A model generated the notes under the pieces. That model worked only from the letters and a program-made list of their open reading frames with translations. It was not told the origin of the DNA and did no database searches. A stretch of DNA of 64,000 bases from a beta proteobacterium MWH-UniP1. GTDB lineage: Bacteria > Pseudomonadota > Gammaproteobacteria > Burkholderiales > Burkholderiaceae_A. The stretch spans positions 1,861,401 through 1,925,400 of the forward strand of contig CP143625.1 of NCBI GenBank assembly GCA_036362785.1, in the 5' to 3' direction. Position numbers and translations under genes: made by a program. Of the stretch, positions 1 to 64,000 are shown piece after piece (position 1 is the first letter of the stretch; each line of letters starts with the position of its first letter).

Positions 1-326
1 ATTACGCTGGCAGCGAATCCGAGATTGGCAAACGGGTTGGCGATGACCTACGCGAAGGCAAGCCCACTCTGCCGCTGATTCGCATCATGGACCAGGGCAC
101 CCCGCAAGAAAAAGAGTTGGTCCGTAATGCCATCGTCAACCCAGACGAGGCCAACTTTGATCAGGTGGTGGCCGCCATTCACCGCACCGGCGCCATGCAA
201 TACACGTTGGACTGCGCAGCCCGCGAGTGCGAACTAGCCAAAAATGCGATCGCTGTCTTAGAAGACTCGCCTTACAAGCAGGCCATGACCACGTTGCTGG
301 ACTACGTGATCGAGCGGCGCAGTTAG
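1..326 (+). CDS. ispB: Octaprenyl diphosphate synthase, C-terminal part (5' truncated by window edge)
   Basis: The reading frame enters at base 3 and ends at a TAG at 324-326, giving the last 107 residues of a trans-prenyl chain synthase. This enzyme condenses isopentenyl diphosphate onto farnesyl diphosphate to make the C40 side chain of ubiquinone. The visible part starts in the conserved C-terminal block: YAGSESEIGKRVGDDL followed by REGKPTLPLI, the region just after the second aspartate-rich motif in this family. The remainder is helical and ends in a DYVIERRS-like tail typical of IspB. The first aspartate-rich motif lies outside the window. tRNA-Pro follows 26 nt downstream, an arrangement I recall from Burkholderiales. 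The family is certain; the exact chain length made cannot be read from this part. Confidence 0.93.
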   Translation, partial: YAGSESEIGKRVGDDLREGKPTLPLIRIMDQGTPQEKELVRNAIVNPDEANFDQVVAAIHRTGAMQYTLDCAARECELAKNAIAVLEDSPYKQAMTTLLDYVIERRS

Positions 327-352
327 CGCGTGCTAGACTTCTGCCTTCATTT

Positions 353-431
<79 letters not shown>

Positions 432-462
432 ACACATTAATTAACGCGCGATTCTCCGCGTG

Positions 463-2055
463 TTAAAAACCGACCGCCATTCCGTCTCGCCGGTGGTCCG
501 ATCCCGATACATAGCCCTTTTGGTGATCCGCCGCATCAAGCCGTGCAATGCCCTGGGCGCTTCCAAAATCCAGGCTATCAGCGGGCATCACAGCGACCTG
601 GTGGCCCAATGCGCGCAGGCCATCCACCACGTCTTTTGGCATGTTGTGCTCGACCGTGAGATTGCCGTTGTCATCAATTCGCCAGCGGGGCGCGTCAGAA
701 GATGCCTGCGGGTTTAATTGCTCATCAACAAAGCGCATCACAAATTGCAGATGGCCCTGCGGCTGCATATTGCCGCCCATCACACCAAAGGCCATGACCG
801 GCTTGCCCGACTTGGTTAAAAAGGCCGGGATGATGGTGTGAAACGGCCGCTTGCCAGGTGCGACTTGATTCGGGTGGCCGGGCACAAGCGAGAACCCGCT
901 GCCGCGATTTTGAAACGCAATACCACCAGGGGCGACCACACCAGAACCGAAGCCTTTGAAATTGGACTGGATATACGAGACCATCATGCCCGATGCATCT
1001 GCTGCGCAGAGATAGACGGTTCCACCAGAATGGGGCTGGCCCGCACCGTAACGGTCGGCCTGATTCAAACTAATTAAGGCGGCGCGAGACTTTAGATAGT
1101 CCCGATCCAGGAGTGCCTTGGGATCAAACTTCATAAAGCGTGGGTCTGCCACATGGGCATGAACATCGGCAAATGCAAGGCGCATGGCCTCGATCTGCAA
1201 ATGAATACGCTGGGCTGAGTTTGCAGGATATTGCCGCGCATCCAGAATATCCAAAATGCCAAGTGCAATTTGTGCCGCCATGCCAGAACCATTGGGCGGA
1301 ATTTCTAACAAAGTGTATTCGCCGTAGTTGGATGCCAGTGGCGCCACCCAGTCGGCCTGATGGGCAGCAAAGTCTTCATGCGTCAACACGCCGCCGGTGC
1401 GTTTTGCAAAAGCCACCATGCGATCAGTGATGGCACCGCGATAAAACGCCTCGCCCTTGGTGGCGGCAATCTCAGCAAGCGTGTCGGCCTGGGCTTGAAA
1501 GCGCCATATCTCGCCCGCAGTCGGTGATTGGCCATTTTTCAAAAAAGAATCCGCAAACCCGGGCTGGCTAGACAACGTATCGCGTGCGGTTGCCCACTGG
1601 CGCGCAATCACTGGCGACACAGGAAAGCCATCTTTTGCGTAGCCAATTGCCGAACGAAACAATTGCTCAAAGGGCAGCTTGCCAAATCGCTGCGACAGAC
1701 TCACCCACGCAGAGACAACGCCCGGCACCGTCACACTGCCCCAACCAATTGGCGGCATCTTGTCTTGGCCCGCAAAAAACTCTGGTGTCCAGGCGGCCGG
1801 GGCGCGGCCAGATGCATTAAGCCCATGAATTTGATTTCCATCCCAGATGATGGCGAACGCATCGCCACCAATGCCGTTCATCGTCGGCTCAACCACCGTT
1901 AAGGTGATGGCAGCCGTCAAGGCGGCATCGACTGCGTTGCCCCCTTGCGCCAAGGCATTTAAGCCAGCTTGCGCTGCCAGTGGCTGAGAGGTGGAGACAA
2001 CATTTCTGGAAAAAAGCGGTGCACGTGCGCCGCCAAACGGAATCGGAAATTTCAT
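463..2055 (-). CDS. ggt: Gamma-glutamyltransferase family protein (cytosolic YwrD-like type)
   Basis: The 530-residue protein belongs to the gamma-glutamyltransferase/acylase Ntn-hydrolase family, which self-cleaves before a threonine and then transfers or hydrolyses gamma-glutamyl groups, for example from glutathione. Seen in the sequence: the N-terminal block GNAVDAALTAA and the NGIGGDAF motif (about 60-67), the large-subunit core, and SGGTVYLCAADASG, where Thr346 is the expected cleavage point and nucleophile. The downstream GGNMQPQGH block is also typical. I place the start at the ATG at 2053-2055; a longer reading from 2121 adds 22 residues with no family resemblance. No signal peptide is visible, so it is probably cytosolic, unlike periplasmic Ggt. 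It converges on tRNA-Pro. The substrate could also be another gamma-glutamyl or acyl amide. Confidence 0.9.
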   Translation of the reverse strand: MKFPIPFGGARAPLFSRNVVSTSQPLAAQAGLNALAQGGNAVDAALTAAITLTVVEPTMNGIGGDAFAIIWDGNQIHGLNASGRAPAAWTPEFFAGQDKMPPIGWGSVTVPGVVSAWVSLSQRFGKLPFEQLFRSAIGYAKDGFPVSPVIARQWATARDTLSSQPGFADSFLKNGQSPTAGEIWRFQAQADTLAEIAATKGEAFYRGAITDRMVAFAKRTGGVLTHEDFAAHQADWVAPLASNYGEYTLLEIPPNGSGMAAQIALGILDILDARQYPANSAQRIHLQIEAMRLAFADVHAHVADPRFMKFDPKALLDRDYLKSRAALISLNQADRYGAGQPHSGGTVYLCAADASGMMVSYIQSNFKGFGSGVVAPGGIAFQNRGSGFSLVPGHPNQVAPGKRPFHTIIPAFLTKSGKPVMAFGVMGGNMQPQGHLQFVMRFVDEQLNPQASSDAPRWRIDDNGNLTVEHNMPKDVVDGLRALGHQVAVMPADSLDFGSAQGIARLDAADHQKGYVSGSDHRRDGMAVGF

Positions 2056-2133
2056 GGGGGTTCGGGATCTAAATGAAAAAGCCTGGCTGTAGATGAGTTT
2101 AACGTTGGCCAATTTGATCACACCCGCCCTGTC

Positions 2134-3507
2134 GTGCCTTGCAGTAAAAACCCCGGCCAGAATCGGGTAGTCTTTAGGGGTGTTGAACTAACGGCCAGGC
2201 CTGATGCTGCCGGCCCCAATGCATTGAACGAGCTACCCCTGTGGACCCATCTCACCGCAATCGTGGTGTTGCTCTTGGTGTCCGGATTTTTCTCGATCTC
2301 TGAGACCAGCCTGATGGCGGTCAACCGGTATCGAATTCGCCACCTGGCGAGCCAGGGCAAAAGCGGGGCAAAGCGGGTGCTCGCCCTGCTCAACCAGACT
2401 GACCGGCTATTGGCCACGATCTTATTGGGCAATAACCTGGTCAACTCTGCGCTCACGGCCCTGGTCACGGCGCTTGCCATCCAATCCTTTGGCAACAATG
2501 ACAAGGTGCTGGCGATCGCGACAGGTGTGGTGGCCTTTGCCATCATTATCTTTGCTGAAATCACGCCCAAGATTGTTGGCGCCAGCCGGCCTGAGCCAAT
2601 CGCCATGGCCACCAGTTTTGTACTGGCACCCCTGGTGCGGGTGCTCTATCCGCTGGTCGTGGTGATCAACGGCATTGTTTCAAGTATTTTGAGAATCACA
2701 GGCCTGAAAAAAATTACTCAAGCCCCCTCGAATCAGGCCATGTCCCCGCAGGAGCTGCGCACTGCCATCTTAGAGTCAACACGACTCATTCCGGCAAAGC
2801 ATCGCAGCATCATGCTCAATCTGTTTGATATCGAAGATCTAACGGTTGACGATGTCATGATCCCGCGTAGCCGGATCGAGGCTCTTGATATCGAATCAGA
2901 CCCACAGGCACTGATGGACCAACTCGGCACCTGTTTCCATAACAAACTGCCTGTTTATGAGGGGGATATTCACAACATCATCGGCATTTTGCATGTCCGC
3001 AAGGCGGTCTCACTCATGTCCCGGGAAGACCTGACTCACGAGGCCATTCGAGACATATTGATTGACCCTTACTTTATTCCGAGCGGCACGCCTTTGTTCA
3101 CGCAAATGCAGTACTTTCAAGAAAACAAACAACGCATTGCCTTGGTCGTTGACGAGTACGGCGAGATCGAGGGCTTAGTCACGCTGGAAGACATCGTGGA
3201 AGAACTGGTCGGCGAGTTCACCACCAATGCGCCGGGTGCCCATGCCACAGGGCTGCAATGGGGCGACGACAACACCGTTGAGCTGGATGGCACGTCACCG
3301 ATTCGCGACATTAACCGTCAACTTGGGCTAGACCTACCCATGGAAGGGGCAAGAACGCTCAATGGGTTGTTGCTTGAAACGCTTGAAGATCTGCCTGATG
3401 CCCACGTGTCGGTCAAGATTGCAGATGTCCCTATCGAAATTTTGCAAACACAGGGCCGACTCATCCGCCGAGTAAGACTGACTCGGCCCGAGACCACTGA
3501 GACATGA
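2134..3507 (+). CDS. CNNM/CBS-domain HlyC/CorC-family membrane protein (CorB-like)
   Basis: The 457-residue protein has the order CNNM transmembrane domain (about 35-185), paired CBS domains (about 215-345) and a C-terminal CorC/HlyC transporter-associated domain (about 370-450). Key blocks are SGFFSISETSLMAVNRYR in the first membrane region, LLGNNLVNSA, EITPKIVGA, VDDVMIPRS at the first CBS and VDEYGEIEGLVTLEDI at the second. The family is linked to magnesium/cobalt homeostasis or Na+-coupled Mg2+ export; the role here is inferred. The start is uncertain: 2134 is a GTG without a Shine-Dalgarno, and the family usually begins close to the TTG at 2224, just before LPLWTHL. The last 4 nt overlap the next gene. 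In related genomes the neighbouring position often carries pilB/pilC, which are absent here. Confidence 0.88.
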   Translation: MPCSKNPGQNRVVFRGVELTARPDAAGPNALNELPLWTHLTAIVVLLLVSGFFSISETSLMAVNRYRIRHLASQGKSGAKRVLALLNQTDRLLATILLGNNLVNSALTALVTALAIQSFGNNDKVLAIATGVVAFAIIIFAEITPKIVGASRPEPIAMATSFVLAPLVRVLYPLVVVINGIVSSILRITGLKKITQAPSNQAMSPQELRTAILESTRLIPAKHRSIMLNLFDIEDLTVDDVMIPRSRIEALDIESDPQALMDQLGTCFHNKLPVYEGDIHNIIGILHVRKAVSLMSREDLTHEAIRDILIDPYFIPSGTPLFTQMQYFQENKQRIALVVDEYGEIEGLVTLEDIVEELVGEFTTNAPGAHATGLQWGDDNTVELDGTSPIRDINRQLGLDLPMEGARTLNGLLLETLEDLPDAHVSVKIADVPIEILQTQGRLIRRVRLTRPETTET

Positions 3508-4235
3508 CACTGGGTCATCAAATCAGTGCTGCCTGCTCTGCCGCACTCATGGCGTTGCTGATTTTTCCAGTCGCCTCAAGGTTTGGCCAGCGGGGTGTCG
3601 ATCAATGGCTCTCAGAAGAGGAGCGCCAGCGATTGGGGTCAATCGGCCGGCCCTGGTGGGTCACCACAGCGATCGTTGGTGGACTGGTCTCATGGCAGGC
3701 TCTTTTTCCCCTATCAGCACAGGTGGGCGCCATGAGCCTGGCCTGGCTTACCCAGAACGCTTTTATCGGCAGCTACGCAGGAATCCTGATTGCATTGGCC
3801 AGAATCGATCTGGCCAGCCGCCTCTTGCCCGACCAGCTCACGGCAAGCTTGGTGCTTTCTGGTCTCATGTTTCACTGGCTATTTGACACTGGTCAGCTGA
3901 TGGCCGGCATTCAAGGGGCTGCTCTGGGCTACGGGCTTCTTTGGATTTTGGCCCGACTCTTTGAATGGCTAGGCGGCCGAGAGGCCATGGGCCGTGGTGA
4001 TTTTTTTATGGCAGCAGGCCTTGGCGCATGGCTGGGCTGGCAGGGTCTGCCCATGGTGCTCATGCTGGCAAGCCTGTCGGCCCTGCTGGCCGCATTGGTG
4101 GCGCGACTCGCCAGGCCGAATCCAGAAGATCCGGGTCTGGCCGACGCTGGGCCGGGCTTTTTAAAGCAAGAAATCGCCTTCGGGCCAGCCCTGGCGTTCG
4201 GGGGCATTGCCGCCTGGATACTGATTCATGGCTAA
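3504..4235 (+). CDS. Prepilin peptidase-like A24 protein lacking the methylase domain
   Basis: The 243-residue, multi-pass membrane protein resembles the catalytic half of PilD/type IV prepilin peptidases. It has the two aspartate motifs of the A24 aspartic protease fold: IDLASRLLPD (Asp102, Asp110) and GRGDFF (Asp166), plus the GAALGYGLLW and FGPALAFGG segments. Two things are odd. The N-terminal methyltransferase region with its cysteine pairs is missing, so the N-terminus (about 1-50) has only one hydrophobic segment and a soluble stretch. The usual GxGDxK reads GRGDFF, losing the lysine. The ATG overlaps the upstream stop by 4 nt, and the gene overlaps coaE by 8 nt, the usual pilD-coaE order. 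With no pilB or pilC beside it, it may be a remnant or may serve another pseudopilin system elsewhere. Confidence 0.75.
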   Translation: MTLGHQISAACSAALMALLIFPVASRFGQRGVDQWLSEEERQRLGSIGRPWWVTTAIVGGLVSWQALFPLSAQVGAMSLAWLTQNAFIGSYAGILIALARIDLASRLLPDQLTASLVLSGLMFHWLFDTGQLMAGIQGAALGYGLLWILARLFEWLGGREAMGRGDFFMAAGLGAWLGWQGLPMVLMLASLSALLAALVARLARPNPEDPGLADAGPGFLKQEIAFGPALAFGGIAAWILIHG

Positions 4236-4878
4236 GCGGATTTTCATTCTGACTGGCGGGATCGGCTGTGGGAAAAGCGTCGTCGCCCAGGCCTTTTCTG
4301 ACCTGGGAATTGGCGTGGTCGATGCGGATGTCATCGCCCATGAACTCACTGGCAGTGCCGGAGACGCCATGCCCGCCCTGAGAGAGCTGTTGGGTGCGCA
4401 GGCCGTAAACCCCGATGGCAGCCTGAATCGGCCCTGGGTCCGCCAGCAAGCCTTTCTTAACCCGTCCATTCGGCAGCGGCTCGAATCAGTCCTGCACCCC
4501 ATGATTCAGGACAGGGCGCTCACAGCTCTCTCGGCAACACCAGGGCCATACGCGATCTATGTTGTGCCCTTGTGGCTTGAGAAATACGGCAAAGCGGGTC
4601 AGCCAGGGGCCAGCCAGGGGCCAGACGCTGGGCAAAAAGCCGTCCCTAAAATTCTTCCCGAAGCAGTCATCGTGGTCGACTGCCCCGAAAGCCTTCAAAT
4701 CACGCGGGTCTGTGAACGAAGCGGACTGGCTGCCAACGAGGTCCGCGCCATTATGGCCACGCAAGTCAGCCGATCTGAACGCCTTGCCGCCGCCGACCAC
4801 GTGATTGAGAACGACGAATCGATTGAGTCGGTAGTAAGCAAAGTTAAGCTTCTGCACAAAAAGTTAATTGCTTCATAA
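4228..4878 (+). CDS. coaE: Dephospho-CoA kinase
   Basis: CoaE phosphorylates the 3'-hydroxyl of dephospho-CoA, the last step of coenzyme A synthesis in the cytoplasm. The 216-residue protein has the P-loop GGIGCGKS at 10-17, the DADVIAHELT block after it, HPMIQD, and the VVDC segment followed by a lid rich in Arg. An insertion-like stretch around residues 122-140, rich in Gly, Gln, Pro and Ala, separates the conserved blocks and is encoded by a short tandem DNA repeat (4600-4621). The start ATG lies within the end of the prepilin-peptidase gene, suggesting translational coupling, and zapD follows after 9 nt. This pilD-coaE-zapD order is common in beta- and gammaproteobacteria. Confidence 0.96.
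   Translation: MAKRIFILTGGIGCGKSVVAQAFSDLGIGVVDADVIAHELTGSAGDAMPALRELLGAQAVNPDGSLNRPWVRQQAFLNPSIRQRLESVLHPMIQDRALTALSATPGPYAIYVVPLWLEKYGKAGQPGASQGPDAGQKAVPKILPEAVIVVDCPESLQITRVCERSGLAANEVRAIMATQVSRSERLAAADHVIENDESIESVVSKVKLLHKKLIAS
4600..4621 (+). repeat. Two tandem copies of an 11-bp unit inside coaE
   Basis: The unit CAGCCAGGGGC occurs at 4600-4610 and again exactly at 4611-4621, with CAGAC starting a partial third copy. Eleven is not a multiple of three, so the two copies are read in different frames, coding for a Gly/Gln/Pro/Ala/Ser-rich stretch of CoaE between conserved blocks. Loss or gain of a single unit would shift the reading frame. Confidence 0.85.
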
Positions 4879-4887
4879 TCCACTCTT

Positions 4888-5688
4888 ATGAGTGACCCGA
4901 TGGCATCGCCCGTCGCCGCCCCGCCGGGCTGGATGACTTTTGAATTCCCATGCAACGAGCGCATACGCTCGCTGATGCGGATCGACAGTCTTTTTAAGCG
5001 CTGCTTGTATTTCACCACGCAGGCCCAGCCTGCCGATCACCAGGCCGCGCTATGGTCCATATTCGAACTCTTTGATTTGGTTGGTGGCCGCGGCGACATC
5101 AAGTCCGAACTGCTGCAGGAACTCGAACGGCAACGCAGCCGTTTAAACCAATACGTAGGAAGACCTGGGGTCTCGAACCAGGCACTTGAAGAATTGCTCG
5201 AGCAGATTCAAAAAATCTTTGCTGACATCTCTTGTGTTCAGACTCGGCTTGGTCAACACATTGTTGAACACGAATGGTTGCAATTGCTCAAAGGCCGTTT
5301 CGGCATCCCCGGGGGCATCTGTGAGTTTGACGTGCCGTCGCTGCATGTCTGGCTGCATCGCCCTGTTGAAACCCGTCAGGCCATGCTCAACAACTGGCTG
5401 GAAACCCTGCGGCCGGTTTATAACGGCGTGGAGATTGTATTGCGGCTCTTGCGAGAGGGCACACAGCCTGATTCTTACCTGGCAAGCCGCGGCTACTTTG
5501 AATTGTCGATGGACGGCAGAACCATTCAAATTATTCGGGTCGCAGTTCCAAAGCAGCCGGAAGTCGTGGCCGAAATTAGTGCCAACAAGTATGTGGTCTC
5601 AGTCCGCTTCCGCCAGCCCGAAGCAGATATGCGCTTAAAAACGATTGAGCAAGACATTCCGTTCCAGCTCAGTCTTTGTAATTTCTAA
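4888..5688 (+). CDS. zapD: Cell division protein ZapD (FtsZ-ring bundling factor)
   Basis: ZapD (DUF1342) binds the C-terminal tail of FtsZ and cross-links FtsZ filaments at the division ring. The 266-residue protein carries the family blocks TFEFPCNERIRSLMRIDSLF (about 17-36), WSIFELFDLVGGRGDIKSELLQELERQ and a C-terminal beta-rich half with FELSMDGR and VSVRFRQPE. The first 15 residues before the conserved region are variable and Pro/Ala-rich; the ATG at 4888 is the simplest start. It lies 9 nt after coaE and is the last gene of this + strand series. The gene for its partner, ftsZ, is about 8 kb away on the other strand. Confidence 0.94.
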   Translation: MSDPMASPVAAPPGWMTFEFPCNERIRSLMRIDSLFKRCLYFTTQAQPADHQAALWSIFELFDLVGGRGDIKSELLQELERQRSRLNQYVGRPGVSNQALEELLEQIQKIFADISCVQTRLGQHIVEHEWLQLLKGRFGIPGGICEFDVPSLHVWLHRPVETRQAMLNNWLETLRPVYNGVEIVLRLLREGTQPDSYLASRGYFELSMDGRTIQIIRVAVPKQPEVVAEISANKYVVSVRFRQPEADMRLKTIEQDIPFQLSLCNF

Positions 5689-5726
5689 ACCGAAACTGCG
5701 CTGCCTGCCCCTACCGGCCAGTCGAT

Positions 5727-6149
5727 CTAACGCAGACGCGTTTGTGCAATAGCACCCTTGCGAATTTGCTCTAGCAGCGGAATGGTTGCCGGTAACACCG
5801 GATAGGGCCAGGCATCATGCAGTCCCACCCAGAGTGTGTGCTGGGCTTCAAGGCCGGCAGGTTCTCCTTGCCACTCGGTTACCCAGTGAAAATGAAGTTG
5901 CACATGGGCATGCGGATACTCATGATCAACATGCCAAGCATAGGACTCACGCAACACCCGGATGTTGATTTCTTCGGCGAGTTCTCGAGACAAGGCATCG
6001 GCCGATGACTCATCGCCCTCGAGTTTGCCGCCAGGAAATTCCCAGTAGCCTGGAAAAGGCTTACCAGCCGGGCGCGAGGACATGAACACCGCGCCATCTG
6101 GTCGGCACAACATGCCCACCGCCACCTGAACCAACTTTGCTGATGTCAA
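5727..6149 (-). CDS. mutT: MutT-type NUDIX hydrolase (8-oxo-dGTP diphosphatase)
   Basis: The 140-residue NUDIX protein probably hydrolyses 8-oxo-dGTP to the monophosphate and so prevents A:T to C:G transversions. The Nudix box runs GGKLEGDESSADALS then RELAEEINI at 41-63, with the catalytic REL-x-EE present; the Gly expected near the end is Asn, which is tolerated in MutT proteins. GYWEFPGGK just before the box is the typical MutT approach. The ATG overlaps the stop of the DUF815 ATPase by 4 nt, so the two are probably translated together. It converges on zapD, with 38 nt between stops and no clear terminator. Confidence 0.92.
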   Translation of the reverse strand: MTSAKLVQVAVGMLCRPDGAVFMSSRPAGKPFPGYWEFPGGKLEGDESSADALSRELAEEINIRVLRESYAWHVDHEYPHAHVQLHFHWVTEWQGEPAGLEAQHTLWVGLHDAWPYPVLPATIPLLEQIRKGAIAQTRLR

Positions 6150-7003
6150 TGACGGCCCGCCCAGTCACGGGCAAAGTGCAAGGCCACGCGGCCAGAGCGC
6201 GAACCACGCTCAAGCGCCCACTGCAATGCTGGCTGGCGTGCGGATTCAATCTTCGCAGCATCGCAGCCGAACCGAGCAAGCCAATAGGCCACAATGTCCA
6301 GATAGTCTTGCTGGTTAAAGCTGTAAAACGAGACCCACAAACCAAAACGTTCAGACAGCGACACTTTTTCTTCCACGCTTTCGCCAGGGTGAATTTCACC
6401 ATTGGCCTCGTAGCGTGTTTCCAGGTTGTCGCTCATGTGTTCGGGCATCAGGTGCCGGCGATTCGATGTTGCATAGATTAAGACGTTGTCGGACTGCGCT
6501 GAGACCGAACCATCCAGCACGGTCTTTAGTGCCTTGTAACCGGCATCGCCCGACTCAAACGACAGGTCGTCACAAAACACAATAAAGCGATACGGTTGGG
6601 AGGCCACCGTTTCAACAATCCGCGGCAGATCGACCAGGTCCTGCTTTTCTACCTCGATCACCCGCAGGCCCTGCTTGTGAAACTCGGTCAGACAGGCCCG
6701 CACCAACGACGACTTCCCCGTGCCACGGGCGCCGGTCATCAACACATTGTTAGCGGGCTTCTTAGCCAAAAACTGCCGGGTGTTTTGTTCAATCAAACCA
6801 CGCTGACGCTCGATATGCTGCAGATCTTTAAACCAGATTTCAGCAAAATGGGCCACCGATTCCAGATACGAAATATGGCCCAGCAGCGTCTGGCGGCGGA
6901 CCCAGCGAAAAGCCTTCGCAGAGGCGTACTCCGGCGCTGGCGGAACCGCTGGCAAATAGGCGTTGAGTTTGTGCAGAAGTTGGCTAAGCGAATCCGTAGA
7001 CAT
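6146..7003 (-). CDS. DUF815 family AAA-type ATPase
   Basis: The 285-residue soluble protein belongs to DUF815 (PF05673), predicted ATPases of unknown cellular role. Seen: Walker A GARGTGKSS at 91-99, Walker B IVFCDDLSF at 141-149, a sensor-1-like YATSNRRHL with polar residues after the beta strand, and an Arg-rich GSRSGRVALHFARDW at the C-terminus where an arginine finger or sensor 2 would sit. The N-terminal 80 residues are helical and carry the SYLESVAHFAEIWFKD block typical of the family. It lies 20 nt downstream of argJ and overlaps mutT by 4 nt. This argJ-ATPase-mutT order is common in betaproteobacteria. No function should be assigned beyond ATP binding. Confidence 0.93.
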   Translation of the reverse strand: MSTDSLSQLLHKLNAYLPAVPPAPEYASAKAFRWVRRQTLLGHISYLESVAHFAEIWFKDLQHIERQRGLIEQNTRQFLAKKPANNVLMTGARGTGKSSLVRACLTEFHKQGLRVIEVEKQDLVDLPRIVETVASQPYRFIVFCDDLSFESGDAGYKALKTVLDGSVSAQSDNVLIYATSNRRHLMPEHMSDNLETRYEANGEIHPGESVEEKVSLSERFGLWVSFYSFNQQDYLDIVAYWLARFGCDAAKIESARQPALQWALERGSRSGRVALHFARDWAGRH

Positions 7004-7023
7004 GATGAGACGCCTTGTTAACC

Positions 7024-8250
7024 TTATGAGCGGTAATCCGCATTAATGGATACATAGTCGTGCGACAGGTCACAGGTGTAGACCACTGCCTCTTCGGTAC
7101 CGCGAGCCAAATCAATCGTGATGGTGATTTCAGACTGCTGCATGACACGCTGCCCATCGGACTCGGTGTAAGCAGCCGCACGGCCGCCCTGCTCTGCCAC
7201 CAAAACATCATCCAGAAAAACTCGGATCTTATCCACGTCCAGACCGGCAACGCCGCTATAGCCAATGGCCGCCAGAATACGGCCAAGGTTGGGGTCACTG
7301 GCAAAAAATGCGGTCTTCACCAAAGGTGAATGGCCGATCGCGTAGCCAATCTGTTTGGCCTCTGCCTTGGATGCGGCCTGTCGAACACGAATCGTGATGA
7401 ACTTCGTGGCACCCTCGCCGTCACGCACAATGGCCTGCGCCAAAAGCCGACACACACCAATCACGGCGTCGCGAAATACTGGCCAGTCAGCATCTGCGGC
7501 TGACTCAAAACGAATGCCCGACTGATTGGTGGCAGCAATCACGAAAGAGTCGTTGGTCGATGTATCACCATCAATCGTGATGGCGTTAAACGACTCATCT
7601 GCCGCGTCCTTTGCAAGCTGCGATAAGAGCGCCGCATCAATACCAGCATCGGTAGCTACATAGCCCAGCATGGTGGCCATATTCGGCCGAATCATGCCAG
7701 CACCTTTGGAGATACCGGTAATCGTGATGGTCTTGCCACGAATTTGAATCTGAGCGGACGCGGCCTTGGGCTGGGTATCGGTGGTCATGATCGCGTTGGC
7801 CGCATCTAACCAGTTCGCCTGACCCAGATGGGCTGCTGCGCTTGCAATACCTGCCTGTAGTTTGTCCATCGGCAGGTGCTCCAGAATCACGCCCGTGGAA
7901 AACGGCAAGACCTGATTGGCCTGAACCCCCAGCGCCTTGCCAACCAACAGCGTTGTGTCAATCGCATTCTGCAGGCCGATTGCACCGGTACCTGCGTTAG
8001 CACAGCCGGTGTTGACCACCCAGGCTCGCATCTCCTGGGTAGTGGAGAGATGTTTGCGACAGATCTGAACGGGTGCCGCACAAAAAGCATTCTGCGTGAA
8101 TACACCCGCCACCTGTGAGCCCGGCGCCAGGCGCACCAACAAAACATCTTTGCGGCCCGCTTTGCGAATGCCAGCGCTGGCAACACCAAGCTCAACCCCA
8201 GGGACGGCATGGAGTTGATCTGCAACTGGAAGGGGAAGATTTACCGGCAT
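7024..8250 (-). CDS. argJ: Bifunctional ornithine acetyltransferase / N-acetylglutamate synthase
   Basis: ArgJ moves the acetyl group from N-acetylornithine to glutamate in the cyclic arginine pathway, and can also make N-acetylglutamate from acetyl-CoA. The 408-residue precursor is self-cleaved into two chains at the conserved [16 protein letters not shown] block; Thr193 is the expected nucleophile and the first residue of the beta chain. Other family segments are [12 protein letters not shown] (78-89), [12 protein letters not shown] and [12 protein letters not shown]. It follows secA by 58 nt on the same strand and precedes the DUF815 ATPase. Self-processing is known for the family and inferred here from the motif. 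Confidence 0.97.
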
Positions 8251-8292
8251 AGGTCTATGGCCCTAAGAAAATTACAAGAAGACGATGGTCGG

Positions 8293-8321
8293 AAAAGAAA
8301 ACCTGCCCTTAGGCAAGTTTT
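8293..8321 (-). terminator. Probable intrinsic terminator at the 3' end of secA
   Basis: On the - strand the sequence AAAAC-T-TGCC, loop TAAG, GGCA-G-GTTTT forms a stem of 4 and 5 bp blocks with one internal mismatch, followed by a T-rich run ending TTTTCTTTTCC. The 5' arm includes the last secA codons and the loop contains the TAA stop, so terminator and stop codon overlap. Transcription into argJ is probably reduced but not excluded. Confidence 0.6.
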
Positions 8322-11089
8322 CCATGACACTGCTTGTATTTCTTGCCCGAGCCGCATGGGCAAGGATCATTGCGGCCAACCTTAGGCTCTCCCCGACGCA
8401 CCTGCTCAACACCCTCGACACTACCGGCCGCATCACCCGATGCGCCAATGGGCTGCTGGGCGGCCAAGGCCAGGGCTTCGGGGTCCTCGCCTGACAACGC
8501 AGCCTGAGCATCAAAGTCAGCATGCTGATATTTCACATCCGCCAAGACAGGTGCCTCGGGAACCGCCTGCTCCACCTGCTCTGCCGACTGAACTTCAACG
8601 TTCATCAACACACGGGTGACATCATGACGAATGCGATCCAGAGTTTGCTCAAAGAGTGCGAAGGCCTCGCGCTTATATTCCTGCTTGGGGTTTTTCTGAG
8701 CATAACCACGCAGATGGATGCCCTGACGCAAATGATCGAGCGCTGCAAGATGTTCACGCCAGGTCGTATCCACAGCCTGCAGCAGTACGGAACGTTCGTA
8801 ATTGTTAAACGGCTCGCGGCCCACCGGCTCGACTTTGTCGGCATAGGCCTTGTCTGCAGCCTCGACCACAAGCTTTAATACATCGTCATCGTCAAACGAA
8901 TCGGTCGATTTCGCCGCCGATTGCAAGTCGATTGGCAGGCGCCATTCGTCGGCAAGTGTGCGCTCTAAGCCGGGCAGATCCCACTGCTCTTCAACACTTT
9001 CGGCAGGAACAAAGCCACGGACCACTTCTTCCATCATGCCCTGGCGCAGACTCATCACCAGGCCAGCCAAGTCATTGCTCTCTAGAATCTCATTGCGCTG
9101 GCTGTAAATGATCTTGCGCTGCTCGTTGGCGACATCGTCGTATTCCAAGAGCTGCTTACGCATATCGAAGTTGCGGTTTTCAACCTTGCGCTGTGCCGAC
9201 TCAATCGAACGAGAGACCATGCCCGCCTCAATGGGTTCTCCGCGAGGAACGCCAAGCTTGGTCATGATGGCCTTCATCCGATCGCCGGCAAAAATGCGCA
9301 GCAGCGGATCGTCCATCGACAGATAAAAACGCGAAGAGCCTGGGTCGCCCTGACGACCCGCACGGCCACGCAGCTGATTATCAATGCGGCGGGACTCGTG
9401 GCGTTCGGTACCAATGATGTGCAGGCCACCCGCTGCAATCACCTGATCGTGCAAAGACTGCCACTCCGCACGCAGGGTATCGGCTTTGGCGTCTTTCTCG
9501 GCATCGGAGAGTTGATCGTTGGCCCGCAGGCTATCGATCATTTTCTCAACGTTGCCGCCCAGCACAATGTCAGTGCCCCGGCCAGCCATATTGGTGGCGA
9601 TTGTGATCATGCCGGGGCGGCCTGCCTGGGCCACAATCTCGGCCTCGCGCTCATGCTGCTTGGCATTGAGCACCTGGTGCGCAAGCTTTTCTTTGTCCAG
9701 CATGCCAGACAAAAGCTCAGAGTTTTCAATCGAGGTCGTGCCCACTAGGATCGGCTGGCCACGGCCGTGACGCTCTTGAATGTCTTTCAGAATGGCTTCG
9801 TATTTTTCTTCTACCGACTGAAAGATCTGGTCTTGCAAATCCAAACGCACCATTGGTCGGTGCGTGGGAATCACCACCGTCTCAAGGTTATAGATCTGTT
9901 GAAACTCATAGGCCTCGGTGTCGGCGGTACCGGTCATGCCCGAGAGCTTGTCGTACATGCGGAAATAATTCTGGAAGGTAATCGAGGCCAGGGTCTGGTT
10001 CTCAGCCTCGATCTCGACACCCTCTTTGGCTTCGATGGCCTGATGCAGGCCCTCGGACCAACGACGGCCAGGCATGAGACGGCCGGTGAACTCATCCACA
10101 ATAATGATCTTGCCGCCCTGCACCACATAGTGCTGATCCTTGGCAAAGAGCGTGTGAGCACGCAATGCCGATGTTAGGTGGTGCAGCAGAGAAATATGGG
10201 CGGGGTCATACAGACTGGAGCCCCCTGAGAGCAGGCCCATCTCCGCCAAGATCGTTTCAGATTTCTCAAAGCCAGCTTCCGACAAAAAGACCTGGCGGGA
10301 TTTCTCATCAACCCAGTAATCGCCCGGCGACTCTTCAGTGGCCTGTGGTTGAAGCTTGCTGGGGATTGCATTTAAAACCTGATACAAATCGGTCTGGTCA
10401 TCGGCATGGCCCGAGATGATCAGCGGTGTTCTGGCCTCGTCGATCAAAATGGAGTCAACTTCGTCAACGATGGCAAAGGTCAGACTGCGCTGCACACGGT
10501 TGGCTTTATCCAAAACCATGTTGTCACGCAGGTAATCAAAGCCGTATTCGTTATTGGTGCCGTAGGTAATGTCGGCTGCATAAGCCGCCTGCTTCTCCGC
10601 ATGATCAAGCCGAGAAAGATTGATCCCCACCGAGAGCCCCAAAAAGCTGTAGAGCTTGCCCATCCAGGTGGCATCACGTTCGGCCAGATAATCGTTGACC
10701 GTAACCACGTGAACGCCCTTGCCGGAGAGCGCGTTGAGATAAGCAGGCAGTGTGGCCACCAGGGTCTTGCCCTCGCCCGTGCGCATCTCGGCAATCTTGC
10801 CGTCATTGAGTACCATGCCACCGATGAGCTGCACATCAAAATGCCGCATGCCCAGAGCACGTTTACCAGCTTCGCGGCAGACCGCAAAGGCTTCGACCAG
10901 CAGGCTATCCAGCGTTGCGCCGTTGGCGACACGCTGTTTAAATTCCTGTGTCTTGGCCCGTAACTGCTCGTCTGACAACGACTGGATGCTCGGTTCGAGA
11001 GCATTAATCGCCGCGACACGCTGGCCGTAGGATTTCACGAGCCGGTCATTCCGGCTGCCAAAAATTTTCTTAAGTAATTGGTCAATCAT
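8309..11089 (-). CDS. secA: Preprotein translocase ATPase SecA
   Basis: SecA is the motor that drives unfolded preproteins through SecYEG. The 926-residue protein has the N-terminal DEAD-like motor with Walker A MRTGEGKT at 102-109, the [15 protein letters not shown] block, the preprotein cross-linking domain, the second motor with [14 protein letters not shown] and [15 protein letters not shown], the helical wing/scaffold, and a C-terminal zinc-binding tail with [14 protein letters not shown], which binds SecB and phospholipid. I choose the ATG at 11087-11089; a TTG two codons earlier also exists. Only 25 bp separate it from the divergent dciA-like gene, so each promoter must lie inside the other gene's 5' region. 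Confidence 0.98.
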
Positions 11090-11114
11090 GGACAAAAGAT
11101 CTTAGCATGGGGGT

Positions 11115-11576
11115 ATGTCCCTGACCGCCTTCAAATCATTGACTGCCGCCCTGACCCAGTCGACCGACTGGGCCCCGATTGATCGCGCCTGGCAGGAAAC
11201 CGAGGGCCTGACCGAGGCACTGCGGGCCCATATCCCTGCCGCGCTATTTGCCCAGGTCACCCAGGTCCGCCGGGGGGACCCCAGCCGGGGGATCCGAGGC
11301 AGCCTGCTTACCGTCGTGGCCAAGAACTCAGCCGCCGCCGCAAAGCTTCGACTGGCCCTGTCTGATTGGGATCAAACGCTTCGGGCAGCAGGATGGGGGA
11401 TTCAGCAGATCAAGGTCGTGGAGGCCCGGCAGCAACCGCTTGGCACAACGCCGCAGCCCACGGTCAAACGGGACCCAATCCCGGCACAGGCCAAGACTGC
11501 CTTTGGGGCCTTGGCCCAGGAAATGCCCAATCAGGCCCTGAAATCGGCTTTATCTCGGCTGGCCAAGCGGGGCTAG
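11115..11576 (+). CDS. DciA-like DUF721 protein
   Basis: The 153-residue protein matches the DUF721/DciA group, whose better studied members recruit or load the replicative helicase DnaB in bacteria lacking DnaC. The N-terminal 100 residues show the family layout: a helix, then beta strands with [27 protein letters not shown], and an [15 protein letters not shown] strand. The C-terminal third is Gln/Pro/Ala-rich with helices at the end, as in DciA proteins. It is placed next to secA and lpxC, the usual location in Burkholderiales. It converges on lpxC with a 4-nt overlap of stops. The family match is by pattern; the helicase role is inferred. Confidence 0.78.
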
Positions 11577-12484
11577 ACCCAGGACCATTGTCGAGCCCAG
11601 GCCACTGGGGCGTGCTGCAGGTCTTCAAACGTTGTTTCTCGCCACGCGGTTGGGGTTCGCATGAGTTCGCGCAACAGCAAGTTATTCAAGGCATGGCCCG
11701 ACTTAAAGGCGGTGTAGCTGGCCATCAGTGGGTTACCGAGCAGGTACAAGTCACCAATCGCATCGAGTGCTTTGTGCATGGCGAACTCGTTGGGCTGTCG
11801 AAGCGCGCCGGGATTCAATACCCGCACCTCATCCATCACGATGGCGTTGTCCAAACTACCACCCAGGGCCAAGCCGCGGGAACGCAACATATCGACATCG
11901 CTGACAAAACCAAAGGTGCGGGCCCGAGCGATATCGTCAACGAACGATGTGTTGGCAAAATCAATCAACACATGTTGGCCAGTGGTGTCCACCGCCGGGT
12001 GTTTGAAATCAATCGTAAATTCGAGACGAAAGCCGAAAAAGGGTTCGAGCCTGGCCCACTTTTCTCCGTCCCGGACCTCGACGGGAGCCAGCACCTCGAT
12101 AAAGCGCTTGGGTGCACGCTGCTCTTCCACGCCCGCAGATCGCAGCAGATAAACAAAGGTGGCGGCACTGCCGTCCATGATGGGGATTTCTGCAGCGTCC
12201 ACTTCAACAATCGCATTGTCGATGCCTAGCCCCGAGAGCGCCGACATCAGATGCTCCACCGTGGCGACTTTTATATCGCCCTCAGAAATCGTGGACGCCA
12301 TGCGGGTGTCGCCCACCGCACCGGCATTGGACCGGATTTCTTTGGGCGGATCGACATCCACCCGCCGAAAGACAATCCCATGATCGGCTGGCGCCGGCCG
12401 CAGACAAAGACTCACCGGCACACCGCTATGCAGGCCAATGCCCTTTGCGCAGACTGTTTGGCCGAGAGTTCTTTGTCGTAACAC
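11573..12484 (-). CDS. lpxC: UDP-3-O-acyl-N-acetylglucosamine deacetylase
   Basis: LpxC is the zinc-dependent enzyme of the committed step of lipid A synthesis, removing the acetyl group from UDP-3-O-acyl-GlcNAc. The 303-residue protein has the zinc ligands His78 (in VEHLMSAL), His237 and Asp241 (in HKALDAIGD) and the catalytic His264 (in FKSGHALNN). The start is a GTG at 12482-12484 giving MLRQRTL, which fits the family N-terminus; an AGG lies 11 nt upstream. The peroxiredoxin gene is 21 nt upstream on the same strand. Its presence indicates an outer membrane with lipopolysaccharide. Confidence 0.97.
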
Positions 12485-12505
12485 GCGTGAATGACCTAAA
12501 TAGAA

Positions 12506-13009
12506 TCAGAGCTTCGCCAACACGGCCTCGGCACTGCTGACCTCGAACTGGCCGGGGGCCTCAACGGCGACATGCTTGACGATACCGTTTTCAACAATCA
12601 TGGCATAACGATTGGAACGAACACCCATGCCACGAGCCGTCAGATCCAGCGTCAGATCCACGGCCTTGGAAAACTCGGCGTTGCCATCGCCCATCATGCG
12701 GACCTTTCCCTTGGTGCCCTGATCCCGGCCCCAGGCGCCCATCACAAAGGCATCGTTCACGCTGACACACCAGACTTCATCAACACCCTTGGCCTTGAGT
12801 TTGTCAAAGTGAGCCACAAAGCCTGGAACATGCTTGGCAGAGCACGTCGGCGTGTAGGCGCCGGGCAGACCAAAAATCACAATCTTTTTACCCTTGACCA
12901 GATCGGCAACCTGAAAGGCATTGGGGCCAATGCTGCAGCCGCCGGTTTCTTCGTCGAAGAATTCATACAGGGTCGCGTTAGGGATCGCTTGACCAACTTG
13001 GATAGGCAT
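12506..13009 (-). CDS. Prx5-type peroxiredoxin
   Basis: The 167-residue peroxiredoxin reduces hydrogen peroxide and organic peroxides using thiols. The peroxidatic Cys56 lies in PGAYTPTCSAKHVPGF, characteristic of the Prx5/AhpE-like group. WCVSVNDAFVMGAWG and VRSNRYAMIVENG follow in the usual order. A family-typical insertion with GGCSIGPNAFQV precedes the first core strand. I choose the ATG at 13007-13009 because an AGGAG lies 8 nt upstream; a longer reading from 13033 is not supported. It sits between ftsZ and lpxC, as in many betaproteobacteria, but behind a strong terminator, so it probably has its own promoter. Confidence 0.94.
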   Translation of the reverse strand: MPIQVGQAIPNATLYEFFDEETGGCSIGPNAFQVADLVKGKKIVIFGLPGAYTPTCSAKHVPGFVAHFDKLKAKGVDEVWCVSVNDAFVMGAWGRDQGTKGKVRMMGDGNAEFSKAVDLTLDLTARGMGVRSNRYAMIVENGIVKHVAVEAPGQFEVSSAEAVLAKL

Positions 13010-13043
13010 AGTGAGACTCCTTTGGGAAAACAAAGACTATGCC

Positions 13044-13075
13044 AAAAAAGAAAGGCCCGGGGGCATCGGGCCTTT
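13044..13075 (-). terminator. Intrinsic terminator closing the dcw operon after ftsZ
   Basis: A perfect 9-bp inverted repeat, AAAGGCCCG at 13051-13059 and CGGGCCTTT at 13067-13075, with a 7-nt loop, is followed on the - strand by a run of T (A-tract 13044-13049 on +). It lies 84 nt after the ftsZ stop and 34 nt before the peroxiredoxin start, so it separates the two transcription units. Confidence 0.9.
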
Positions 13076-13158
13076 CCATAGGTAGGGAAATTCACCGGGC
13101 CGCAGGCGCAGGCGCTGATCAGGCCGCCTGGCCGCGCTTACCCGTCACATCAAGGACT

Positions 13159-14406
13159 TCAGTCGGCTTGCTTGCGCAAAAACGCCGGGATGTCCAATCG
13201 ATCAACACCGCTTTCCGTCATGGCTTCTACCCGCGCTGCTGCATGGCTGCGGGGGTCACGCCAGACCGTCGGCGAGTCATAGGCACCGTAATCAGGGCCT
13301 TGAACTGCCGGGGCACTGCCCATGGCCGCACCCACTGGCTGAGACTGTCCCACTGCGGCTCCCGGAGCTCCCACAGGCATTGGAAATCCAACGTTGTCCG
13401 TGCCAGTCCGCTGCCCTACGGCAGTCTGCGGCGTGCGAACAAGCGTTGGTTTGCGATTACGGCCCAGACCAGTGGCCACCACAGTCACGCGGACCTCATC
13501 TTCAAGGGAGTCGTCATACACCGTGCCCATGATGATGGTGGCGTCTTCGGCAGCAAAGGCGCGAATGGTGTCCATGGCGATTCGGGTCTCTTTGAGTTTC
13601 AAGCCACGGCTTGCGGTGATGTTGACCAAAATGCCGCGGGCACCAGAGAGATCCACGCCCTCGAGCAGCGGACTCTGAACTGCATTTTCTGCGGCAATCC
13701 GTGCACGGTCTTCGCCGCTTGCGGTGGCAGTACCCATCATGGCCTTGCCCTGCTCGCCCATCACGGTCTTCACGTCTTCAAAGTCAACGTTGACCAAGCC
13801 CTCGACATTAATAATTTCCGCTATGCCTGCAACTGCGTTGTTCAGGACATTGTCGGCTGCGGCGAATGCCTCGATCTGGGTGATGTCATCGCCGAGAACT
13901 TCTTCGAGCTTTTCATTCAACACAATAATCAAAGAATCCACCCGGCTCTCAAGTTCAGCCAGGCCGTGCTCGGCGGCATTTTCGCGGCGCACACCCTCAA
14001 AGCTAAAAGGCTTGGTGACAACGGCCACCGTGAGTGCGCCCAGCTCTTTGGCGATCTCGGCCACAACCGGCGCAGCACCGGTGCCGGTTCCGCCGCCCAT
14101 GCCCGCAGTAACAAACACCATATGGGCCCCACGTAAGGCATCGGCGATACGCTCGCGATCAGCCTCGGCCGCTGCACGGCCCGCCTCGGGTTTGGCGCCC
14201 GCGCCTAACCCAGTTCCGCCAATCTGTAATGTGCTGTCGGCCTTGGATTTCGCGATCGCCTGCGCATCGGTGTTGATGCAGATAAATTCCACACCCTGGA
14301 CATTGCGCGACACCATGTGATTGACTGCATTGCCGCCGGCGCCACCAATGCCGACGACTTTAATGACAGTGCCTTGTGTATCGGTTTCAAACATTTCGAA
14401 GTTCAT
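13159..14406 (-). CDS. ftsZ: Cell division GTPase FtsZ
   Basis: FtsZ is the tubulin-like GTPase that forms the division ring. The 415-residue protein has the tubulin signature GGGTGTG at 104-110, the N-terminal KVVGIGGAGGNAVNHM nucleotide site, the T7-type NVDFEDVKTVM block, a long linker (about 325-400, rich in Gly, Ala, Pro and Gln) and the conserved C-terminal peptide LDIPAFLRKQ that binds FtsA, ZipA or ZapD. I choose the ATG at 14404-14406, with AGGAG 7 nt upstream; a longer reading from 14448 would overlap ftsA. It is the last gene of the dcw series and is followed by a strong terminator. Confidence 0.98.
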   Translation of the reverse strand: MNFEMFETDTQGTVIKVVGIGGAGGNAVNHMVSRNVQGVEFICINTDAQAIAKSKADSTLQIGGTGLGAGAKPEAGRAAAEADRERIADALRGAHMVFVTAGMGGGTGTGAAPVVAEIAKELGALTVAVVTKPFSFEGVRRENAAEHGLAELESRVDSLIIVLNEKLEEVLGDDITQIEAFAAADNVLNNAVAGIAEIINVEGLVNVDFEDVKTVMGEQGKAMMGTATASGEDRARIAAENAVQSPLLEGVDLSGARGILVNITASRGLKLKETRIAMDTIRAFAAEDATIIMGTVYDDSLEDEVRVTVVATGLGRNRKPTLVRTPQTAVGQRTGTDNVGFPMPVGAPGAAVGQSQPVGAAMGSAPAVQGPDYGAYDSPTVWRDPRSHAAARVEAMTESGVDRLDIPAFLRKQAD

Positions 14407-14426
14407 TGAATTCTCCTGATCAGAAA

Positions 14427-15659
14427 TTAAAAGTTCCCTACAAACCACGCCTTCATCCGCGCAAGGGTGTCCTTGTACGACCCACTGCTATGCACATCCT
14501 TGCGGCCCCGGATCCATTGAGTCCGCGCCTCTTCCAATAGGCCCATGGCCGTGGAGAATCGCGGATTACTAATCACATCAGACAGATTGCCCCGGTATGC
14601 CGGCATACCGATTCGCACCTGTTTTAAGAAAACATCTTCACCAAGTTCCACCATGCCAGGCAGCATGGCGCTGCCCCCAGTAATCACAATGCCGGAGGAC
14701 AGCAGCTCCTCGTAACCCGACTCACGGATCACGTGCTGTACCAATGAGAAGAGTTCTTCGACACGCGGCTCAATGACTGCGGCAAGCGCCTGACGCGACA
14801 GAGTACGTGGTGCACGATCGCCCAGACCGGGCACTTCAAACCAGGCTTCCGGATCTGCCAGGGCCTGCTTGGCAATTCCATGACGAATCTTGATTGCCTC
14901 GGCCTCGTCCGTTGGTGTCCGCAAGGCCATGGCAATGTCATTGGTAATCTGATCGCCTGCAATCGGAATCACCGCAGTGTGCCGAATCGCTCCGCCAGAG
15001 AAAATTGCAATGTCTGTTGTGCCACCGCCGATATCGACCAGTGCCACGCCCAGATCTTTCTCATCTTTGGTGAGTACCGCATGGCTTGATGCCAGAGGCT
15101 GCAAGATCAACTCATTCACTTCTAAGCCACAGCGACGAATGCACTTCACAATGTTTTGCGCAGCACTCACCGACCCGGTCACGATGTGCACGCGGACTTC
15201 TAGCCTTACCCCGCTCATGCCTAATGGTTCGCGAACATCATCTTGGCCGTCGATCATGAACTCTTGTGGCAAGACATGGAGCACCTGCTGATCCGACGGC
15301 ACACTGACTGCGGTTGCCGTCTCGATCACGCGGTCGACATCCGTCTGGGAGACCTCTTTGTCTTTAATCGCCACCATTCCCGTTGAGTTAAAGCTTCGGA
15401 TATGACTGCCGGCAATGCCAGTCCAGACGGCCGCAATCTTGCAATCCGCCATAAGCTCTGCGTCTTCAAGCGACTTTTGAATCGCCTGAACTGTGGCATC
15501 AATATTGACCACCACACCTTTTTTCAGGCCCTCGCACTCGGCCTGGCCAAGGCCAATCACCTCCATGCGCCCGTCATCCATGACCTCGGCAACAATGGTC
15601 ACGATTTTGGATGTGCCAATGTCTAGGCCAACAATCAAATTTTTAGATTCGCGTGTCAT
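14427..15659 (-). CDS. ftsA: Cell division protein FtsA
   Basis: FtsA is the actin-like ATPase that anchors FtsZ filaments to the inner membrane and recruits later division proteins. The 410-residue protein has the phosphate-1 motif VGLDIGTSKIVTIV at 10-23, the SHVS-containing 1C domain, VDIGGGTTDIAIF (phosphate 2) and the adenosine motif VITGGSAMLPG. The C-terminus ends in LARMKAWFVGNF, an amphipathic membrane-targeting helix. The ATG at 15657-15659 has AAGGGA upstream. It lies 34 nt after ftsQ and 20 nt before ftsZ. Confidence 0.98.
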   Translation of the reverse strand: MTRESKNLIVGLDIGTSKIVTIVAEVMDDGRMEVIGLGQAECEGLKKGVVVNIDATVQAIQKSLEDAELMADCKIAAVWTGIAGSHIRSFNSTGMVAIKDKEVSQTDVDRVIETATAVSVPSDQQVLHVLPQEFMIDGQDDVREPLGMSGVRLEVRVHIVTGSVSAAQNIVKCIRRCGLEVNELILQPLASSHAVLTKDEKDLGVALVDIGGGTTDIAIFSGGAIRHTAVIPIAGDQITNDIAMALRTPTDEAEAIKIRHGIAKQALADPEAWFEVPGLGDRAPRTLSRQALAAVIEPRVEELFSLVQHVIRESGYEELLSSGIVITGGSAMLPGMVELGEDVFLKQVRIGMPAYRGNLSDVISNPRFSTAMGLLEEARTQWIRGRKDVHSSGSYKDTLARMKAWFVGNF

Positions 15660-15693
15660 AGCTTGTCCCTTTGAACGTCACGCACCATAAAAC

Positions 15694-16521
15694 TCATGTG
15701 CTTACTCCAATACAAAGCGGTTCAGATTCATTGGTCACGGCACTCGCTGTGCCCACCGTGGTCTGAAATGCATAGCCAATGGCATATCGCAGATCAGCCT
15801 TCATCAGACTTCCTTTCTCATTTTTTGCGGCCAGGCGCTCGGCAAGCCAGGGCTGTGTCTTCACAAACATTCGAACGCGCTCCTCAATAGGCGTTGCCAA
15901 GGAATCACGGCCCAACTCCAGAGTCACACCGCCTGCCAGTTCCGCTGTCCAGGCATACTGTTCTGACAGGGTTAGCGACTGTAATGGTCGATTTAAAGGA
16001 GCAAGCCACTGCGTCAACTGGCGAGCACGCTCTAGCACCAGACGTTGGCTGCCCGCTGGGCCATAAAGCGGAAGTAGTCGACACGAGTCGTCATGATCGG
16101 CTGCTGCGCCCACAAAGACCTCGCCCATGTGATTCACAAGCCGGCCCTGGCCCCATGTGCCCACGGCCCGCTGCTCCTCGATGCGCACCAACAAACGATT
16201 TGGCCAAATACGCCGAACGCTGACGGACTTCACCCAAGGAATGGCCTGTAAGGCCCGATGAATCACCGTGAGATCAGCCGATAGGGTCGTGCCATTTAAT
16301 GCTTCAGCAACGGCGTCGTGCACTTGTGAGGCAGAGACATATTTCAATTCAACTTGGGGGCTATCGACAATCACACGCTTGACCACGAAGACCGGACGAT
16401 TGGCCATCCAGATGCCGAGCAACACCAACAGCGCGGCCAGCGAAATGCCAATCAGGCTACCGGCAATCCGATTCATTAGATTGGGCGAGTGCCAGAAATC
16501 GCGCAATGGCGTCATCGTCAT
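15694..16521 (-). CDS. ftsQ: Cell division protein FtsQ
   Basis: FtsQ is a bitopic membrane protein linking FtsB/FtsL and FtsW/FtsI to the early divisome. The 275-residue protein has a short cytoplasmic tail, one transmembrane helix at about 18-40, a POTRA domain at about 45-115 (FVVKRVIVDS ... WVKSVSVRRIWPNRLLVRIEEQ) and the FtsQ/DivIB beta domain. The ATG overlaps the ddl stop by 4 nt. Its last 25 residues are polar and poorly conserved. Confidence 0.95.
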   Translation of the reverse strand: MTMTPLRDFWHSPNLMNRIAGSLIGISLAALLVLLGIWMANRPVFVVKRVIVDSPQVELKYVSASQVHDAVAEALNGTTLSADLTVIHRALQAIPWVKSVSVRRIWPNRLLVRIEEQRAVGTWGQGRLVNHMGEVFVGAAADHDDSCRLLPLYGPAGSQRLVLERARQLTQWLAPLNRPLQSLTLSEQYAWTAELAGGVTLELGRDSLATPIEERVRMFVKTQPWLAERLAAKNEKGSLMKADLRYAIGYAFQTTVGTASAVTNESEPLCIGVST

Positions 16522-17495
16522 TGGGCGCGCTCCAACTTCAGACTAGCGCCTGCTGCGACTTGCATGACCAACTGTTCATAAGTTATTCCGGCCTGACGTG
16601 CCGCCATCGGAACCAAAGAATGGTCGGTCATGCCCGGTGCCGTATTGATTTCTAAAAGCGTTGGACCAAGTTCCGCATCGAGCATTAAATCCGCCCTGGC
16701 CCAGCCTTTGCAGCCCAATGCCTGAAAGGCCTGCACGGACAAATCGCGCATCTGGGACTCCAGTGATGCTGAGATGGGCGCCGGGCACAGATACTTGGTG
16801 GCGGTACCGAAGTATTTGTTCTGATAGTCGTACTCGCCCTTGGGTGCCACAATTTCAATGACGGGAAGCGCCTGCACACGGCCCGGTGCGGTCTCGAGCA
16901 CTGCGCAGGTAAATTCACGGCCCGAGATAAAAGCCTCTGCAATGACTTGCTGATCGTAACGACATGCGAGCGTATAGGCATCGTGCAGCTCGGCGGTCTC
17001 GTTGACTTTCGAGAAGCCCAACGAAGAGCCCTCGATGGCGGGCTTGACCGCAATGGGTAGCCCCAGTGCCGCAACCACTGCGTGGGGGTCCATGTCAGGC
17101 CCAAGCATCTCAAATAATGGTGTTGGCAAATCAAAGGTTCGCCAGATCCGTTTGGTCATTGGTTTATCCAAGGCCAGCGCACTCGCCAACACACCACTGC
17201 CCGTATATGGAATTTTCATGAGCTCAAGGGCACCCTGGACGGTACCGTCTTCACCGAAGCGGCCATGCAGCGCAATAAACACGCGATCCACCGATTCATC
17301 TTGAAGTTCATGCAGGCCACGCTCGGCAGGGTCAAAGGCAAATGCATTGACGCCCGAGCGCTGCAAGGCCGCCAACACGCCCGCCCCAGACCGCAAAGAG
17401 ATCTCACGCTCGGCAGACTCGCCCCCCATCAAGACCGCAACCCGGCCAAGCGCCTGCGGTGAGATCGAATTAATGATCATGTGGTCTTGGCTCAT
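16518..17495 (-). CDS. ddl: D-alanine--D-alanine ligase
   Basis: Ddl joins two D-alanines with ATP to make the dipeptide end of the peptidoglycan stem. The 325-residue ATP-grasp protein shows [19 protein letters not shown] at the N-terminus, [17 protein letters not shown], the glycine-rich [11 protein letters not shown] lid, and [16 protein letters not shown] at the metal site. It overlaps murC upstream and ftsQ downstream by 4 nt each. Ddl placed in the dcw cluster corresponds to DdlB of E. coli. Confidence 0.97.
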
Positions 17496-18910
17496 GCTGT
17501 CTTGCCCCCATGGCCATCAAGGGCGACTGCAAAGGCTTTGAGTGCGGCGGGCACACCACCAATGGATCCCGCGCCCATCGACAAGACCACATCGCCATCA
17601 CGCGAGAGTTCGCGAATGCGCTGAGGCATCTCACCAATAGTTTCGACATAGATCGGTTCAACTTTTCCTGCAACACGAATGGCACGGGCCAAGGCCTTGC
17701 CATCGGCAGCAGTGATGGGGGCTTCTCCGGCGGGATAGACCTCGGCCAAGAGCAATTGATCGGCCTCCCCCAACACGCGAACGAAGTCTTCGAACAGATC
17801 TCGGGTTCGGCTGTACCGATGCGGCTGAAATGCCACCGTTATGCGACGGCCCGGAAAGGCCCCACGGGCTGCAGAAATCGTTGCCGCAATCTCGGCAGGG
17901 TGATGGCCATAGTCATCAATCAAAGTGAACTGACCGCCCTGGGCGCAATAGTGTTCGCCGCAGGGCTGGAATCGGCGGCCAACGCCTTTGAAATCACGAA
18001 GTGCCGCGACAATCGCCTGATCTTCCACGCCAAGCTCGGTGGCAACCGCAATTGCAGCCAAGGCATTGAGCACATTGTGTCGGCCAGGAAGATTCAGCAG
18101 CACGGTCAAGGGTGGTTCAGACTCGCGCATCACCTGAAATTCCATTGCCCCGGCGCGCTCCACTACACGATCCGCACGGACCTGTGCGTCATCGGCAAAC
18201 CCATAGGTCACCACGGTCTTGGAAATAAATGGAATGATCTCTCGCACATGGGGGTCGTCTAAGCAGACCACTGCGGTGCCATAAAACGGCAGACGCTGGG
18301 TAAAGGCGATAAAGGCCTGTTTTAACTTAGCGAAGTCATGGTCATAGGTGTCCATGTGGTCTTCATCGATATTGGTGATGACTTCCATCATGGGCAGTAG
18401 ATTCAAGAATGAGCCGTCGGATTCATCAGCCTCGGCCACGATGTAATCCCCCATGCCCAAACGCGCGTTTGCACCAGCGCTATTGAGCCGGCCACCAATC
18501 ACAAAGGTGGGGTCCAGGCCGGCCTGCCCCAAAATGCTGGCCACCAGGCTTGTCGTGGTGGTCTTGCCGTGGGTGCCTGCAATGGCGATGCCTTGCTTTA
18601 GCCGCATCAATTCGCCCAACATCAAGGCGCGCGGCACTACGGGAATACGACGCTGCCTGGCCGCCAAGACCTCGGGGTTGTCATTTTTCACGGCACTGGA
18701 AATGACCACGGCATGGGCATCTCCCAAATGGTCTGCAGCGTGACCAATAAAGATTTTTGCGCCTTGAGCGGCAAGCCGATCGGTTGACGCATTCTTGCTG
18801 AGATCGGAACCCTGGACGCGATAGCCCAGATTCAACAACACCTCGGCAATGCCCGACATGCCCGAGCCGCCAATACCCACAAAATGAATCGTTTCAATTT
18901 TGTGTTTCAT
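17492..18910 (-). CDS. murC: UDP-N-acetylmuramate--L-alanine ligase
   Basis: MurC adds L-alanine to UDP-MurNAc, the first amino acid of the stem peptide. The 472-residue protein has a Rossmann-like start [17 protein letters not shown], the ATP loop GTHGKTTT at 112-119, [17 protein letters not shown]-like [14 protein letters not shown] and the C-terminal [10 protein letters not shown] block. The order MurC-Ddl matches consecutive steps only loosely, but all are co-transcribed here, with 4-nt overlaps on both sides. Confidence 0.98.
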
Positions 18911-19995
18911 GGCTGCCCCTTCTGGGTCACATTGCGCACAATGGTCGTGACCTGCTCTACCGCATTTGGAATTGCACGCTGACGCGCGCGCACGGCACGC
19001 TCTTGCAATGCGTTTCGATCAAGGCCAGCGATCAACTCACCTATCTGGTTAGTCAGATCACTGCTTTGCGGAATCAGCCAAGCGGCATCCGCCTGGCTCA
19101 GATAGCGGGCGTTGGCCGACTGGTGGTCATCAATAGCGCTAGGCAAAGGAATAAAAATGGCGGCGACGCCAGCAGCGGCGACCTCGGTCACTGTCGATGC
19201 GCCTGCACGACAGACCACCAAGTCAGCGCCCTGGTAAGCCGCATCCATGTCATCAATAAATGCAGTGCATTGCGCGACCAGGCCAAGCGACGCATATCGG
19301 GCTTGGACTTCCGCCAATTCTTTCAACCCAGTCTGATGATGAATCTGTAACTCGCAGCCTGATGCGGCAGCCTTGGCAAATGCATTCGGTAAGTGATGAT
19401 TCAAAGCAGAGGCACCAAGGCTTCCGCCAATCACCAAGATACGCAGTGGACCAGTTCGGTTAGCGTAACGCTGCACCGGATCGGCAAGCTGAACGATTGA
19501 TGGGCGCACCGGATTGCCGACCAATCGGGCATTGGGCGGCGAGAATTTCGTCTCTGGGAAACTCACCATCACCACGCGCGCCATTTTTGCAAGCCAACGA
19601 TTGGCCGTTCCCATCACTGCGTTTTGCTCATGAACACACAAGGGCACTCGACGCAGCCTTGCCATCAGGCCAACAGGAAATGTGACATAGCCACCAAAGG
19701 CCACCACCACCTGCGGCTTGGCCCGATCAAGAATGTCTGCAGCACTTCGCAGTGCAGACCAAAGCCGAAACGGCAGGCTTAACCAGGCGGCTGCGCCCTT
19801 ACCCCGCAGGCCAGCAAAATGCAGAATATGTAGGCCAATGCCCGTTGGGGGAATCACGCGGGACTCCAGCCCACGATCTGACCCCACCCACTCGGCGTGC
19901 CAGCCCATCTGTTTCAAGGCCTGGGCGACAGCGAGTGCGGGAAACACATGGCCCCCGGTGCCCCCGGCAGCAATTAACACGCGGGGTGTGCTCAT
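18907..19995 (-). CDS. murG: UDP-GlcNAc:undecaprenyl-PP-MurNAc-pentapeptide GlcNAc transferase
   Basis: MurG converts lipid I to lipid II on the cytoplasmic face of the membrane. The 362-residue GT28 glycosyltransferase has the glycine-rich [16 protein letters not shown] near the N-terminus, [14 protein letters not shown], the second glycine loop [12 protein letters not shown], and the UDP-GlcNAc site [25 protein letters not shown]. It overlaps ftsW and murC by 4 nt each, typical of the cluster. Confidence 0.97.
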
Positions 19996-21164
19996 GTCTT
20001 GGCCCCCCGCACGTGCGCACGATTTTCACAATCAATCCGAATCAAGGTACCCATGGCAATACAGGCCGCCAGCATGGAACTGCCGCCGTGACTAATAAAA
20101 GGCAGGGTTAAGCCCTTGGTCGGCAATAAACCGGTATTCACACCGGCATGAATCAGGGTCTGCAGCCCGATCCACACGCCGATGCCTTGTGCGACAAGCC
20201 CTGCAAACAAACGCTCTTGTGACATGGCAGTACGGCCAATTTCAATGGCACGACGGACAATAAAAGCAAACGCCAGAATCACCAGCGTGACACCAATAAA
20301 ACCAATCTCTTCGCCCATCATGGCGAAAATGAAGTCCGTGTGCGGCAGCGGCAGATGGCCCATCTTGGCGATTCCTGTGCCCAGACCCGAACCGAAAAAG
20401 CCGCCCCGGCCAAATGCAATCAAGGCACCACAGAGCTGAAAGCCCGTGGTCTGAACCTGACTCGGATCACAGGGACTTAAGTAAGCAATCAGGCGCATCA
20501 AACGCCATGGCGTTAACCAGACCATGGCCACAAAGACCGCAACCAAACCCAACAAGAGCGGGATAAAGATCCGCATGCTCATGCCGCCCAGAAATAAGAT
20601 GGTGGCGGTGATCAGCATGATCACCATGGTCGATCCCAGGTCGGGCTGATAGAGCAGCAGCAACATCACGAACGACATCAAGACACCAATTGGCAATAGT
20701 CCCCGCACAAAGGTGTGCATGCGGTCCTGACGGCGAATCACATAAGCGGCCGCGAACAACAAAGCAAAGTACTTCATCAGCTCGGCAGGCTGCAGGGTAA
20801 AAAATCCCAGTGGGATCGCCCGGACCGCGCCATCTTTCAAGATGGCACTGCCCAGAACAATCTTCATGCCAGCAATGACCACGAGTAATGCGATACCGAA
20901 AAAGAATAATGGCGTTGACATGGCATGCAAGACTGCCGTCGGAACGCGGGTCATGATCAGCATAGCCACCAGCCCAATGGCCAAATGAATCGGATGGCCA
21001 CGCATACTGCGCCAAAAGACCGACTCGGTGTTTTGGCTCGGCAGGGGCAGATTGGCGGAATAGACCATCACCAGGCCAACCAATAACAGGGCCGCAAAAA
21101 CAGAGATCAACGCCCGATCTGCATGAGCGATTGAACCTGAATCGAAGGACCGCTGATTTAGCAT
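19992..21164 (-). CDS. ftsW: Septal peptidoglycan glycosyltransferase FtsW (SEDS family)
   Basis: FtsW is the SEDS glycosyltransferase that polymerises lipid II at the septum together with FtsI. The 390-residue protein is hydrophobic, with about ten membrane segments and a short polar N-terminus. Family blocks are LVMVYSAN, LQPAELMKYFALLFAAAY, LLYQPDLGSTMVI, PLPHTDFIFAMMGEE and PTKGLTLPFISHGGSS. The ATG overlaps the murD stop by 7 nt. Confidence 0.97.
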   Translation of the reverse strand: MLNQRSFDSGSIAHADRALISVFAALLLVGLVMVYSANLPLPSQNTESVFWRSMRGHPIHLAIGLVAMLIMTRVPTAVLHAMSTPLFFFGIALLVVIAGMKIVLGSAILKDGAVRAIPLGFFTLQPAELMKYFALLFAAAYVIRRQDRMHTFVRGLLPIGVLMSFVMLLLLYQPDLGSTMVIMLITATILFLGGMSMRIFIPLLLGLVAVFVAMVWLTPWRLMRLIAYLSPCDPSQVQTTGFQLCGALIAFGRGGFFGSGLGTGIAKMGHLPLPHTDFIFAMMGEEIGFIGVTLVILAFAFIVRRAIEIGRTAMSQERLFAGLVAQGIGVWIGLQTLIHAGVNTGLLPTKGLTLPFISHGGSSMLAACIAMGTLIRIDCENRAHVRGAKT

Positions 21165-22735
21165 GCGACTCCCTGCGATTGAGCCAGCGCATGGACCGCG
21201 TTGTGGAATGCTTTTGCCCGGGCAACGTAATTGGCAAACATGTCAAAACTCGAACAGGCCGGTGACATCAAGACCACACCGCCAGGCTTAGCCAACGCAA
21301 AGGCCTGTAAAACGGCCTCTTCCATGGATGCCGCTGCAAACGCATCGACATGAACCCCACGCGCGACTTCCGCGATTGCTGGGCCATCCTGACCAATCGT
21401 TACCACCGCCTTTGCGTGCTGACGAATCGGCTCGGCTAGCGGAGAAAAATCTTGTCCTTTCCCAACACCACCGGCAATCAGCACCAGCGGGAGCGCAAGC
21501 CCCTTGAGCGCAGCCGCAGTCGCGCCCACATTGGTGCCCTTGCTGTCATCCACAAAATCAACTCCGTCAACATGAGCCACCCACTCCATGCGATGGGCAC
21601 CACCACGAAACTCACGAAGCCCATGAAGCAAGGGCGCCAGGACCGGTGTGACCGCACGACTCAGCGCCAGTGCCGCAAGGGCATTGGCAGCGTTATGGCG
21701 GCCCCGAACACGCAAGGCGTCAGCCGGCATCAGTCGATGCAGACGATCAGCATCCGCGCTGTCGCGCATCGCCATCCAGGTCAGGCCCTCTTCATGAAGC
21801 CCAAAATCTCCGGGCTGCTCTGGCCGGCCGCTGCCAAATGTGATCACAGACCGCTGGCCCGTAATGCCTGCCATAGCCATGCTGTCATCACGATTCACCA
21901 CACACAACACATCGGATGCGTCTGGATCAATACCGATGCCAAAGACCCGATGCTTGGCCTGCATGTAATCCGACATGTCGGTATGCCAATCAAGATGGTC
22001 TTCAGTGATGTTTAATAAGGCCGCTGCCGTCGGGTGAAAATGCTTGGCAATGGCAAGCTGAAAACTAGAAAGCTCCAACACCCAGACCTGCGGGAAAGAA
22101 CTTTCATCTTCACGCGCCATCACCGCATCTAAAAGTGATGGACTGATATTGCCGGCTTCCTGGGCGTCAAACCCAGCCCGGCGCAACAAGGCCACCGTCA
22201 TCTGTGTGGTGGTGGTCTTCCCATTGGTACCGGTAATGGCCAACACCTTTGGCAATTCCAAAGGCAGCTCCAGATCCAGGCCAGAATTGGCCGTGCTGCT
22301 GGCATGCGCCGCATGATGGATAGCCCACTCAAAAAGATCAATCTCACCAAGAATCGATATCTCGCGCTCAGATGCGGCTTTCAATAAGTCCGCAATTGGG
22401 CTTTGATGCTGCGCATGGGGCGATAAACCCGGGCTTGGGATCACCATGGTCATACCATCAAGCCAGCTTGATGCCACTGGGGCCGGCACCGCAGTCTGCA
22501 CAGCAAAACGGTCTGACGCCAAGTCGCGGGCAGCGTCTGCTGCGGGGGGATTGTCTCGCGTGTCGAGTACCGTCACCTTGGCGCCCTTGCGAAGCAACCA
22601 ACGGCAGGCGGCCAGCCCTGATTCGCCAAGTCCCAAAACCAGCGCGTGCTGATTCGGCCAGGCAACATCCATAGAAATCGCCGGCACCCTGGGTGCAATC
22701 GCCACTGATTTTATTTTTTTAAATCCGCCCATCAC
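21158..22735 (-). CDS. murD: UDP-N-acetylmuramoyl-L-alanine--D-glutamate ligase
   Basis: MurD adds D-glutamate to UDP-MurNAc-L-Ala. The protein has the ALVLGLGESGLAACRWLL nucleotide-sugar domain, ATP loop GTNGKTTT at 169-176, LNITEDHLDWHTDM and the C-terminal DFVDDSKGTN block. At 525 residues it is longer than the roughly 440 of E. coli: there are about 27 residues before the first strand and an insertion at about 140-160. I keep the ATG at 22733-22735 because AGGA lies 6 nt upstream; an internal ATG at 22672 has no such site. A 46-nt gap separates it from mraY. Confidence 0.96.
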   Translation of the reverse strand: MMGGFKKIKSVAIAPRVPAISMDVAWPNQHALVLGLGESGLAACRWLLRKGAKVTVLDTRDNPPAADAARDLASDRFAVQTAVPAPVASSWLDGMTMVIPSPGLSPHAQHQSPIADLLKAASEREISILGEIDLFEWAIHHAAHASSTANSGLDLELPLELPKVLAITGTNGKTTTTQMTVALLRRAGFDAQEAGNISPSLLDAVMAREDESSFPQVWVLELSSFQLAIAKHFHPTAAALLNITEDHLDWHTDMSDYMQAKHRVFGIGIDPDASDVLCVVNRDDSMAMAGITGQRSVITFGSGRPEQPGDFGLHEEGLTWMAMRDSADADRLHRLMPADALRVRGRHNAANALAALALSRAVTPVLAPLLHGLREFRGGAHRMEWVAHVDGVDFVDDSKGTNVGATAAALKGLALPLVLIAGGVGKGQDFSPLAEPIRQHAKAVVTIGQDGPAIAEVARGVHVDAFAAASMEEAVLQAFALAKPGGVVLMSPACSSFDMFANYVARAKAFHNAVHALAQSQGVAC

Positions 22736-22781
22736 ATCACATTCCTAAAGAGTTTCTTGGCCATCAAAGTGCATCGTGGTT

Positions 22782-23951
22782 TCAACGTAGCTTTAATGTC
22801 GACAGTCCTGCCAACACCAAAATCATGGTGATAATCCAAAAACGAACAACCACTTGTGTTTCTTTCCAGCCGCCCACTTCAAAGTGATGATGAAGCGGCG
22901 CCATTTTTAAAATCCGACGGCCCTCACCAAATCGTCTCTTGGTGTATTTGAAGTACGTGACCTGCAGCATCACTGAGAGCGTCTCGATCACGAAAACGCC
23001 CCCCATGATGAATAAGACAATTTCTTGGCGGACCACCACGGCCACCGTGCCCAGCGCACCGCCAAGGGCAAGTGCACCAACGTCTCCCATAAAGACTTGG
23101 GCCGGGTAGGTGTTAAACCATAAAAAGGCAAGGCCGGCCCCAACCAAGGCCGCACAAAACACGGTCATCTCACCCGCGCCAGGGATATATGGAATCAAGA
23201 GATACTTTGCGAACACCGCATTACCGGTCACATACGCAAAGACACCAAGTGCACCCGCCACCAAAACGGTCGGCATGATCGCCAGACCATCAAGGCCATC
23301 GGTCAGGTTGACGGCATTGCTGGAACCCACAATGACGAAATACGTCAGCACCATGAAGCCCACCACGCCCAAGGGATAGGCCACCTGCTTAAAAAACGGC
23401 ACGATCAGATCCGCGCGCTGCGGCAGCGTGATCGAAAAACCGTTATTCACCCATTGCAAAAAGAGATCGATGGCCTGGGCATTGCTCTGGGCCGGCACCG
23501 AAAAGGCGAGATAGATCGCCGCAACCACGCCGATCAGTGACTGCCAAAAATATTTCCAGCGGGCCGCGAGTCCCTTGGGGTCGCGATAGACGACCTTCCG
23601 ATAATCATCGACCCAGCCCACAGCACCAAACCCCATCGTCACCAGAATCACGGCCCAAACAAATCGATTGCTCAGATCCGCCCAGAGCAGCGTGGTGAGC
23701 CCGATGGACAGCAGAATCAAGGCGCCACCCATGGTCGGCGTACCCGCCTTGACCAGATGGGTCTGCGGACCATCGTCACGAACGGCCTGCCCCACCTTCA
23801 TCTCGGTGAGTTTGCGAATCACCAACGGCCCAAGGAACAAACCAATACCCAGGGCCGTCAGTGCGGCCAAGACAGCACGCAGGGTGATGTAGTTGAAAAC
23901 ATTAACAGCTCGAATATATTGCTCAAGCCAGTCAGCCAGTATCAAGAGCAT
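22782..23951 (-). CDS. mraY: Phospho-N-acetylmuramoyl-pentapeptide transferase
   Basis: MraY transfers phospho-MurNAc-pentapeptide to undecaprenyl phosphate, forming lipid I. The 389-residue polytopic protein shows the active-site blocks [27 protein letters not shown] and APLHHHFE, with about ten membrane helices. I choose the ATG at 23949-23951, since [12 protein letters not shown] fits the family start; a reading from 24029 adds 26 unrelated residues inside murF. The first 10 nt overlap the end of murF. Confidence 0.98.
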
Positions 23952-25381
23952 GTGGCGGCCTCTCCTATTGGGGATGACAGCGCCTGCACAACACGCTCCA
24001 TCTTCATAAAACGGGATCCCTTCACCCAAATCGAAGGCGACTGCTGGGCGGCCTGTTGTTCTGTCGACCAGGCGCGTAAGCCGTCAATTAATTCATTCAC
24101 CTCACGAAAGTGATGTCCGATGCCCAAAGAACGAGCAGCCTGCTCAAATGCAGTGCCATGGAGCCAAATCGATGCGATGGCTCTCTGGTTGGCGTACTGC
24201 AAGACTTCTTGATGAAACGCATCGCTTTGATCACCCACCTCTCCCATATCCCCCAGCACCAAAGCCTGAGGGCGCGGCATGAAAGCCAAGGCATCAATCG
24301 CTGCGCGAACCGAATCGGGATTGGCGTTGTAGCTGTCATCAATCAAGACACCCCCGCCCGCCAAGGCGCAACGTTGACCCCGGCCCTTCATGGGCTCAAA
24401 CGCATTTAGACCCCGTGCGATGATCGCCGGTGAAATATCCACTGCGTAAGTGCAGGCGGCGGCCGCCATGGCATTCAGAGCAAAATGCTCCCCCACACCG
24501 CGCAGCCGGAGGTAAATCTGCTGTTGATTCGGAAATGTGATCTGCAAAACGGTCTGCCCATCGGCTGCATCAGTACGCCAAGCACCCAAGACCTCTTTTC
24601 CATGAAACAGATCGTCAAAGCGCTCGCCAAAACCGAAACGAATCATGCGGCGATGGCCAGTAAGCCCAAGCCAGATGGACTCATGGGCCGCGTCTTGTGG
24701 AAATATGGCCACACCATCGCTGGGCAGGGCTTTAAAGACCTGACCATTTTCCTCTGCAGCAGCAGCAACCGATTTCATGAACTCTTGATGCTCGCGCTGT
24801 GCGTTGGTCACCACCGCCACGTGTGGTGCCGCAATTGCCGCTAGGCCAGCAATCTCATTGGGATGATTCATGCCCAGCTCTAAAACCGCCAACTGATGGC
24901 CTGCCGACAGGCCCAAAACAGATAAGGGCACGCCAATGTGATTGTTTAAATTCCCAGGCGTAGCCCATGCATGTTCTTGGCCGACCGCCTGCGTAAAAAT
25001 GGAGGCAATCATCTGCTTGACGGTTGTTTTGCCATTGCTACCCGTTACCGCAACCAGACACCCTGTCCACTGGCTTCGCCAATGACGGGCCCACTGCTGA
25101 AGTGCTGCTAACGAGTCCTGCACCTGGATCAACGGGAGGCCAGATGCCTGCATGTCATCATCCATACGTGTTACCACTGCCGCAACAGCACCGCGCTCCT
25201 TGGCCGCCGCAACAAATGCATTGGCATCAAAATGGGGGCCACTTAGCGCAAAGAACAAAGCGCCTGCTGACAGAGTGCGTGAATCGGTACTGACAGAATT
25301 AAAGACACAATCCGCCGCCTGCTCCGACATGCAGACGGCCTGTGGGTTCACCTGGGCAAGAAATTCACGCAGCCTAGGCAT
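23942..25381 (-). CDS. murF: UDP-N-acetylmuramoyl-tripeptide--D-alanyl-D-alanine ligase
   Basis: MurF attaches D-Ala-D-Ala to the UDP-MurNAc tripeptide. The 479-residue Mur ligase has [16 protein letters not shown] in the first domain, ATP loop GSNGKTT at 114-120, [25 protein letters not shown] and [14 protein letters not shown]. The ATG at 25379-25381 is preferred over a TTG two codons upstream because GGGAG lies 7 nt before the ATG and would abut the TTG. It overlaps murE by 8 nt and mraY by 10 nt. Confidence 0.97.
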
Positions 25382-26987
25382 GCGCAACTCCCAGGCCAGT
25401 GGTCAGCGGCGTCCATGCATCAATCGCGCGTCGCGCATGATCAACATCGCTAAATAAAATTTCTTGATCGCCAATTTTTTGATAGTTCTCGTGTCCTTTG
25501 CCCGCCAACAAGACCAAGTCCGCGGGCTGGGCCCGAGCAATAGCCTGTGCGATAGCCAGCGCGCGATCGGATTGCCGCGTGACCTTGTGGGCCAATGCCG
25601 TGGGTACGCCAGATTGGATTGCGTCCAAAATTACTTCGGGCGGTTCAGAGCGTGGATTGTCAGATGTCAGCACGACTTGGTCGGCCAATTCAGCAGCGAC
25701 CCGGCCCATCATGGGCCGCTTCACAGGATCGCGATCCCCGCCGCAGCCAAACAAACAAATCAGTCGGCCCCCGCGCATGGTGACCAAGGGCCTGAGGGCT
25801 TCAAGCACTCGGGAAAGAGCATCTGGTGAATGGGCGTAATCCACACAACCCCAAGGTGCCGATGGGCTGGTGATCATTTGTAGACGACCAGGGGGCAGGC
25901 TGAATTCCGTCAGGCTCTGAAAAATGGTGGGGACATCCATTTTTAGCGCCAACAGGCATCCCGCAACAAGCAATGCATTGTCAACGTTGTGGCGGCCATA
26001 CACAGGCAATGCGACTACGCCATCAAGACCGGCCGCCTTACCCGTGCCATGCAGTGTCAGTTGCCATCCGTGTTCAGTCGGTTGGGCAATCGTTGCTTGA
26101 AGTGAAGCGTGGGCGTTTTCCGGGATTTTGCTGCCAATTCCAATACGCGCAATATGTGGATCGTCTGCCTTCCACATGGTCATTGAATAGTCGTCATCCG
26201 TATTGATCACAATCGCATCTAGACTGGGGGACTCAAACAGATACGATTTGGCCTTGGCGTACGCTTGCATGCTGCCGTGTAAGTCAAGGTGGTCGTGACT
26301 GAGATTGGTGTAAGCCGCGACTTTGATGGCGCAACCACGCAGGCGGCCCTGAACAATCCCGATTGACGAGGCCTCCAGACAGACCGCACGAACACCACGC
26401 GACTGCAGATGACGCAGGGTGCGCTGCAGATCAACTGGATCGGGTGTGGTCAGGCCTGCGGTGAATCGATCATCCCAGACCGGCATGAAACCGGCATCGC
26501 AACCGGCTGGAAACACACCAACACCAAGAGTGCCCACTGCAGCCGACTGCAGGCCCGCCCGGGCAAGCGCATGGGCCAGCGCAGCAGTTACCGTTGACTT
26601 TCCGTTGGTGCCGGTGATGGCAATTAACTGAATTGCCATGCTTGGCCGGCCATAAAAAACAGAAGCGATCATGCCCATACGCTCAGCCAAACGTGGCACT
26701 CGAAGCGTCGGCACCTTGGCTGCCACTGGTTCAATGGCAGCTGCATTGTCATCAGCGGGAAGCACAATCGCCGAGGCGCCAGCGGCAATGGCCGATTCCA
26801 CGTAATCGGTTGCCTTTGTTGACTTTCCTGGGCGGGCCAAAAAACCATCGCCGCGCGTTAGGCGGCGGCTGTCGGCACAAAGATTGGCACTGGCGGGCAA
26901 ATGCTCGGACAGCCATTGAGCGGCCTGATCGGAGATGGCGTCACGCAACGCTAACGGGTGAAGCGGCTGATAGAAACCGGCGCTCAT
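25374..26987 (-). CDS. murE: UDP-N-acetylmuramoyl-L-alanyl-D-glutamate--2,6-diaminopimelate ligase
   Basis: MurE adds the third stem-peptide residue. The 537-residue protein has ATP loop GTNGKST at 126-132, LTTPDPVDLQ, LEASSIGIVQGRL (replacing the SSHAL form seen in many species), NLSHDHLDLHGSM and DYAHSPDAL. The signature DNPR at 443-446 selects meso-diaminopimelate, so the wall is of the Gram-negative A1gamma type. It overlaps ftsI upstream by 4 nt and murF downstream by 8 nt. Confidence 0.97.
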   Translation of the reverse strand: MSAGFYQPLHPLALRDAISDQAAQWLSEHLPASANLCADSRRLTRGDGFLARPGKSTKATDYVESAIAAGASAIVLPADDNAAAIEPVAAKVPTLRVPRLAERMGMIASVFYGRPSMAIQLIAITGTNGKSTVTAALAHALARAGLQSAAVGTLGVGVFPAGCDAGFMPVWDDRFTAGLTTPDPVDLQRTLRHLQSRGVRAVCLEASSIGIVQGRLRGCAIKVAAYTNLSHDHLDLHGSMQAYAKAKSYLFESPSLDAIVINTDDDYSMTMWKADDPHIARIGIGSKIPENAHASLQATIAQPTEHGWQLTLHGTGKAAGLDGVVALPVYGRHNVDNALLVAGCLLALKMDVPTIFQSLTEFSLPPGRLQMITSPSAPWGCVDYAHSPDALSRVLEALRPLVTMRGGRLICLFGCGGDRDPVKRPMMGRVAAELADQVVLTSDNPRSEPPEVILDAIQSGVPTALAHKVTRQSDRALAIAQAIARAQPADLVLLAGKGHENYQKIGDQEILFSDVDHARRAIDAWTPLTTGLGVAHA

Positions 26988-28816
26988 TGGGTCCCCTCGC
27001 CAATCAATGCGACCGCAGGAAGAATTCGAACCGACGGATCCGGCGAGATCTGTAAACGACGCAGGGTGTCGTTCACGATCTGTGAAAACACCGGTGCTGC
27101 GACCTGACCGCCATAGTGCTGACCAGCACTAGGCTCATCGACCATGACCGCAACGACAAACTTTGGTTTGTCGGCTGGGGCAAATCCAACGAAAGACGCA
27201 ACATATTTGTTCTTGGCGTAGCCGCCCCGTTCCGGTTTATAAGCGGTTCCGGTTTTTCCGGCCACACGAAAGCCGGCAACTTGCGCCTTTGGCGCAGTCC
27301 CCTCTGGGCCAGTTGCACGCTCCAACATGGCGCGAACAGTTCGCGCCGTTTCTGGTGAGAACACGCGCAGGCCCGTGACCGGCCCCGACTGGGGAACAAA
27401 AGACAGGGGGGCTACATCTCCGTCTCGCGCAAACACGGTATAGGCCCGTGCCAATTGCAGCAATGACACCGAGACACCATGGCCATACGACATCACCGCT
27501 TGATCAATTGGCACCCACTTATCCGGGTTACGTAGACGCCCTGTGACAGCGCCCTTTAGGCCTACATCCGGCACACGCCCAAAACCCGCCGCAGAGTAAA
27601 ACGCATGCATTTCCTGGGGCCGAAGCTTCTGGGCAATTTTTACCGTGCCAACGTTGCTTGATTTCGCCAACACCTCTTCGACTGTCAAGACACCGTGAGG
27701 ATGCGCATCCCCAATTGTTCGGTTGCCAATGGTCAGCTTGCCGGGCGCCGTTTGAATCTCGGTGGTCGGTGTCACACGGCCCAATTCCAAAGCAGCCGCA
27801 ATGGAAAACGATTTCATTGTTGAGCCCGGCTCAAAAGTATCGGTAATCGCACGGTTGCGAACCGTATCGACATTAAGTCTTGCGCGATTATTGGGATCAA
27901 ACGATGGCTCATTGGCCAACGCCAAAACTTCGCCAGTCTGCACATCCACCACCACCGCCGAGGCGGCCTTGGCCCGATGCTCGGTCATGACATTTTTGAG
28001 TGCGTTTTGAACAATTGTTTGAATGCTGGCATCAAGCGAGACCCGAAGATCTTTGCCAGGTGCAGGGTCCACAATGGAGGCATGGCCCACCGGCCGGTTG
28101 GTGCGGTCGACCACATGGCGGACCTTGCCAGGTGTGCCCTGAAGTTCACCATTTAACATGGCCTCAATGCCCTCGGCGCCTTTTTCCTCGGCATTGGTAA
28201 ACCCAACGACATGGGCAAATGCATCGCCATAGGGGTAATACCGCCGAAAATCAAACTCTAAGACCACGCCATCAAGACGAAGGGCACGAATACGATCTGC
28301 TTTTTCCGCATCGAGCCCCTTGGCCAAATAGAAAAACTTTTTAGATCCAGCAATCTTTGCGCGTAACTCCGAGGCCGGCATTCCCAAAATCTGAGCCAGC
28401 GCGTCAAGCCGTTTGTCGTTGAGCCGAGTACCCGCGTTTTGCTTGCCCGCCTTCGATGCATTGGCGGTGTTGTCTTTTGCCGTGTCACCAAGAAAACGTG
28501 AGGGCACGATACCGAGCTGCTCTTCTCGAACACTCGAAGCAATCACCGCACCATGCCGATCCAACACCCGACCGCGCGTAGCCGGAATTTCCTGTGGCCG
28601 TTCGAACCGTTTTTCTGCTCGGCTTTGCCATTGGTCCGCATTGACCAGCTGCAACATAAAGGCGCGAATCACCACAGCCAAGAATCCGACCATGAGCAAC
28701 AGCAGCACAACTTTTGAGCGCATCTGAGTTGCACGCCAAGTCAGCACCGGCGCTGCGGACTTGCCGACCGCGCTGGATTTGAAGCGGCCGGGCATGGCGA
28801 CCGTGCGCACGGTCAT
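26984..28816 (-). CDS. ftsI: Septal transpeptidase FtsI (penicillin-binding protein 3)
   Basis: FtsI is the class B penicillin-binding protein that cross-links septal peptidoglycan, working with FtsW. The 610-residue protein has a short cytoplasmic tail, one membrane helix at about 34-55, a pedestal domain with PATRGRVLDRHG, and the transpeptidase domain with active Ser332 in STMK (332-335), SSN at 386-388 and KTG at 521-523. A charged Lys/Asn/Ala-rich insertion occurs at about 110-132. The ATG overlaps the ftsL stop by 4 nt. Confidence 0.98.
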   Translation of the reverse strand: MTVRTVAMPGRFKSSAVGKSAAPVLTWRATQMRSKVVLLLLMVGFLAVVIRAFMLQLVNADQWQSRAEKRFERPQEIPATRGRVLDRHGAVIASSVREEQLGIVPSRFLGDTAKDNTANASKAGKQNAGTRLNDKRLDALAQILGMPASELRAKIAGSKKFFYLAKGLDAEKADRIRALRLDGVVLEFDFRRYYPYGDAFAHVVGFTNAEEKGAEGIEAMLNGELQGTPGKVRHVVDRTNRPVGHASIVDPAPGKDLRVSLDASIQTIVQNALKNVMTEHRAKAASAVVVDVQTGEVLALANEPSFDPNNRARLNVDTVRNRAITDTFEPGSTMKSFSIAAALELGRVTPTTEIQTAPGKLTIGNRTIGDAHPHGVLTVEEVLAKSSNVGTVKIAQKLRPQEMHAFYSAAGFGRVPDVGLKGAVTGRLRNPDKWVPIDQAVMSYGHGVSVSLLQLARAYTVFARDGDVAPLSFVPQSGPVTGLRVFSPETARTVRAMLERATGPEGTAPKAQVAGFRVAGKTGTAYKPERGGYAKNKYVASFVGFAPADKPKFVVAVMVDEPSAGQHYGGQVAAPVFSQIVNDTLRRLQISPDPSVRILPAVALIGEGTQ

Positions 28817-29103
28817 TCAGATGCTCCCTTCTCACCCGATTTGGGTTTGAAGTAGTAATAAATCTCGGTCGGCTTGAGTGGCACCATCTTCAGATCACGC
28901 CGTGCCGCACTATCGATACGGCCGAGATTACGCAGGGCCGTTAATTCCACCTGAAGCACTTCAATATCCGACTCGAGCTTTTGGGTGCTGCGATCCACAC
29001 GATCCATCTGCGTATACAGCCGGCGCTCGTGGTAACGGGCATTGACCAACGCAAGGGCGGAGATCGTGATGAGCATGACCAGAATCCATTGCTGTCGTGT
29101 CAT
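28813..29103 (-). CDS. ftsL: Cell division protein FtsL
   Basis: FtsL is a small bitopic divisome protein that pairs with FtsB. The 96-residue protein has a membrane helix at about 6-22 followed by a heptad-rich, coiled-coil region (about 28-62, with LESDIEVLQVELTAL) and a DLKMVPLKPTEIYYY segment as in other FtsL proteins. It overlaps rsmH and ftsI by 4 nt each. Sequence conservation in this family is low; position and architecture carry the call. Confidence 0.93.
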   Translation of the reverse strand: MTRQQWILVMLITISALALVNARYHERRLYTQMDRVDRSTQKLESDIEVLQVELTALRNLGRIDSAARRDLKMVPLKPTEIYYYFKPKSGEKGASE

Positions 29104-30179
29104 CTCGCCCCCTGCGATGCCGAGCCAAGGCGCTCCGCAATTCTTAAGGTAGCCGAACGGGCCCTGGGATTGCGACGAACCTCTTCCGTTGATGGACGAA
29201 TACGCCCCAGCAAACGCAAGCGCGGTTGGCTCACCGGATGGCCGCCACGCCGGACAGCCTGATCCTGAATGCTGTTTAAAAATGCCTGCTGCCCGCGGCT
29301 TAGTCGACGGTCACCCGAGGACGCTACTGCCTTGCCGGATTGATCACGAAAGAACTGCTTAACGAGCCGATCTTCGAGCGAATGGAAACTGATGATCGCA
29401 ATGCGCCCAGACTCACGCACGATTTCGACTGCGGCCTGAAGGAGCGATGTGAGTTCTTCAATTTCGCTGTTGATGTAAATCCGTAAAGCCTGAAATGTTC
29501 GAGTGGCTGGATGTTGGCCCGGCTCTTTGCGGGCCCCACAGCGGCGCAATGCTTCGGCCACCAAGTCCGCAAGCGCCTTGGTCGAGTCCAGGGGCTCAGC
29601 CTCGCCTCTTGCGTGGGCTGTGCAGCGCGCTTTAATCGCGTCTGCAATCTGAAAAGCAAACCGTTCTTCACCATAGCCTGCGATCACCTCTTTTAATTCT
29701 TGCGTTGATGCCTGCGTAATCCAGTCGGATACTGGTACACCGCGCGTTGGATCCATACGCATATCGAGCGGACCATCTGCCCGAAAACTAAATCCACGTT
29801 GGGCTTCATCCAGCTGCGGTGATGAGACACCAAGATCTGCCAGCAATCCATCAATCTGGGCAACGCCACGCTCAGCGAGCGCTTGCTGCAGCTGACTAAA
29901 TGGCGCATGAATAATTTCAAACCGGGTATCGGTAATGCGCTTTGCGTTTTCCACAGCAGCAGGGTCACGGTCAAACGCAATCAGCCTGCCTTTTGGCCCT
30001 AGGGATTGAAGAATCAAGGCGCTGTGTCCGCCGCGTCCATAAGTGGCGTCTACGTAAATCCCTTCAGGAATAATCCGCAAGCCTTGCACTGCTTCATCTA
30101 AGAGCACCGACAGGTGGGCAGCAGATTCCGAGAAAGGTGGTGTTGCGCTATCAGAAGGACTCGCCAAAGCAGCGGTCAC
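29100..30179 (-). CDS. rsmH: 16S rRNA (cytosine1402-N4)-methyltransferase RsmH
   Basis: RsmH (MraW) methylates N4 of C1402 in 16S rRNA at the decoding centre. The 359-residue protein has HLSVLLDEAV, the SAM-binding DATYGRGGHS at 44-53, LLADLGVSSPQLD, GFSFRADGPLDMRMD and ISFHSLEDRLVKQFF. The start is a GTG at 30177-30179 with GGAGG 6 nt upstream, inside the end of mraZ; only 2 nt separate the genes. About 20 unconserved residues precede the core. Confidence 0.97.
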   Translation of the reverse strand: MTAALASPSDSATPPFSESAAHLSVLLDEAVQGLRIIPEGIYVDATYGRGGHSALILQSLGPKGRLIAFDRDPAAVENAKRITDTRFEIIHAPFSQLQQALAERGVAQIDGLLADLGVSSPQLDEAQRGFSFRADGPLDMRMDPTRGVPVSDWITQASTQELKEVIAGYGEERFAFQIADAIKARCTAHARGEAEPLDSTKALADLVAEALRRCGARKEPGQHPATRTFQALRIYINSEIEELTSLLQAAVEIVRESGRIAIISFHSLEDRLVKQFFRDQSGKAVASSGDRRLSRGQQAFLNSIQDQAVRRGGHPVSQPRLRLLGRIRPSTEEVRRNPRARSATLRIAERLGSASQGAR

Positions 30180-30181
30180 GT

Positions 30182-30604
30182 CTAGCCTCCGCCACGCTTA
30201 CGATGACGAACCGCCTGTTTGTGCGATTCAAGTGATGCCGCATCCCAGATCTCAAAATGAGTTCCGACACCGAGAAGAATGACATCGCGCTGAATATGTG
30301 CCCCATCGCGCAAAACAGGATTGATCAACACACGGCCTTGCCCATCCATGTCGGGGGTATCACTCAATCCCAACCAGAAACGACGGCGTTCGGCGTCGGA
30401 CTCCTCTTCACTAAACGTGGCGATTTTTTGTTCCCAAAGTGACTGGGCCATCAGCAGTAGACAGCCGTCGTCACTCTCCACTAAGGCAAGTGCACCTTTG
30501 GATTGGGCCACCAAGGCGTCCCGATAGCGTGTCGGGATCGCCATGCGACCCTTCGCATCCAGACTAAGCGCCGTAATACCGGCAAATTGACCCAAAACCG
30601 CCAA
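30182..30604 (-). CDS. mraZ: Transcriptional regulator MraZ
   Basis: MraZ is a SpoVT/AbrB-like DNA-binding protein that represses its own operon by binding direct repeats before it. The protein shows the two repeated half-domains: ALSLDAKGRMAIPTRYRDAL near the start and DMDGQGRVLINPVLRDGA in the second half. I choose a TTG start at 30602-30604 (140 residues), because GGGGAG at 30611-30616 lies 6 nt upstream. A GTG at 30628 would give 148 residues but has no ribosome site and lies inside the third MraZ repeat. It heads the dcw operon. Confidence 0.93.
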   Translation of the reverse strand: MAVLGQFAGITALSLDAKGRMAIPTRYRDALVAQSKGALALVESDDGCLLLMAQSLWEQKIATFSEEESDAERRRFWLGLSDTPDMDGQGRVLINPVLRDGAHIQRDVILLGVGTHFEIWDAASLESHKQAVRHRKRGGG

Positions 30605-30610
30605 AGATGA

Positions 30611-30616
30611 CTCCCC
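30611..30616 (-). promoter_or_regulatory. Ribosome binding site that fixes the mraZ start
   Basis: GGGGAG read on the - strand, 6 nt before a TTG codon at 30602-30604. It overlaps the fourth 10-bp repeat of the MraZ-type operator. No comparable site precedes the GTG at 30628. Confidence 0.65.
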
Positions 30617-30650
30617 ACAAAAAACCACTTTTTTGCACGTTTTCCCACTT
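30611..30650 (-). promoter_or_regulatory. Putative MraZ operator: four GTG-headed units at exact 10-bp spacing
   Basis: On the - strand, GTGGGA, GTGCAA, GTGGTT and GTGGGG begin at 30648, 30638, 30628 and 30618, exactly one helical turn apart. Known MraZ operators in enterobacteria are TGGGN units at 10-bp intervals downstream of the -10 box. Units 1 and 4 match best; units 2 and 3 are degenerate. The array spans the likely transcription start and the ribosome site. Confidence 0.75.
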
Positions 30651-30675
30651 TATGGAAAAGCAATCAGGCGGTCAA
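30647..30675 (-). promoter_or_regulatory. Sigma-70 promoter of the mra/dcw operon
   Basis: On the - strand TTGACC (30675-30670), a 17-nt spacer, then TAAAGT (30652-30647). The -35 box matches five of six consensus bases and the spacer is ideal. The -10 box runs into the first MraZ repeat, which fits self-repression by occlusion. Transcription would start near 30640, about 35 nt before the mraZ TTG. The region 30661-30856 upstream is AT-rich and holds no gene that I can see. Confidence 0.72.
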
Positions 30676-30856
30676 GTAAAAAAGGGAGTTTTTCTTTCTA
30701 AAACAATGACTTAGCGCTCTTTTTGCGAGTCAAAATTTACCAAATAATCATTAAAATCAATGAGATAAAAATGGCTTATAAAGTGATTTATTACATAAAA
30801 CAGGAATAACCCCCAATCCGACGGACTGATGTGGTGAGATTTGCTCCCCGATCTGG

Positions 30857-31342
30857 CTACTGCAGTGGGGTCTTGAGTAGCTTGCCAAATGGGATGGCCA
30901 CTACCGGGATGCCCTCTTCGGCGAGCTCCTGGGCGGTTTCAAAGTCGGTTTGGCCATGAATTGGTCGGGCCGGAATGTCATTGGTATGCATTGCACGGGC
31001 CTCTTCAGCGAAGCGATCGCCCACATCTTCACTAGCCGCCAACATCTCACGAACCAGCTGGATGGCCGCAGCCAAAGAAGGCGAGGCTGCCCCCGCGGAG
31101 GCCATGACGGCCTGGCCGGGTTCGGCAGGCGTTACCTCTGCAGCCGGTTTCAACACCGAGGGCTCATCTGATGCGCCCAGCAAGTTCAAGCGGGGCGCAG
31201 AGAGAGTCTTTTCCACTGCCCGACTGTCACACACCGGACAAGACAGCAAGCCCTGAGCCTGCTGGGTTTCAAACGCCGCATGGTCTTTGAACCAACCCTC
31301 AAAGGGATGGCCGTGCTCACACTTCAGATTAAAAACTTTCAT
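30857..31342 (-). CDS. DUF1178 family protein
   Basis: The 161-residue protein belongs to DUF1178, small proteobacterial proteins of unknown function. Seen: the family N-terminus MKVFNLKCEHGHPFEGWF with a Cys-x-His pair, a CPVC knuckle at about 35-38 that could complete a zinc ribbon, a Pro/Ala/Ser linker (about 60-90), and the conserved C-terminal half with ARAMHTNDIPARPIHGQ and AQELAEEGIPVVAIPF. It is 10 nt upstream of the histidine phosphatase stop region in the opposite reading order: it lies downstream of that gene on the same strand, so the two are probably co-transcribed. Confidence 0.88.
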   Translation of the reverse strand: MKVFNLKCEHGHPFEGWFKDHAAFETQQAQGLLSCPVCDSRAVEKTLSAPRLNLLGASDEPSVLKPAAEVTPAEPGQAVMASAGAASPSLAAAIQLVREMLAASEDVGDRFAEEARAMHTNDIPARPIHGQTDFETAQELAEEGIPVVAIPFGKLLKTPLQ

Positions 31343-31351
31343 AGCCGGATT

Positions 31352-31996
31352 TTAAGAGATCCCTCGAAGTTCATCTCGAGCCGTTGGACCATCGAGGTGG
31401 TCTGTAATTCCCCAATCAAGCACTTCTAGAGAAAAATCAGAGGCCAGTAACCGCTGAATGCCTGCGTTTGGAATCGGCCAGTGCCGAGACGCTTGAAGAT
31501 CGATCTGATTGGCCAAACGATAGATCATGTCTAACACGCCCCCATGGCTAAACACAGCCACGGTTTGACCGGGGTGTTGGCCAACAATTTCTCGGATGCC
31601 CGTTTCCACACGGCCACGAAAATCCACCAATGACTCGCCGCCCTGGGGGCAAAACTCTGGGTCACGGTCTTGCCAACGACGATAGTCGTCTGGATACCGG
31701 CGCGATATTTCTTCGGGCGTTAACCCCTGAAACACACCGAAGTCACGCTCGGCCATCGCGGGCACCAGCTGAACCGAACGTTGCTGATAGGCCGCCAGTG
31801 GGGCAGCCGTCTGCGTGGTGCGTGCCAGCGGGCTTGTATAGATCGCATCTAACACAACTGAACCAAGCCGTTTGGCTACCGAAGCTGCCTGGGCATGGCC
31901 CAATGCATTTAAGGCAATGTCAGTGCTGCCCTGAAGACGCCGAGAGGCATTCCAGTCTGTCTCACCGTGCCGCACCAGCCAGATGGTTGTTTTCAA
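31352..31996 (-). CDS. Histidine phosphatase family protein (phosphoglycerate mutase-like)
   Basis: The 214-residue protein has the RHG signature LVRHGETDWN at 7-16 with catalytic His10, the phosphate-pocket YTSPLARTTQTA, the acid EERDFG-type AERDFGVFQG, and the second histidine in VFSHGGVLDMIY. This is the cofactor-dependent phosphoglycerate mutase/CobC/GpmB group. The substrate cannot be read from sequence; a sugar or alpha-ribazole phosphate is possible. It lies between gloA (17 nt) and DUF1178 (9 nt) on one strand. Confidence 0.92.
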   Translation of the reverse strand: MKTTIWLVRHGETDWNASRRLQGSTDIALNALGHAQAASVAKRLGSVVLDAIYTSPLARTTQTAAPLAAYQQRSVQLVPAMAERDFGVFQGLTPEEISRRYPDDYRRWQDRDPEFCPQGGESLVDFRGRVETGIREIVGQHPGQTVAVFSHGGVLDMIYRLANQIDLQASRHWPIPNAGIQRLLASDFSLEVLDWGITDHLDGPTARDELRGIS

Positions 31997-32012
31997 TCAC
32001 CGATCCAGTGTC

Positions 32013-32405
32013 TTAAAGCCCGTGCTGAATCAGCTCTATTTTGTAGCCGTCCGGATCTTGCACAAACGCAATGACGGTCTCGCCACCTTTGACTGGCCCA
32101 GCCTCTCGGGTGACATTGCCGCCTGCTTGCTTAATTTTTTCGCAAGCGGCATACGCATCAGGAACCGCAATCGCAATGTGGCCATAGGCGCCACCCATCT
32201 CGTAGCTTGAGACGCCATAGTTGTAAGTCAATTCCAGTTCGGCCTGGCCTTCTGCATTGCCCTTTCCGAACCCAAGATAGGCCAATGCATACTGCTGATC
32301 TGGTCGATCAACCGTACGCAGTAAATTCATACCAAGCACCTTGGTGTAGAAATCAATCGACCGCTTCATGTCGCCAACACGCAACATGGTGTGTAAAAAA
32401 TTCAT
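32013..32405 (-). CDS. gloA: Lactoylglutathione lyase (glyoxalase I)
   Basis: GloA isomerises the methylglyoxal-glutathione hemithioacetal to S-lactoylglutathione. The 130-residue protein closely follows the E. coli enzyme: [29 protein letters not shown] and [14 protein letters not shown]. The expected metal ligands are His5, Glu58, His76 and Glu124. It begins only 25 nt after the 3' end of rnpB on the same strand. Confidence 0.97.
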
Positions 32406-32430
32406 GGCTAGCCCCAGATAAAAAGAAAAA

Positions 32431-32791
32431 TCGAAGCAGATCTGTAGGCCGGATTCTGTTACGAAACACCGATTGCTCGGCGCTTTATAGCGATCATCCC
32501 TCTAGGCCCGCTGTTACCAACGGGCTCAAGCCACCTACCCGCGCGCATCGGGCGGGACACCCTTTACAGCCGAAGCTGCACGCGCGCCTATTTGGTGTTG
32601 CTCCGGGTGGAGGTTGCCGCGTTTCACGTCCACGCGGTTGCCCGCGCTTACTCGTCTCTGTGGCCCTATTCCTCGCCTTGGGTGCCCTTGCAGGCACTTG
32701 CTGCGTACGGCCGTTAGCCGTCACCCTACCCTGCGGAGTCCGGACCTTCCTCTTCTGCGAATGCAGCAGCGATCGCCCGACCTGCTTCGAT
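32431..32791 (-). ncRNA. rnpB: RNase P RNA (class A)
   Basis: This is the catalytic RNA that removes tRNA 5' leaders. Read on the - strand, the 5' end UCGAAGCAG pairs with the 3' end CUGCUUCGA to close helix P1. Between them are the conserved blocks GAGGAAGGUCCGGACUCC and GGGUAGGGUGACGGCUAACGG near the 5' side, and AGAGGGAUGAUCGC and ACAGAAUCCGGCCUAC near the 3' side. The ends are set from P1 and are uncertain by a few bases. A T-run (TTTTTCTTTT on the - strand, 32421-32430) directly after P1 probably ends transcription. Protein readings across this region should be ignored. Confidence 0.95.
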
Positions 32792-32797
32792 CAGCTA

Positions 32798-32826
32798 ATC
32801 ATATAGGGTTTTAACTATTGGGTCAC
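32798..32826 (-). promoter_or_regulatory. Probable promoter of rnpB
   Basis: On the - strand GTGACC (32826-32821), 17-nt spacer, then TATGAT (32803-32798), followed 6-7 nt later by the predicted RNA 5' end. The -10 box matches the consensus in five of six positions. The divergent histidine kinase starts about 55 nt away. Confidence 0.65.
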
Positions 32827-32881
32827 GGGGCATGTGATCGATTATGCTTTTCTCGGTCAGTGATCTTCTCAGCTCCTTTAC

Positions 32882-35278
32882 GTGAACCGCCTCTTACATC
32901 TGCCTGACGCACGTTTCGTCACATTCGTCTCCAGTTTTAAAACGTCCTTAGCCCAGGGCGAAAAACATCTCTCTACCCGAATCTGGTCCCTCATTGGCAA
33001 TGGACAGCCAATGAGAAGAACGCTCTTACTGCTGGCGATCATTCCAATGGTGGTGGTACTGATTGCTCTTGGGCTATCCATCACCCATGTTGTGCGAAAG
33101 CAAATAGAAAAAGAGCGAGGCGAGCAGCTCAGGACTTATGCCGCTTACTATGCCGAGAGTCTTGACCAATCGGTTCGTCGTCACTTAGTCGATATCAAAT
33201 CTCGTGCGGCCTTGCTAGCAACGTTCAACTTACACGATGACCACTCGCAACTCGCAACATGGATGTATACCGTTCAGAGCCAAGTCACCGACTACGCCTG
33301 GATTAGCTTTGCTGATCGTCATGGGCAGGTGCGGGTCTCCACTCGCCCGACAAACCCTCAAAATGACGTCAGGGCAACATCATGGTTTCAATATGGGCTG
33401 ACACAGCCAGCAGTCATTGAAGCACCCACTACCAGCCCTTCCCTAGACAATGCATCCGGTCCGTCAGACAGCAATCCGAAAGCTATTCATTTGGTTGCCC
33501 CTGTTTATAGCCGGCAAAGTGATGTCGCGGGTGTGCTCAAGGGGCATTTGGATTGGAATTGGCTCGTTAGTCAGCACAAACGGTTTCTACAACAAGTCGC
33601 GCCAAACCAAAATATCGAGGTGTTTATCGCCGCAGCAGATGGTCAGGCCAATCTCGTCTCCGCTGACACCACGAGCTTTGCACTACATAAAATCGGCAGC
33701 TTTCAGCTCGCCCAAACGGGCGACCCCGGCTGGCACAGAGAGACTTGGCCAGATGGAAAAGATTATTTGGTAGGTTATGCCAAATCTGAACAGCTTCAGG
33801 GCCTTCATGGCGCAGGCTGGACGACCCTGGTCCGCGTGCCTGCAGGCGCTATTTATGGGCCTATCGACCAGCTCATCAACGGTCTATGGCTATTAATTAT
33901 CGCGACTATCGTTGGCTTTGTGCTGATGACACGCCTGCTGTTGCGAGTCACCCTCCAACCCATCGAGCAATTGGTCAGCACGATCAACACAGTGGCAGAC
34001 CACGGAGGGGTGATCCCCACCGGAGGGCCTGCCCCAAGTGAGTTTCAGGTGCTGACGCACGCCGCCAATCGAATGATCCAAGCAGTCCAAGACCGTGAGA
34101 CGGCCAATCAAGCAAAAACCCAGCTTATTGCCGACATGAGCCATGAAATTCGTACGCCACTTCACGGATTGATTGGACACGCAGAACTGCTGAAGGGACG
34201 ACTCCAAAGCCCACAAGATCAGGCAGATGTCAGTCGGATGATTAACTGCGCAAAAGACATGACCGCACTGGTGAACGATGCCATCGATTTGGCTGCACTT
34301 GAGCAGCGAGAAGTTCAACTCAACCCCCAGCCAATCCTCTTAAAAGAGTTGGTCGAATTTAACGCAGAAATTTTTCGGTCGCTGGCAACGCAACAGGGCC
34401 TGTATTTCGACTTGGAAATCACCGCCGATGCGAACCTGCGACTGCTCGCCGACCGGCTTCGATTTGGGCAGGTTCTGCGCAATCTGTTTTCTAATGCAGT
34501 GAAGTTTACGGTCCATGGCGGTGTCCGGGTAACTGTAGAAGCGGTGCCGCTTGATTCAAAGGAGACCGATGTGTCTCAAGGCACTCGCGGGGAAGTGATG
34601 CTCAAGATTGACGTACGGGATAGCGGTATCGGGATTCCAAAAGATCAGCAATCAAGAATTTTTGATCGGTATCGTCGCGCCCATACCGCAACGGCCGACC
34701 ATCAAAACGACTCCAAAATCGGAACTGGGCTGGGTCTGTCCGTGACCAAAGGTCTGGTCGAGTCCATGCGGGGCAGCATTGTCGTGGAATCAGAACCAGG
34801 CTGCGGCACTCGCGTGACCGTAGATCTAAAGCTACGAGTTGCGCCTGCAGACGCGGCCACATCAGAACCACAAATGCTCCCCAAAAATCCGTGCGGGTTG
34901 CGCGTGCTTCTTATTGAAGACAGTCGACAAAACCTGGACGTGATGGAACGATGGCTGACACAACAGGGCCATCAAGTTATGACCGCCCAATCAGGGTCGT
35001 CGGGCTTGGGCCTGATCATCGAACAAACTTTCGATTTGATTTTGCTTGATATCGACCTGCCAGACATGAATGGGCGTGAACTGGCACAACGTGTTCGTAA
35101 TAGTTCGCATGCGAATGCCAGGGCGAAAATCTTCGCCGTATCAGGGCTAGCCTTTGACGAAGATCGTCAGGCCTCGCTGGCGGCCGGCATTGATCAGCAC
35201 ATCAGCAAACCCTTGGACTTTGATCTTTTTCGTCATCAACTCGCCCTGCTTAAGCGAAACACTTTCGGATCGGCATAA
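32882..35278 (+). CDS. Membrane hybrid sensor histidine kinase
   Basis: The 798-residue protein has a membrane helix at about 46-68, a periplasmic sensor region (about 75-330, dCACHE-like, with YAWISFADRHGQVRVS and PVYSRQSDVAGVLKG), a second helix at about 333-352, HAMP-like linker, the dimerisation domain with phospho-accepting His421 (SHEIRTPLHGL), an ATPase domain with NLFSNAVKF, DSGIGIP and GTGLGLSV, and a C-terminal receiver with Asp723 in LLDIDLPDMNG and Lys in SKPLD. No Hpt protein or output regulator is adjacent, so its partner and signal are unknown. The GTG at 32882 lacks a ribosome site; the ATG at 33011, just before the first helix, is an alternative start. Its end overlaps the convergent DUF3025 gene by 43 nt. 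Confidence 0.93.
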   Translation: MNRLLHLPDARFVTFVSSFKTSLAQGEKHLSTRIWSLIGNGQPMRRTLLLLAIIPMVVVLIALGLSITHVVRKQIEKERGEQLRTYAAYYAESLDQSVRRHLVDIKSRAALLATFNLHDDHSQLATWMYTVQSQVTDYAWISFADRHGQVRVSTRPTNPQNDVRATSWFQYGLTQPAVIEAPTTSPSLDNASGPSDSNPKAIHLVAPVYSRQSDVAGVLKGHLDWNWLVSQHKRFLQQVAPNQNIEVFIAAADGQANLVSADTTSFALHKIGSFQLAQTGDPGWHRETWPDGKDYLVGYAKSEQLQGLHGAGWTTLVRVPAGAIYGPIDQLINGLWLLIIATIVGFVLMTRLLLRVTLQPIEQLVSTINTVADHGGVIPTGGPAPSEFQVLTHAANRMIQAVQDRETANQAKTQLIADMSHEIRTPLHGLIGHAELLKGRLQSPQDQADVSRMINCAKDMTALVNDAIDLAALEQREVQLNPQPILLKELVEFNAEIFRSLATQQGLYFDLEITADANLRLLADRLRFGQVLRNLFSNAVKFTVHGGVRVTVEAVPLDSKETDVSQGTRGEVMLKIDVRDSGIGIPKDQQSRIFDRYRRAHTATADHQNDSKIGTGLGLSVTKGLVESMRGSIVVESEPGCGTRVTVDLKLRVAPADAATSEPQMLPKNPCGLRVLLIEDSRQNLDVMERWLTQQGHQVMTAQSGSSGLGLIIEQTFDLILLDIDLPDMNGRELAQRVRNSSHANARAKIFAVSGLAFDEDRQASLAAGIDQHISKPLDFDLFRHQLALLKRNTFGSA

Positions 35279-36066
35279 AAGTCCTCGGCCTGATTTGCCG
35301 CATCCCATCCCGGCACCCCCATAACGGGTAATGGGCGAAAGATGGCTGTGTTCATCCCAAGGTGGACGCGGTCCGAGAGCACAACATCAAGTTGGTGTCG
35401 ATCGCGACTAGACATCTCTTGCACAATCGCGTGGCCGGTAATCGCCTTATAAGGGCTTGCGAGTTTTTCTAAAAGCGCATGACCAAACGGAACAAGATGC
35501 CACCGCGTGTGCCAATGTGAACGATTCTTTAAAAAGAGCGTTTGCCAATCATGTAAATCCAAGGCGGCCTGCAACTCATTGGCGGACTCTTGGGCCAAGA
35601 CAACGACAAGATTTTCGTCCCACAGGGTGGCTGCATCGCGCACCGGCCCTCGTTTGCCTGTCATGCCAAGCCGATCAAGCTCACTAGCCTGCACGGCATT
35701 TAGCTTTGCCTTGGTTTTCGGAAACGTTAGCCACATCAAGGCGTTATAACGATCATGCAGATTGTCCCGAGTCGGGACCTCGCCGGTCTTCGCGATCCAG
35801 GACTCGTAGGCGATACCACTGGGAAGTTGAGACTGGGGCACGAAGGACAGGGGTGCCCCCCGGCCGCTCACGATGCCCGTGCCCTGCGCACGATCATTAA
35901 GCCAACTCAGTAGCCGATCAAATGACAGGCCATGAATTGCCGCGAGCACCTCAGCATCAAATGATTGCCACCACGGCGATTGGTGTTGCAGCGAATCAGA
36001 CAAGGCCTTGAAAACGCCAGGCCAAGCGCTCGCCAGAGGCAAGGGGCACGATCTGGCCTTCAGCAT
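35236..36066 (-). CDS. DUF3025 family protein
   Basis: The protein matches DUF3025, a family of unknown function in proteobacteria. Recognisable blocks are [14 protein letters not shown], the [19 protein letters not shown] segment, [29 protein letters not shown], and WDENLVVVL further on, ending in the [17 protein letters not shown] tail. The start is uncertain: the frame is open to 36201 inside pyrC; I use the ATG at 36066, but TTG codons at 36042 and 36006 are as likely. All would overlap the end of pyrC. The 3' end overlaps the convergent histidine kinase by 43 nt. Conserved His/Asp residues (HDRYNAL) may hint at an enzyme, but nothing more can be said. Confidence 0.83.
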
Positions 36067-37054
36067 ACGGGAGTACTGCATCAATCTGTTGGCCAGACTT
36101 CTGAAGAGTAATTTTCGATGTATTGCGGGGTAGGCGATAAAAATCTGGCCCATAAAAACTTGCAAACCCCTCGAATCGGTCAATGGCATTAACGGACTCA
36201 AACGCCTGTAAATACAACTCTAAGGCATAGGGTGCCGAAAAGCAGCCGGCGCAGCCACAAGCAGCTTCTTTGGTCGACTGTTCATGGGGCGCGCTATCCG
36301 TGCCAAGAAAAAATTTAGGGCTGCCACTGGTGGCAACCTGCAACAGCGCCTGTCGATGCACCTCGCGCTTCAAAATCGGCAAGCAGTACCAATGCGGACG
36401 AATGCCGCCCTGAAAAAGCGCATTACGACTGTACAAAAGATGTTGCGGTGTGATCGTGGCCGCGATCGGACCAGATGCATCGCGAACGAAGTGTGCGGCT
36501 TCTCGCGTGGTGATATGTTCAAACACAATCCGAAGCTCAGGAAAGTCGTGCCGAAGTGGTGCAAGCACCTGATCAATAAACACGGCTTCCCGATCAAACA
36601 CATCAATTTCAGATGCGGTCACTTCGCCATGAACACAAAGCGGCATGCCGGCTTGTTGCATGGCTTCTAATACCCGATAGCAATGCTTGATGTCCGTAAC
36701 GCCGCTATCAGAATTGGTGGTGGCGCCCGCGGGATAGAGTTTGACTGCCTTGACAACCTGACTGTCGGCGGCACGACGAATCTCATCGGCCGAAGTGTTG
36801 TCTGTTAAATAGAGTGTCATGAGCGGCTCAAAGCCATAGCCCTGCTCAAGCAGGCTTTTGGGAATCATGCTGGTAATGCGTTCAGCGTAGGCGATCGCCT
36901 GATCCGTCGTGGTGACTGGCGGTCGCAGATTGGGCATGACAATCGCACGGGCAAACTGCCGAACGGTATACGGCAATACCGATGCCATCTGCTGTCCATC
37001 ACGCAGATGCAGATGCCAATCATCGGGACGGGTAATGGTGAGTTGTTGTTCCAC
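35996..37054 (-). CDS. pyrC: Dihydroorotase (class II)
   Basis: PyrC closes N-carbamoyl-aspartate to dihydroorotate, the third step of pyrimidine synthesis. The 352-residue protein has the metal-binding [10 protein letters not shown] (His14, His16), the lysine expected to be carbamylated, Lys105 in [29 protein letters not shown] and [10 protein letters not shown]. The start is a GTG (37052-37054) 2 nt after the glycerate kinase stop without a clear ribosome site, so it is probably translationally coupled to that gene. Confidence 0.96.
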
Positions 37055-37056
37055 AG

Positions 37057-38361
37057 TTAGAGCACCACGATGGCGCGATAGTCATTCACATTGGTTCGAG
37101 TTGGGCCTGTTGTAATCACGGCATTCATTGGTTCGAATAGACCCAGACCATTATTGTCGTCGAGTAGCGCCCTCAATGACATGCCCTGCTGCCTTGCTCG
37201 CCGCACGGTATCGGGCATAAGTACGGCGCCGGCGTGTGGGCTCACCCCATCAATACCATCGGTGTCGGCAGCGACCGCAGCAATCCGGTCGGCCACGCCC
37301 AACTCATCGGTCGCCAGGGCCAAGGCCAGCAAGAACTCCACGCATCGGCCGCCACGGCCCTTGCCGCGAACCGTGACTGTACATTCCCCGCCCGAAATGA
37401 GTGCCACGGGGCGTTTCATCTGGGGATCAGAAAAAAGCGACAACTCCCTTACCCAGGATGCGTAGACCCCAGCCACATCTCGGGCCTCGCCGGTAACAGC
37501 ATCACCGAGAATAACGGGCCGGATTCCCGCTTGCGCGAAAACCTGTGCGGCAGCCTGCAGACTGGCCCTGGCCGTTGCAATAACACGCGTATCCGAATGC
37601 GCCAATCGGGCATCCCCTGGTTTTGGTGTTTCAGGAATCTGGCCATTCGCCCCGGCCTGCAGATGTCGCGCGATCGAATCCGGCGGTGTCACGCCCCAAC
37701 GGCGCAACACGTCCAACGCATCTGCATACGTGCTCGGGTCTGGGGAACAAGGGCCCGACGCAATTGCCGAGGGGTCGTCCCCCACCACATCCGAGATCAC
37801 CAGACCACAAACGGGCGCACGAGACGCCAAGGCAAGGTGCCCCCCCTGAATTTTCGAGAGATGTTTACGAACAATATTCATGTCCGTAATCGGCGCACCC
37901 GACTTTAAGAGTTGTTGGGTGAGCGTTTTAAGATCAGCCATGCTGACATCTGCTACAGGCAAGGCCAGCAGACTCGAACCACCACCGGAGATTAAAACGA
38001 TCAATTGATCTTGCGCAGTGAGTGCCGAGACACGATTCAAAATCTCTTGCGCCGCCCGCTCACCCGCCTGATCTGGCACCGGATGTCCAGCCTCGATGCA
38101 TTCGATACGTTTCAGGGGCAGTCCGTGGACATAGCGGGTAATGACGATTCCTGACAATGGCGCATCGGGGGGCCACGCCGCCTCAACGGCAGCCGCCATA
38201 CTGGCCGCAGCCTTGCCAGCGCCAACGACCAGTGTCTTGCCAGACCTGGGCGGCTGCGGAAGATGTGCAGCAACAATCTTGAGTGGATCTGCGGCCGCAA
38301 CTGCCGCATCAAAACTGCTTCGCAGCAGCTGTTCTATCGCGGAGGCGGTGTTGATGCCCAA
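37057..38361 (-). CDS. ttuD: Glycerate 2-kinase / hydroxypyruvate reductase-annotated TtuD family protein
   Basis: The 434-residue protein belongs to the GckA/TtuD family (DUF4147 plus MOFRL domain). These enzymes phosphorylate D-glycerate to 2-phosphoglycerate; the family was first annotated as hydroxypyruvate reductase of tartrate catabolism. Seen: [12 protein letters not shown] near the N-terminus, [14 protein letters not shown], the [13 protein letters not shown] block, [16 protein letters not shown] and the C-terminal MOFRL-type [13 protein letters not shown] with ADTDGIDG. The start is a TTG at 38359-38361 with no clear ribosome site, 5 nt after the dehydrogenase stop. Together with the upstream dehydrogenase it suggests channelling of a C3/C4 hydroxyacid to glycolysis. 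Confidence 0.9.
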
Positions 38362-38366
38362 ATTTG

Positions 38367-39446
38367 TTAAACAACTTTTGCGCAGGCCACGGCGTTGGCA
38401 ATCGCCTTGCCCACATCTACCGTGTTGGCCGTGCCGCCAAGATCTCGGGTCTTCGGACCAGAACGCAAAACTTCTTCAATGGCTTGCAAGATCACATCGT
38501 GGGCCTTGGGGTAGCCAAGAAAATCCAGCATCATGGCGGCTGACCAGATCTGGGCGATTGGGTTCGCAACGCCTTTCCCGGCAATATCCGGAGCCGAACC
38601 ATGAACCGGCTCAAACAAAGACGGATAGCGACGGTCAGGGTTGAGATTGGCCGAAGGCGCAATACCAATCGTGCCGGTGCAGGCTGGGCCAAGGTCCGAC
38701 AAAATATCACCAAACAAATTACTGGCCACCACCACATCAAACCAGTCGGGATGAAGCACAAAATTCGCCGTCAGGATGTCGATGTGGTACTTATCGACCT
38801 TTACATCGGGGAACTGCTTGGCCATCTCAACCACTCGGTTGTCCCACCAAGGCATGGTGATCGCAATGCCGTTTGATTTTGTTGCCGATGTGAGGTGTTT
38901 TTTGGGCCGCTTCTGGGCTAGCTCAAACGCAAACTTCAAAATACGGTCGGTACCGAACTTACTCATGACCGTCTCCTGAACGGCGACTTCACGTTCCGTG
39001 CCCGGAAACATAATGCCGCCCACCGCAGAGTATTCCCCCTCGGTATTTTCGCGGACTACAAAAAAATCAATATCGCCCGGCTCGCGGCCCGCCAAGGGAC
39101 ACCTCACACCGGGCATAAGACGCACCGGCCGCAGGTTGACGTACTGATCAAAGTCGCGACGAAACTTCAGCAGCGACCCCCAAAGGGATACATGGTCTGG
39201 CACCGTTGCGGGCCAGCCCACAGCGCCAAAAAAGATCGCATCATGGCTGCCGATCTGCTCTTTCCAGTCTGCCGGCATCATGTCGCCGTGCTTTAGGTAG
39301 TAATCACAAGAGGCGAAATCAAATTCATCAATGGCCAGTTTGATGCCAAATTTTCTGGCAGCTTCATCGAGAACACGCAGGCCCTCGGGCATGACTTCCG
39401 TGCCAATTCCGTCTCCTGGAATGGCGGCAATTCGAAATGTAGACAT
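38367..39446 (-). CDS. D-malate / tartrate dehydrogenase (decarboxylating)
   Basis: The 359-residue protein is a beta-decarboxylating dehydrogenase of the isopropylmalate/isocitrate family. It follows the DmlA/TtuC branch closely: IPGDGIGTEVMPEGLRVL, the YYLKHGDMMPADW segment, CPLAGREPGDIDFFVVREN, and ASNLFGDILSDLGPA with metal-binding aspartates. DmlA makes pyruvate from D-malate; TtuC acts on tartrate and can yield glycerate or oxaloglycolate. LeuB lacks the MMPADW and CPLAGREPGDIDF segments, so a leucine role is unlikely. It lies between gltL (15 nt) and the glycerate kinase (5 nt). Confidence 0.9.
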   Translation of the reverse strand: MSTFRIAAIPGDGIGTEVMPEGLRVLDEAARKFGIKLAIDEFDFASCDYYLKHGDMMPADWKEQIGSHDAIFFGAVGWPATVPDHVSLWGSLLKFRRDFDQYVNLRPVRLMPGVRCPLAGREPGDIDFFVVRENTEGEYSAVGGIMFPGTEREVAVQETVMSKFGTDRILKFAFELAQKRPKKHLTSATKSNGIAITMPWWDNRVVEMAKQFPDVKVDKYHIDILTANFVLHPDWFDVVVASNLFGDILSDLGPACTGTIGIAPSANLNPDRRYPSLFEPVHGSAPDIAGKGVANPIAQIWSAAMMLDFLGYPKAHDVILQAIEEVLRSGPKTRDLGGTANTVDVGKAIANAVACAKVV

Positions 39447-39461
39447 GGCGTTCTTTACGAT

Positions 39462-40190
39462 TTAGTGGCTCAGAATCTTGGACAAAAATTCCTGGGCACG
39501 TGGGCTGCGCGGCGCACCAAAGAACTCGTCTTTACTGCAGTCCTCCACGATCTTACCGGCGTCCATAAAGACAACTCGGTCCGAGACTTTTCTGGCAAAA
39601 CCCATCTCGTGAGTCACCACCATCATGGTCATGCCCTCTTTGGCAAGTGCCACCATGACATCCAACACTTCGTTGACCATCTCGGGGTCTAGGGCCGATG
39701 TGGGTTCGTCAAACAGCATGGCCTTAGGGTCCATGGCCAATGCCCGGGCAATGGCCACACGCTGCTGCTGCCCACCAGAAAGTTGGCCGGGAAACTTGCT
39801 AGCATGAACACTCAGACCAACCCGTTCCAGCAAAGACTTGGCTTTTTGATTGGCCTCATCTTGAGACCGGCCAAGCACCTTGACCTGACCAATCGTCAGA
39901 TTTTCCATTACAGACAGGTGGGGGAAGAGTTCAAAGTGCTGAAACACCATGCCAATGTGCGAGCGAAGCTTTGGCAGGTTGGTCTTTGGGTCTCCGACCG
40001 ACACGCCGTCAAATAAGAGTTCCCCTTTTTGAAAAGGCTCGAGACCGTTGGCACATTTAATCAGGGTTGACTTGCCAGAACCAGAGGGGCCGCAGACCAC
40101 CACCACCTCGCCCTTAGACACATGGGTCGTGCAGTCATCAAGAACTTGAAAAGAGCCATACCACTTACTAACGTTTTTAAATTCGATCAT
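39462..40190 (-). CDS. gltL: Glutamate/aspartate ABC transporter ATPase
   Basis: This is the ATP-binding subunit of a polar amino acid importer. The 242-residue protein has Walker [10 protein letters not shown], the [19 protein letters not shown] segment typical of the PAAT family, signature LSGGQQQR, Walker [13 protein letters not shown] and the switch histidine in [11 protein letters not shown] choose the ATG at 40188-40190 ([12 protein letters not shown]); a longer reading from 40325 enters the upstream permease gene and has no family match. It follows gltK by 19 nt. Confidence 0.95.
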
Positions 40191-40209
40191 GGACGAAACC
40201 GTTTCTAAA

Positions 40210-40902
40210 TTATCGAATGATGGAGATCCGAGCCTGTAAGCGTCGGACATACCAAGATGCTGTGAAGCAGATGATGAAATACACAAAGGCCGCAAAGGTG
40301 TACATCTCAACAAGTCGACCGTCACGGTTGGCCACCTTGACCGCAGCGCCCAAGAAGTCGGTGCTGGAAATCACGTACACCAAAGATGTGTCCTGAAACA
40401 GAATAATGGTCTGTGTCAGCAGCACTGGCAGCATGTTCCGAAATGCCTGAGGTAGCACCACATAAGACATGGTCTGACGATAATTCAGGCCAATGGCGTA
40501 GCCGGCAGCCACCTGCCCTTTGGGAATCGACTGAATACCGGCCCGCATGATCTCGCAGTAAAAGGCCGCCTCAAACATAGTGAAGGTAATCAAGGCGCTG
40601 GCAAACGCACCCACCTTAATCGGCTGATTGCTGCCCGTAAGCCAGCCGCCAATATAGGGCACCAAAAAGAAGAACCAGAAAATCACCAACACCAGGGGCA
40701 GCGAGCGCATGAAATTGACATAAGCGGTTGCCACACCGCTGAGCACGCGATTCGACGAGAGCCGCATTAATGCCAACAATGTTCCCAACACCACGCCACC
40801 CAACATGGCCAGCGCAGTCAAGGTCAAAGAAAAGGTCATGCCATCTCGAAAGAGATAGACGAAAGACCTCTGAATAACATCAAAATCGTAATTACCGAAC
40901 AT
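40210..40902 (-). CDS. gltK: Glutamate/aspartate ABC transporter permease
   Basis: The 230-residue inner-membrane permease has about five helices and the EAA loop [20 protein letters not shown] followed by [23 protein letters not shown], the contact site for the ATPase. It is of the HisM/GltK type. gltJ ends 2 nt upstream and gltL follows after 19 nt. Substrate choice (Glu/Asp) rests on the binding protein and overall similarity. Confidence 0.93.
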
Positions 40903-40904
40903 GA

Positions 40905-41666
40905 TCAGTGCCCCGCTTGCGGCACTTGGCCAGGAGATCCAATAAACCCTGGCACGCGCAACTTCTGTTCCACAACACGCATCGCCATGACCACCAGAAG
41001 GTTCACCACCAGATAAATCGCCGTTGCTGCAGCAAAGGCCTCGAAGACTTGGAAGCTGAATTCCTGCATTGCACGGGCGCGCGCAGTGAGCTCCATGAGA
41101 CCAATCGTCAAGGCCAGTGACGTGTTTTTGATTGTGTTTAAAAATTCAGATGTCAACGGCGGCAAAATGATTCGAAACACCATCGGTAGCAACACATAAC
41201 GATAAGTCTGAAAGCGCGTGAGCCCGATGGCAAGACCGGCCATCTGCTGCCCCCTTGGCAAAGACTGAATGCCCGAGCGCACCTGTTCGGCGACTCGGAC
41301 CGACATGAAGAGGCCCAGGCAAAGAACTGCAGGCACCATGGAGGCCCAGGGCGGCGGCATCTGTTTGATGGCGGTACCCAGATCTTGCGGCAACATCTCC
41401 GGCAGCACGAAATACCACAAAAACATCTGGACCAGCAAAGGAATGTTTCTAAACAACTCAATATAGGCAAAACAAATTCGCTCAATTCCTTTGTGCCCGG
41501 TGGTACGCAAGGTGCCCACCACAACGCCAATGATTAATGCCAAGGTCCAGGCAAAAATGGCGGTCACCACAGTCCAGCCCAGCCCCCCAATGAGATACGA
41601 GAGATACGTTCCCGACGCGCCCGGCTCGAGCTCGAAAAATATTCCCCAATTCCAGTTGTAATTCAT
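40905..41666 (-). CDS. gltJ: Glutamate/aspartate ABC transporter permease
   Basis: The 253-residue permease starts MNYNWNWGIFFE, the usual GltJ N-terminus, has about six hydrophobic segments, ELFRNIPLLVQMFLWYFVLPE and the EAA loop VRVAEQVRSGIQSLPRGQ. It forms the heterodimeric channel with GltK. The racemase gene is 21 nt upstream, so gltJ is separated from gltI by one gene and a hairpin. Confidence 0.94.
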   Translation of the reverse strand: MNYNWNWGIFFELEPGASGTYLSYLIGGLGWTVVTAIFAWTLALIIGVVVGTLRTTGHKGIERICFAYIELFRNIPLLVQMFLWYFVLPEMLPQDLGTAIKQMPPPWASMVPAVLCLGLFMSVRVAEQVRSGIQSLPRGQQMAGLAIGLTRFQTYRYVLLPMVFRIILPPLTSEFLNTIKNTSLALTIGLMELTARARAMQEFSFQVFEAFAAATAIYLVVNLLVVMAMRVVEQKLRVPGFIGSPGQVPQAGH

Positions 41667-41687
41667 AACTATGTGACCTTTTCTAGA

Positions 41688-42386
41688 TCAGGCGTTATTC
41701 AAACACGCCGTTACTGCTGCCTTGGCCAACGCAACCGTTGCATCGATACAGAGATGTTGGGTGGACAGCTTATCCACCACCAATGGTAACTCGGTGCAAC
41801 CCAAGATCAGCCGCTGGGCACCACTTGCGAGCAATTCCTGTGCCACCTGATCGACAATTTTAGCCGCTGCGTCGTGTTGGCCCGATTTTAAAAAGGCGAT
41901 CGCTGCCGCTAAGGCCTGCTGCGACGCCGCCTGCGGCACAACCAGACGCAGCCCCAAGGCCGCAAGCCGGTCCGCGTAAAACCCGGATTGGACCGTGCCA
42001 TGCGTGGCCAGTAGCCCCACACAACGAACGGGAGTTTCAGACTGGGCCAACTGCGCATGTACGGCATCAGCGATATGAATAATTGGGATGGCAGTGCTTT
42101 CCTGCAGCTCGCGATACCAATGGTGGGCCGTATTGCAGGCAATCACAATCTGCTGGGCACCCATTTGCTCCAGCCCACGTATGGCTTGAGCCATCGCGAC
42201 AAGAGGGGATTCACCACCACCAATAATCGCAGCAGTTCGATCGGGAATCTGAGGCACATTCCAGACCACCACTGGCAAATGTTCTTGGTCTTTCTTCGCA
42301 GGGGTTAAACGAAGAACTTTCATTTGCAAATCAATGGCGGCTTCCGGTCCCATTCCACCCAAAATTCCAAGTCGCTTCACACTCAT
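41688..42386 (-). CDS. Aspartate/glutamate racemase family protein
   Basis: The 232-residue protein is a cofactor-independent amino acid racemase with the two-cysteine mechanism: Cys84 in IACNTAHHW and Cys197 in LGCTELPLV. The N-terminus RLGILGGMGPEAAIDL is typical of aspartate racemases (RacD/YgeA group). It could interconvert L- and D-Asp or Glu; broad-specificity members exist. It lies inside the gltIJKL locus, which suggests that D-Asp or D-Glu is taken up or made here. ATG 42384-42386 has AGGAA upstream. Confidence 0.92.
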   Translation of the reverse strand: MSVKRLGILGGMGPEAAIDLQMKVLRLTPAKKDQEHLPVVVWNVPQIPDRTAAIIGGGESPLVAMAQAIRGLEQMGAQQIVIACNTAHHWYRELQESTAIPIIHIADAVHAQLAQSETPVRCVGLLATHGTVQSGFYADRLAALGLRLVVPQAASQQALAAAIAFLKSGQHDAAAKIVDQVAQELLASGAQRLILGCTELPLVVDKLSTQHLCIDATVALAKAAVTACLNNA

Positions 42387-42417
42387 TTCCTGTTATTGAT
42401 AATTCTCAATCAGAATG

Positions 42418-42446
42418 AAAAAGGGGAACCCGAGGCTCCCCTTTTT
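42418..42446 (-). terminator. Hairpin between gltI and the racemase gene (attenuating terminator)
   Basis: A 10-bp perfect stem, AAAAAGGGGA at 42418-42427 and TCCCCTTTTT at 42437-42446, with a 9-nt loop. On the - strand it ends in a run of five T. It lies 20 nt after the gltI stop and probably lets most transcripts end there, with part reading on into the racemase and permease genes. Confidence 0.85.
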
Positions 42447-42466
42447 GAACAACTAAACTGCCCGAA

Positions 42467-43366
42467 TTACTCGTAAGCTTTCGGATCTGGCGAATCCGTG
42501 GGCTTGGCCACAACCTTTTTCAGGTTGGCGCTCATGGGAATATTCATGGTGATGTTCTTCGGCGGGATCGGCTTTAAAAACCACTTGTCGTAGATCTTGT
42601 TGATCTCACCCGAAGCCATCAAATCTTTAATGACTTTATCTGCCAAGGCCTTGAACTTAGGATCGTCTTTGCGAACCATGATGCCATAGGGCTCCACCGA
42701 CAAAGCTTCTTCGGAGATTTCAAAGTCGCCAGGGTTCTTGGAAGTTGCTACCAAGCCAGCCAGCAAAATGTCATCCATTGCGAAGGCTGCGGCACGGCCC
42801 GTTTCCACCATCAGGAAGGCTTCAGCATGGCCGTTTGCTGACACGATGTTCACGCCAAGATTCTTTGCCGCATTGATCTCGGTCACGCCCTTGATGTTGG
42901 TCGTACCCGCAGTGGACACCAGGGTCTTACCCTTTAAGTCCGCCAGCTTTTTGATGCCGGAGTTCTTTTTGTAAACGATGCGGTTTGCCGTTACGAAGGT
43001 GGTGGGCAGATAAGACACCTGCTTTTGACGATCGGCGTTATTGGTGGTGGAGCCGCACTCGATATCGACAGTGCCATTGGCCAACAGAGGAATACGGTTT
43101 GCAGAGGTCACCAACTGGTACTTCACATCCAGGTTGGGCATGCTCAGTTCTTTTTTAACGGCATCAACAACCTTCATGCAGAGATCCATGGAATAACCAA
43201 TGGGACGCTGTTTGTCGTCGTAGTAGGACAAAGGGATAGATGCATCACGGTGTCCGATCGTGAACGATCCAGACGACTTTACTTTGGCCAATGTATCAGC
43301 AGCAGCGGTGCCGGATACGGCCAACGCAGCAATGCCCATTGCCAAAACGGCAAATTGCTTTTTCAT
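42467..43366 (-). CDS. gltI: Glutamate/aspartate ABC transporter substrate-binding protein
   Basis: The 299-residue periplasmic binding protein has a Sec signal peptide (MKKQ, hydrophobic core to about 20, cut near AAA-DT at 23-24) and the family-3 solute-binding fold: FTIGHRDASIPLSYYDDKQRPIGYSMDLC, VDIECGSTTNNADRQKQV and AFAMDDILLAGL. This matches GltI-type aspartate/glutamate binders. GAGGTGAG stands just before the ATG. It is the first gene of the transport locus and is followed by a hairpin. Confidence 0.95.
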   Translation of the reverse strand: MKKQFAVLAMGIAALAVSGTAAADTLAKVKSSGSFTIGHRDASIPLSYYDDKQRPIGYSMDLCMKVVDAVKKELSMPNLDVKYQLVTSANRIPLLANGTVDIECGSTTNNADRQKQVSYLPTTFVTANRIVYKKNSGIKKLADLKGKTLVSTAGTTNIKGVTEINAAKNLGVNIVSANGHAEAFLMVETGRAAAFAMDDILLAGLVATSKNPGDFEISEEALSVEPYGIMVRKDDPKFKALADKVIKDLMASGEINKIYDKWFLKPIPPKNITMNIPMSANLKKVVAKPTDSPDPKAYE

Positions 43367-43494
43367 AAACTCACCTCGAGGTTAAAAAATAAAATCTAAC
43401 ACCTAATGGTACAAGCTATCATTGGGCAGATCGGTCACTACCCTAGAGAATCAGGGAAACTACTGATTTGCCCCAATCTGGCGCCGAACAGGAT

Positions 43495-45318
43495 TCATTG
43501 CGGTGCATGAAAGGATTCTCGTGCCTGCAACTCCCACAACTCGGCATAGCGGCCACGTTTGGCCAAAAGATCTGCATGACAGCCTGATTCCACCACCCGA
43601 CCGTCTTCTAAAACCACGATCTGGTCTGCGTCCACAATGGTGGACAGCCGGTGGGCAATCACCATGGTGGTGCGGCCGCGGGAGATTTCCATCAGTTCTT
43701 GCTGGATCGCCTTCTCAGACTCAGAGTCCAGGGCCGAGGTTGCCTCGTCAAAAATGAGCAGTGCCGGCCGCTTTAAAAGCGCCCTGGCAATGGCCACGCG
43801 TTGCTTCTCCCCGCCAGAGAGTTTCAAGCCCCGTTCACCCACCCGAGTGGCCATACCATCGGGCAAAGACGCAATAAATCGGGCCAAATGGGCGGCGTCA
43901 GCCACTGCGGCCACTTCCGCGTCAGAGGCGCTTGGCCGACCATAACGAATGTTGTATTCCAGAGTGTCGTTAAACAACACCGTATCCTGGGGCACGATAC
44001 CGATTGCGGCCCGAAGCGATGCCTGGGTGACCGACCGAATATCTTGGCCATCGATTCGGATCGCGCCATCCCCAATGTCATAAAACCGATACAGCAATCG
44101 TGACAGGGTCGATTTGCCAGCGCCCGATGAGCCAACGATTGCGGTGGTTTTCCCTGCCGGAAGTACAAGATCAACCCCCTTGAGAATTGGCCGGGCGGGA
44201 TCATAAGCAAAGGAGACATTCTCAAACCGGACTTCGCCCTGCGAAATCTGCAAAGGCCGGGCATTGGGGTCGTCGTCAATCTCGCGGTGCTCTGCCATCA
44301 AGCCAAACATCCGCTCCATGTCGGCCAAGCTTTGTTTAATTTCTCGGTACAGAACACCGAGAAAGTTCAGGGGAATGTAGAGCTGGATCATGAAGGCATT
44401 CACCAGCACGAGATCGCCAAGGCTCATGCGGCCTTCGACCACGCCAACGGCCGCCCGCCAGACCATGAGTGTGACCGCTACTGAAATAATCAGGGCCTGA
44501 CCAACATTTAAAACAGACAAAGATGTCTGGCTTTTAATGGCGGCTTCCTGCCAACGCTCCATGCTCTGGTCATATCGCCGTGCCTCGAACTGCTCATTAT
44601 TGAAGTACTTCACAGTTTCGTAGTTCAACAACGAATCCACAGCCCGGGTGTTGGCGCGGGAATCCAAATCATTCATGGTGCGGCGAAAATTAGTCCGCCA
44701 TTCCGTGACCGCAAAGGTATAGACCACGTAGAGCACCAAGGCGACTACGGTGATGACTGCGAACCAGATCTCGTAATGCAGCACCAACCAGGTCAACACC
44801 ATTGCCACTTCGATGATGGTGGGCAGAATCGAATACAGCGTGAACGACACCAGGCTCGACACACCACGCGTACCACGCTCGATATCACGCGTTAGCCCCC
44901 CGGTCTGGCGATCCAGGTGAAAGCGCATAGATAACGCATGCAAATGCTCAAAGACCTTGAGTGCAATGCGCCGAACCGCCTGCTGCGTGACCCGGGCAAA
45001 GACGACCTCCCGGAGTTCAGTAAACAGTGTCGACATGACCCGCATCAGGCCATAGGCCATGACCAGCCCAACCGGCACGGCCAGCAAGGTCAACTCTGGC
45101 TTGACGCTCACTGCATCAACAATGTCTTTCAGAATAATCGGTACAGCAACGTTGGCCACTTTGGCCAGCACCAGAAACGACAGGGCAATGCCCACACGCC
45201 ATTTGTACTGCCATAAATAAGGCAGCAGTGTTTTTAAAGTCTGCCACTCACCCTTGGGAGCGCCAGGGGGAGATGGGTAGGCCTTGGTGGGACGTTCAAC
45301 AGCAGAGTAGTGACGCAT
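43495..45318 (-). CDS. Atm1/HMT1-type ABC exporter (fused membrane and ATPase domains)
   Basis: The 607-residue half-transporter has six membrane helices (about 40-325) and an ATPase domain with Walker A GSSGAGKS at 396-403, signature LSGGEKQ at 500-506, Walker B LLIFDEATSALD and IAHRLSTI. The segment NTRAVDSLLNYETVKYFNNE at 223-242 is characteristic of the Atm1 branch, whose bacterial members export glutathione adducts or metal-thiol conjugates and whose mitochondrial members serve Fe-S assembly outside the organelle. It is the last gene of a - strand series from aspS and lies 10 nt after DUF429. Confidence 0.92.
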   Translation of the reverse strand: MRHYSAVERPTKAYPSPPGAPKGEWQTLKTLLPYLWQYKWRVGIALSFLVLAKVANVAVPIILKDIVDAVSVKPELTLLAVPVGLVMAYGLMRVMSTLFTELREVVFARVTQQAVRRIALKVFEHLHALSMRFHLDRQTGGLTRDIERGTRGVSSLVSFTLYSILPTIIEVAMVLTWLVLHYEIWFAVITVVALVLYVVYTFAVTEWRTNFRRTMNDLDSRANTRAVDSLLNYETVKYFNNEQFEARRYDQSMERWQEAAIKSQTSLSVLNVGQALIISVAVTLMVWRAAVGVVEGRMSLGDLVLVNAFMIQLYIPLNFLGVLYREIKQSLADMERMFGLMAEHREIDDDPNARPLQISQGEVRFENVSFAYDPARPILKGVDLVLPAGKTTAIVGSSGAGKSTLSRLLYRFYDIGDGAIRIDGQDIRSVTQASLRAAIGIVPQDTVLFNDTLEYNIRYGRPSASDAEVAAVADAAHLARFIASLPDGMATRVGERGLKLSGGEKQRVAIARALLKRPALLIFDEATSALDSESEKAIQQELMEISRGRTTMVIAHRLSTIVDADQIVVLEDGRVVESGCHADLLAKRGRYAELWELQARESFHAPQ

Positions 45319-45327
45319 CTTCCAATC

Positions 45328-46185
45328 TTACACAGAGGCAATCCAGCCCTCGAGCGGGTCTAGATCAGTGGGGAAACCATAGCCCGGCGTTGCCATCGCA
45401 TGCGCGGCCTGCAAAGCACAGATGGCAGCATCCATTAGGTCGCCAGAACCGTCTGCAATGAATTTCTTGTGCCAGCTCGCGCTAAGCGACAATGCCACCG
45501 AAAGGCCCGCCTGGCCATCAACCAGCGCTGAGACAATCTGCCGACGAACGGCCCGGCGCTCTGGCGTTTGTTTGGCCGGGTCATCACTCTTATAAGAAAG
45601 TTTGGATACTTTTCTGGCTGTGAACCCAGGATAGGCCTCGAGGGCTACGCGCCGTTGATCAGACGCATCACGGCCAAGGAAAAGCCCAGGCACATGCAGG
45701 CCAGACTCAAGAATTCGGGGGGCTCCCGCATGCAGCATCCAGGCCACCGGGGGATTGGTCCATCGCATCGCCGGGCTTGAACCGGCAGGCTTATCCGTGC
45801 GCCGATAGACATATTTATTGCCAACTGGTCGGGCATCACAAAACATTTTGAAATGCTGGCGCAGACTCTCTCGCGACTGGCTTGCGTACCAACGAATAAA
45901 ATCCGGCCACTCGGTAGGCCAGCCATAATGTTCAATCAATGGCCGTGGCAGACTGAATGGCAAATCAAATCCGGCCACCCAAGGGCCCGGGTGCATCAAA
46001 AAATCTTCAAAGGCTTGCAGGCTTGTCAGGCCGACCACCTGATCCAAGAAATAAACCCCACCACGCACTTCCCCCACAGCCACCGTAATCGGTTTACGAG
46101 TGCTTGGCGCGGAACTGAAGTCCACGCCATAAACCCGCGTCGATACGGATGAGCCCGCCAGTGGTGTCGGTGCCGACGGATCCAT
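45328..46185 (-). CDS. DUF429 family protein
   Basis: The 285-residue protein shows the DUF429 pattern, a family with a predicted RNase H-like fold and no settled function: VYGVDFSSAPSTRKPITVAVG at the N-terminus with an Asp in the first strand, WVAGFDLPFSLPRPLIE after it, and SGDLMDAAICALQAAHA near the C-terminus, where acidic residues could complete a metal site. Its ATG directly abuts the clsB-like stop. The link to the phospholipase D and exporter genes beside it is only positional. Confidence 0.8.
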   Translation of the reverse strand: MDPSAPTPLAGSSVSTRVYGVDFSSAPSTRKPITVAVGEVRGGVYFLDQVVGLTSLQAFEDFLMHPGPWVAGFDLPFSLPRPLIEHYGWPTEWPDFIRWYASQSRESLRQHFKMFCDARPVGNKYVYRRTDKPAGSSPAMRWTNPPVAWMLHAGAPRILESGLHVPGLFLGRDASDQRRVALEAYPGFTARKVSKLSYKSDDPAKQTPERRAVRRQIVSALVDGQAGLSVALSLSASWHKKFIADGSGDLMDAAICALQAAHAMATPGYGFPTDLDPLEGWIASV

Positions 46186-47427
46186 TTAACGAATCCGAAA
46201 CCCGGTGCCGCTAAAGGCGATAAAAATTCGCAACGCCATGAGTGAAAATGTAATGGCCGCCGCCCGCGCCAGGCCGCGCAAAGGACCACGCCGAACCACC
46301 AAGGGTTCGCGCTTTGCTGAAATGGATATCGCTGCCTCTAACTTTTCCCGAAGCTGCGCCGTTGCGCTGGCGTCATCGGCCACCAGATTGGCTTCCAGAG
46401 AGAGCATGAGCGAAAAAGGATCGATATTCGATGAGCCCACCGTCATTGCATCATCGATCACAGCAACCTTGGCATGCAAAAAACTCTCAGTATATTCATA
46501 GATCTCAATACCCGCCGCCACCAACTCGCCAATGAGTGCTTGCGTCGCCCAATGGGTCCACCATTGGTCGCTGTTGCCTTGCAAGAGCAGCCGAACACGA
46601 ACACCGCGGCCGGCGGCCTCGATCAAGGCCTGCCGAAAACGGTAGGTGGGTACAAAATAAGCATTCGCGATAAGAACGTCCCGCTTAGCAAAACGAATCT
46701 TCCACAAATACCAGCTCTCGATGCTGCGCCGATGACGCAGATTGTCTCGCAGCAACAGTCGCGAGCGCCGTGACACATATTTCCGAGCGGGCGGCCCCCG
46801 CCAGCGTAGATGTCGGCGCGTACTACGCCAGGCCTGACGGACCCGAATCAGTTCTTCGGCACGGCGCTCTGATTCCAGCAGCCGCTTAAGACTGCCACGC
46901 AGTGAGTTGCGTAAGCTCGTGCGCCACCACAGCCGACGCATCACCCGAGACATGGCATTGATCACTCGGGCCGAGCTAACCCTGACAGCGAAATCTAGTC
47001 TTGGCGACTTCAGATCCCCATGTACAAGATCAAAACGATCCCCAATCAAATTGATGCCACCAATAAAACCGACACGCTCGTCGATCATGACAAGCTTGCG
47101 ATGAATACGCCGCCATGTCTTTGGCGCGAGCCAACGAACACCAGGCCGATAAAGTTCCACCTCGACTCCGCTGGTATCGAGCCGCTGCCCAACCCACGCC
47201 ATGGCACCGGCTGCGCCAAAACCATCAAGCACCACATGCACACGCAGTCCGCGTTTGGCGGCCCGCACCAATGCCGCAAGCACCTCATTGGTGGGCGGGT
47301 CGTCGTGAATCAGATAAGACTCAAGATAAATCGCATGCTGGGCACGATCAATCTCGCTGATCAAAGCTGGGAAATACTCGTCAGCGCCTTGCAAGATTTC
47401 AATCAGTGGTGTGCCGAGTTCAGCCAC
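46186..47427 (-). CDS. clsB: Cardiolipin synthase-like phospholipase D (ClsB type)
   Basis: The 413-residue protein has two HKD motifs: HRKLVMIDERVGFIGGIN (from His109) and HAKVAVIDDAMTVGSSNID (from His318), each with the downstream Gly/Ser. The architecture without N-terminal membrane helices fits ClsB, which condenses phosphatidylglycerol or phosphatidylethanolamine to cardiolipin. The region 160-235 is strongly basic, useful for binding anionic lipid, and the last 30 residues form a hydrophobic segment. The start is a GTG at 47425-47427, overlapping the NudB-EEP stop by 8 nt. Other phosphatidyl transfers are possible. Confidence 0.88.
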   Translation of the reverse strand: MAELGTPLIEILQGADEYFPALISEIDRAQHAIYLESYLIHDDPPTNEVLAALVRAAKRGLRVHVVLDGFGAAGAMAWVGQRLDTSGVEVELYRPGVRWLAPKTWRRIHRKLVMIDERVGFIGGINLIGDRFDLVHGDLKSPRLDFAVRVSSARVINAMSRVMRRLWWRTSLRNSLRGSLKRLLESERRAEELIRVRQAWRSTRRHLRWRGPPARKYVSRRSRLLLRDNLRHRRSIESWYLWKIRFAKRDVLIANAYFVPTYRFRQALIEAAGRGVRVRLLLQGNSDQWWTHWATQALIGELVAAGIEIYEYTESFLHAKVAVIDDAMTVGSSNIDPFSLMLSLEANLVADDASATAQLREKLEAAISISAKREPLVVRRGPLRGLARAAAITFSLMALRIFIAFSGTGFRIR

Positions 47428-48661
47428 GTTTCAGCTCAAGATCAACAATTACGGGCACATGGTCGGAAAGCTTTGACCAGCCACGAGCGTTGTGGATTTC
47501 AGGGGCTGCCTGACGGGCAGTGCCGCAAAAAAGAACTGAAAACCCCCGCTGGAAAATACGGTCCATGCGCATCAGGGGCATCAGGCTTGGAAAGGTCCGC
47601 AGTGGCCGCCTTCTTCCAGAACGCATGACCTCGGCCATGCCAATCTCAGTGACCAAACGATGGCCAAGCACCAAGCGCCAATCATTAAAGTCACCGGCAA
47701 TAAGCACTGGCGCATTGGCGGATACTTCCTGCTGTATCCATTGCACAAGGGCCGTCTCTTGACGCCTGCGACTTCCTGAGAATAAGCCAAAATGCACTAC
47801 AAACACATGGACATGCTGGCCATGAACATCTAAGACGGCATGTAGCGTTGCCCGCTGCTCTAACACATGGTCAGAAAAATCCCGTGTCTCGGTCGACACG
47901 ATTGGGTAGCGACTCAGGATTGCATTTCCGTGGTGGCCATGCAGATAACTGGCCGTAGTGGCATAGGCAACGTAATAGCCAGATGGGGCCAGAAAATCAT
48001 GTTGGCCACTGCTTGGCCAATCGCGATAGCGAAGGGCGTGGCGATCATGGCGCCCCTGGACTTCTTGCAGGCAGATCACATCTGCGCCGAGCTGATGAAT
48101 CGCTGATTGCACCTCGTGGATACTCAGCTGTCGTCTGAGCTTTGGCAAAGCGCGTTGTCGCCCTTTGTGAATGTTGTAAGTGGCCAGTCGAAGTTGTGGT
48201 GGCGTTACGGAAAGGCGGCTCGGAAGTTCTCGAATCGCCTTGGCGTTACTCCATGAAAAACAACGCTCTGCGGCTTCCTGCCAGGGCAACCACTGATAAG
48301 AAAGGTGCTCTCGCGGAGCAAGTCGAACCGCGATGCTTTTCGGCACACAGACACTAAACACATGCTCGGTGTTGTGCGTGACGCCATCGGGATAGCGATG
48401 ACGCCAATGCGGAAAAATTTCATAAACCTGCTGAAAGCCCCAATCCATTAGTGGTTCAACGGCAGGATCATCCAGCCCAATTCCTGTTTCTTCGAATAAC
48501 TCTCGTCGCGCCGTCTCGGCCAATGGTTCGTCATAAGAATCGCGACTTCCGGTAACAGACTGCCAAAAGCCTGGATGGTCGGCACGCTCGAGCAACAAGA
48601 CGTCCATGTCCGAGGAATGGATGATTACAAGAACCGACTGTGGAATTTTGGTGCCTGCCAT
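47420..48661 (-). CDS. Fusion of NudB-type NUDIX hydrolase and endonuclease/exonuclease/phosphatase domain
   Basis: One uninterrupted 413-residue frame carries two enzymes. Residues 1-150 are a NUDIX domain of the NudB type, which removes pyrophosphate from dihydroneopterin triphosphate in folate synthesis: QSVTGSRDSYDEPLAETARRE with the box at 38-60 ending REL-x-EETG, plus EHVFSVCVP and SYQWLPWQEA. Residues 157-413 are an EEP domain: RLATYNIHKG, ICLQEVQ (Glu200), GNAILSRYPI, APVLIAGDFNDW and LSDHVPVIVDLEL. In related bacteria these are usually separate neighbouring genes. The fusion would tie a pterin pyrophosphatase to a possible phosphatase or nuclease. It is followed by clsB with an 8-nt overlap. 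Confidence 0.9.
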   Translation of the reverse strand: MAGTKIPQSVLVIIHSSDMDVLLLERADHPGFWQSVTGSRDSYDEPLAETARRELFEETGIGLDDPAVEPLMDWGFQQVYEIFPHWRHRYPDGVTHNTEHVFSVCVPKSIAVRLAPREHLSYQWLPWQEAAERCFSWSNAKAIRELPSRLSVTPPQLRLATYNIHKGRQRALPKLRRQLSIHEVQSAIHQLGADVICLQEVQGRHDRHALRYRDWPSSGQHDFLAPSGYYVAYATTASYLHGHHGNAILSRYPIVSTETRDFSDHVLEQRATLHAVLDVHGQHVHVFVVHFGLFSGSRRRQETALVQWIQQEVSANAPVLIAGDFNDWRLVLGHRLVTEIGMAEVMRSGRRRPLRTFPSLMPLMRMDRIFQRGFSVLFCGTARQAAPEIHNARGWSKLSDHVPVIVDLELKRG

Positions 48662-48685
48662 GGAATAAAAGCGGCAATCTACGTT

Positions 48686-49078
48686 TTAACGATAGGCCAA
48701 CAAGATCGGAAACCAAAAGGCCACGGTTGCCACCACAAAGAAGAGTCGACTGGCGTAACGCAGCGTTCGAAAGCCGCGATCCGTTTCGCCATGAGTCATT
48801 AGGCGCCACGACTTCCATGCAGGCACCGCAGCACTGACCACCCAAAACATTGGGGCCGGCAGCAACCCAACCAGACACAACATCGTGACCACAAAGACTG
48901 CGGCGTAAAGCAGTAATACCCCTGCCTTTAGATTGGCGAGACTGCGACGGCGGACAAACCAGGCGGCCACCACAAGGGGGGCCGTAGCGGCAAGCGCCGC
49001 CAGTAGTGTCGCCATTGACTGGGCTGCCGCACCCCCAATGGCCACCAACAGCAACAGATAGCCCGGCGGCCCAAACAA
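48686..49078 (-). CDS. Small integral membrane protein of unknown function
   Basis: I do not recognise this protein. From a TTG at 49076-49078 it gives 130 residues with about four hydrophobic helices (roughly 5-20, 25-40, 52-70, 112-128) and a basic connecting segment. The frame is open upstream to 49144 inside aspS, so the start is uncertain; the TTG just after the FGPPGY-proximal region is chosen because it keeps the overlap with aspS small (stop of aspS at 49083-49085). The basic loop followed by a final helix faintly resembles the end of UbiA-family prenyltransferases, but this is too weak to use. It lies between aspS and the NudB-EEP gene on one strand. Confidence 0.55.
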   Translation of the reverse strand: MFGPPGYLLLLVAIGGAAAQSMATLLAALAATAPLVVAAWFVRRRSLANLKAGVLLLYAAVFVVTMLCLVGLLPAPMFWVVSAAVPAWKSWRLMTHGETDRGFRTLRYASRLFFVVATVAFWFPILLAYR

Positions 49079-49082
49079 GGAA

Positions 49083-50879
49083 CTATCCCGCGATCTTTGG
49101 CGCTTCGCGCAGGCGGATATGCAGCTCACGCAACTGCTTTTCATCCACCGCCGAAGGTGCCTGAGTCAGCAAACACTGTGCACGCTGGGTCTTGGGGAAG
49201 GCAATCACATCACGAATGCTCTCGGCGCCCGACATCAGAGTCACGATACGATCCAAGCCAAAAGCAATACCGCCATGGGGAGGCGCGCCATATTGAAGCG
49301 CATCCAACAAGAAACCAAACTTCATCTTGGCTTCTTCAGGGCCAATCTTCAGAGCACGAAAGACCTTGCTCTGGACTTCTTCGCGGTGAATACGAACCGA
49401 ACCGCCACCCAACTCCCAGCCGTTTAGCACCATGTCATAGGCTTTGGCCACACATTTTCCAGGGTCGGTGTTCATGAGATCTTCATGACCATCTTTCGGT
49501 GCGGTAAACGGATGATGGACAGCAACCCAGCGGTCCTCTTCCTCGTCGTGTTCGAACATGGGGAAATCAATCACCCACAAAGGTTTCCACCCTGCCTCAA
49601 AAAGACCATGTTGTTTTGCAAAATCACTATGGCCAACTTTCAGACGCAAGGCACCAAGCGCGTCGTTGACAACTTTTGCACGATCCGCACCGAAGAAAAT
49701 CAAATCGCCATCCTGGGCACCGGAGCGCTCCAGGATCGCTGCAATCGCATCATCGTGCAGGTTTTTGACAATTGGTGATTGCAAACCATCGCGGCCTTTG
49801 GCGCGGTCATTGATCTTGATCCAAGCCAGGCCCTTTGCCCCATAGATCTTGACGAATTCAGTGTAACTATCAATTTCCCCGCGGCTAATCGATGCGCCCC
49901 CAGGGATTCTCAAGCCTGCAACACGGCCCTTCGGGTCGTTGGCTGGATCAGAGAAGACTTTGAAATCCACTGATTTCATGGCGTCGGTCAACTCAGTGAA
50001 TTCGAGCTTGACACGCAAGTCTGGCTTATCGGAACCGAAACGTTGCATTGCCTCGGAATAGGCCATCACCGGGAAGGAGTCGGGCAATGCAATCTGGATG
50101 GTGGTTTTAAACACATGACGAATCATGCGCTCGAAGAGATCACGGATCTGCTGCTCGGTGAGAAATGATGTCTCACAGTCAATCTGAGTGAACTCGGGCT
50201 GACGGTCTGCACGAAGATCTTCATCTCGGAAGCATTTGGTGATCTGATAATAGCGATCAAAGCCCGACACCATGAGTAGCTGCTTAAAGAGCTGGGGCGA
50301 TTGGGGCAAGGCAAAAAACTGCCCCGCATTCACTCGGGACGGCACGAGATAGTCACGCGCACCCTCGGGCGTGGACTTGGTCAGCATGGGCGTCTCAATG
50401 TCGACAAACCCTTCGGCATCGAGATAGCGACGCACCTCCATGGCCACGCGATAACGCAACATCAGATTCTTTTGCATCATCGGCCGGCGCAGATCCAACA
50501 CACGGTGGGTCAGACGGGTGGTCTCTGACAGGTTGTCATCGTCGAGCTGGAATGGTGGCGTAACCGAAGGATTTAGGACCGTGATCTCATGGCAGAGAAT
50601 TTCAATCTCGCCACTTTTTAAGTTGGAGTTGATCGTGCCTTCGGGCCGCTTACGGACCAGACCTGTGATCTGGATACAGAATTCGTTGCGCAGCGTTTCG
50701 GCCGTTTTGAACATGTCAGGCCGGTCTGGGTCACAGACCACCTGAGCCAGACCTTCGCGATCACGCAAGTCAATAAAAATCACACCACCATGGTCACGCC
50801 GGCGATGCACCCAGCCGCATAAGGTAACCGTCTGTCCAAGTTGCTCAGCACAGACTGAGCCAGCGTATTGAGAGCGCAT
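49083..50879 (-). CDS. aspS: Aspartyl-tRNA synthetase
   Basis: AspS charges tRNA-Asp; bacterial enzymes of this type in species lacking AsnRS may also charge tRNA-Asn. The 598-residue class IIb synthetase has the OB-fold anticodon domain ([23 protein letters not shown]), motif 2 [17 protein letters not shown], a GAD insertion at about 290-420, and motif 3 [13 protein letters not shown]. The ATG at 50877-50879 gives the standard N-terminus. DUF502 lies upstream after a 54-nt gap. Confidence 0.98.
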
Positions 50880-50933
50880 AAAAGTTCCTGAATGGATCTA
50901 GATCATAAAAACGAGAAAGCAGAGATGGGCCAA

Positions 50934-51548
50934 TCAAGCCTTGGGCTTTTTTGGTAACGGCGGTACCGTTCCCATGCTCACGACATACTTCAAGGCAGCA
51001 TCCACGCCAATGGATAACTCCACGACTTCTGATCGGGGAATCATCAAAAAGAAACCCGATGTTGGGTTTGGTGTTGTTGGCACATAAACCGACACACAAT
51101 CAGTGGGCAGATGTTGCGCGACATCTGGGGAAGGCGTGCCCGTTAAAAATGCGATCGTCCAGGCGCCCTGACGGGGGTATTGGATCAGCACCGCCTGACG
51201 AAAGGCCTGACCATTTGGCGACAAAATCGTGTCGCTGACCTGCTTCACCGATGAGTAAATTGAGCGGACCAGCGGGATGCGCTGCATGGTGGCTTCCCAG
51301 ATATCCACTAGCTTTTGGCCAAGAAAGTTTGCCGCCAAAAAACCGGTGATCAGGATGAATAACACCACCACCAGCACGCCAAAACCGGGGATGTGCACAC
51401 CGAAGAGCGACTCTGATCGCAAGGCGATCGGCAAGATGCTGTCGAGAAGATCAAAAATCCAGGTGATCACCCAAATGGTGATCGACAACGGCGCCCAAAG
51501 AATCAGGCCCGCAAGGAAATAACGCTTAAAGTTTGTCTGGGTGAGCAC
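50934..51548 (-). CDS. DUF502 family membrane protein
   Basis: The 204-residue protein belongs to DUF502, of unknown function. It has two N-terminal membrane helices (about 10-33 and 55-76), the family motif KRYFLAGLILWAPLSITIWV, IPLVRSIYSSVKQVSDTI in a soluble domain, and VSVYVPTTPNPTSGFF with IPRSEVVELSIGVDAALKYVVSMG. The start is a GTG at 51546-51548 with GGGATCAG upstream. It stands just before aspS, an arrangement usual in Burkholderiales. Confidence 0.92.
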   Translation of the reverse strand: MLTQTNFKRYFLAGLILWAPLSITIWVITWIFDLLDSILPIALRSESLFGVHIPGFGVLVVVLFILITGFLAANFLGQKLVDIWEATMQRIPLVRSIYSSVKQVSDTILSPNGQAFRQAVLIQYPRQGAWTIAFLTGTPSPDVAQHLPTDCVSVYVPTTPNPTSGFFLMIPRSEVVELSIGVDAALKYVVSMGTVPPLPKKPKA

Positions 51549-51571
51549 AGTCTGATCCCGATCGCGTGACG

Positions 51572-51886
51572 TCAGGTCGTTGAGGGGGGTGTTGCTGAAC
51601 TCGAGGCGCTAGGGGCAGCTGGCGCTGGACCGCTGGCCGATGCGCTGGTACTCGTTGCCGTAGTACTCCCGGCAGTGTCTGCAGCCGCCGAGGTTTTTTT
51701 ACCCTGGTCTCGGAAATCTGTCACATACCAGCCAGACCCCTTCAGCGCAAAACCTGCGGCGGTCACCTGCTTGACGAGTTTCGGCTGTCCGCACTCCGGA
51801 CAGTCCACCAATGGTGGATCAGAGAGCTTTTGAAGGGCGTCTTTCTGAAATCCGCACCCTTCACAACGATAGGCGTAGATCGGCAT
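51572..51886 (-). CDS. FmdB-type zinc ribbon protein
   Basis: The 104-residue protein starts MPIYAYRCEGCGFQKDALQK and has two CxxC pairs (CEGC and CPEC) forming a zinc ribbon of the FmdB family (regulatory protein FmdB, CxxC_CXXC_SSSS). The second half, after about residue 65, is a low-complexity tail of Ala, Ser, Thr and Pro, as the family name suggests. ATG at 51884-51886 with GGAAG upstream. It precedes DUF502 and aspS; a co-transcribed set is likely. Function unknown. Confidence 0.9.
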   Translation of the reverse strand: MPIYAYRCEGCGFQKDALQKLSDPPLVDCPECGQPKLVKQVTAAGFALKGSGWYVTDFRDQGKKTSAAADTAGSTTATSTSASASGPAPAAPSASSSATPPSTT

Positions 51887-51902
51887 GATGGTCACTTCCC
51901 GT

Positions 51903-51932
51903 AAAAAAGACGCGCGCCGCAAAGGCGGCGCG
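51903..51932 (-). terminator. Intrinsic terminator downstream of ssb
   Basis: The perfect stem CGCGCCGC (51913-51920) and GCGGCGCG (51925-51932) with a 4-nt loop is followed on the - strand by TCTTTTTT. It lies about 100 nt after the ssb stop and 17 nt before the fmdB ATG, separating the two units. Confidence 0.88.
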
Positions 51933-52030
51933 ATAGATGGAAATAAACCAAGATTTTACCCGTGAAAGCGCCTGTTTGGGCGAATCAACGGGCAAGCCCT
52001 GCTTGGGAAGAACGCCCCTAAACAGCCAAC

Positions 52031-52474
52031 TTAAAAGGGAATATCGTCGTCAAGCTCGTCAAATCCCGGGGCCTTGGCGGCCGACTTGGCGGTGCGGGCC
52101 GGCGCAGAGGCTCCGCCGCCGCCCATATCTGGGGCATCTCCCGAAGACTCATCCCGACGGCCGCCAACAAACTCCAACTCAGTGATCCGGGCGCGCAGTG
52201 AAAAGCCCTGGCCTGAGCCGTCTTTCTTGTCATAGGTCTCGATATGAGGCTCTGAAAGGGTGACAAAGACCTGGGAGCCCTTGGACAGGTAAGGCTGAAG
52301 CTTCTCAACGCGATCCCCCCACATGGCGGCATTGATCCACTGGGTTGGGCGACGGCCGTCGCTGCCTTTTCGGCCGTAATCAAAGGCCAACGAGATATCC
52401 ATGACCGCCTTGCCATCGGGGGTATAACGGGCAACCGGTTCGTTTCCAATTCTTGCAACACCAACCATCAACAT
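52031..52474 (-). CDS. ssb: Single-stranded DNA-binding protein
   Basis: SSB coats single-stranded DNA in replication, repair and recombination. The 147-residue protein has the OB fold with VARIGNEPVARYTPDG, WINAAMWGDRVEKLQPYL and GSQVFV, a disordered Gly/Ala linker at about 108-135, and the acidic partner-binding tip DDDIPF. The start ATG at 52472-52474 has AGGAG 6 nt upstream. The MFS gene lies 81 nt upstream on the same strand and uvrA is divergent beyond that. No LexA box is visible in the gap. Confidence 0.97.
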   Translation of the reverse strand: MLMVGVARIGNEPVARYTPDGKAVMDISLAFDYGRKGSDGRRPTQWINAAMWGDRVEKLQPYLSKGSQVFVTLSEPHIETYDKKDGSGQGFSLRARITELEFVGGRRDESSGDAPDMGGGGASAPARTAKSAAKAPGFDELDDDIPF

Positions 52475-52555
52475 AGTTTTCTCCTAAAAAGCGCCCGACA
52501 TCGGGACCACCCCAGCATGGATAAGCACCCGCGTTTTGACGATCCGGTATTTGGA

Positions 52556-53785
52556 TTAGCCAGACGCCTGACCCATCGGGTCAGCCGGTTTGGGCTTTCG
52601 GGGGCCTAATTCTTTTAAACCAAACGAGATAATGCCCCAAACCAGGATCGTCGCGGCGCAGACCAGATAGACCGCGGTCTCACCAAAGGCCTTGGCCATA
52701 ATGCCCCCGAGCAGGCCCCCAGTGAATAGCCCGAGTGACTGGGTTGTGTTGTAGACCCCAAGCGCTAGGCCGCGATGCTCTGGCGGCGCAACTCGGGATA
52801 CCCAAGAGGGCAAAAAGGCCTCTAAGAGATTGAATGACGTGAAAAACAAAAACAGGACGGCCGCCCATATCCAAATGACATGGGGAACGAAGGCAAAGCC
52901 GGCGATCGCGGTGCCCATCAGGCCGATGGCTGCCAAAAAAGCAGGCTTGTAATGGCCGGTCCGCTCAGCCCAAAAAATAGGCGGAATCATGGCCAGAAAA
53001 GACAGCATCACGACAGGCAGATAGATCTTCCAGTGCTCGGGCAGTGCCGTGCCCATATCGATCAGGGCCAGGGGAATCACCACGAAGATGGCCGTCTGGG
53101 TCATGTGAATCATGAAAATTCCCAGGTTTAGCCGCATCAACTGGCCGTTAGATAGGACAGTTTTCTTGGCCTGGTCCATGGAAGCGTCCATGGCCTTTTT
53201 TCGGGCGGGTTCCTTCATGCGAACCACGGGAATCATTGCGGCAAGGACTAAAAGCCCAGTGAGCCAAAACAACCCCTCCATGCCCATCACGGCAGACAAG
53301 GCGGGTGCCACGATCAAAGACAAGGCAAAGGCCAACCCGATCGTTCCACCAATAAGCGCCATAGCGCGCGTACGCAGTTCATCCCGCGTGGAATCCGCAA
53401 GAAAGGCCGTGACTGCTGCAGAGATTGCGCCCGCGCCCTGTAGGGCCCGGCCGACCGCAAGGATTTCAATACTTGTCGCCAGTGCAGCAACAAAGCTGCC
53501 CAGCGCAAAGACTGCCAGCCCCACCAAGATTACTTTTCGGCGGCCATAGCGATCCGAAGCGATGCCAAACGGGATCTGCAACAGGGCCTGTGTCAATCCA
53601 TAGACGCCGACCGCAATACCAATCCAAAGCGGATCAGCGCCACCGTCTAATTTTTTTGCCTCGGCAGCCAGGATTGGGAAAACCAAAAATAGGCCAAGCA
53701 TCCGCAAGCCATACAGCATGGAGAGCGCCAGGCAGGCCCGCCATTCATCCCGTGTGAACCGAAGTTTTTGAGGTGCTTTCGTCAT
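52556..53785 (-). CDS. MFS transporter (YajR/multidrug-type)
   Basis: The 409-residue protein has the twelve-helix pattern of the major facilitator superfamily. The first loop has the MFS signature in SDRYGRRKVILVGL and motif C-like GRALQGAGAISAA in helix 4-5. The start TRDEWRACLALSMLYGLRMLGLFLVFPIL resembles YajR-like drug/H+ antiporters, although no C-terminal YAM domain follows. The substrate is unknown. It is divergent from uvrA with a 43-nt gap and lies upstream of ssb, as seen in many betaproteobacteria. Confidence 0.9.
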   Translation of the reverse strand: MTKAPQKLRFTRDEWRACLALSMLYGLRMLGLFLVFPILAAEAKKLDGGADPLWIGIAVGVYGLTQALLQIPFGIASDRYGRRKVILVGLAVFALGSFVAALATSIEILAVGRALQGAGAISAAVTAFLADSTRDELRTRAMALIGGTIGLAFALSLIVAPALSAVMGMEGLFWLTGLLVLAAMIPVVRMKEPARKKAMDASMDQAKKTVLSNGQLMRLNLGIFMIHMTQTAIFVVIPLALIDMGTALPEHWKIYLPVVMLSFLAMIPPIFWAERTGHYKPAFLAAIGLMGTAIAGFAFVPHVIWIWAAVLFLFFTSFNLLEAFLPSWVSRVAPPEHRGLALGVYNTTQSLGLFTGGLLGGIMAKAFGETAVYLVCAATILVWGIISFGLKELGPRKPKPADPMGQASG

Positions 53786-53828
53786 AAGCGGGAGTTATAG
53801 TATTCGATTGGCCTAATCCAAGCGAACT

Positions 53829-56687
53829 ATGCGTGACGCGATACGGGTGCGCGGTGCCCGAACCCACAACCTCAAAAGCATCGATCTCGATTTACCCCGC
53901 CACCAGCTGGTGGTGATTACTGGACTGTCTGGTTCCGGAAAGTCGTCGCTTGCCTTTGACACCCTTTACGCAGAAGGGCAGCGCCGCTACGTGGAGTCTC
54001 TGTCGGCCTATGCCCGGCAGTTTCTCCAGCTCATGGAAAAGCCCGATGTTGATCTGATCGAGGGCTTATCGCCGGCAATCGCGATTGAGCAAAAAGCCAC
54101 CAGCCACAACCCACGGTCCACGGTGGGCACCGTGACCGAGATCCATGATTACCTTCGGCTTTTGTTTGCGCGGGCTGGTGTGCCACACTGCCCGGACCAT
54201 CCCCATCATCGCCTTGAGTCTCAGACCATATCGCAGATGGTGGATCAGATTCTGAGCTGGCCTGAGCAATCGAAGCTCACGGTCATGGCACCAGTACTCA
54301 GTAATCGTAAAGGCGAGCACCATGATCTGATCAATAGCTTGCGGGCCCAAGGCTTTGTTCGGCTACGAGTGCAGACAGAGCACCAGCCACCCGTGCTGTG
54401 TGACATCGATCAGATCGGAGCCCTGCAAAAAAATCAACGCCACTCGATTGATGTGGTGGTTGACCGCCTGAAAGTAAAACCCGATATCGGCCAGCGGCTT
54501 GCGGAATCTCTTGAGACTGCACTTCGACTTGGCGATGGCCGTGCCTTGCTCGATTGCGAGCCCGCCGTTGCGAATACCAAAGAACATGTCTTCTCAACAA
54601 AGTTTGCCTGCCCGGATTGCGGATTTAGCCTGAAAGACCTTGAGCCACAGCTCTTTTCGTTTAATAGCCCCGCAGGTGCATGTACTGCGTGTGATGGTAT
54701 TGGCGTAGTGGACTATTTTGATGAAAAGCGGGTAGTGGCTTTCCCAAATTTAAGTCTCGCGTCTGGGGCAATCAAAGGCTGGGACCGGCGAAATGCCTTT
54801 TATTTTCAGCTGCTGCAGAGTCTGTCAGAACACTATGGCTTCGATCTTGAAACACCATTTGAAGCCCTGCCCGATCACATTCGGCATGTGATCCTGCACG
54901 GTTCAGGCGAAGAAGAGATTCCGCTTCGGTACCCCGGCGATCGCGGCAAGATAGTGATCAAGAAACATGCTTTTGAAGGAATTCTTCCCAATATGCTTCG
55001 CCGCTGGCAGGAGACCGATTCTTCGGCAGTGAAGGAAGAGCTTGGCCGCTATCGAAGCGAGCAGGCCTGCCCTGAATGCGCCGGCACACGACTTAAGCGA
55101 GAGGCCCGTTTTGTTCGGGTGGGCGTGCCCGGCGACGACATCAATCTGCCAGAACTCCTCCGCATGCCGCTGCGCGATGCGGCAAATCGTTTGTCGCATC
55201 TGGTATTGCCCGGCATGAAGGCAGCGATTGGCGAAAAAATTCTCTCTGAAATCACTGCCCGGCTTGGTTTCTTAGTGAATGTGGGGTTGGATTACCTGAC
55301 CCTGGATCGGCCTGCTGCGACACTGTCGGGCGGGGAGAGCCAACGGATTCGTCTGGCCAGTCAGATTGGCGCTGGTTTATCGGGTGTGATGTATGTCTTG
55401 GATGAACCATCCATCGGCCTGCATCAGCGGGACAACGATCGGCTGCTCTCAACCCTGCAGCACCTGCGTGATCTGGGTAACACCGTGATTGTGGTAGAGC
55501 ACGATGAAGATGCGATCACTTCTGCCGATTATGTGGTGGATATGGGACCTGGTGCGGGCGAACATGGCGGCCGTATCATCGCCCAAGGCCCCCCTGCAGA
55601 GATTCTGCAGCACCCCACATCACTCACGGGGCAATATCTCTCAGGCCGCAAGACGATTGCGATTCCAAAGCGCCGTCATGCCCCCAGCGATCGGGTGATT
55701 AAAATCATCGGGGCCCACGGTAACAACCTAAAACAGGTCTCGGTCGATATTCCATGTGGTCTGATGGTCTGTGTGACGGGTGTTTCGGGCTCCGGGAAGT
55801 CAACGCTGATTAATGACACGCTGTATACAGCAGCGGCCAAGAAAATCTACGGCTCAAGCGCAGAGCCAGCGGGCTTTGATTCCATTGAAGGTCTTGATCA
55901 TTTTGACAAAGTCATCAATGTTGACCAAAGCCCGATCGGCAGAACACCAAGAAGCAATCCCGCGACCTACACCGGGCTATTTACGCCAATACGCGAACTC
56001 TTCGCGCAGACCGCCACCGCCCGTGAACGTGGCTATGATGCTGGCCGCTTTTCATTTAACGTCAAAGGTGGCCGATGCGAGGCCTGTCAGGGGGATGGGT
56101 TAGTCAAAGTAGAAATGCACTTTCTGCCCGATGTCTATGTGCCCTGCGATGTCTGTCATGGGCTACGTTACAACCGAGAGACCCTAGATGTTCGCTATCG
56201 CGGGAAAAATATTGCGGAAGTCTTGGACGTAACGATTGAGCAGGCGATGGAGTTTTTCCGCGCAGTGCCCAATGTGGCCCGGCGACTGCAGACCCTGATG
56301 GATGTCGGTCTTGGCTATGTCAAGCTTGGCCAGAGTGCCACCACACTATCTGGTGGTGAGGCCCAGCGGGTAAAGCTTTCTCAAGAGCTATCCAAACGCG
56401 ATACAGGTCGCACGCTCTATGTGCTCGACGAACCCACCACTGGTCTGCATTTTCAAGATATTGAATTACTGCTCAAAGTCTTGCATGCCCTGCGCGATGC
56501 CGGCAACACGCTGGTCATCATTGAACACAATCTTGATGTGATTAAGACTGCGGACTGGATTATTGATCTGGGGCCCGAGGGTGGCGATGGCGGTGGACAG
56601 ATTGTGGCCACTGGAACTCCCGAGACGATTGCCGAGCAAAAAGGAAGTCATACCGGCCAGTATCTGGCCAAGGTATTGCGGCGGTAA
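53829..56687 (+). CDS. uvrA: Excinuclease ABC subunit UvrA
   Basis: UvrA is the damage-recognition ATPase of nucleotide excision repair. The 952-residue protein has two ABC modules: Walker [11 protein letters not shown] at about 31-40 and [10 protein letters not shown] in the second half, each with a signature ([18 protein letters not shown]) and Walker B ([18 protein letters not shown]). Zinc sites include CPDCG with CTACDG, and CEACQGDG with CDVCHG. The ATG at 53829 gives [16 protein letters not shown], the family start. A bidirectional terminator follows the stop. Confidence 0.98.
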
Positions 56688-56690
56688 TGT

Positions 56691-56720
56691 AAAAAGAGTC
56701 CGGCTCGCGGACTCTTTTTT
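56691..56720. terminator. Bidirectional intrinsic terminator between uvrA and a convergent gene
   Basis: A 12-bp perfect stem, AAAAAGAGTCCG (56691-56702) and CGGACTCTTTTT (56708-56719), with a 5-nt loop and A/T runs on both sides. It stands 3 nt after the uvrA stop and 21 nt from the stop of the convergent small secreted protein gene. Confidence 0.93.
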
Positions 56721-56740
56721 GCATTTAAAAAAACAACGGC

Positions 56741-57064
56741 TTACTTTTTGCGAACACAGTAATAGCCACCGCCCTGGAACTCATTGCCGTCAGGGTCCTT
56801 GGCGCGGGCGTGGTACCCGGTTGGCACGTAGACATCCTTGCCCGCATTCATGGCCGCACAGACTTTGCGGCCGGTCTCCATGAGTTCAGCCGGTACTGGC
56901 CCAAAAGCCGAGGGGTTGTCCCAGACCCGAAAACCATCTTTCATAATGAGCTGTGGTGGCACCTTGGCCTGTGCCTTGCCTGGGCCCTGCTGGGCGATCG
57001 CAATACCACTCATCCCAAGCCCGCAGGCCAACACAACAGCAGTCGCTAATGAAACACGTTTCAT
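56741..57064 (-). CDS. Small secreted protein of unknown function
   Basis: I do not recognise a named family. The 107-residue protein has a clear Sec signal peptide (MKRVSLATAVVLACGLGMSG, cut near IAIA-QQ at about 24-25), so it is probably periplasmic. The mature part has two cysteines (about 69 and 103), which could form a disulfide, a PVPAELMETGRKVC segment and a GGGYYCVRKK C-terminus. No upstream ribosome site is strong. It converges on uvrA and shares its terminator. The upstream gap 57065-57204 holds nothing I can identify. Confidence 0.75.
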   Translation of the reverse strand: MKRVSLATAVVLACGLGMSGIAIAQQGPGKAQAKVPPQLIMKDGFRVWDNPSAFGPVPAELMETGRKVCAAMNAGKDVYVPTGYHARAKDPDGNEFQGGGYYCVRKK

Positions 57065-57204
57065 GTCCTGTCTCCCTTATTCATTGACGAGCAGGCCGAC
57101 GGTCTGCTTCAAGGCTGATTCTATTTCTGATCAGCTGGGTTCAGACCAATCTACTTGTGGGAAACCGATGGTTTTCTGATCTACCTCAAAAACAGGCGTC
57201 CCAA

Positions 57205-57831
57205 CTAAAAGCTGATGCCCTTGGCCAACACCTTTAGTGGTTTACCGGGCGCATCAAACTGGGCCACGATCATCTCACCCATGCCCAGATAATGACTAGT
57301 CAGACTGCTGATCACCACTTGATGTGACACCCATACTTCGAACTGGCCCACGCTTTTTCTCAAAGCGATCGCCCGAGCAGCTGCCACTGCCTGCGCCAGC
57401 TGTTGGTCACGGTTTCCCTGGCCCTGGAAAAACGAATTCAACGCAACCCATGGCTCAACCGGCAACTCTGCCCCAAAAATTTTTGGATCGAATGCGGCCC
57501 GCGCCGTATTTAAACAGCGGCACCACTGACTCGATTTCACCGCAGTGGGGCGAAGCTGGTGCTTCACAAACCACTGGCCAAAACGACGGGCCTGGGAGTA
57601 GCCCGCATCGGACAAGTCGCGTTGGCTTGAGCAATCATCCAGACGCATGCCAGGTGGATCACCAATGCCGGGCCCCGTCTGGGCATGCCGAATCAACACC
57701 ACACAATTGCCGCGACGCAAGGCATCGACGTATTGCTGCTCATTAGTGGTCGCCCACAACGACTTTGGGCCCAACACGGACACTGCCCCTGCAGCGGTTA
57801 GAAATTCACGGCGTGATGGTTTGGTGGGCAT
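57205..57831 (-). CDS. Tat-exported histidine phosphatase family protein
   Basis: The 208-residue protein begins with a twin-arginine signal (SRREFLTAAGAVSVLG at about 6-21), so it is probably exported folded. The mature part has a histidine phosphatase-like core: VVLIRHAQTGPG at about 44-55 with the RH pair followed by Ala instead of the usual Gly, SQRDLSDAGYSQARRFGQWF, KSSQWCRCLNTARAAF and the second His in WVSHQVVISSLT. This matches secreted members of the family seen in Gram-negatives; the substrate is unknown. It follows the KTSC gene by 6 nt. Confidence 0.85.
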   Translation of the reverse strand: MPTKPSRREFLTAAGAVSVLGPKSLWATTNEQQYVDALRRGNCVVLIRHAQTGPGIGDPPGMRLDDCSSQRDLSDAGYSQARRFGQWFVKHQLRPTAVKSSQWCRCLNTARAAFDPKIFGAELPVEPWVALNSFFQGQGNRDQQLAQAVAAARAIALRKSVGQFEVWVSHQVVISSLTSHYLGMGEMIVAQFDAPGKPLKVLAKGISF

Positions 57832-57837
57832 ATCAGT

Positions 57838-58101
57838 TCAACCAAACAAATCATCTAAAGCTTTTTTGGCCGAATCCACATCACCACCGGATCGGCCACT
57901 AACCCGCACATACTCTTCAGCGATTCGATCCTCCCAATACGTGGTTGGATTCGGTGCGTTACAGAATCGGCGAAAGACCTCGTTGGGTACGGCCTGATAA
58001 GAACGCACAGTGCCTTCTTGAAAATGAAGATCAAGCTGTCGCGTGGACTCGTTGTAATCAGCGCGCACAATACGCCCGACAGAAAAAGTTTTGGTCACCA
58101 T
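57838..58101 (-). CDS. KTSC domain protein
   Basis: The 87-residue protein matches the KTSC domain (named after lysyl-tRNA synthetase C-terminal extensions): YNESTRQLDLHFQEGTVRSYQAVP, a short beta hairpin rich strand set, then FRRFCNAPNPTTYWEDRIAEEYVR. Such stand-alone domains are common and thought to bind nucleic acid, but this is not proven. The start ATG overlaps the end of the exonuclease/GIY-YIG gene by 7 nt, so coupling is likely. The C-terminal 15 residues are acidic and variable. Confidence 0.85.
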   Translation of the reverse strand: MVTKTFSVGRIVRADYNESTRQLDLHFQEGTVRSYQAVPNEVFRRFCNAPNPTTYWEDRIAEEYVRVSGRSGGDVDSAKKALDDLFG

Positions 58102-59600
58102 GTCTCATCCTGGTCTGCAATGGCTTCTTTTCGACGATCTGTACGGATCTGCACCACTGGCAAGGTCTTGATTGCCTTACGAAGAATTTTGTAGACATCA
58201 AGATCAAAGACCGGTTCCCCGGCGTCTAGTAACTCATGGACCTGCTCATCAGAAGATGCCGCGCCGAGATAACACCAGGACTCGATCAGGTGAATGACAC
58301 CCCCCTCTTTTAACCCGACCGGCCCGGGGTAGGGCCAGGTAGGGATTTTGTGCCGGGCCATCGCCATCAACAAACGCAGATGATGGGCCTGAGGCTTCTC
58401 CTTACCCACGCAGGCGCCCTTGCATTGCCTGAGTTGATAGCCAAAACAGGGGGATCCAGCCTTGATTTTTTCTAGACCCAGAAGTCCCTTGCAAAGCTTT
58501 TCTTCCTTAGCAAGTTCTGAAAGCATCTCTAAGGCATCACGCTGACTTCTAAAGACACCGAACAAATCCGGCTGGGCTCCCAGATTTAGATCCCGTGCCC
58601 AGACCAACTCAGGGGCTACCTGAGGCAAAGTGTCAAGCGGGGTGTCTGACACCTCGGATACGGGTACAACGTTAAGCTTGGTGTCAGGCACGGTGTCTGA
58701 CACCGTGTCGGATACCAACGGAGAAATACGCCAGGAGCAGAGCTCTTTATTTCGGCGAAGCCTGGTGTTGTGGCTGGGCAGAAGCGACTTCACCAAGGCA
58801 GACTCTTTTAACAGCGCCGAGATCTCACCAGCCGTCTCAATCCACTCCACCCGACGGACCTGAAGCGACAGACTCATTTCCTTGCCGCGCGAATGATCAG
58901 AAGAAAAGTGAGACATGACCCGTTTGCGCAGGTTGTTACTCTTTCCAACATAGAGTGGAAAGTCGTTGTCCCCATAAAAAATATAGACCCCATGGGACTC
59001 TGGCAGCTGATCAGGAAGATCTGGATCGAGCTGAGAAGGCAAAGCCGGCCGTGCCGAGAGCTTCTCGACTGCAGAGATCAGAGTTTCGGCATCCCACTCG
59101 CCCTGAAGCTTTTCCCAAAACTGGAAAATCAAATCAGCGTCCGCCAGAGCACGATGGCGTGCCGACTGAATCAAGCCATGGCGGGCGATCAATGCATCCA
59201 GATTGTGTCTGGCCTCGGCGGGATACAAGAGCCGAGAGAGTTTGACAGTGCACAAGACCCGAGCCCGGAAATCGATGCCCAGTCGTTTGAATTCGTTTTT
59301 GAGAAAACCGTAATCAAACCGGGCATTGTGGGCTACAAATAATTTACCGTTAACTCGCGCCAATACATCATGTGCCACGTCTTCAAAACGAGGTGCATCG
59401 GCCACCATCTCTTCAGTAATCCCTGTGAGACCCTGAATAAACTCTGGAATGCGGCACTCAGGGTTGATGAGTTGGCTATAACGCTCGACACCCGATTCTG
59501 TGACTTCGACAATGCCAATCTCGGTAATGCGATCTTTGGTGGCAGTGGCGCCCGTCGTCTCTAGATCAAGAAAGACCATGGGCTGAAAACCAGTACGCAT
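58095..59600 (-). CDS. Exonuclease-GIY-YIG endonuclease fusion (DnaQ-Cho type)
   Basis: The 501-residue protein joins a DnaQ-like 3'-5' exonuclease with a UvrC/Cho-type GIY-YIG nuclease. Residues 8-165 hold the DEDDh residues Asp12, Glu14 (LDLETTG), Asp96 (HNARFDYGF), His149 and Asp154. Residues 200-285 hold GVYIFYGDNDFPLYVGKSNNLRKRV. Between about 296 and 326 lies a repeat-rich linker with SDTVSDTVPDT and SEVSDTPLDT, absent from the fold and encoded by palindromic DNA. The rest has a Cys pair (CFGYQLRQCKGACVG), as in Cho. It may act in repair, in parallel to the UvrABC system, since uvrA lies nearby on the other strand. Confidence 0.9.
   Translation of the reverse strand: MRTGFQPMVFLDLETTGATATKDRITEIGIVEVTESGVERYSQLINPECRIPEFIQGLTGITEEMVADAPRFEDVAHDVLARVNGKLFVAHNARFDYGFLKNEFKRLGIDFRARVLCTVKLSRLLYPAEARHNLDALIARHGLIQSARHRALADADLIFQFWEKLQGEWDAETLISAVEKLSARPALPSQLDPDLPDQLPESHGVYIFYGDNDFPLYVGKSNNLRKRVMSHFSSDHSRGKEMSLSLQVRRVEWIETAGEISALLKESALVKSLLPSHNTRLRRNKELCSWRISPLVSDTVSDTVPDTKLNVVPVSEVSDTPLDTLPQVAPELVWARDLNLGAQPDLFGVFRSQRDALEMLSELAKEEKLCKGLLGLEKIKAGSPCFGYQLRQCKGACVGKEKPQAHHLRLLMAMARHKIPTWPYPGPVGLKEGGVIHLIESWCYLGAASSDEQVHELLDAGEPVFDLDVYKILRKAIKTLPVVQIRTDRRKEAIADQDETW
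58641..58704. repeat. Palindromic repeats inside the exonuclease/GIY-YIG gene
   Basis: The 13-bp near-palindrome GGTGTCTGACACC occurs identically at 58641-58653 and 58692-58704, 51 bp apart, with degenerate copies (GTGTCAGGCAC at 58681-58691, GTGTCGGATACC at 58704-58715, GTGTCAAGCG at 58630-58639). Because 51 is a multiple of three, the copies keep the frame and code for Val-Ser-Asp-Thr type units in the linker. Confidence 0.9.
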
Positions 59601-59627
59601 CGAACTAAACAGTCCTGATCATGGGCT

Positions 59628-60782
59628 TCAAGCGATGAGTTGGCTTAGGCGCTCAAGACCACGCCGAAGGGTCTCTTCTTTTTTGGCAAAACAAAACCGA
59701 ATGGTTTTGTTTTCTGTGGGGGCCTGATAAAAACTCGACATGGGAATGGCGGCTACACCAATTTCTTGCGTCAGCCACTCACAGGCCTGCCGCTCGTTTT
59801 TGTTGGCAAGCTGGGGAACACCGGCATAGTTCACGATTTGGAAAAACGTACCCTCACAGGGGTAGAGATGAAATGGTGTCTGGGCTAGGCCTTGCCGAAA
59901 AAAGTTGCGTTTGCGCTGATAGAAATCAGGCAGCTGCAGATAGCGTTCCGGGGCGCCCATGTAATTGGCAAGCCCCACTTGCACCGCACTATTGGCCACA
60001 AAGACATTGAACTGATGGACCTTGCGGTATTCCGACATGATGTGACTGGGGGCTGCCACATAACCCATCTTCCAGCCAGTCACATGAAAGGTCTTGCCAA
60101 ATGACGACACCATGATGCTTTGATTGGCCAAGCCCGGATATTGCGCCACACTCTGATGCGACTCTTGGTCAAACACCATGTGCTCATAGACCTCATCGGA
60201 GATCACCAGCACGCCGTGCTTCAGAGCGATCGCCTCTAAGGCGTTCATATCGGCATCCCGCAGAATCAGGCCAGATGGATTGTGTGGCGAATTGACAATC
60301 ATGATGCGCGTCTTGGGTGTGATCGCAGCTTCCACACGGGGCCAATCCACCCGGTAATCACTGCCCATCGGCACACAGATAGGGGTGCAGCCCGCCAAGG
60401 CAATGCCTGGCAGATAACTGTCAAAGGCTGGCTCAATGATCAATACATCGTCACCCGGCTGGGTCAGGGCCATAATTGCCGTGAAGATGGCCTGAGTCGC
60501 ACCCGCCGTGACCATGATTTCAGTGTCCGGGTTGTACGCGTGGCCATAGAGCCGTTGCAGTTTTTCCGTTAACGCCTGGCGCAAGATCGGCATACCGTTT
60601 AATGGCGCATACTGATTAAAGCCTGCCCGCATAGCGGCATTAACTTCGTCGAGCAAGAGGGGATCCGGACCAAAGTCTGGAAAGCCCTGGCCAAGGTTGA
60701 CTGCGCCACACTCGGTAGCCATGGCGGACATGACCGTGAAAATATTGGTACCAACGTGGGGAAGCCGAGATCTCATGGCCAT
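59628..60782 (-). CDS. PLP-dependent aminotransferase (methionine/YbdL-like, class I/II)
   Basis: The 384-residue fold type I aminotransferase has GAVNLGQGFPDFGP, PLLLDEVNAAMRAGFNQYAPLNGMP, VTAGATQAIF, IEPAFDSY, NSPHNPSG, ISDEVYEHMVFD and the PLP lysine Lys230 in SSFGKTFHVTGWKMGY. Closest in pattern to YbdL and kynurenine/methionine aminotransferases. The ATG at 60780-60782 is chosen; another ATG two codons later is equally possible. It stands behind the gltD terminator and is read on the same strand. Substrate specificity cannot be set. Confidence 0.92.
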   Translation of the reverse strand: MAMRSRLPHVGTNIFTVMSAMATECGAVNLGQGFPDFGPDPLLLDEVNAAMRAGFNQYAPLNGMPILRQALTEKLQRLYGHAYNPDTEIMVTAGATQAIFTAIMALTQPGDDVLIIEPAFDSYLPGIALAGCTPICVPMGSDYRVDWPRVEAAITPKTRIMIVNSPHNPSGLILRDADMNALEAIALKHGVLVISDEVYEHMVFDQESHQSVAQYPGLANQSIMVSSFGKTFHVTGWKMGYVAAPSHIMSEYRKVHQFNVFVANSAVQVGLANYMGAPERYLQLPDFYQRKRNFFRQGLAQTPFHLYPCEGTFFQIVNYAGVPQLANKNERQACEWLTQEIGVAAIPMSSFYQAPTENKTIRFCFAKKEETLRRGLERLSQLIA

Positions 60783-60805
60783 AAAGATACACGATCCAAA
60801 TTCAC

Positions 60806-60835
60806 AAAAAACAAGGGCCCCGACAGGAGCCCTTG
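60806..60835 (-). terminator. Intrinsic terminator after gltBD
   Basis: On the - strand CAAGGGCTCC, loop TGTC, GGGGCCCTTG forms a 10-bp stem with one T-G pair, followed by TTTTTT (A-tract 60806-60811). It lies 32 nt after the gltD stop and before the aminotransferase start. Confidence 0.88.
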
Positions 60836-60866
60836 AGAGAAATGCCACAGCTGAAAGCCTGATGCA

Positions 60867-62333
60867 TTAACGCGGCAGCGTCGAACTGCCCATTAAGAAC
60901 TCATCAATTGCACGGGCGGCCTGGCGGCCTTCGCGAATCGCCCAGACCACCAGCGACTGACCACGACGCATATCGCCTGCGGCGAAGACTTTTTTGACAT
61001 TGGTGGCGTAACAACGATCACCATCCGTCGTGGCCTTTGCGTTACCACGGGCATCTTTATCCACGCCAAAAGATTCGAGAATAGACCTGATCGGTGACAC
61101 AAAGCCCATGGCCAGGAAGACCAGATCGGCTTTCATGATTTTCTCGGTGCCTGGCACCTCGATCATCTTGCCGTCTTTCCATTCGACATGAACACTCTTT
61201 AGGCCGGTGAGTTTTCCGTTTTCGCCCAAAAACTCTTTGGTTGCAATCGCGAACTCACGCGTACAGCCCTCTTCGTGGCTCGACGATGTCCGCAGCTTGA
61301 TCGGCCAGTACGGCCAAACGAGCGGCTTGTTTTCCTGCTCGGGTGGCTGGGGCATTAACTCAAACTGGGTCACGCTGGCAGCGCCATGGCGGTTTGATGT
61401 ACCAACACAGTCCGATCCGGTGTCACCACCGCCAATCACGATCACATGCTTGCCGTCTGCACGAATCTGCGAATCAAACTTATCCCCCGCATTGACCTTG
61501 TTTTGTTGTGGCAAAAACTCCATGGCGAAATGAATGCCAGAGAGCTCACGGCCAGGAACCGGCAGATCACGTGGCTGCTCTGCACCACCCGTTAACAAAA
61601 CCGCATCAAATTCGGCCATCAGGGCCTGCGGCGAAATGGTCTCTTTGGCCCAGTTGGTGACCTTGATGTCTTTGGGCAGCTCCGCTACCAGCACGCCCGT
61701 TTTAAAGGTCACACCTTCCGCCTTCATCTGATCAACACGCTGATCGATATGATGCTTTTCCATTTTGAAATCTGGAATGCCGTAACGAAGCAGGCCGCCA
61801 ACGCGATCATTCTTCTCAAACACGGTCACCTCATGGCCTTCGCGAGCCAGCTGCTGTGCCGCTGCCAATCCTGCGGGACCGGAGCCGACAATTGCAACCT
61901 TTTTGCCGGTCTTGGCCTCGGGGGGCTGGGGCACCACCCAGCCCTCCTTCCAGCCGCGATCAATGATGGCGTGCTCAATGGATTTGATGCCGACTGGCAA
62001 GTCATTCACGTTCAGGGTGCAGGCGGCCTCACACGGCGCCGGGCAGATTCGGCCCGTGAACTCAGGAAAGTTATTGGTGGAGTGCAAAACATCCAGTGCA
62101 CGTTTCCAATCCTGTTGGAAAACCAAATCATTAAAGTCAGGAATGATGTTGTTGACCGGGCAGCCGTTATTACAAAACGGCGTGCCGCAGTCCATACAAC
62201 GGGCCGCCTGGGCCTTGGCCTGGTTGTCATCTAGCGCAATCACAAACTCTTTATAGTTTTTTAACCGTGCCTCGACAGGCAGATAGCCCTCTTCTTGGCG
62301 CTGAAATTCCATAAACCCAGTAATCTTGCCCAT
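60867..62333 (-). CDS. gltD: Glutamate synthase small subunit
   Basis: GltD supplies electrons from NADPH to the large subunit for glutamate formation from glutamine and 2-oxoglutarate. The 488-residue protein has the 4Fe-4S cysteines ([15 protein letters not shown] with Cys46, 49, 54, 58; later CPAPCEAAC at 97-105), an FAD site [17 protein letters not shown] and a second NADPH-binding Rossmann region with [13 protein letters not shown]. It ends close to a terminator. The ATG overlaps the gltB stop by 1 nt. Confidence 0.97.
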
Positions 62334-64000
62334 TACGCAGCTACCTTTTCTTTTTCAGATGTTTTCTTCTGAGCGAGCTCAGCAAGTGCGCGCCGATATT
62401 CATTTGGAAAGACCTTGACGAACTTCTCACGAGCCGCTGACCAGTTGTCCAGCAGCTCACGGGCCCGACGGCTGCCCGTCCAACGATGATGGTCCTCGAT
62501 CAATTTCTTCAATGTTGCGTCGTCTTCCATTGGCGTCTTTTCAAGGGTCACCATGGCCTTGTTACAGCGCTGGTCAAATAGCCCATCTTCGTTATAAACA
62601 TAAGCAAAGCCGCCCGACATGCCCGCTGCAAAGTTGCGGCCAGTCTTGCCAAGCACCACTACCGTGCCACCCGTCATGTATTCACAGCCGTGGTCGCCCG
62701 TACCTTCGACGACTGCTGTAGCACCAGACAAACGAACTGCAAAGCGCTCGCCGGCAACGCCGCTAAAGAATGCCTCGCCAGAGGTTGCGCCATAAAGCAC
62801 GGTGTTACCGACGATGATGTTGTCGTGGGCCACGCCGCGAAAATCAATGCTTGGGCGAACCACAATACGCCCACCTGATAAGCCCTTGCCCGTGTAGTCG
62901 TTGGCATCACCAATCAGATAGAGCGTGATGCCCTTGGCCAAGAAGGCACCGAAGGACTGACCACCAGTTCCCTCTAGCTGAATCCGGATGGTGTCATCCG
63001 GCAGACCCTCGGGGTGGTGCTTGGTGACTTCGCCCGAAAGCATCGCGCCCACTGTGCGGTTCACATTACGAGCCACTTCCATAAACTGGACGCGTTCGCC
63101 TTTTTCAATCGCTGCTTTGGACTTCTGAATTAAGACATTATCCAGGGCCTTATCCAACCCATGGTCCTGAGTCTCGGTATGGAAGCAAGCCTTGGCAATC
63201 GTTTCTCTGAGCTGATAAAAAATCTTAGAAAAATCCAAACCCTGGGCCTTCCAGTGGGCAATGCCCTTGCGGGTATCGAGCAGATCAGCACGGCCGATCA
63301 GTTCGTCAAACGTAGCGATGCCGAGCTGGGCCATGATCTGGCGGACCTCTTCTGCAATAAAGAAGAAGTAATTCACGACATGCTCAGGCTTGCCGGTAAA
63401 TTTCTTGCGCAGCACAGGGTCCTGGGTGGCCACACCCACCGGGCAGGTGTTGAGGTGGCATTTGCGCATCATGATGCAGCCCTCGACCACCAGTGGTGCA
63501 GTCGCAAAACCAAACTCGTCAGCACCCAAGAGCGCACCGATCACCACGTCACGGCCAGTCTTCATCTGTCCGTCGGCTTGCACACGAATACGGTTACGCA
63601 GACCATTCAACACCAGCGTCTGTTGGGTTTCGGCAAGGCCAATTTCCCATGGCGTGCCCGCATGTTTAATCGAAGACCAGGGCGATGCGCCAGTGCCGCC
63701 ATCATGGCCAGAAATCACGACGTGATCACTCTTGGCCTTGGCCACACCCGCGGCCACCGTGCCCACACCAACTTCTGAAACCAGTTTGACTGAGATCGAT
63801 GCATGGGGCGCCACGTTCTTTAAGTCGTGAATGAGCTGGGCCAAGTCTTCGATCGAATAAATATCATGGTGCGGTGGTGGTGAAATCAGTCCCACACCAG
63901 GAACCGAATAACGCAGTTTGCCGATGTAATCAGAGACCTTGCCACCAGGAAGTTGGCCGCCCTCGCCGGGTTTGGCGCCCTGGGCCATCTTGATCTGGAT
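62333..64000 (-). CDS. gltB: Glutamate synthase large subunit, C-terminal part (5' truncated by window edge)
   Basis: This is the last 555 residues of the large subunit, which binds FMN and joins ammonia from glutamine to 2-oxoglutarate. The 5' end is cut at the window edge. Visible: the FMN-binding TIM barrel end with [34 protein letters not shown], the 3Fe-4S cysteines in [21 protein letters not shown], and the C-terminal beta-helix domain [10 protein letters not shown] with [15 protein letters not shown]. Its stop overlaps the gltD start, so the two subunits are translationally coupled. Confidence 0.97.

Follow-up and report, generated by a model that had tools for sequence, protein, structure and literature searches.

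Bacterial palindromic repeats are mostly regarded as extragenic and insertional, and a family with the majority of its copies inside genes is unusual for REPs. Rickettsia palindromic elements (RPEs) are much longer than the repeat described here, at about 100–150 nt, and belong to an unrelated host. Among the closest described systems are the REPs tagged GTAG or CGTC, which, in the available text of the source, adjoin convergent and unidirectional 3′ ends of genes; when intragenic, more than half of them form dimers or groups coding for 20–30 amino acids, their hosts including genes for repair, for replication and for tRNA pseudouridine synthases, and the CGTC REPs have no dedicated transposase (PMC3733652). 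For the REPs of SBW25, the portion of the source at hand reports that exact words exceed one-substitution words (1053 versus 1249 cumulative), and it describes REPINs as extragenic and RAYT-linked, with commonest spacings of 71 and 110 bp (PMC3116915). Uptake sequences, according to the excerpted account, show gene orientation bias, inverted pairs and a bias towards genome maintenance (PMC2346458).

The window analysed here is a 64-kb stretch (64,000 nucleotides) of the genome of the beta proteobacterium MWH-UniP1. A first-pass annotation had reported in it two identical 13-mers, 51 bp apart, forming a frame-keeping repeat with Ser-Asp-Thr-Val type units. Both statements hold: two exact copies of the palindrome GGTGTCTGACACC are found with 51 bp between their starts, and the array codes for VSDT/VPDT units (PLVSDTVSDTVPDTKLNVVPVSEVSDTPLDTLP) with the frame kept. 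The features of the locus are as follows.

58641–58653, + strand: first exact copy of GGTGTCTGACACC; the CDS, on the − strand, reads it as (E)VSDT
58692–58704, + strand: second exact copy of GGTGTCTGACACC; the CDS, on the − strand, reads it as (T)VSDT
58680–58692, + strand: degenerate copy GGTGTCAGGCACG, with two mismatches on the − strand; it includes the GTGTCAGGCAC flank known from other sites
58704–58716, + strand: degenerate copy CGTGTCGGATACC, with three mismatches, at a 12-bp step from the second exact copy
58289–58301, + strand: two-mismatch match GGTGAATGACACC in the same gene, 340 bp from the exact copies; it may be a chance match
58625–58720, − strand: length-variable loop with the array, at about residues 295–323 of the nuclease, 9 to 22 residues longer than in five genus-mates
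58095–59600, − strand: host gene of 501 amino acids, a DEDDh-type exonuclease (RNase_T) followed by GIY-YIG and a Cho/UvrC-like C-terminal part

At least three degenerate copies had been claimed around the exact pair; within three mismatches, two adjoin it, and the third is the distant match that may be chance. Allowing up to two mismatches, the window contains seven strand-matches against 1.14 expected, each exact palindromic copy scoring on both strands, and none of 100 shuffles reaches seven. With up to three mismatches there are 28 matches against 15.5 expected (one shuffle in 100 as high), ten of them within the host nuclease gene. The commonest 10-mer of the window is the near-palindromic GGCCAAGGCC, with nine occurrences in all, either strand counted.

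Pfam places RNase_T at residues 9–156 and GIY-YIG at residues 203–268 of the host protein, and the C-terminal part resembles the NCBIfam model for excinuclease Cho, though below its cut-off (best stretch 329–479, with 245 bits where 367 are required). Because GIY-YIG ends at residue 268, the array follows this domain and precedes the Cho-like part; it does not lie between the two nuclease domains, as had been thought. In an AlphaFold model of the nuclease (26 homologues), pLDDT is below 50 at residues 298–312 and 314–322, which are flanked by predicted strands at 288–294 and 328–334, and at the C-terminus (491–501). The array is thus predicted to occupy a turn, modelled with low confidence, that connects two strands. 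We refer to the genome itself (2.05 Mb) as G000, to six genus-mates as G001–G006 and to fetched loci by L-numbers. The length and sequence of the loop vary among the five genus-mates having the region (in G004 a contig end cuts the nuclease gene); four have no 13-mer there, and the G002 loop is the only one with the word (PPKVSGTVSDTLP). The proposal of a REP-like palindrome in a permissive linker is supported by this variation, by the low pLDDT and by the 93 genome-wide copies. Within the insertional class described below, the window array is unremarkable; it seems to have grown in 12-bp (four-codon) steps, and the nuclease would merely tolerate the insert.

The genome G000 contains 93 exact copies of GGTGTCTGACACC (43 on the + strand and 50 on the − strand), with none of the reversed control word, so the 13-mer is not confined to this locus. 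G002 has 38 exact copies, and none were found in the other five genus-mates, two of whose genomes are 78–79% complete. In a sample of 61 genomes of relatives, the own genome included, only G000 and G002 exceed one copy. More than two copies are found in an order-level sample of 399 genomes only in G000, G002 and G378, a genome of another family with seven, and in an overlapping phylum-level sample of 397 genomes only in G000. The word is therefore abundant in just two related species among about 770 genomes scanned. At five of its seven places in G378 (L289, L290 and L291), repeats in 12-bp steps stand alongside, for example GGTGTCTGACACCGTGTCTGACACC. The degenerate form GGTGNCNGNCACC occurs 124 times in G000 (control 11), 59 times in G002 (control 2) and 2–11 times in the five other genus-mates (controls 0–3). 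Among the 14 commonest 10- and 12-mers in small samples of G003, G004 and G005, no variant word like the 13-mer was found. Searches of viral_contigs with the A-then-T doublet (spacer 4–9) and with the 25-mer gave no matches that would point to phage carriage, and a survey of open-licence literature for the 13-mer or its 11-mer core with either centre, judged by titles and the starts of abstracts, returned no paper on such repeats.

Imperfect copies in G000 are scarce, though present. Up to two mismatches, there are 343 strand-matches, 186 of which are the exact copies on both strands, against 67 for the control. Among the matches listed at this threshold, 60 exact copies compare with eight forward places having one mismatch other than an A centre, and three of these eight are GGTGCCTGACACC. 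Sub-words outside exact sites reach just 1.1–1.2 times expectation in G000, and show a diffuse excess in G002 (9-mers at 2.0 times). Gradual build-up via partial words was considered and set aside on this weak excess in G000, the excess in G002 being stronger.

Gene calls were made with our own hexamer ORF predictor, using no annotation, and the predicted coding share is 91% of the 367 kb examined. Wholly inside a predicted CDS lie 55 of the 93 copies in G000, the other 38 being intergenic or crossing gene ends. All but two of the 55 share one phase, xxG GTG TCW GAC ACC, which reads xVSDT; the exceptions are in L014 (GVRH) and L059 (CQT). All 24 in-gene copies among the 38 of G002 read VSDT, which makes 77 of 79 for both species together. 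Five frame and orientation combinations are open and two of them give VSDT (0.4 expected), so the bias has a probability of 4e-19 per copy and of 3e-12 per host gene (35 of 37). In one orientation, one of the frames would bring a TGA, and the remaining frames would add Cys or Arg/His, and the bias may thus reflect removal of the other frames by selection. In the fetched CDSs, regions chosen for containing the word, 53 of 58 VSDT peptides are spelled by it exactly, and the five synonymous codings include one that is unreadable at the first codon of a gene. The wobble positions are therefore fixed at the DNA level: the constraint acts on DNA.

The in-gene copies of G000 fall in 37 predicted host genes, so that the 36 others speak against a special tie to this nuclease. 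Alignment to solved structures identifies MutS, TruA, ClpB, PheT and MurB among the hosts, and others are presumably RecG, PolA and DnaA; by our reading, the host proteins are mutually unrelated. The most exact copies among the 37, four in three separate clusters, are found in L013 1299–4202, which we take to be an aminopeptidase-N-like gene. The copies divide into 24 + and 34 − in one half and 19 + and 16 − in the other, and no clear signal of leading/lagging bias is seen.

We then compared lengths at the in-gene clusters, for 31 of which, out of 39, relatives (from G002, G003, G005 or others) were in hand; the other eight include two multi-copy clusters, and the search for relatives covered 27 of 29 segments. 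Length classes are MAFFT gaps over about ±20–25 residues, and some comparisons rest on one relative. All 13 multi-copy clusters with a relative are longer, by 7 to 32 residues, than at least one relative without the word. The MutS cluster is ten residues longer than in G005 and six shorter than in G002, which has copies of its own. The 18 single-copy clusters divide into 11 with a length difference of zero, four that are longer and three with a small or shared difference.

Zero difference against each relative in hand (one to three each): L014, L019 second gene, L023, L030, L043, L044, L045, L049, L050, L055, L058
Longer: L013 third site, L019 first gene, L031 (+40 residues, uncertain because of a low-complexity alignment), L048
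Small or shared difference: L013 first site, L037, L040

Were the 13 multi-copy clusters spread at random over the 28 clear cases, 17 of which are longer, all 13 would be longer with a probability of 6e-5. Having no length change, the 11 singlets are not insertions. Compared with solved structures, TruA and ClpB show no gap at the site, PheT has no insertion (it is two residues shorter) and MutS has one; MurB, near the site, is three residues longer than the best solved chain and equal to three genus-mates. In the singlets without length change, such as those of TruA and ClpB, the word took the place of native codons. Over 12 genes of the replacing type, relatives differ from the word at a mean of 6.5 of 13 positions (32 comparisons) against a flank divergence of 32%, a mean that takes in guaA (L040, +1/+2 residues) and L044, whose G002 match is a paralogue (36% identity). 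No insertion model accounts for the replacing singlets, which may reflect a signal in the DNA itself, under drive or selection.

The second species allows turnover to be followed. Of the 33 clusters in G002, seven are no more than 100 bp from the position predicted for a G000 cluster, a lower bound, as 15 of the 33 have an alignable flank among the G000 stretches compared. We take the seven shared places to be the thiD-like 3′ end, the exonuclease/GIY-YIG gene, guaA, mutS, the L042 and L024 sites and the aminopeptidase-N-like gene; flank identity between G000 and G002 at such places is 70–82%. In guaA, a 25-bp element stands at the same site in opposite orientation (L040 about 2981–3005; L206 about 2535–2559), a contrast also readable as five differences in 25 bp. 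For 14 insertion host genes, a relative either shows the word exactly (G002, in three of the genes) or has nothing closer than 3–6 mismatches in about 360 nt, which is the same range as in random segments. The pattern is therefore one of gain or loss, not of visible decay. In a quartet count, the grouping of G000 with G002 against G003 with G005 is backed by 83 sites, compared with 50 and 49 for the alternatives; the count covers these four genomes and leaves out L044 and genes missing a relative in any of the three others. By this tally of sites, the distribution is compatible with a single gain in G000/G002.

Outside genes, there are 19 intergenic clusters (four crossing a predicted gene end), nine between convergent genes, nine between tandem genes and one between divergent genes. 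The 174 background gaps comprise 23 convergent, 117 tandem and 34 divergent ones, and the convergent excess (9/19 versus 23/174) has p = 0.0009. This siting fits that of REPs, yet 55 of the 93 copies are intragenic. The densest intergenic cluster, in L017 540–671 (G000:C1:301040–301171), packs five exact copies into about 130 bp, with convergent predicted genes on its two sides. The core of the family is GGTGTCWGACACC, often with GTGCCTGACACC directly 3′, which gives the 12-bp step. Among 31 close pairs (spacer up to 20 bp), 20 have an A-centre copy and then a T-centre copy, one has the reverse order and ten run the same way; stem-loop capacity and frequent inverted dimers, traits of the GTAG/CGTC REPs, are thus both found in this 13-bp palindrome. 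We write the hairpin doublet as GGTGTCAGACACC-n8-GGTGTCTGACACC. Spacers of in-gene doublets are 2, 5 or 8 bp only, and those of intergenic doublets are 4–9 and 15–18 bp. By eye, the spacer sequences look mutually unrelated, which would not be expected of a copied 34-bp unit. As regards the doublet as a replicative unit with conserved ends, all 13 multi-copy clusters that have a relative are insertions, but the spacers look unrelated. In DNA folding of six loci or strands picked by hand, L025 forms a perfect 25-bp stem (z = −9.6), L042, L021 and L052 give z values of −6.6, −6.6 and −5.8, and the window array gives −3.3 (+ strand) and −2.1 (− strand). No consensus resembling a GTAG/CGTC tag at the hairpin foot is found in the 16 flanking bases on each side of the 93 and 38 copies; downstream of the word, the bases seen most often are GTGC (G000) and TTGC (G002).

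A cognate RAYT had also been envisaged. G000 has one gene resembling a Y1_Tnp/REP-associated transposase (L060 3136–3837, − strand), some 9 kb beyond the window site and preceded by a presumably aroB-like gene. PF01797 has one match in each of six of the seven genus genomes, and four of these six have zero 13-mers. With the REP_Tyr_transpos model, whose cut-off is 80 bits, the protein reaches 44, and the RAYT-like proteins read SESHW or SEAHW at the presumed HxH site, the place where we would expect that motif. No 13-mer occurs in the 150–160 bp on either side of the RAYT-like genes at the six genus loci, and the closest exact copy lies at a distance of about 9 kb (G000) or 11 kb (G002). The flanks at these six loci (L060, L142–L146) carry repeats of their own, GGGTCAGAC upstream in three, GTCTGACCC downstream in five and ATCTGACCC in the sixth, which have GTCAGAC in common with the 13-mer. 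As far as testable, this gene is rejected as the cognate RAYT of the 13-mer: it is single-copy, has GTCTGACCC-type flanks with no flanking word, and is present in zero-copy genus-mates. It may be a domesticated transposase.

How does the family compare with the known systems? With the GTAG/CGTC REPs, as far as the source describes them, it shares the short palindrome, the occurrence in clusters and as inverted dimers, the siting of intergenic copies by convergent and unidirectional 3′ ends, hosts in repair, replication and pseudouridine synthesis and a patchy spread over species, and with the CGTC type the missing transposase; unlike them, it has no tag, a one-base centre, mostly intragenic copies, a nearly single frame and replacing singlets. 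The likeness to REPINs, within the part of the source at hand, lies in inverted hairpin doublets, ends that are better conserved than the spacer and the dominance of exact copies (PMC3116915), whereas the 13-mer doublets have spacers of 4–9 bp (a few of 2 or 15–18 bp) that look mutually unrelated, lack a cognate RAYT and are mostly intragenic. RPEs, in the available account, are likewise in-frame palindromes in unrelated genes (PMC3733652). Their trait of in-frame insertion in conserved genes is found here (+7 to +32 residues; MutS versus solved structures). No replacing class is known to us among RPEs. DUS/USS, so far as the excerpts report, resemble the family in the exact word within genes, the inverted pairs between genes, the orientation bias and, for DUS, the CTG core, and differ from it in that the 13-mer has far fewer copies, is palindromic, and comes with clear insertions and tandem arrays, any uptake role being putative (PMC3630211; PMC2346458). 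HIP1, one of the highly iterated palindromes, is similarly an over-represented palindrome, presumed to form in situ through mutational bias; it has 8 bp, compared with the 13 bp, some 90 copies and insertions found here (PMC4390886, available part).

We consider it fairly probable that GGTGTCTGACACC represents a narrowly distributed palindrome family behaving like intragenic REPs or REPINs, without a GTAG/CGTC tag or cognate transposase. The family is genome-wide, shows net insertion of multi-copy clusters, a single frame, hairpin capacity, a 3′-end bias, few decayed copies and shared sites. Inverted doublets and 12-bp tandem arrays would form hairpins, such hairpin units would enter near gene 3′ ends and in permissive protein loops, and they may spread by hairpin copying, through a transposase that works in trans or that has been lost in the meantime. 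Against a REP reading stand the 11 of 18 singlets without length change, the missing tag and cognate transposase, the seemingly unrelated spacers and the more than half of copies that are intragenic; the family works like REPs yet lacks both their tag and a RAYT flanked by the repeat. That the resident RAYT-like protein recognizes GTCWGAC hairpins and spreads the family as classical REPINs appears improbable: the gene lies about 9 kb from the window site, its GGGTCAGAC/GTCTGACCC flanks share GTCAGAC with the word and inverted doublets occur, but it is single-copy in six of seven genus genomes, four of them with zero words, and the low bit score, the SESHW/SEAHW reading and the 9–11 kb to the nearest word all count against it. 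Selection on the protein for VSDT as a modification or binding motif, with the DNA word as a by-product, would account for the 77 of 79 in-gene copies reading VSDT; we judge it very unlikely in view of the 38 G000 copies outside or across gene ends, the only five synonymous codings in 58 and the unrelated hosts. Chance or an assembly artefact is rejected as scarcely conceivable, given the reversed control at zero, the 38 copies in a second genome and the seven of 33 clusters at orthologous places.

A weightier rival, although in our view still rather unlikely, is that the exact 13-mer is a DNA signal under drive or selection, either uptake-signal-like or the site of a dimeric binding or modifying protein, with native sequence drawn onto the word wherever the protein permits VSDT and the doublets being secondary. 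It would explain the 11 singlets at native positions without length change (TruA and ClpB gapless, PheT without insertion), the 6.5 of 13 positions at which relatives of 12 genes differ from the word against 32% in the flanks, the exact word in 53 of 58 VSDT peptides and the doubled 9-mers outside exact sites in G002; in-frame doublet insertions are not expected from it, the sub-words of G000 stay at 1.1–1.2 times expectation, and the 18 near-words (up to three mismatches) outside the host gene compare with 15.5 expected for the whole window. We know of no palindromic uptake word. ComEC is present, and is found in six of the seven genus genomes, but it discriminates nothing because genus-mates without the word have it as well. 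The gene orientation bias, inverted pairs and genome-maintenance bias recall those of uptake sequences in the accessible account (PMC2346458), and the word contains CTG, the core of all DUS dialects; uptake words run to hundreds to thousands of copies, and these dialects number about 1500–3800 in the part of the source at hand, compared with 93 and 38 exact copies here (PMC3630211). Two modes for one word, in which a DNA-level signal (uptake, binding or copying machinery) replaces coding sequence in place, 13 bases at once and in one frame, and in addition enters as hairpin doublets, are possible, and we put this forward tentatively.

The first observation was real, and part of a genome-wide family larger than first seen; as a whole it is partly confirmed, and its interpretation partly supported. 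The unusual parts of the family are its single reading frame and its replacing singlets, which by analogy may resemble the presumed accumulation of uptake sequences or highly iterated palindromes. The contrast with the usual repeats lies in a repeat that is mostly in genes, in one frame, with fixed wobble bases and with conserved proteins, ClpB, TruA and PheT among them, as hosts. Five genus-mates without an exact copy provide a natural control, and gain, loss and the direction of change are therefore directly testable. If the replacement mode is true, a DNA-level drive would be rewriting proteins. By its numbers inside genes and its nearly constant frame, the 13-mer looks like parasitic or signalling DNA that proteins had to absorb.
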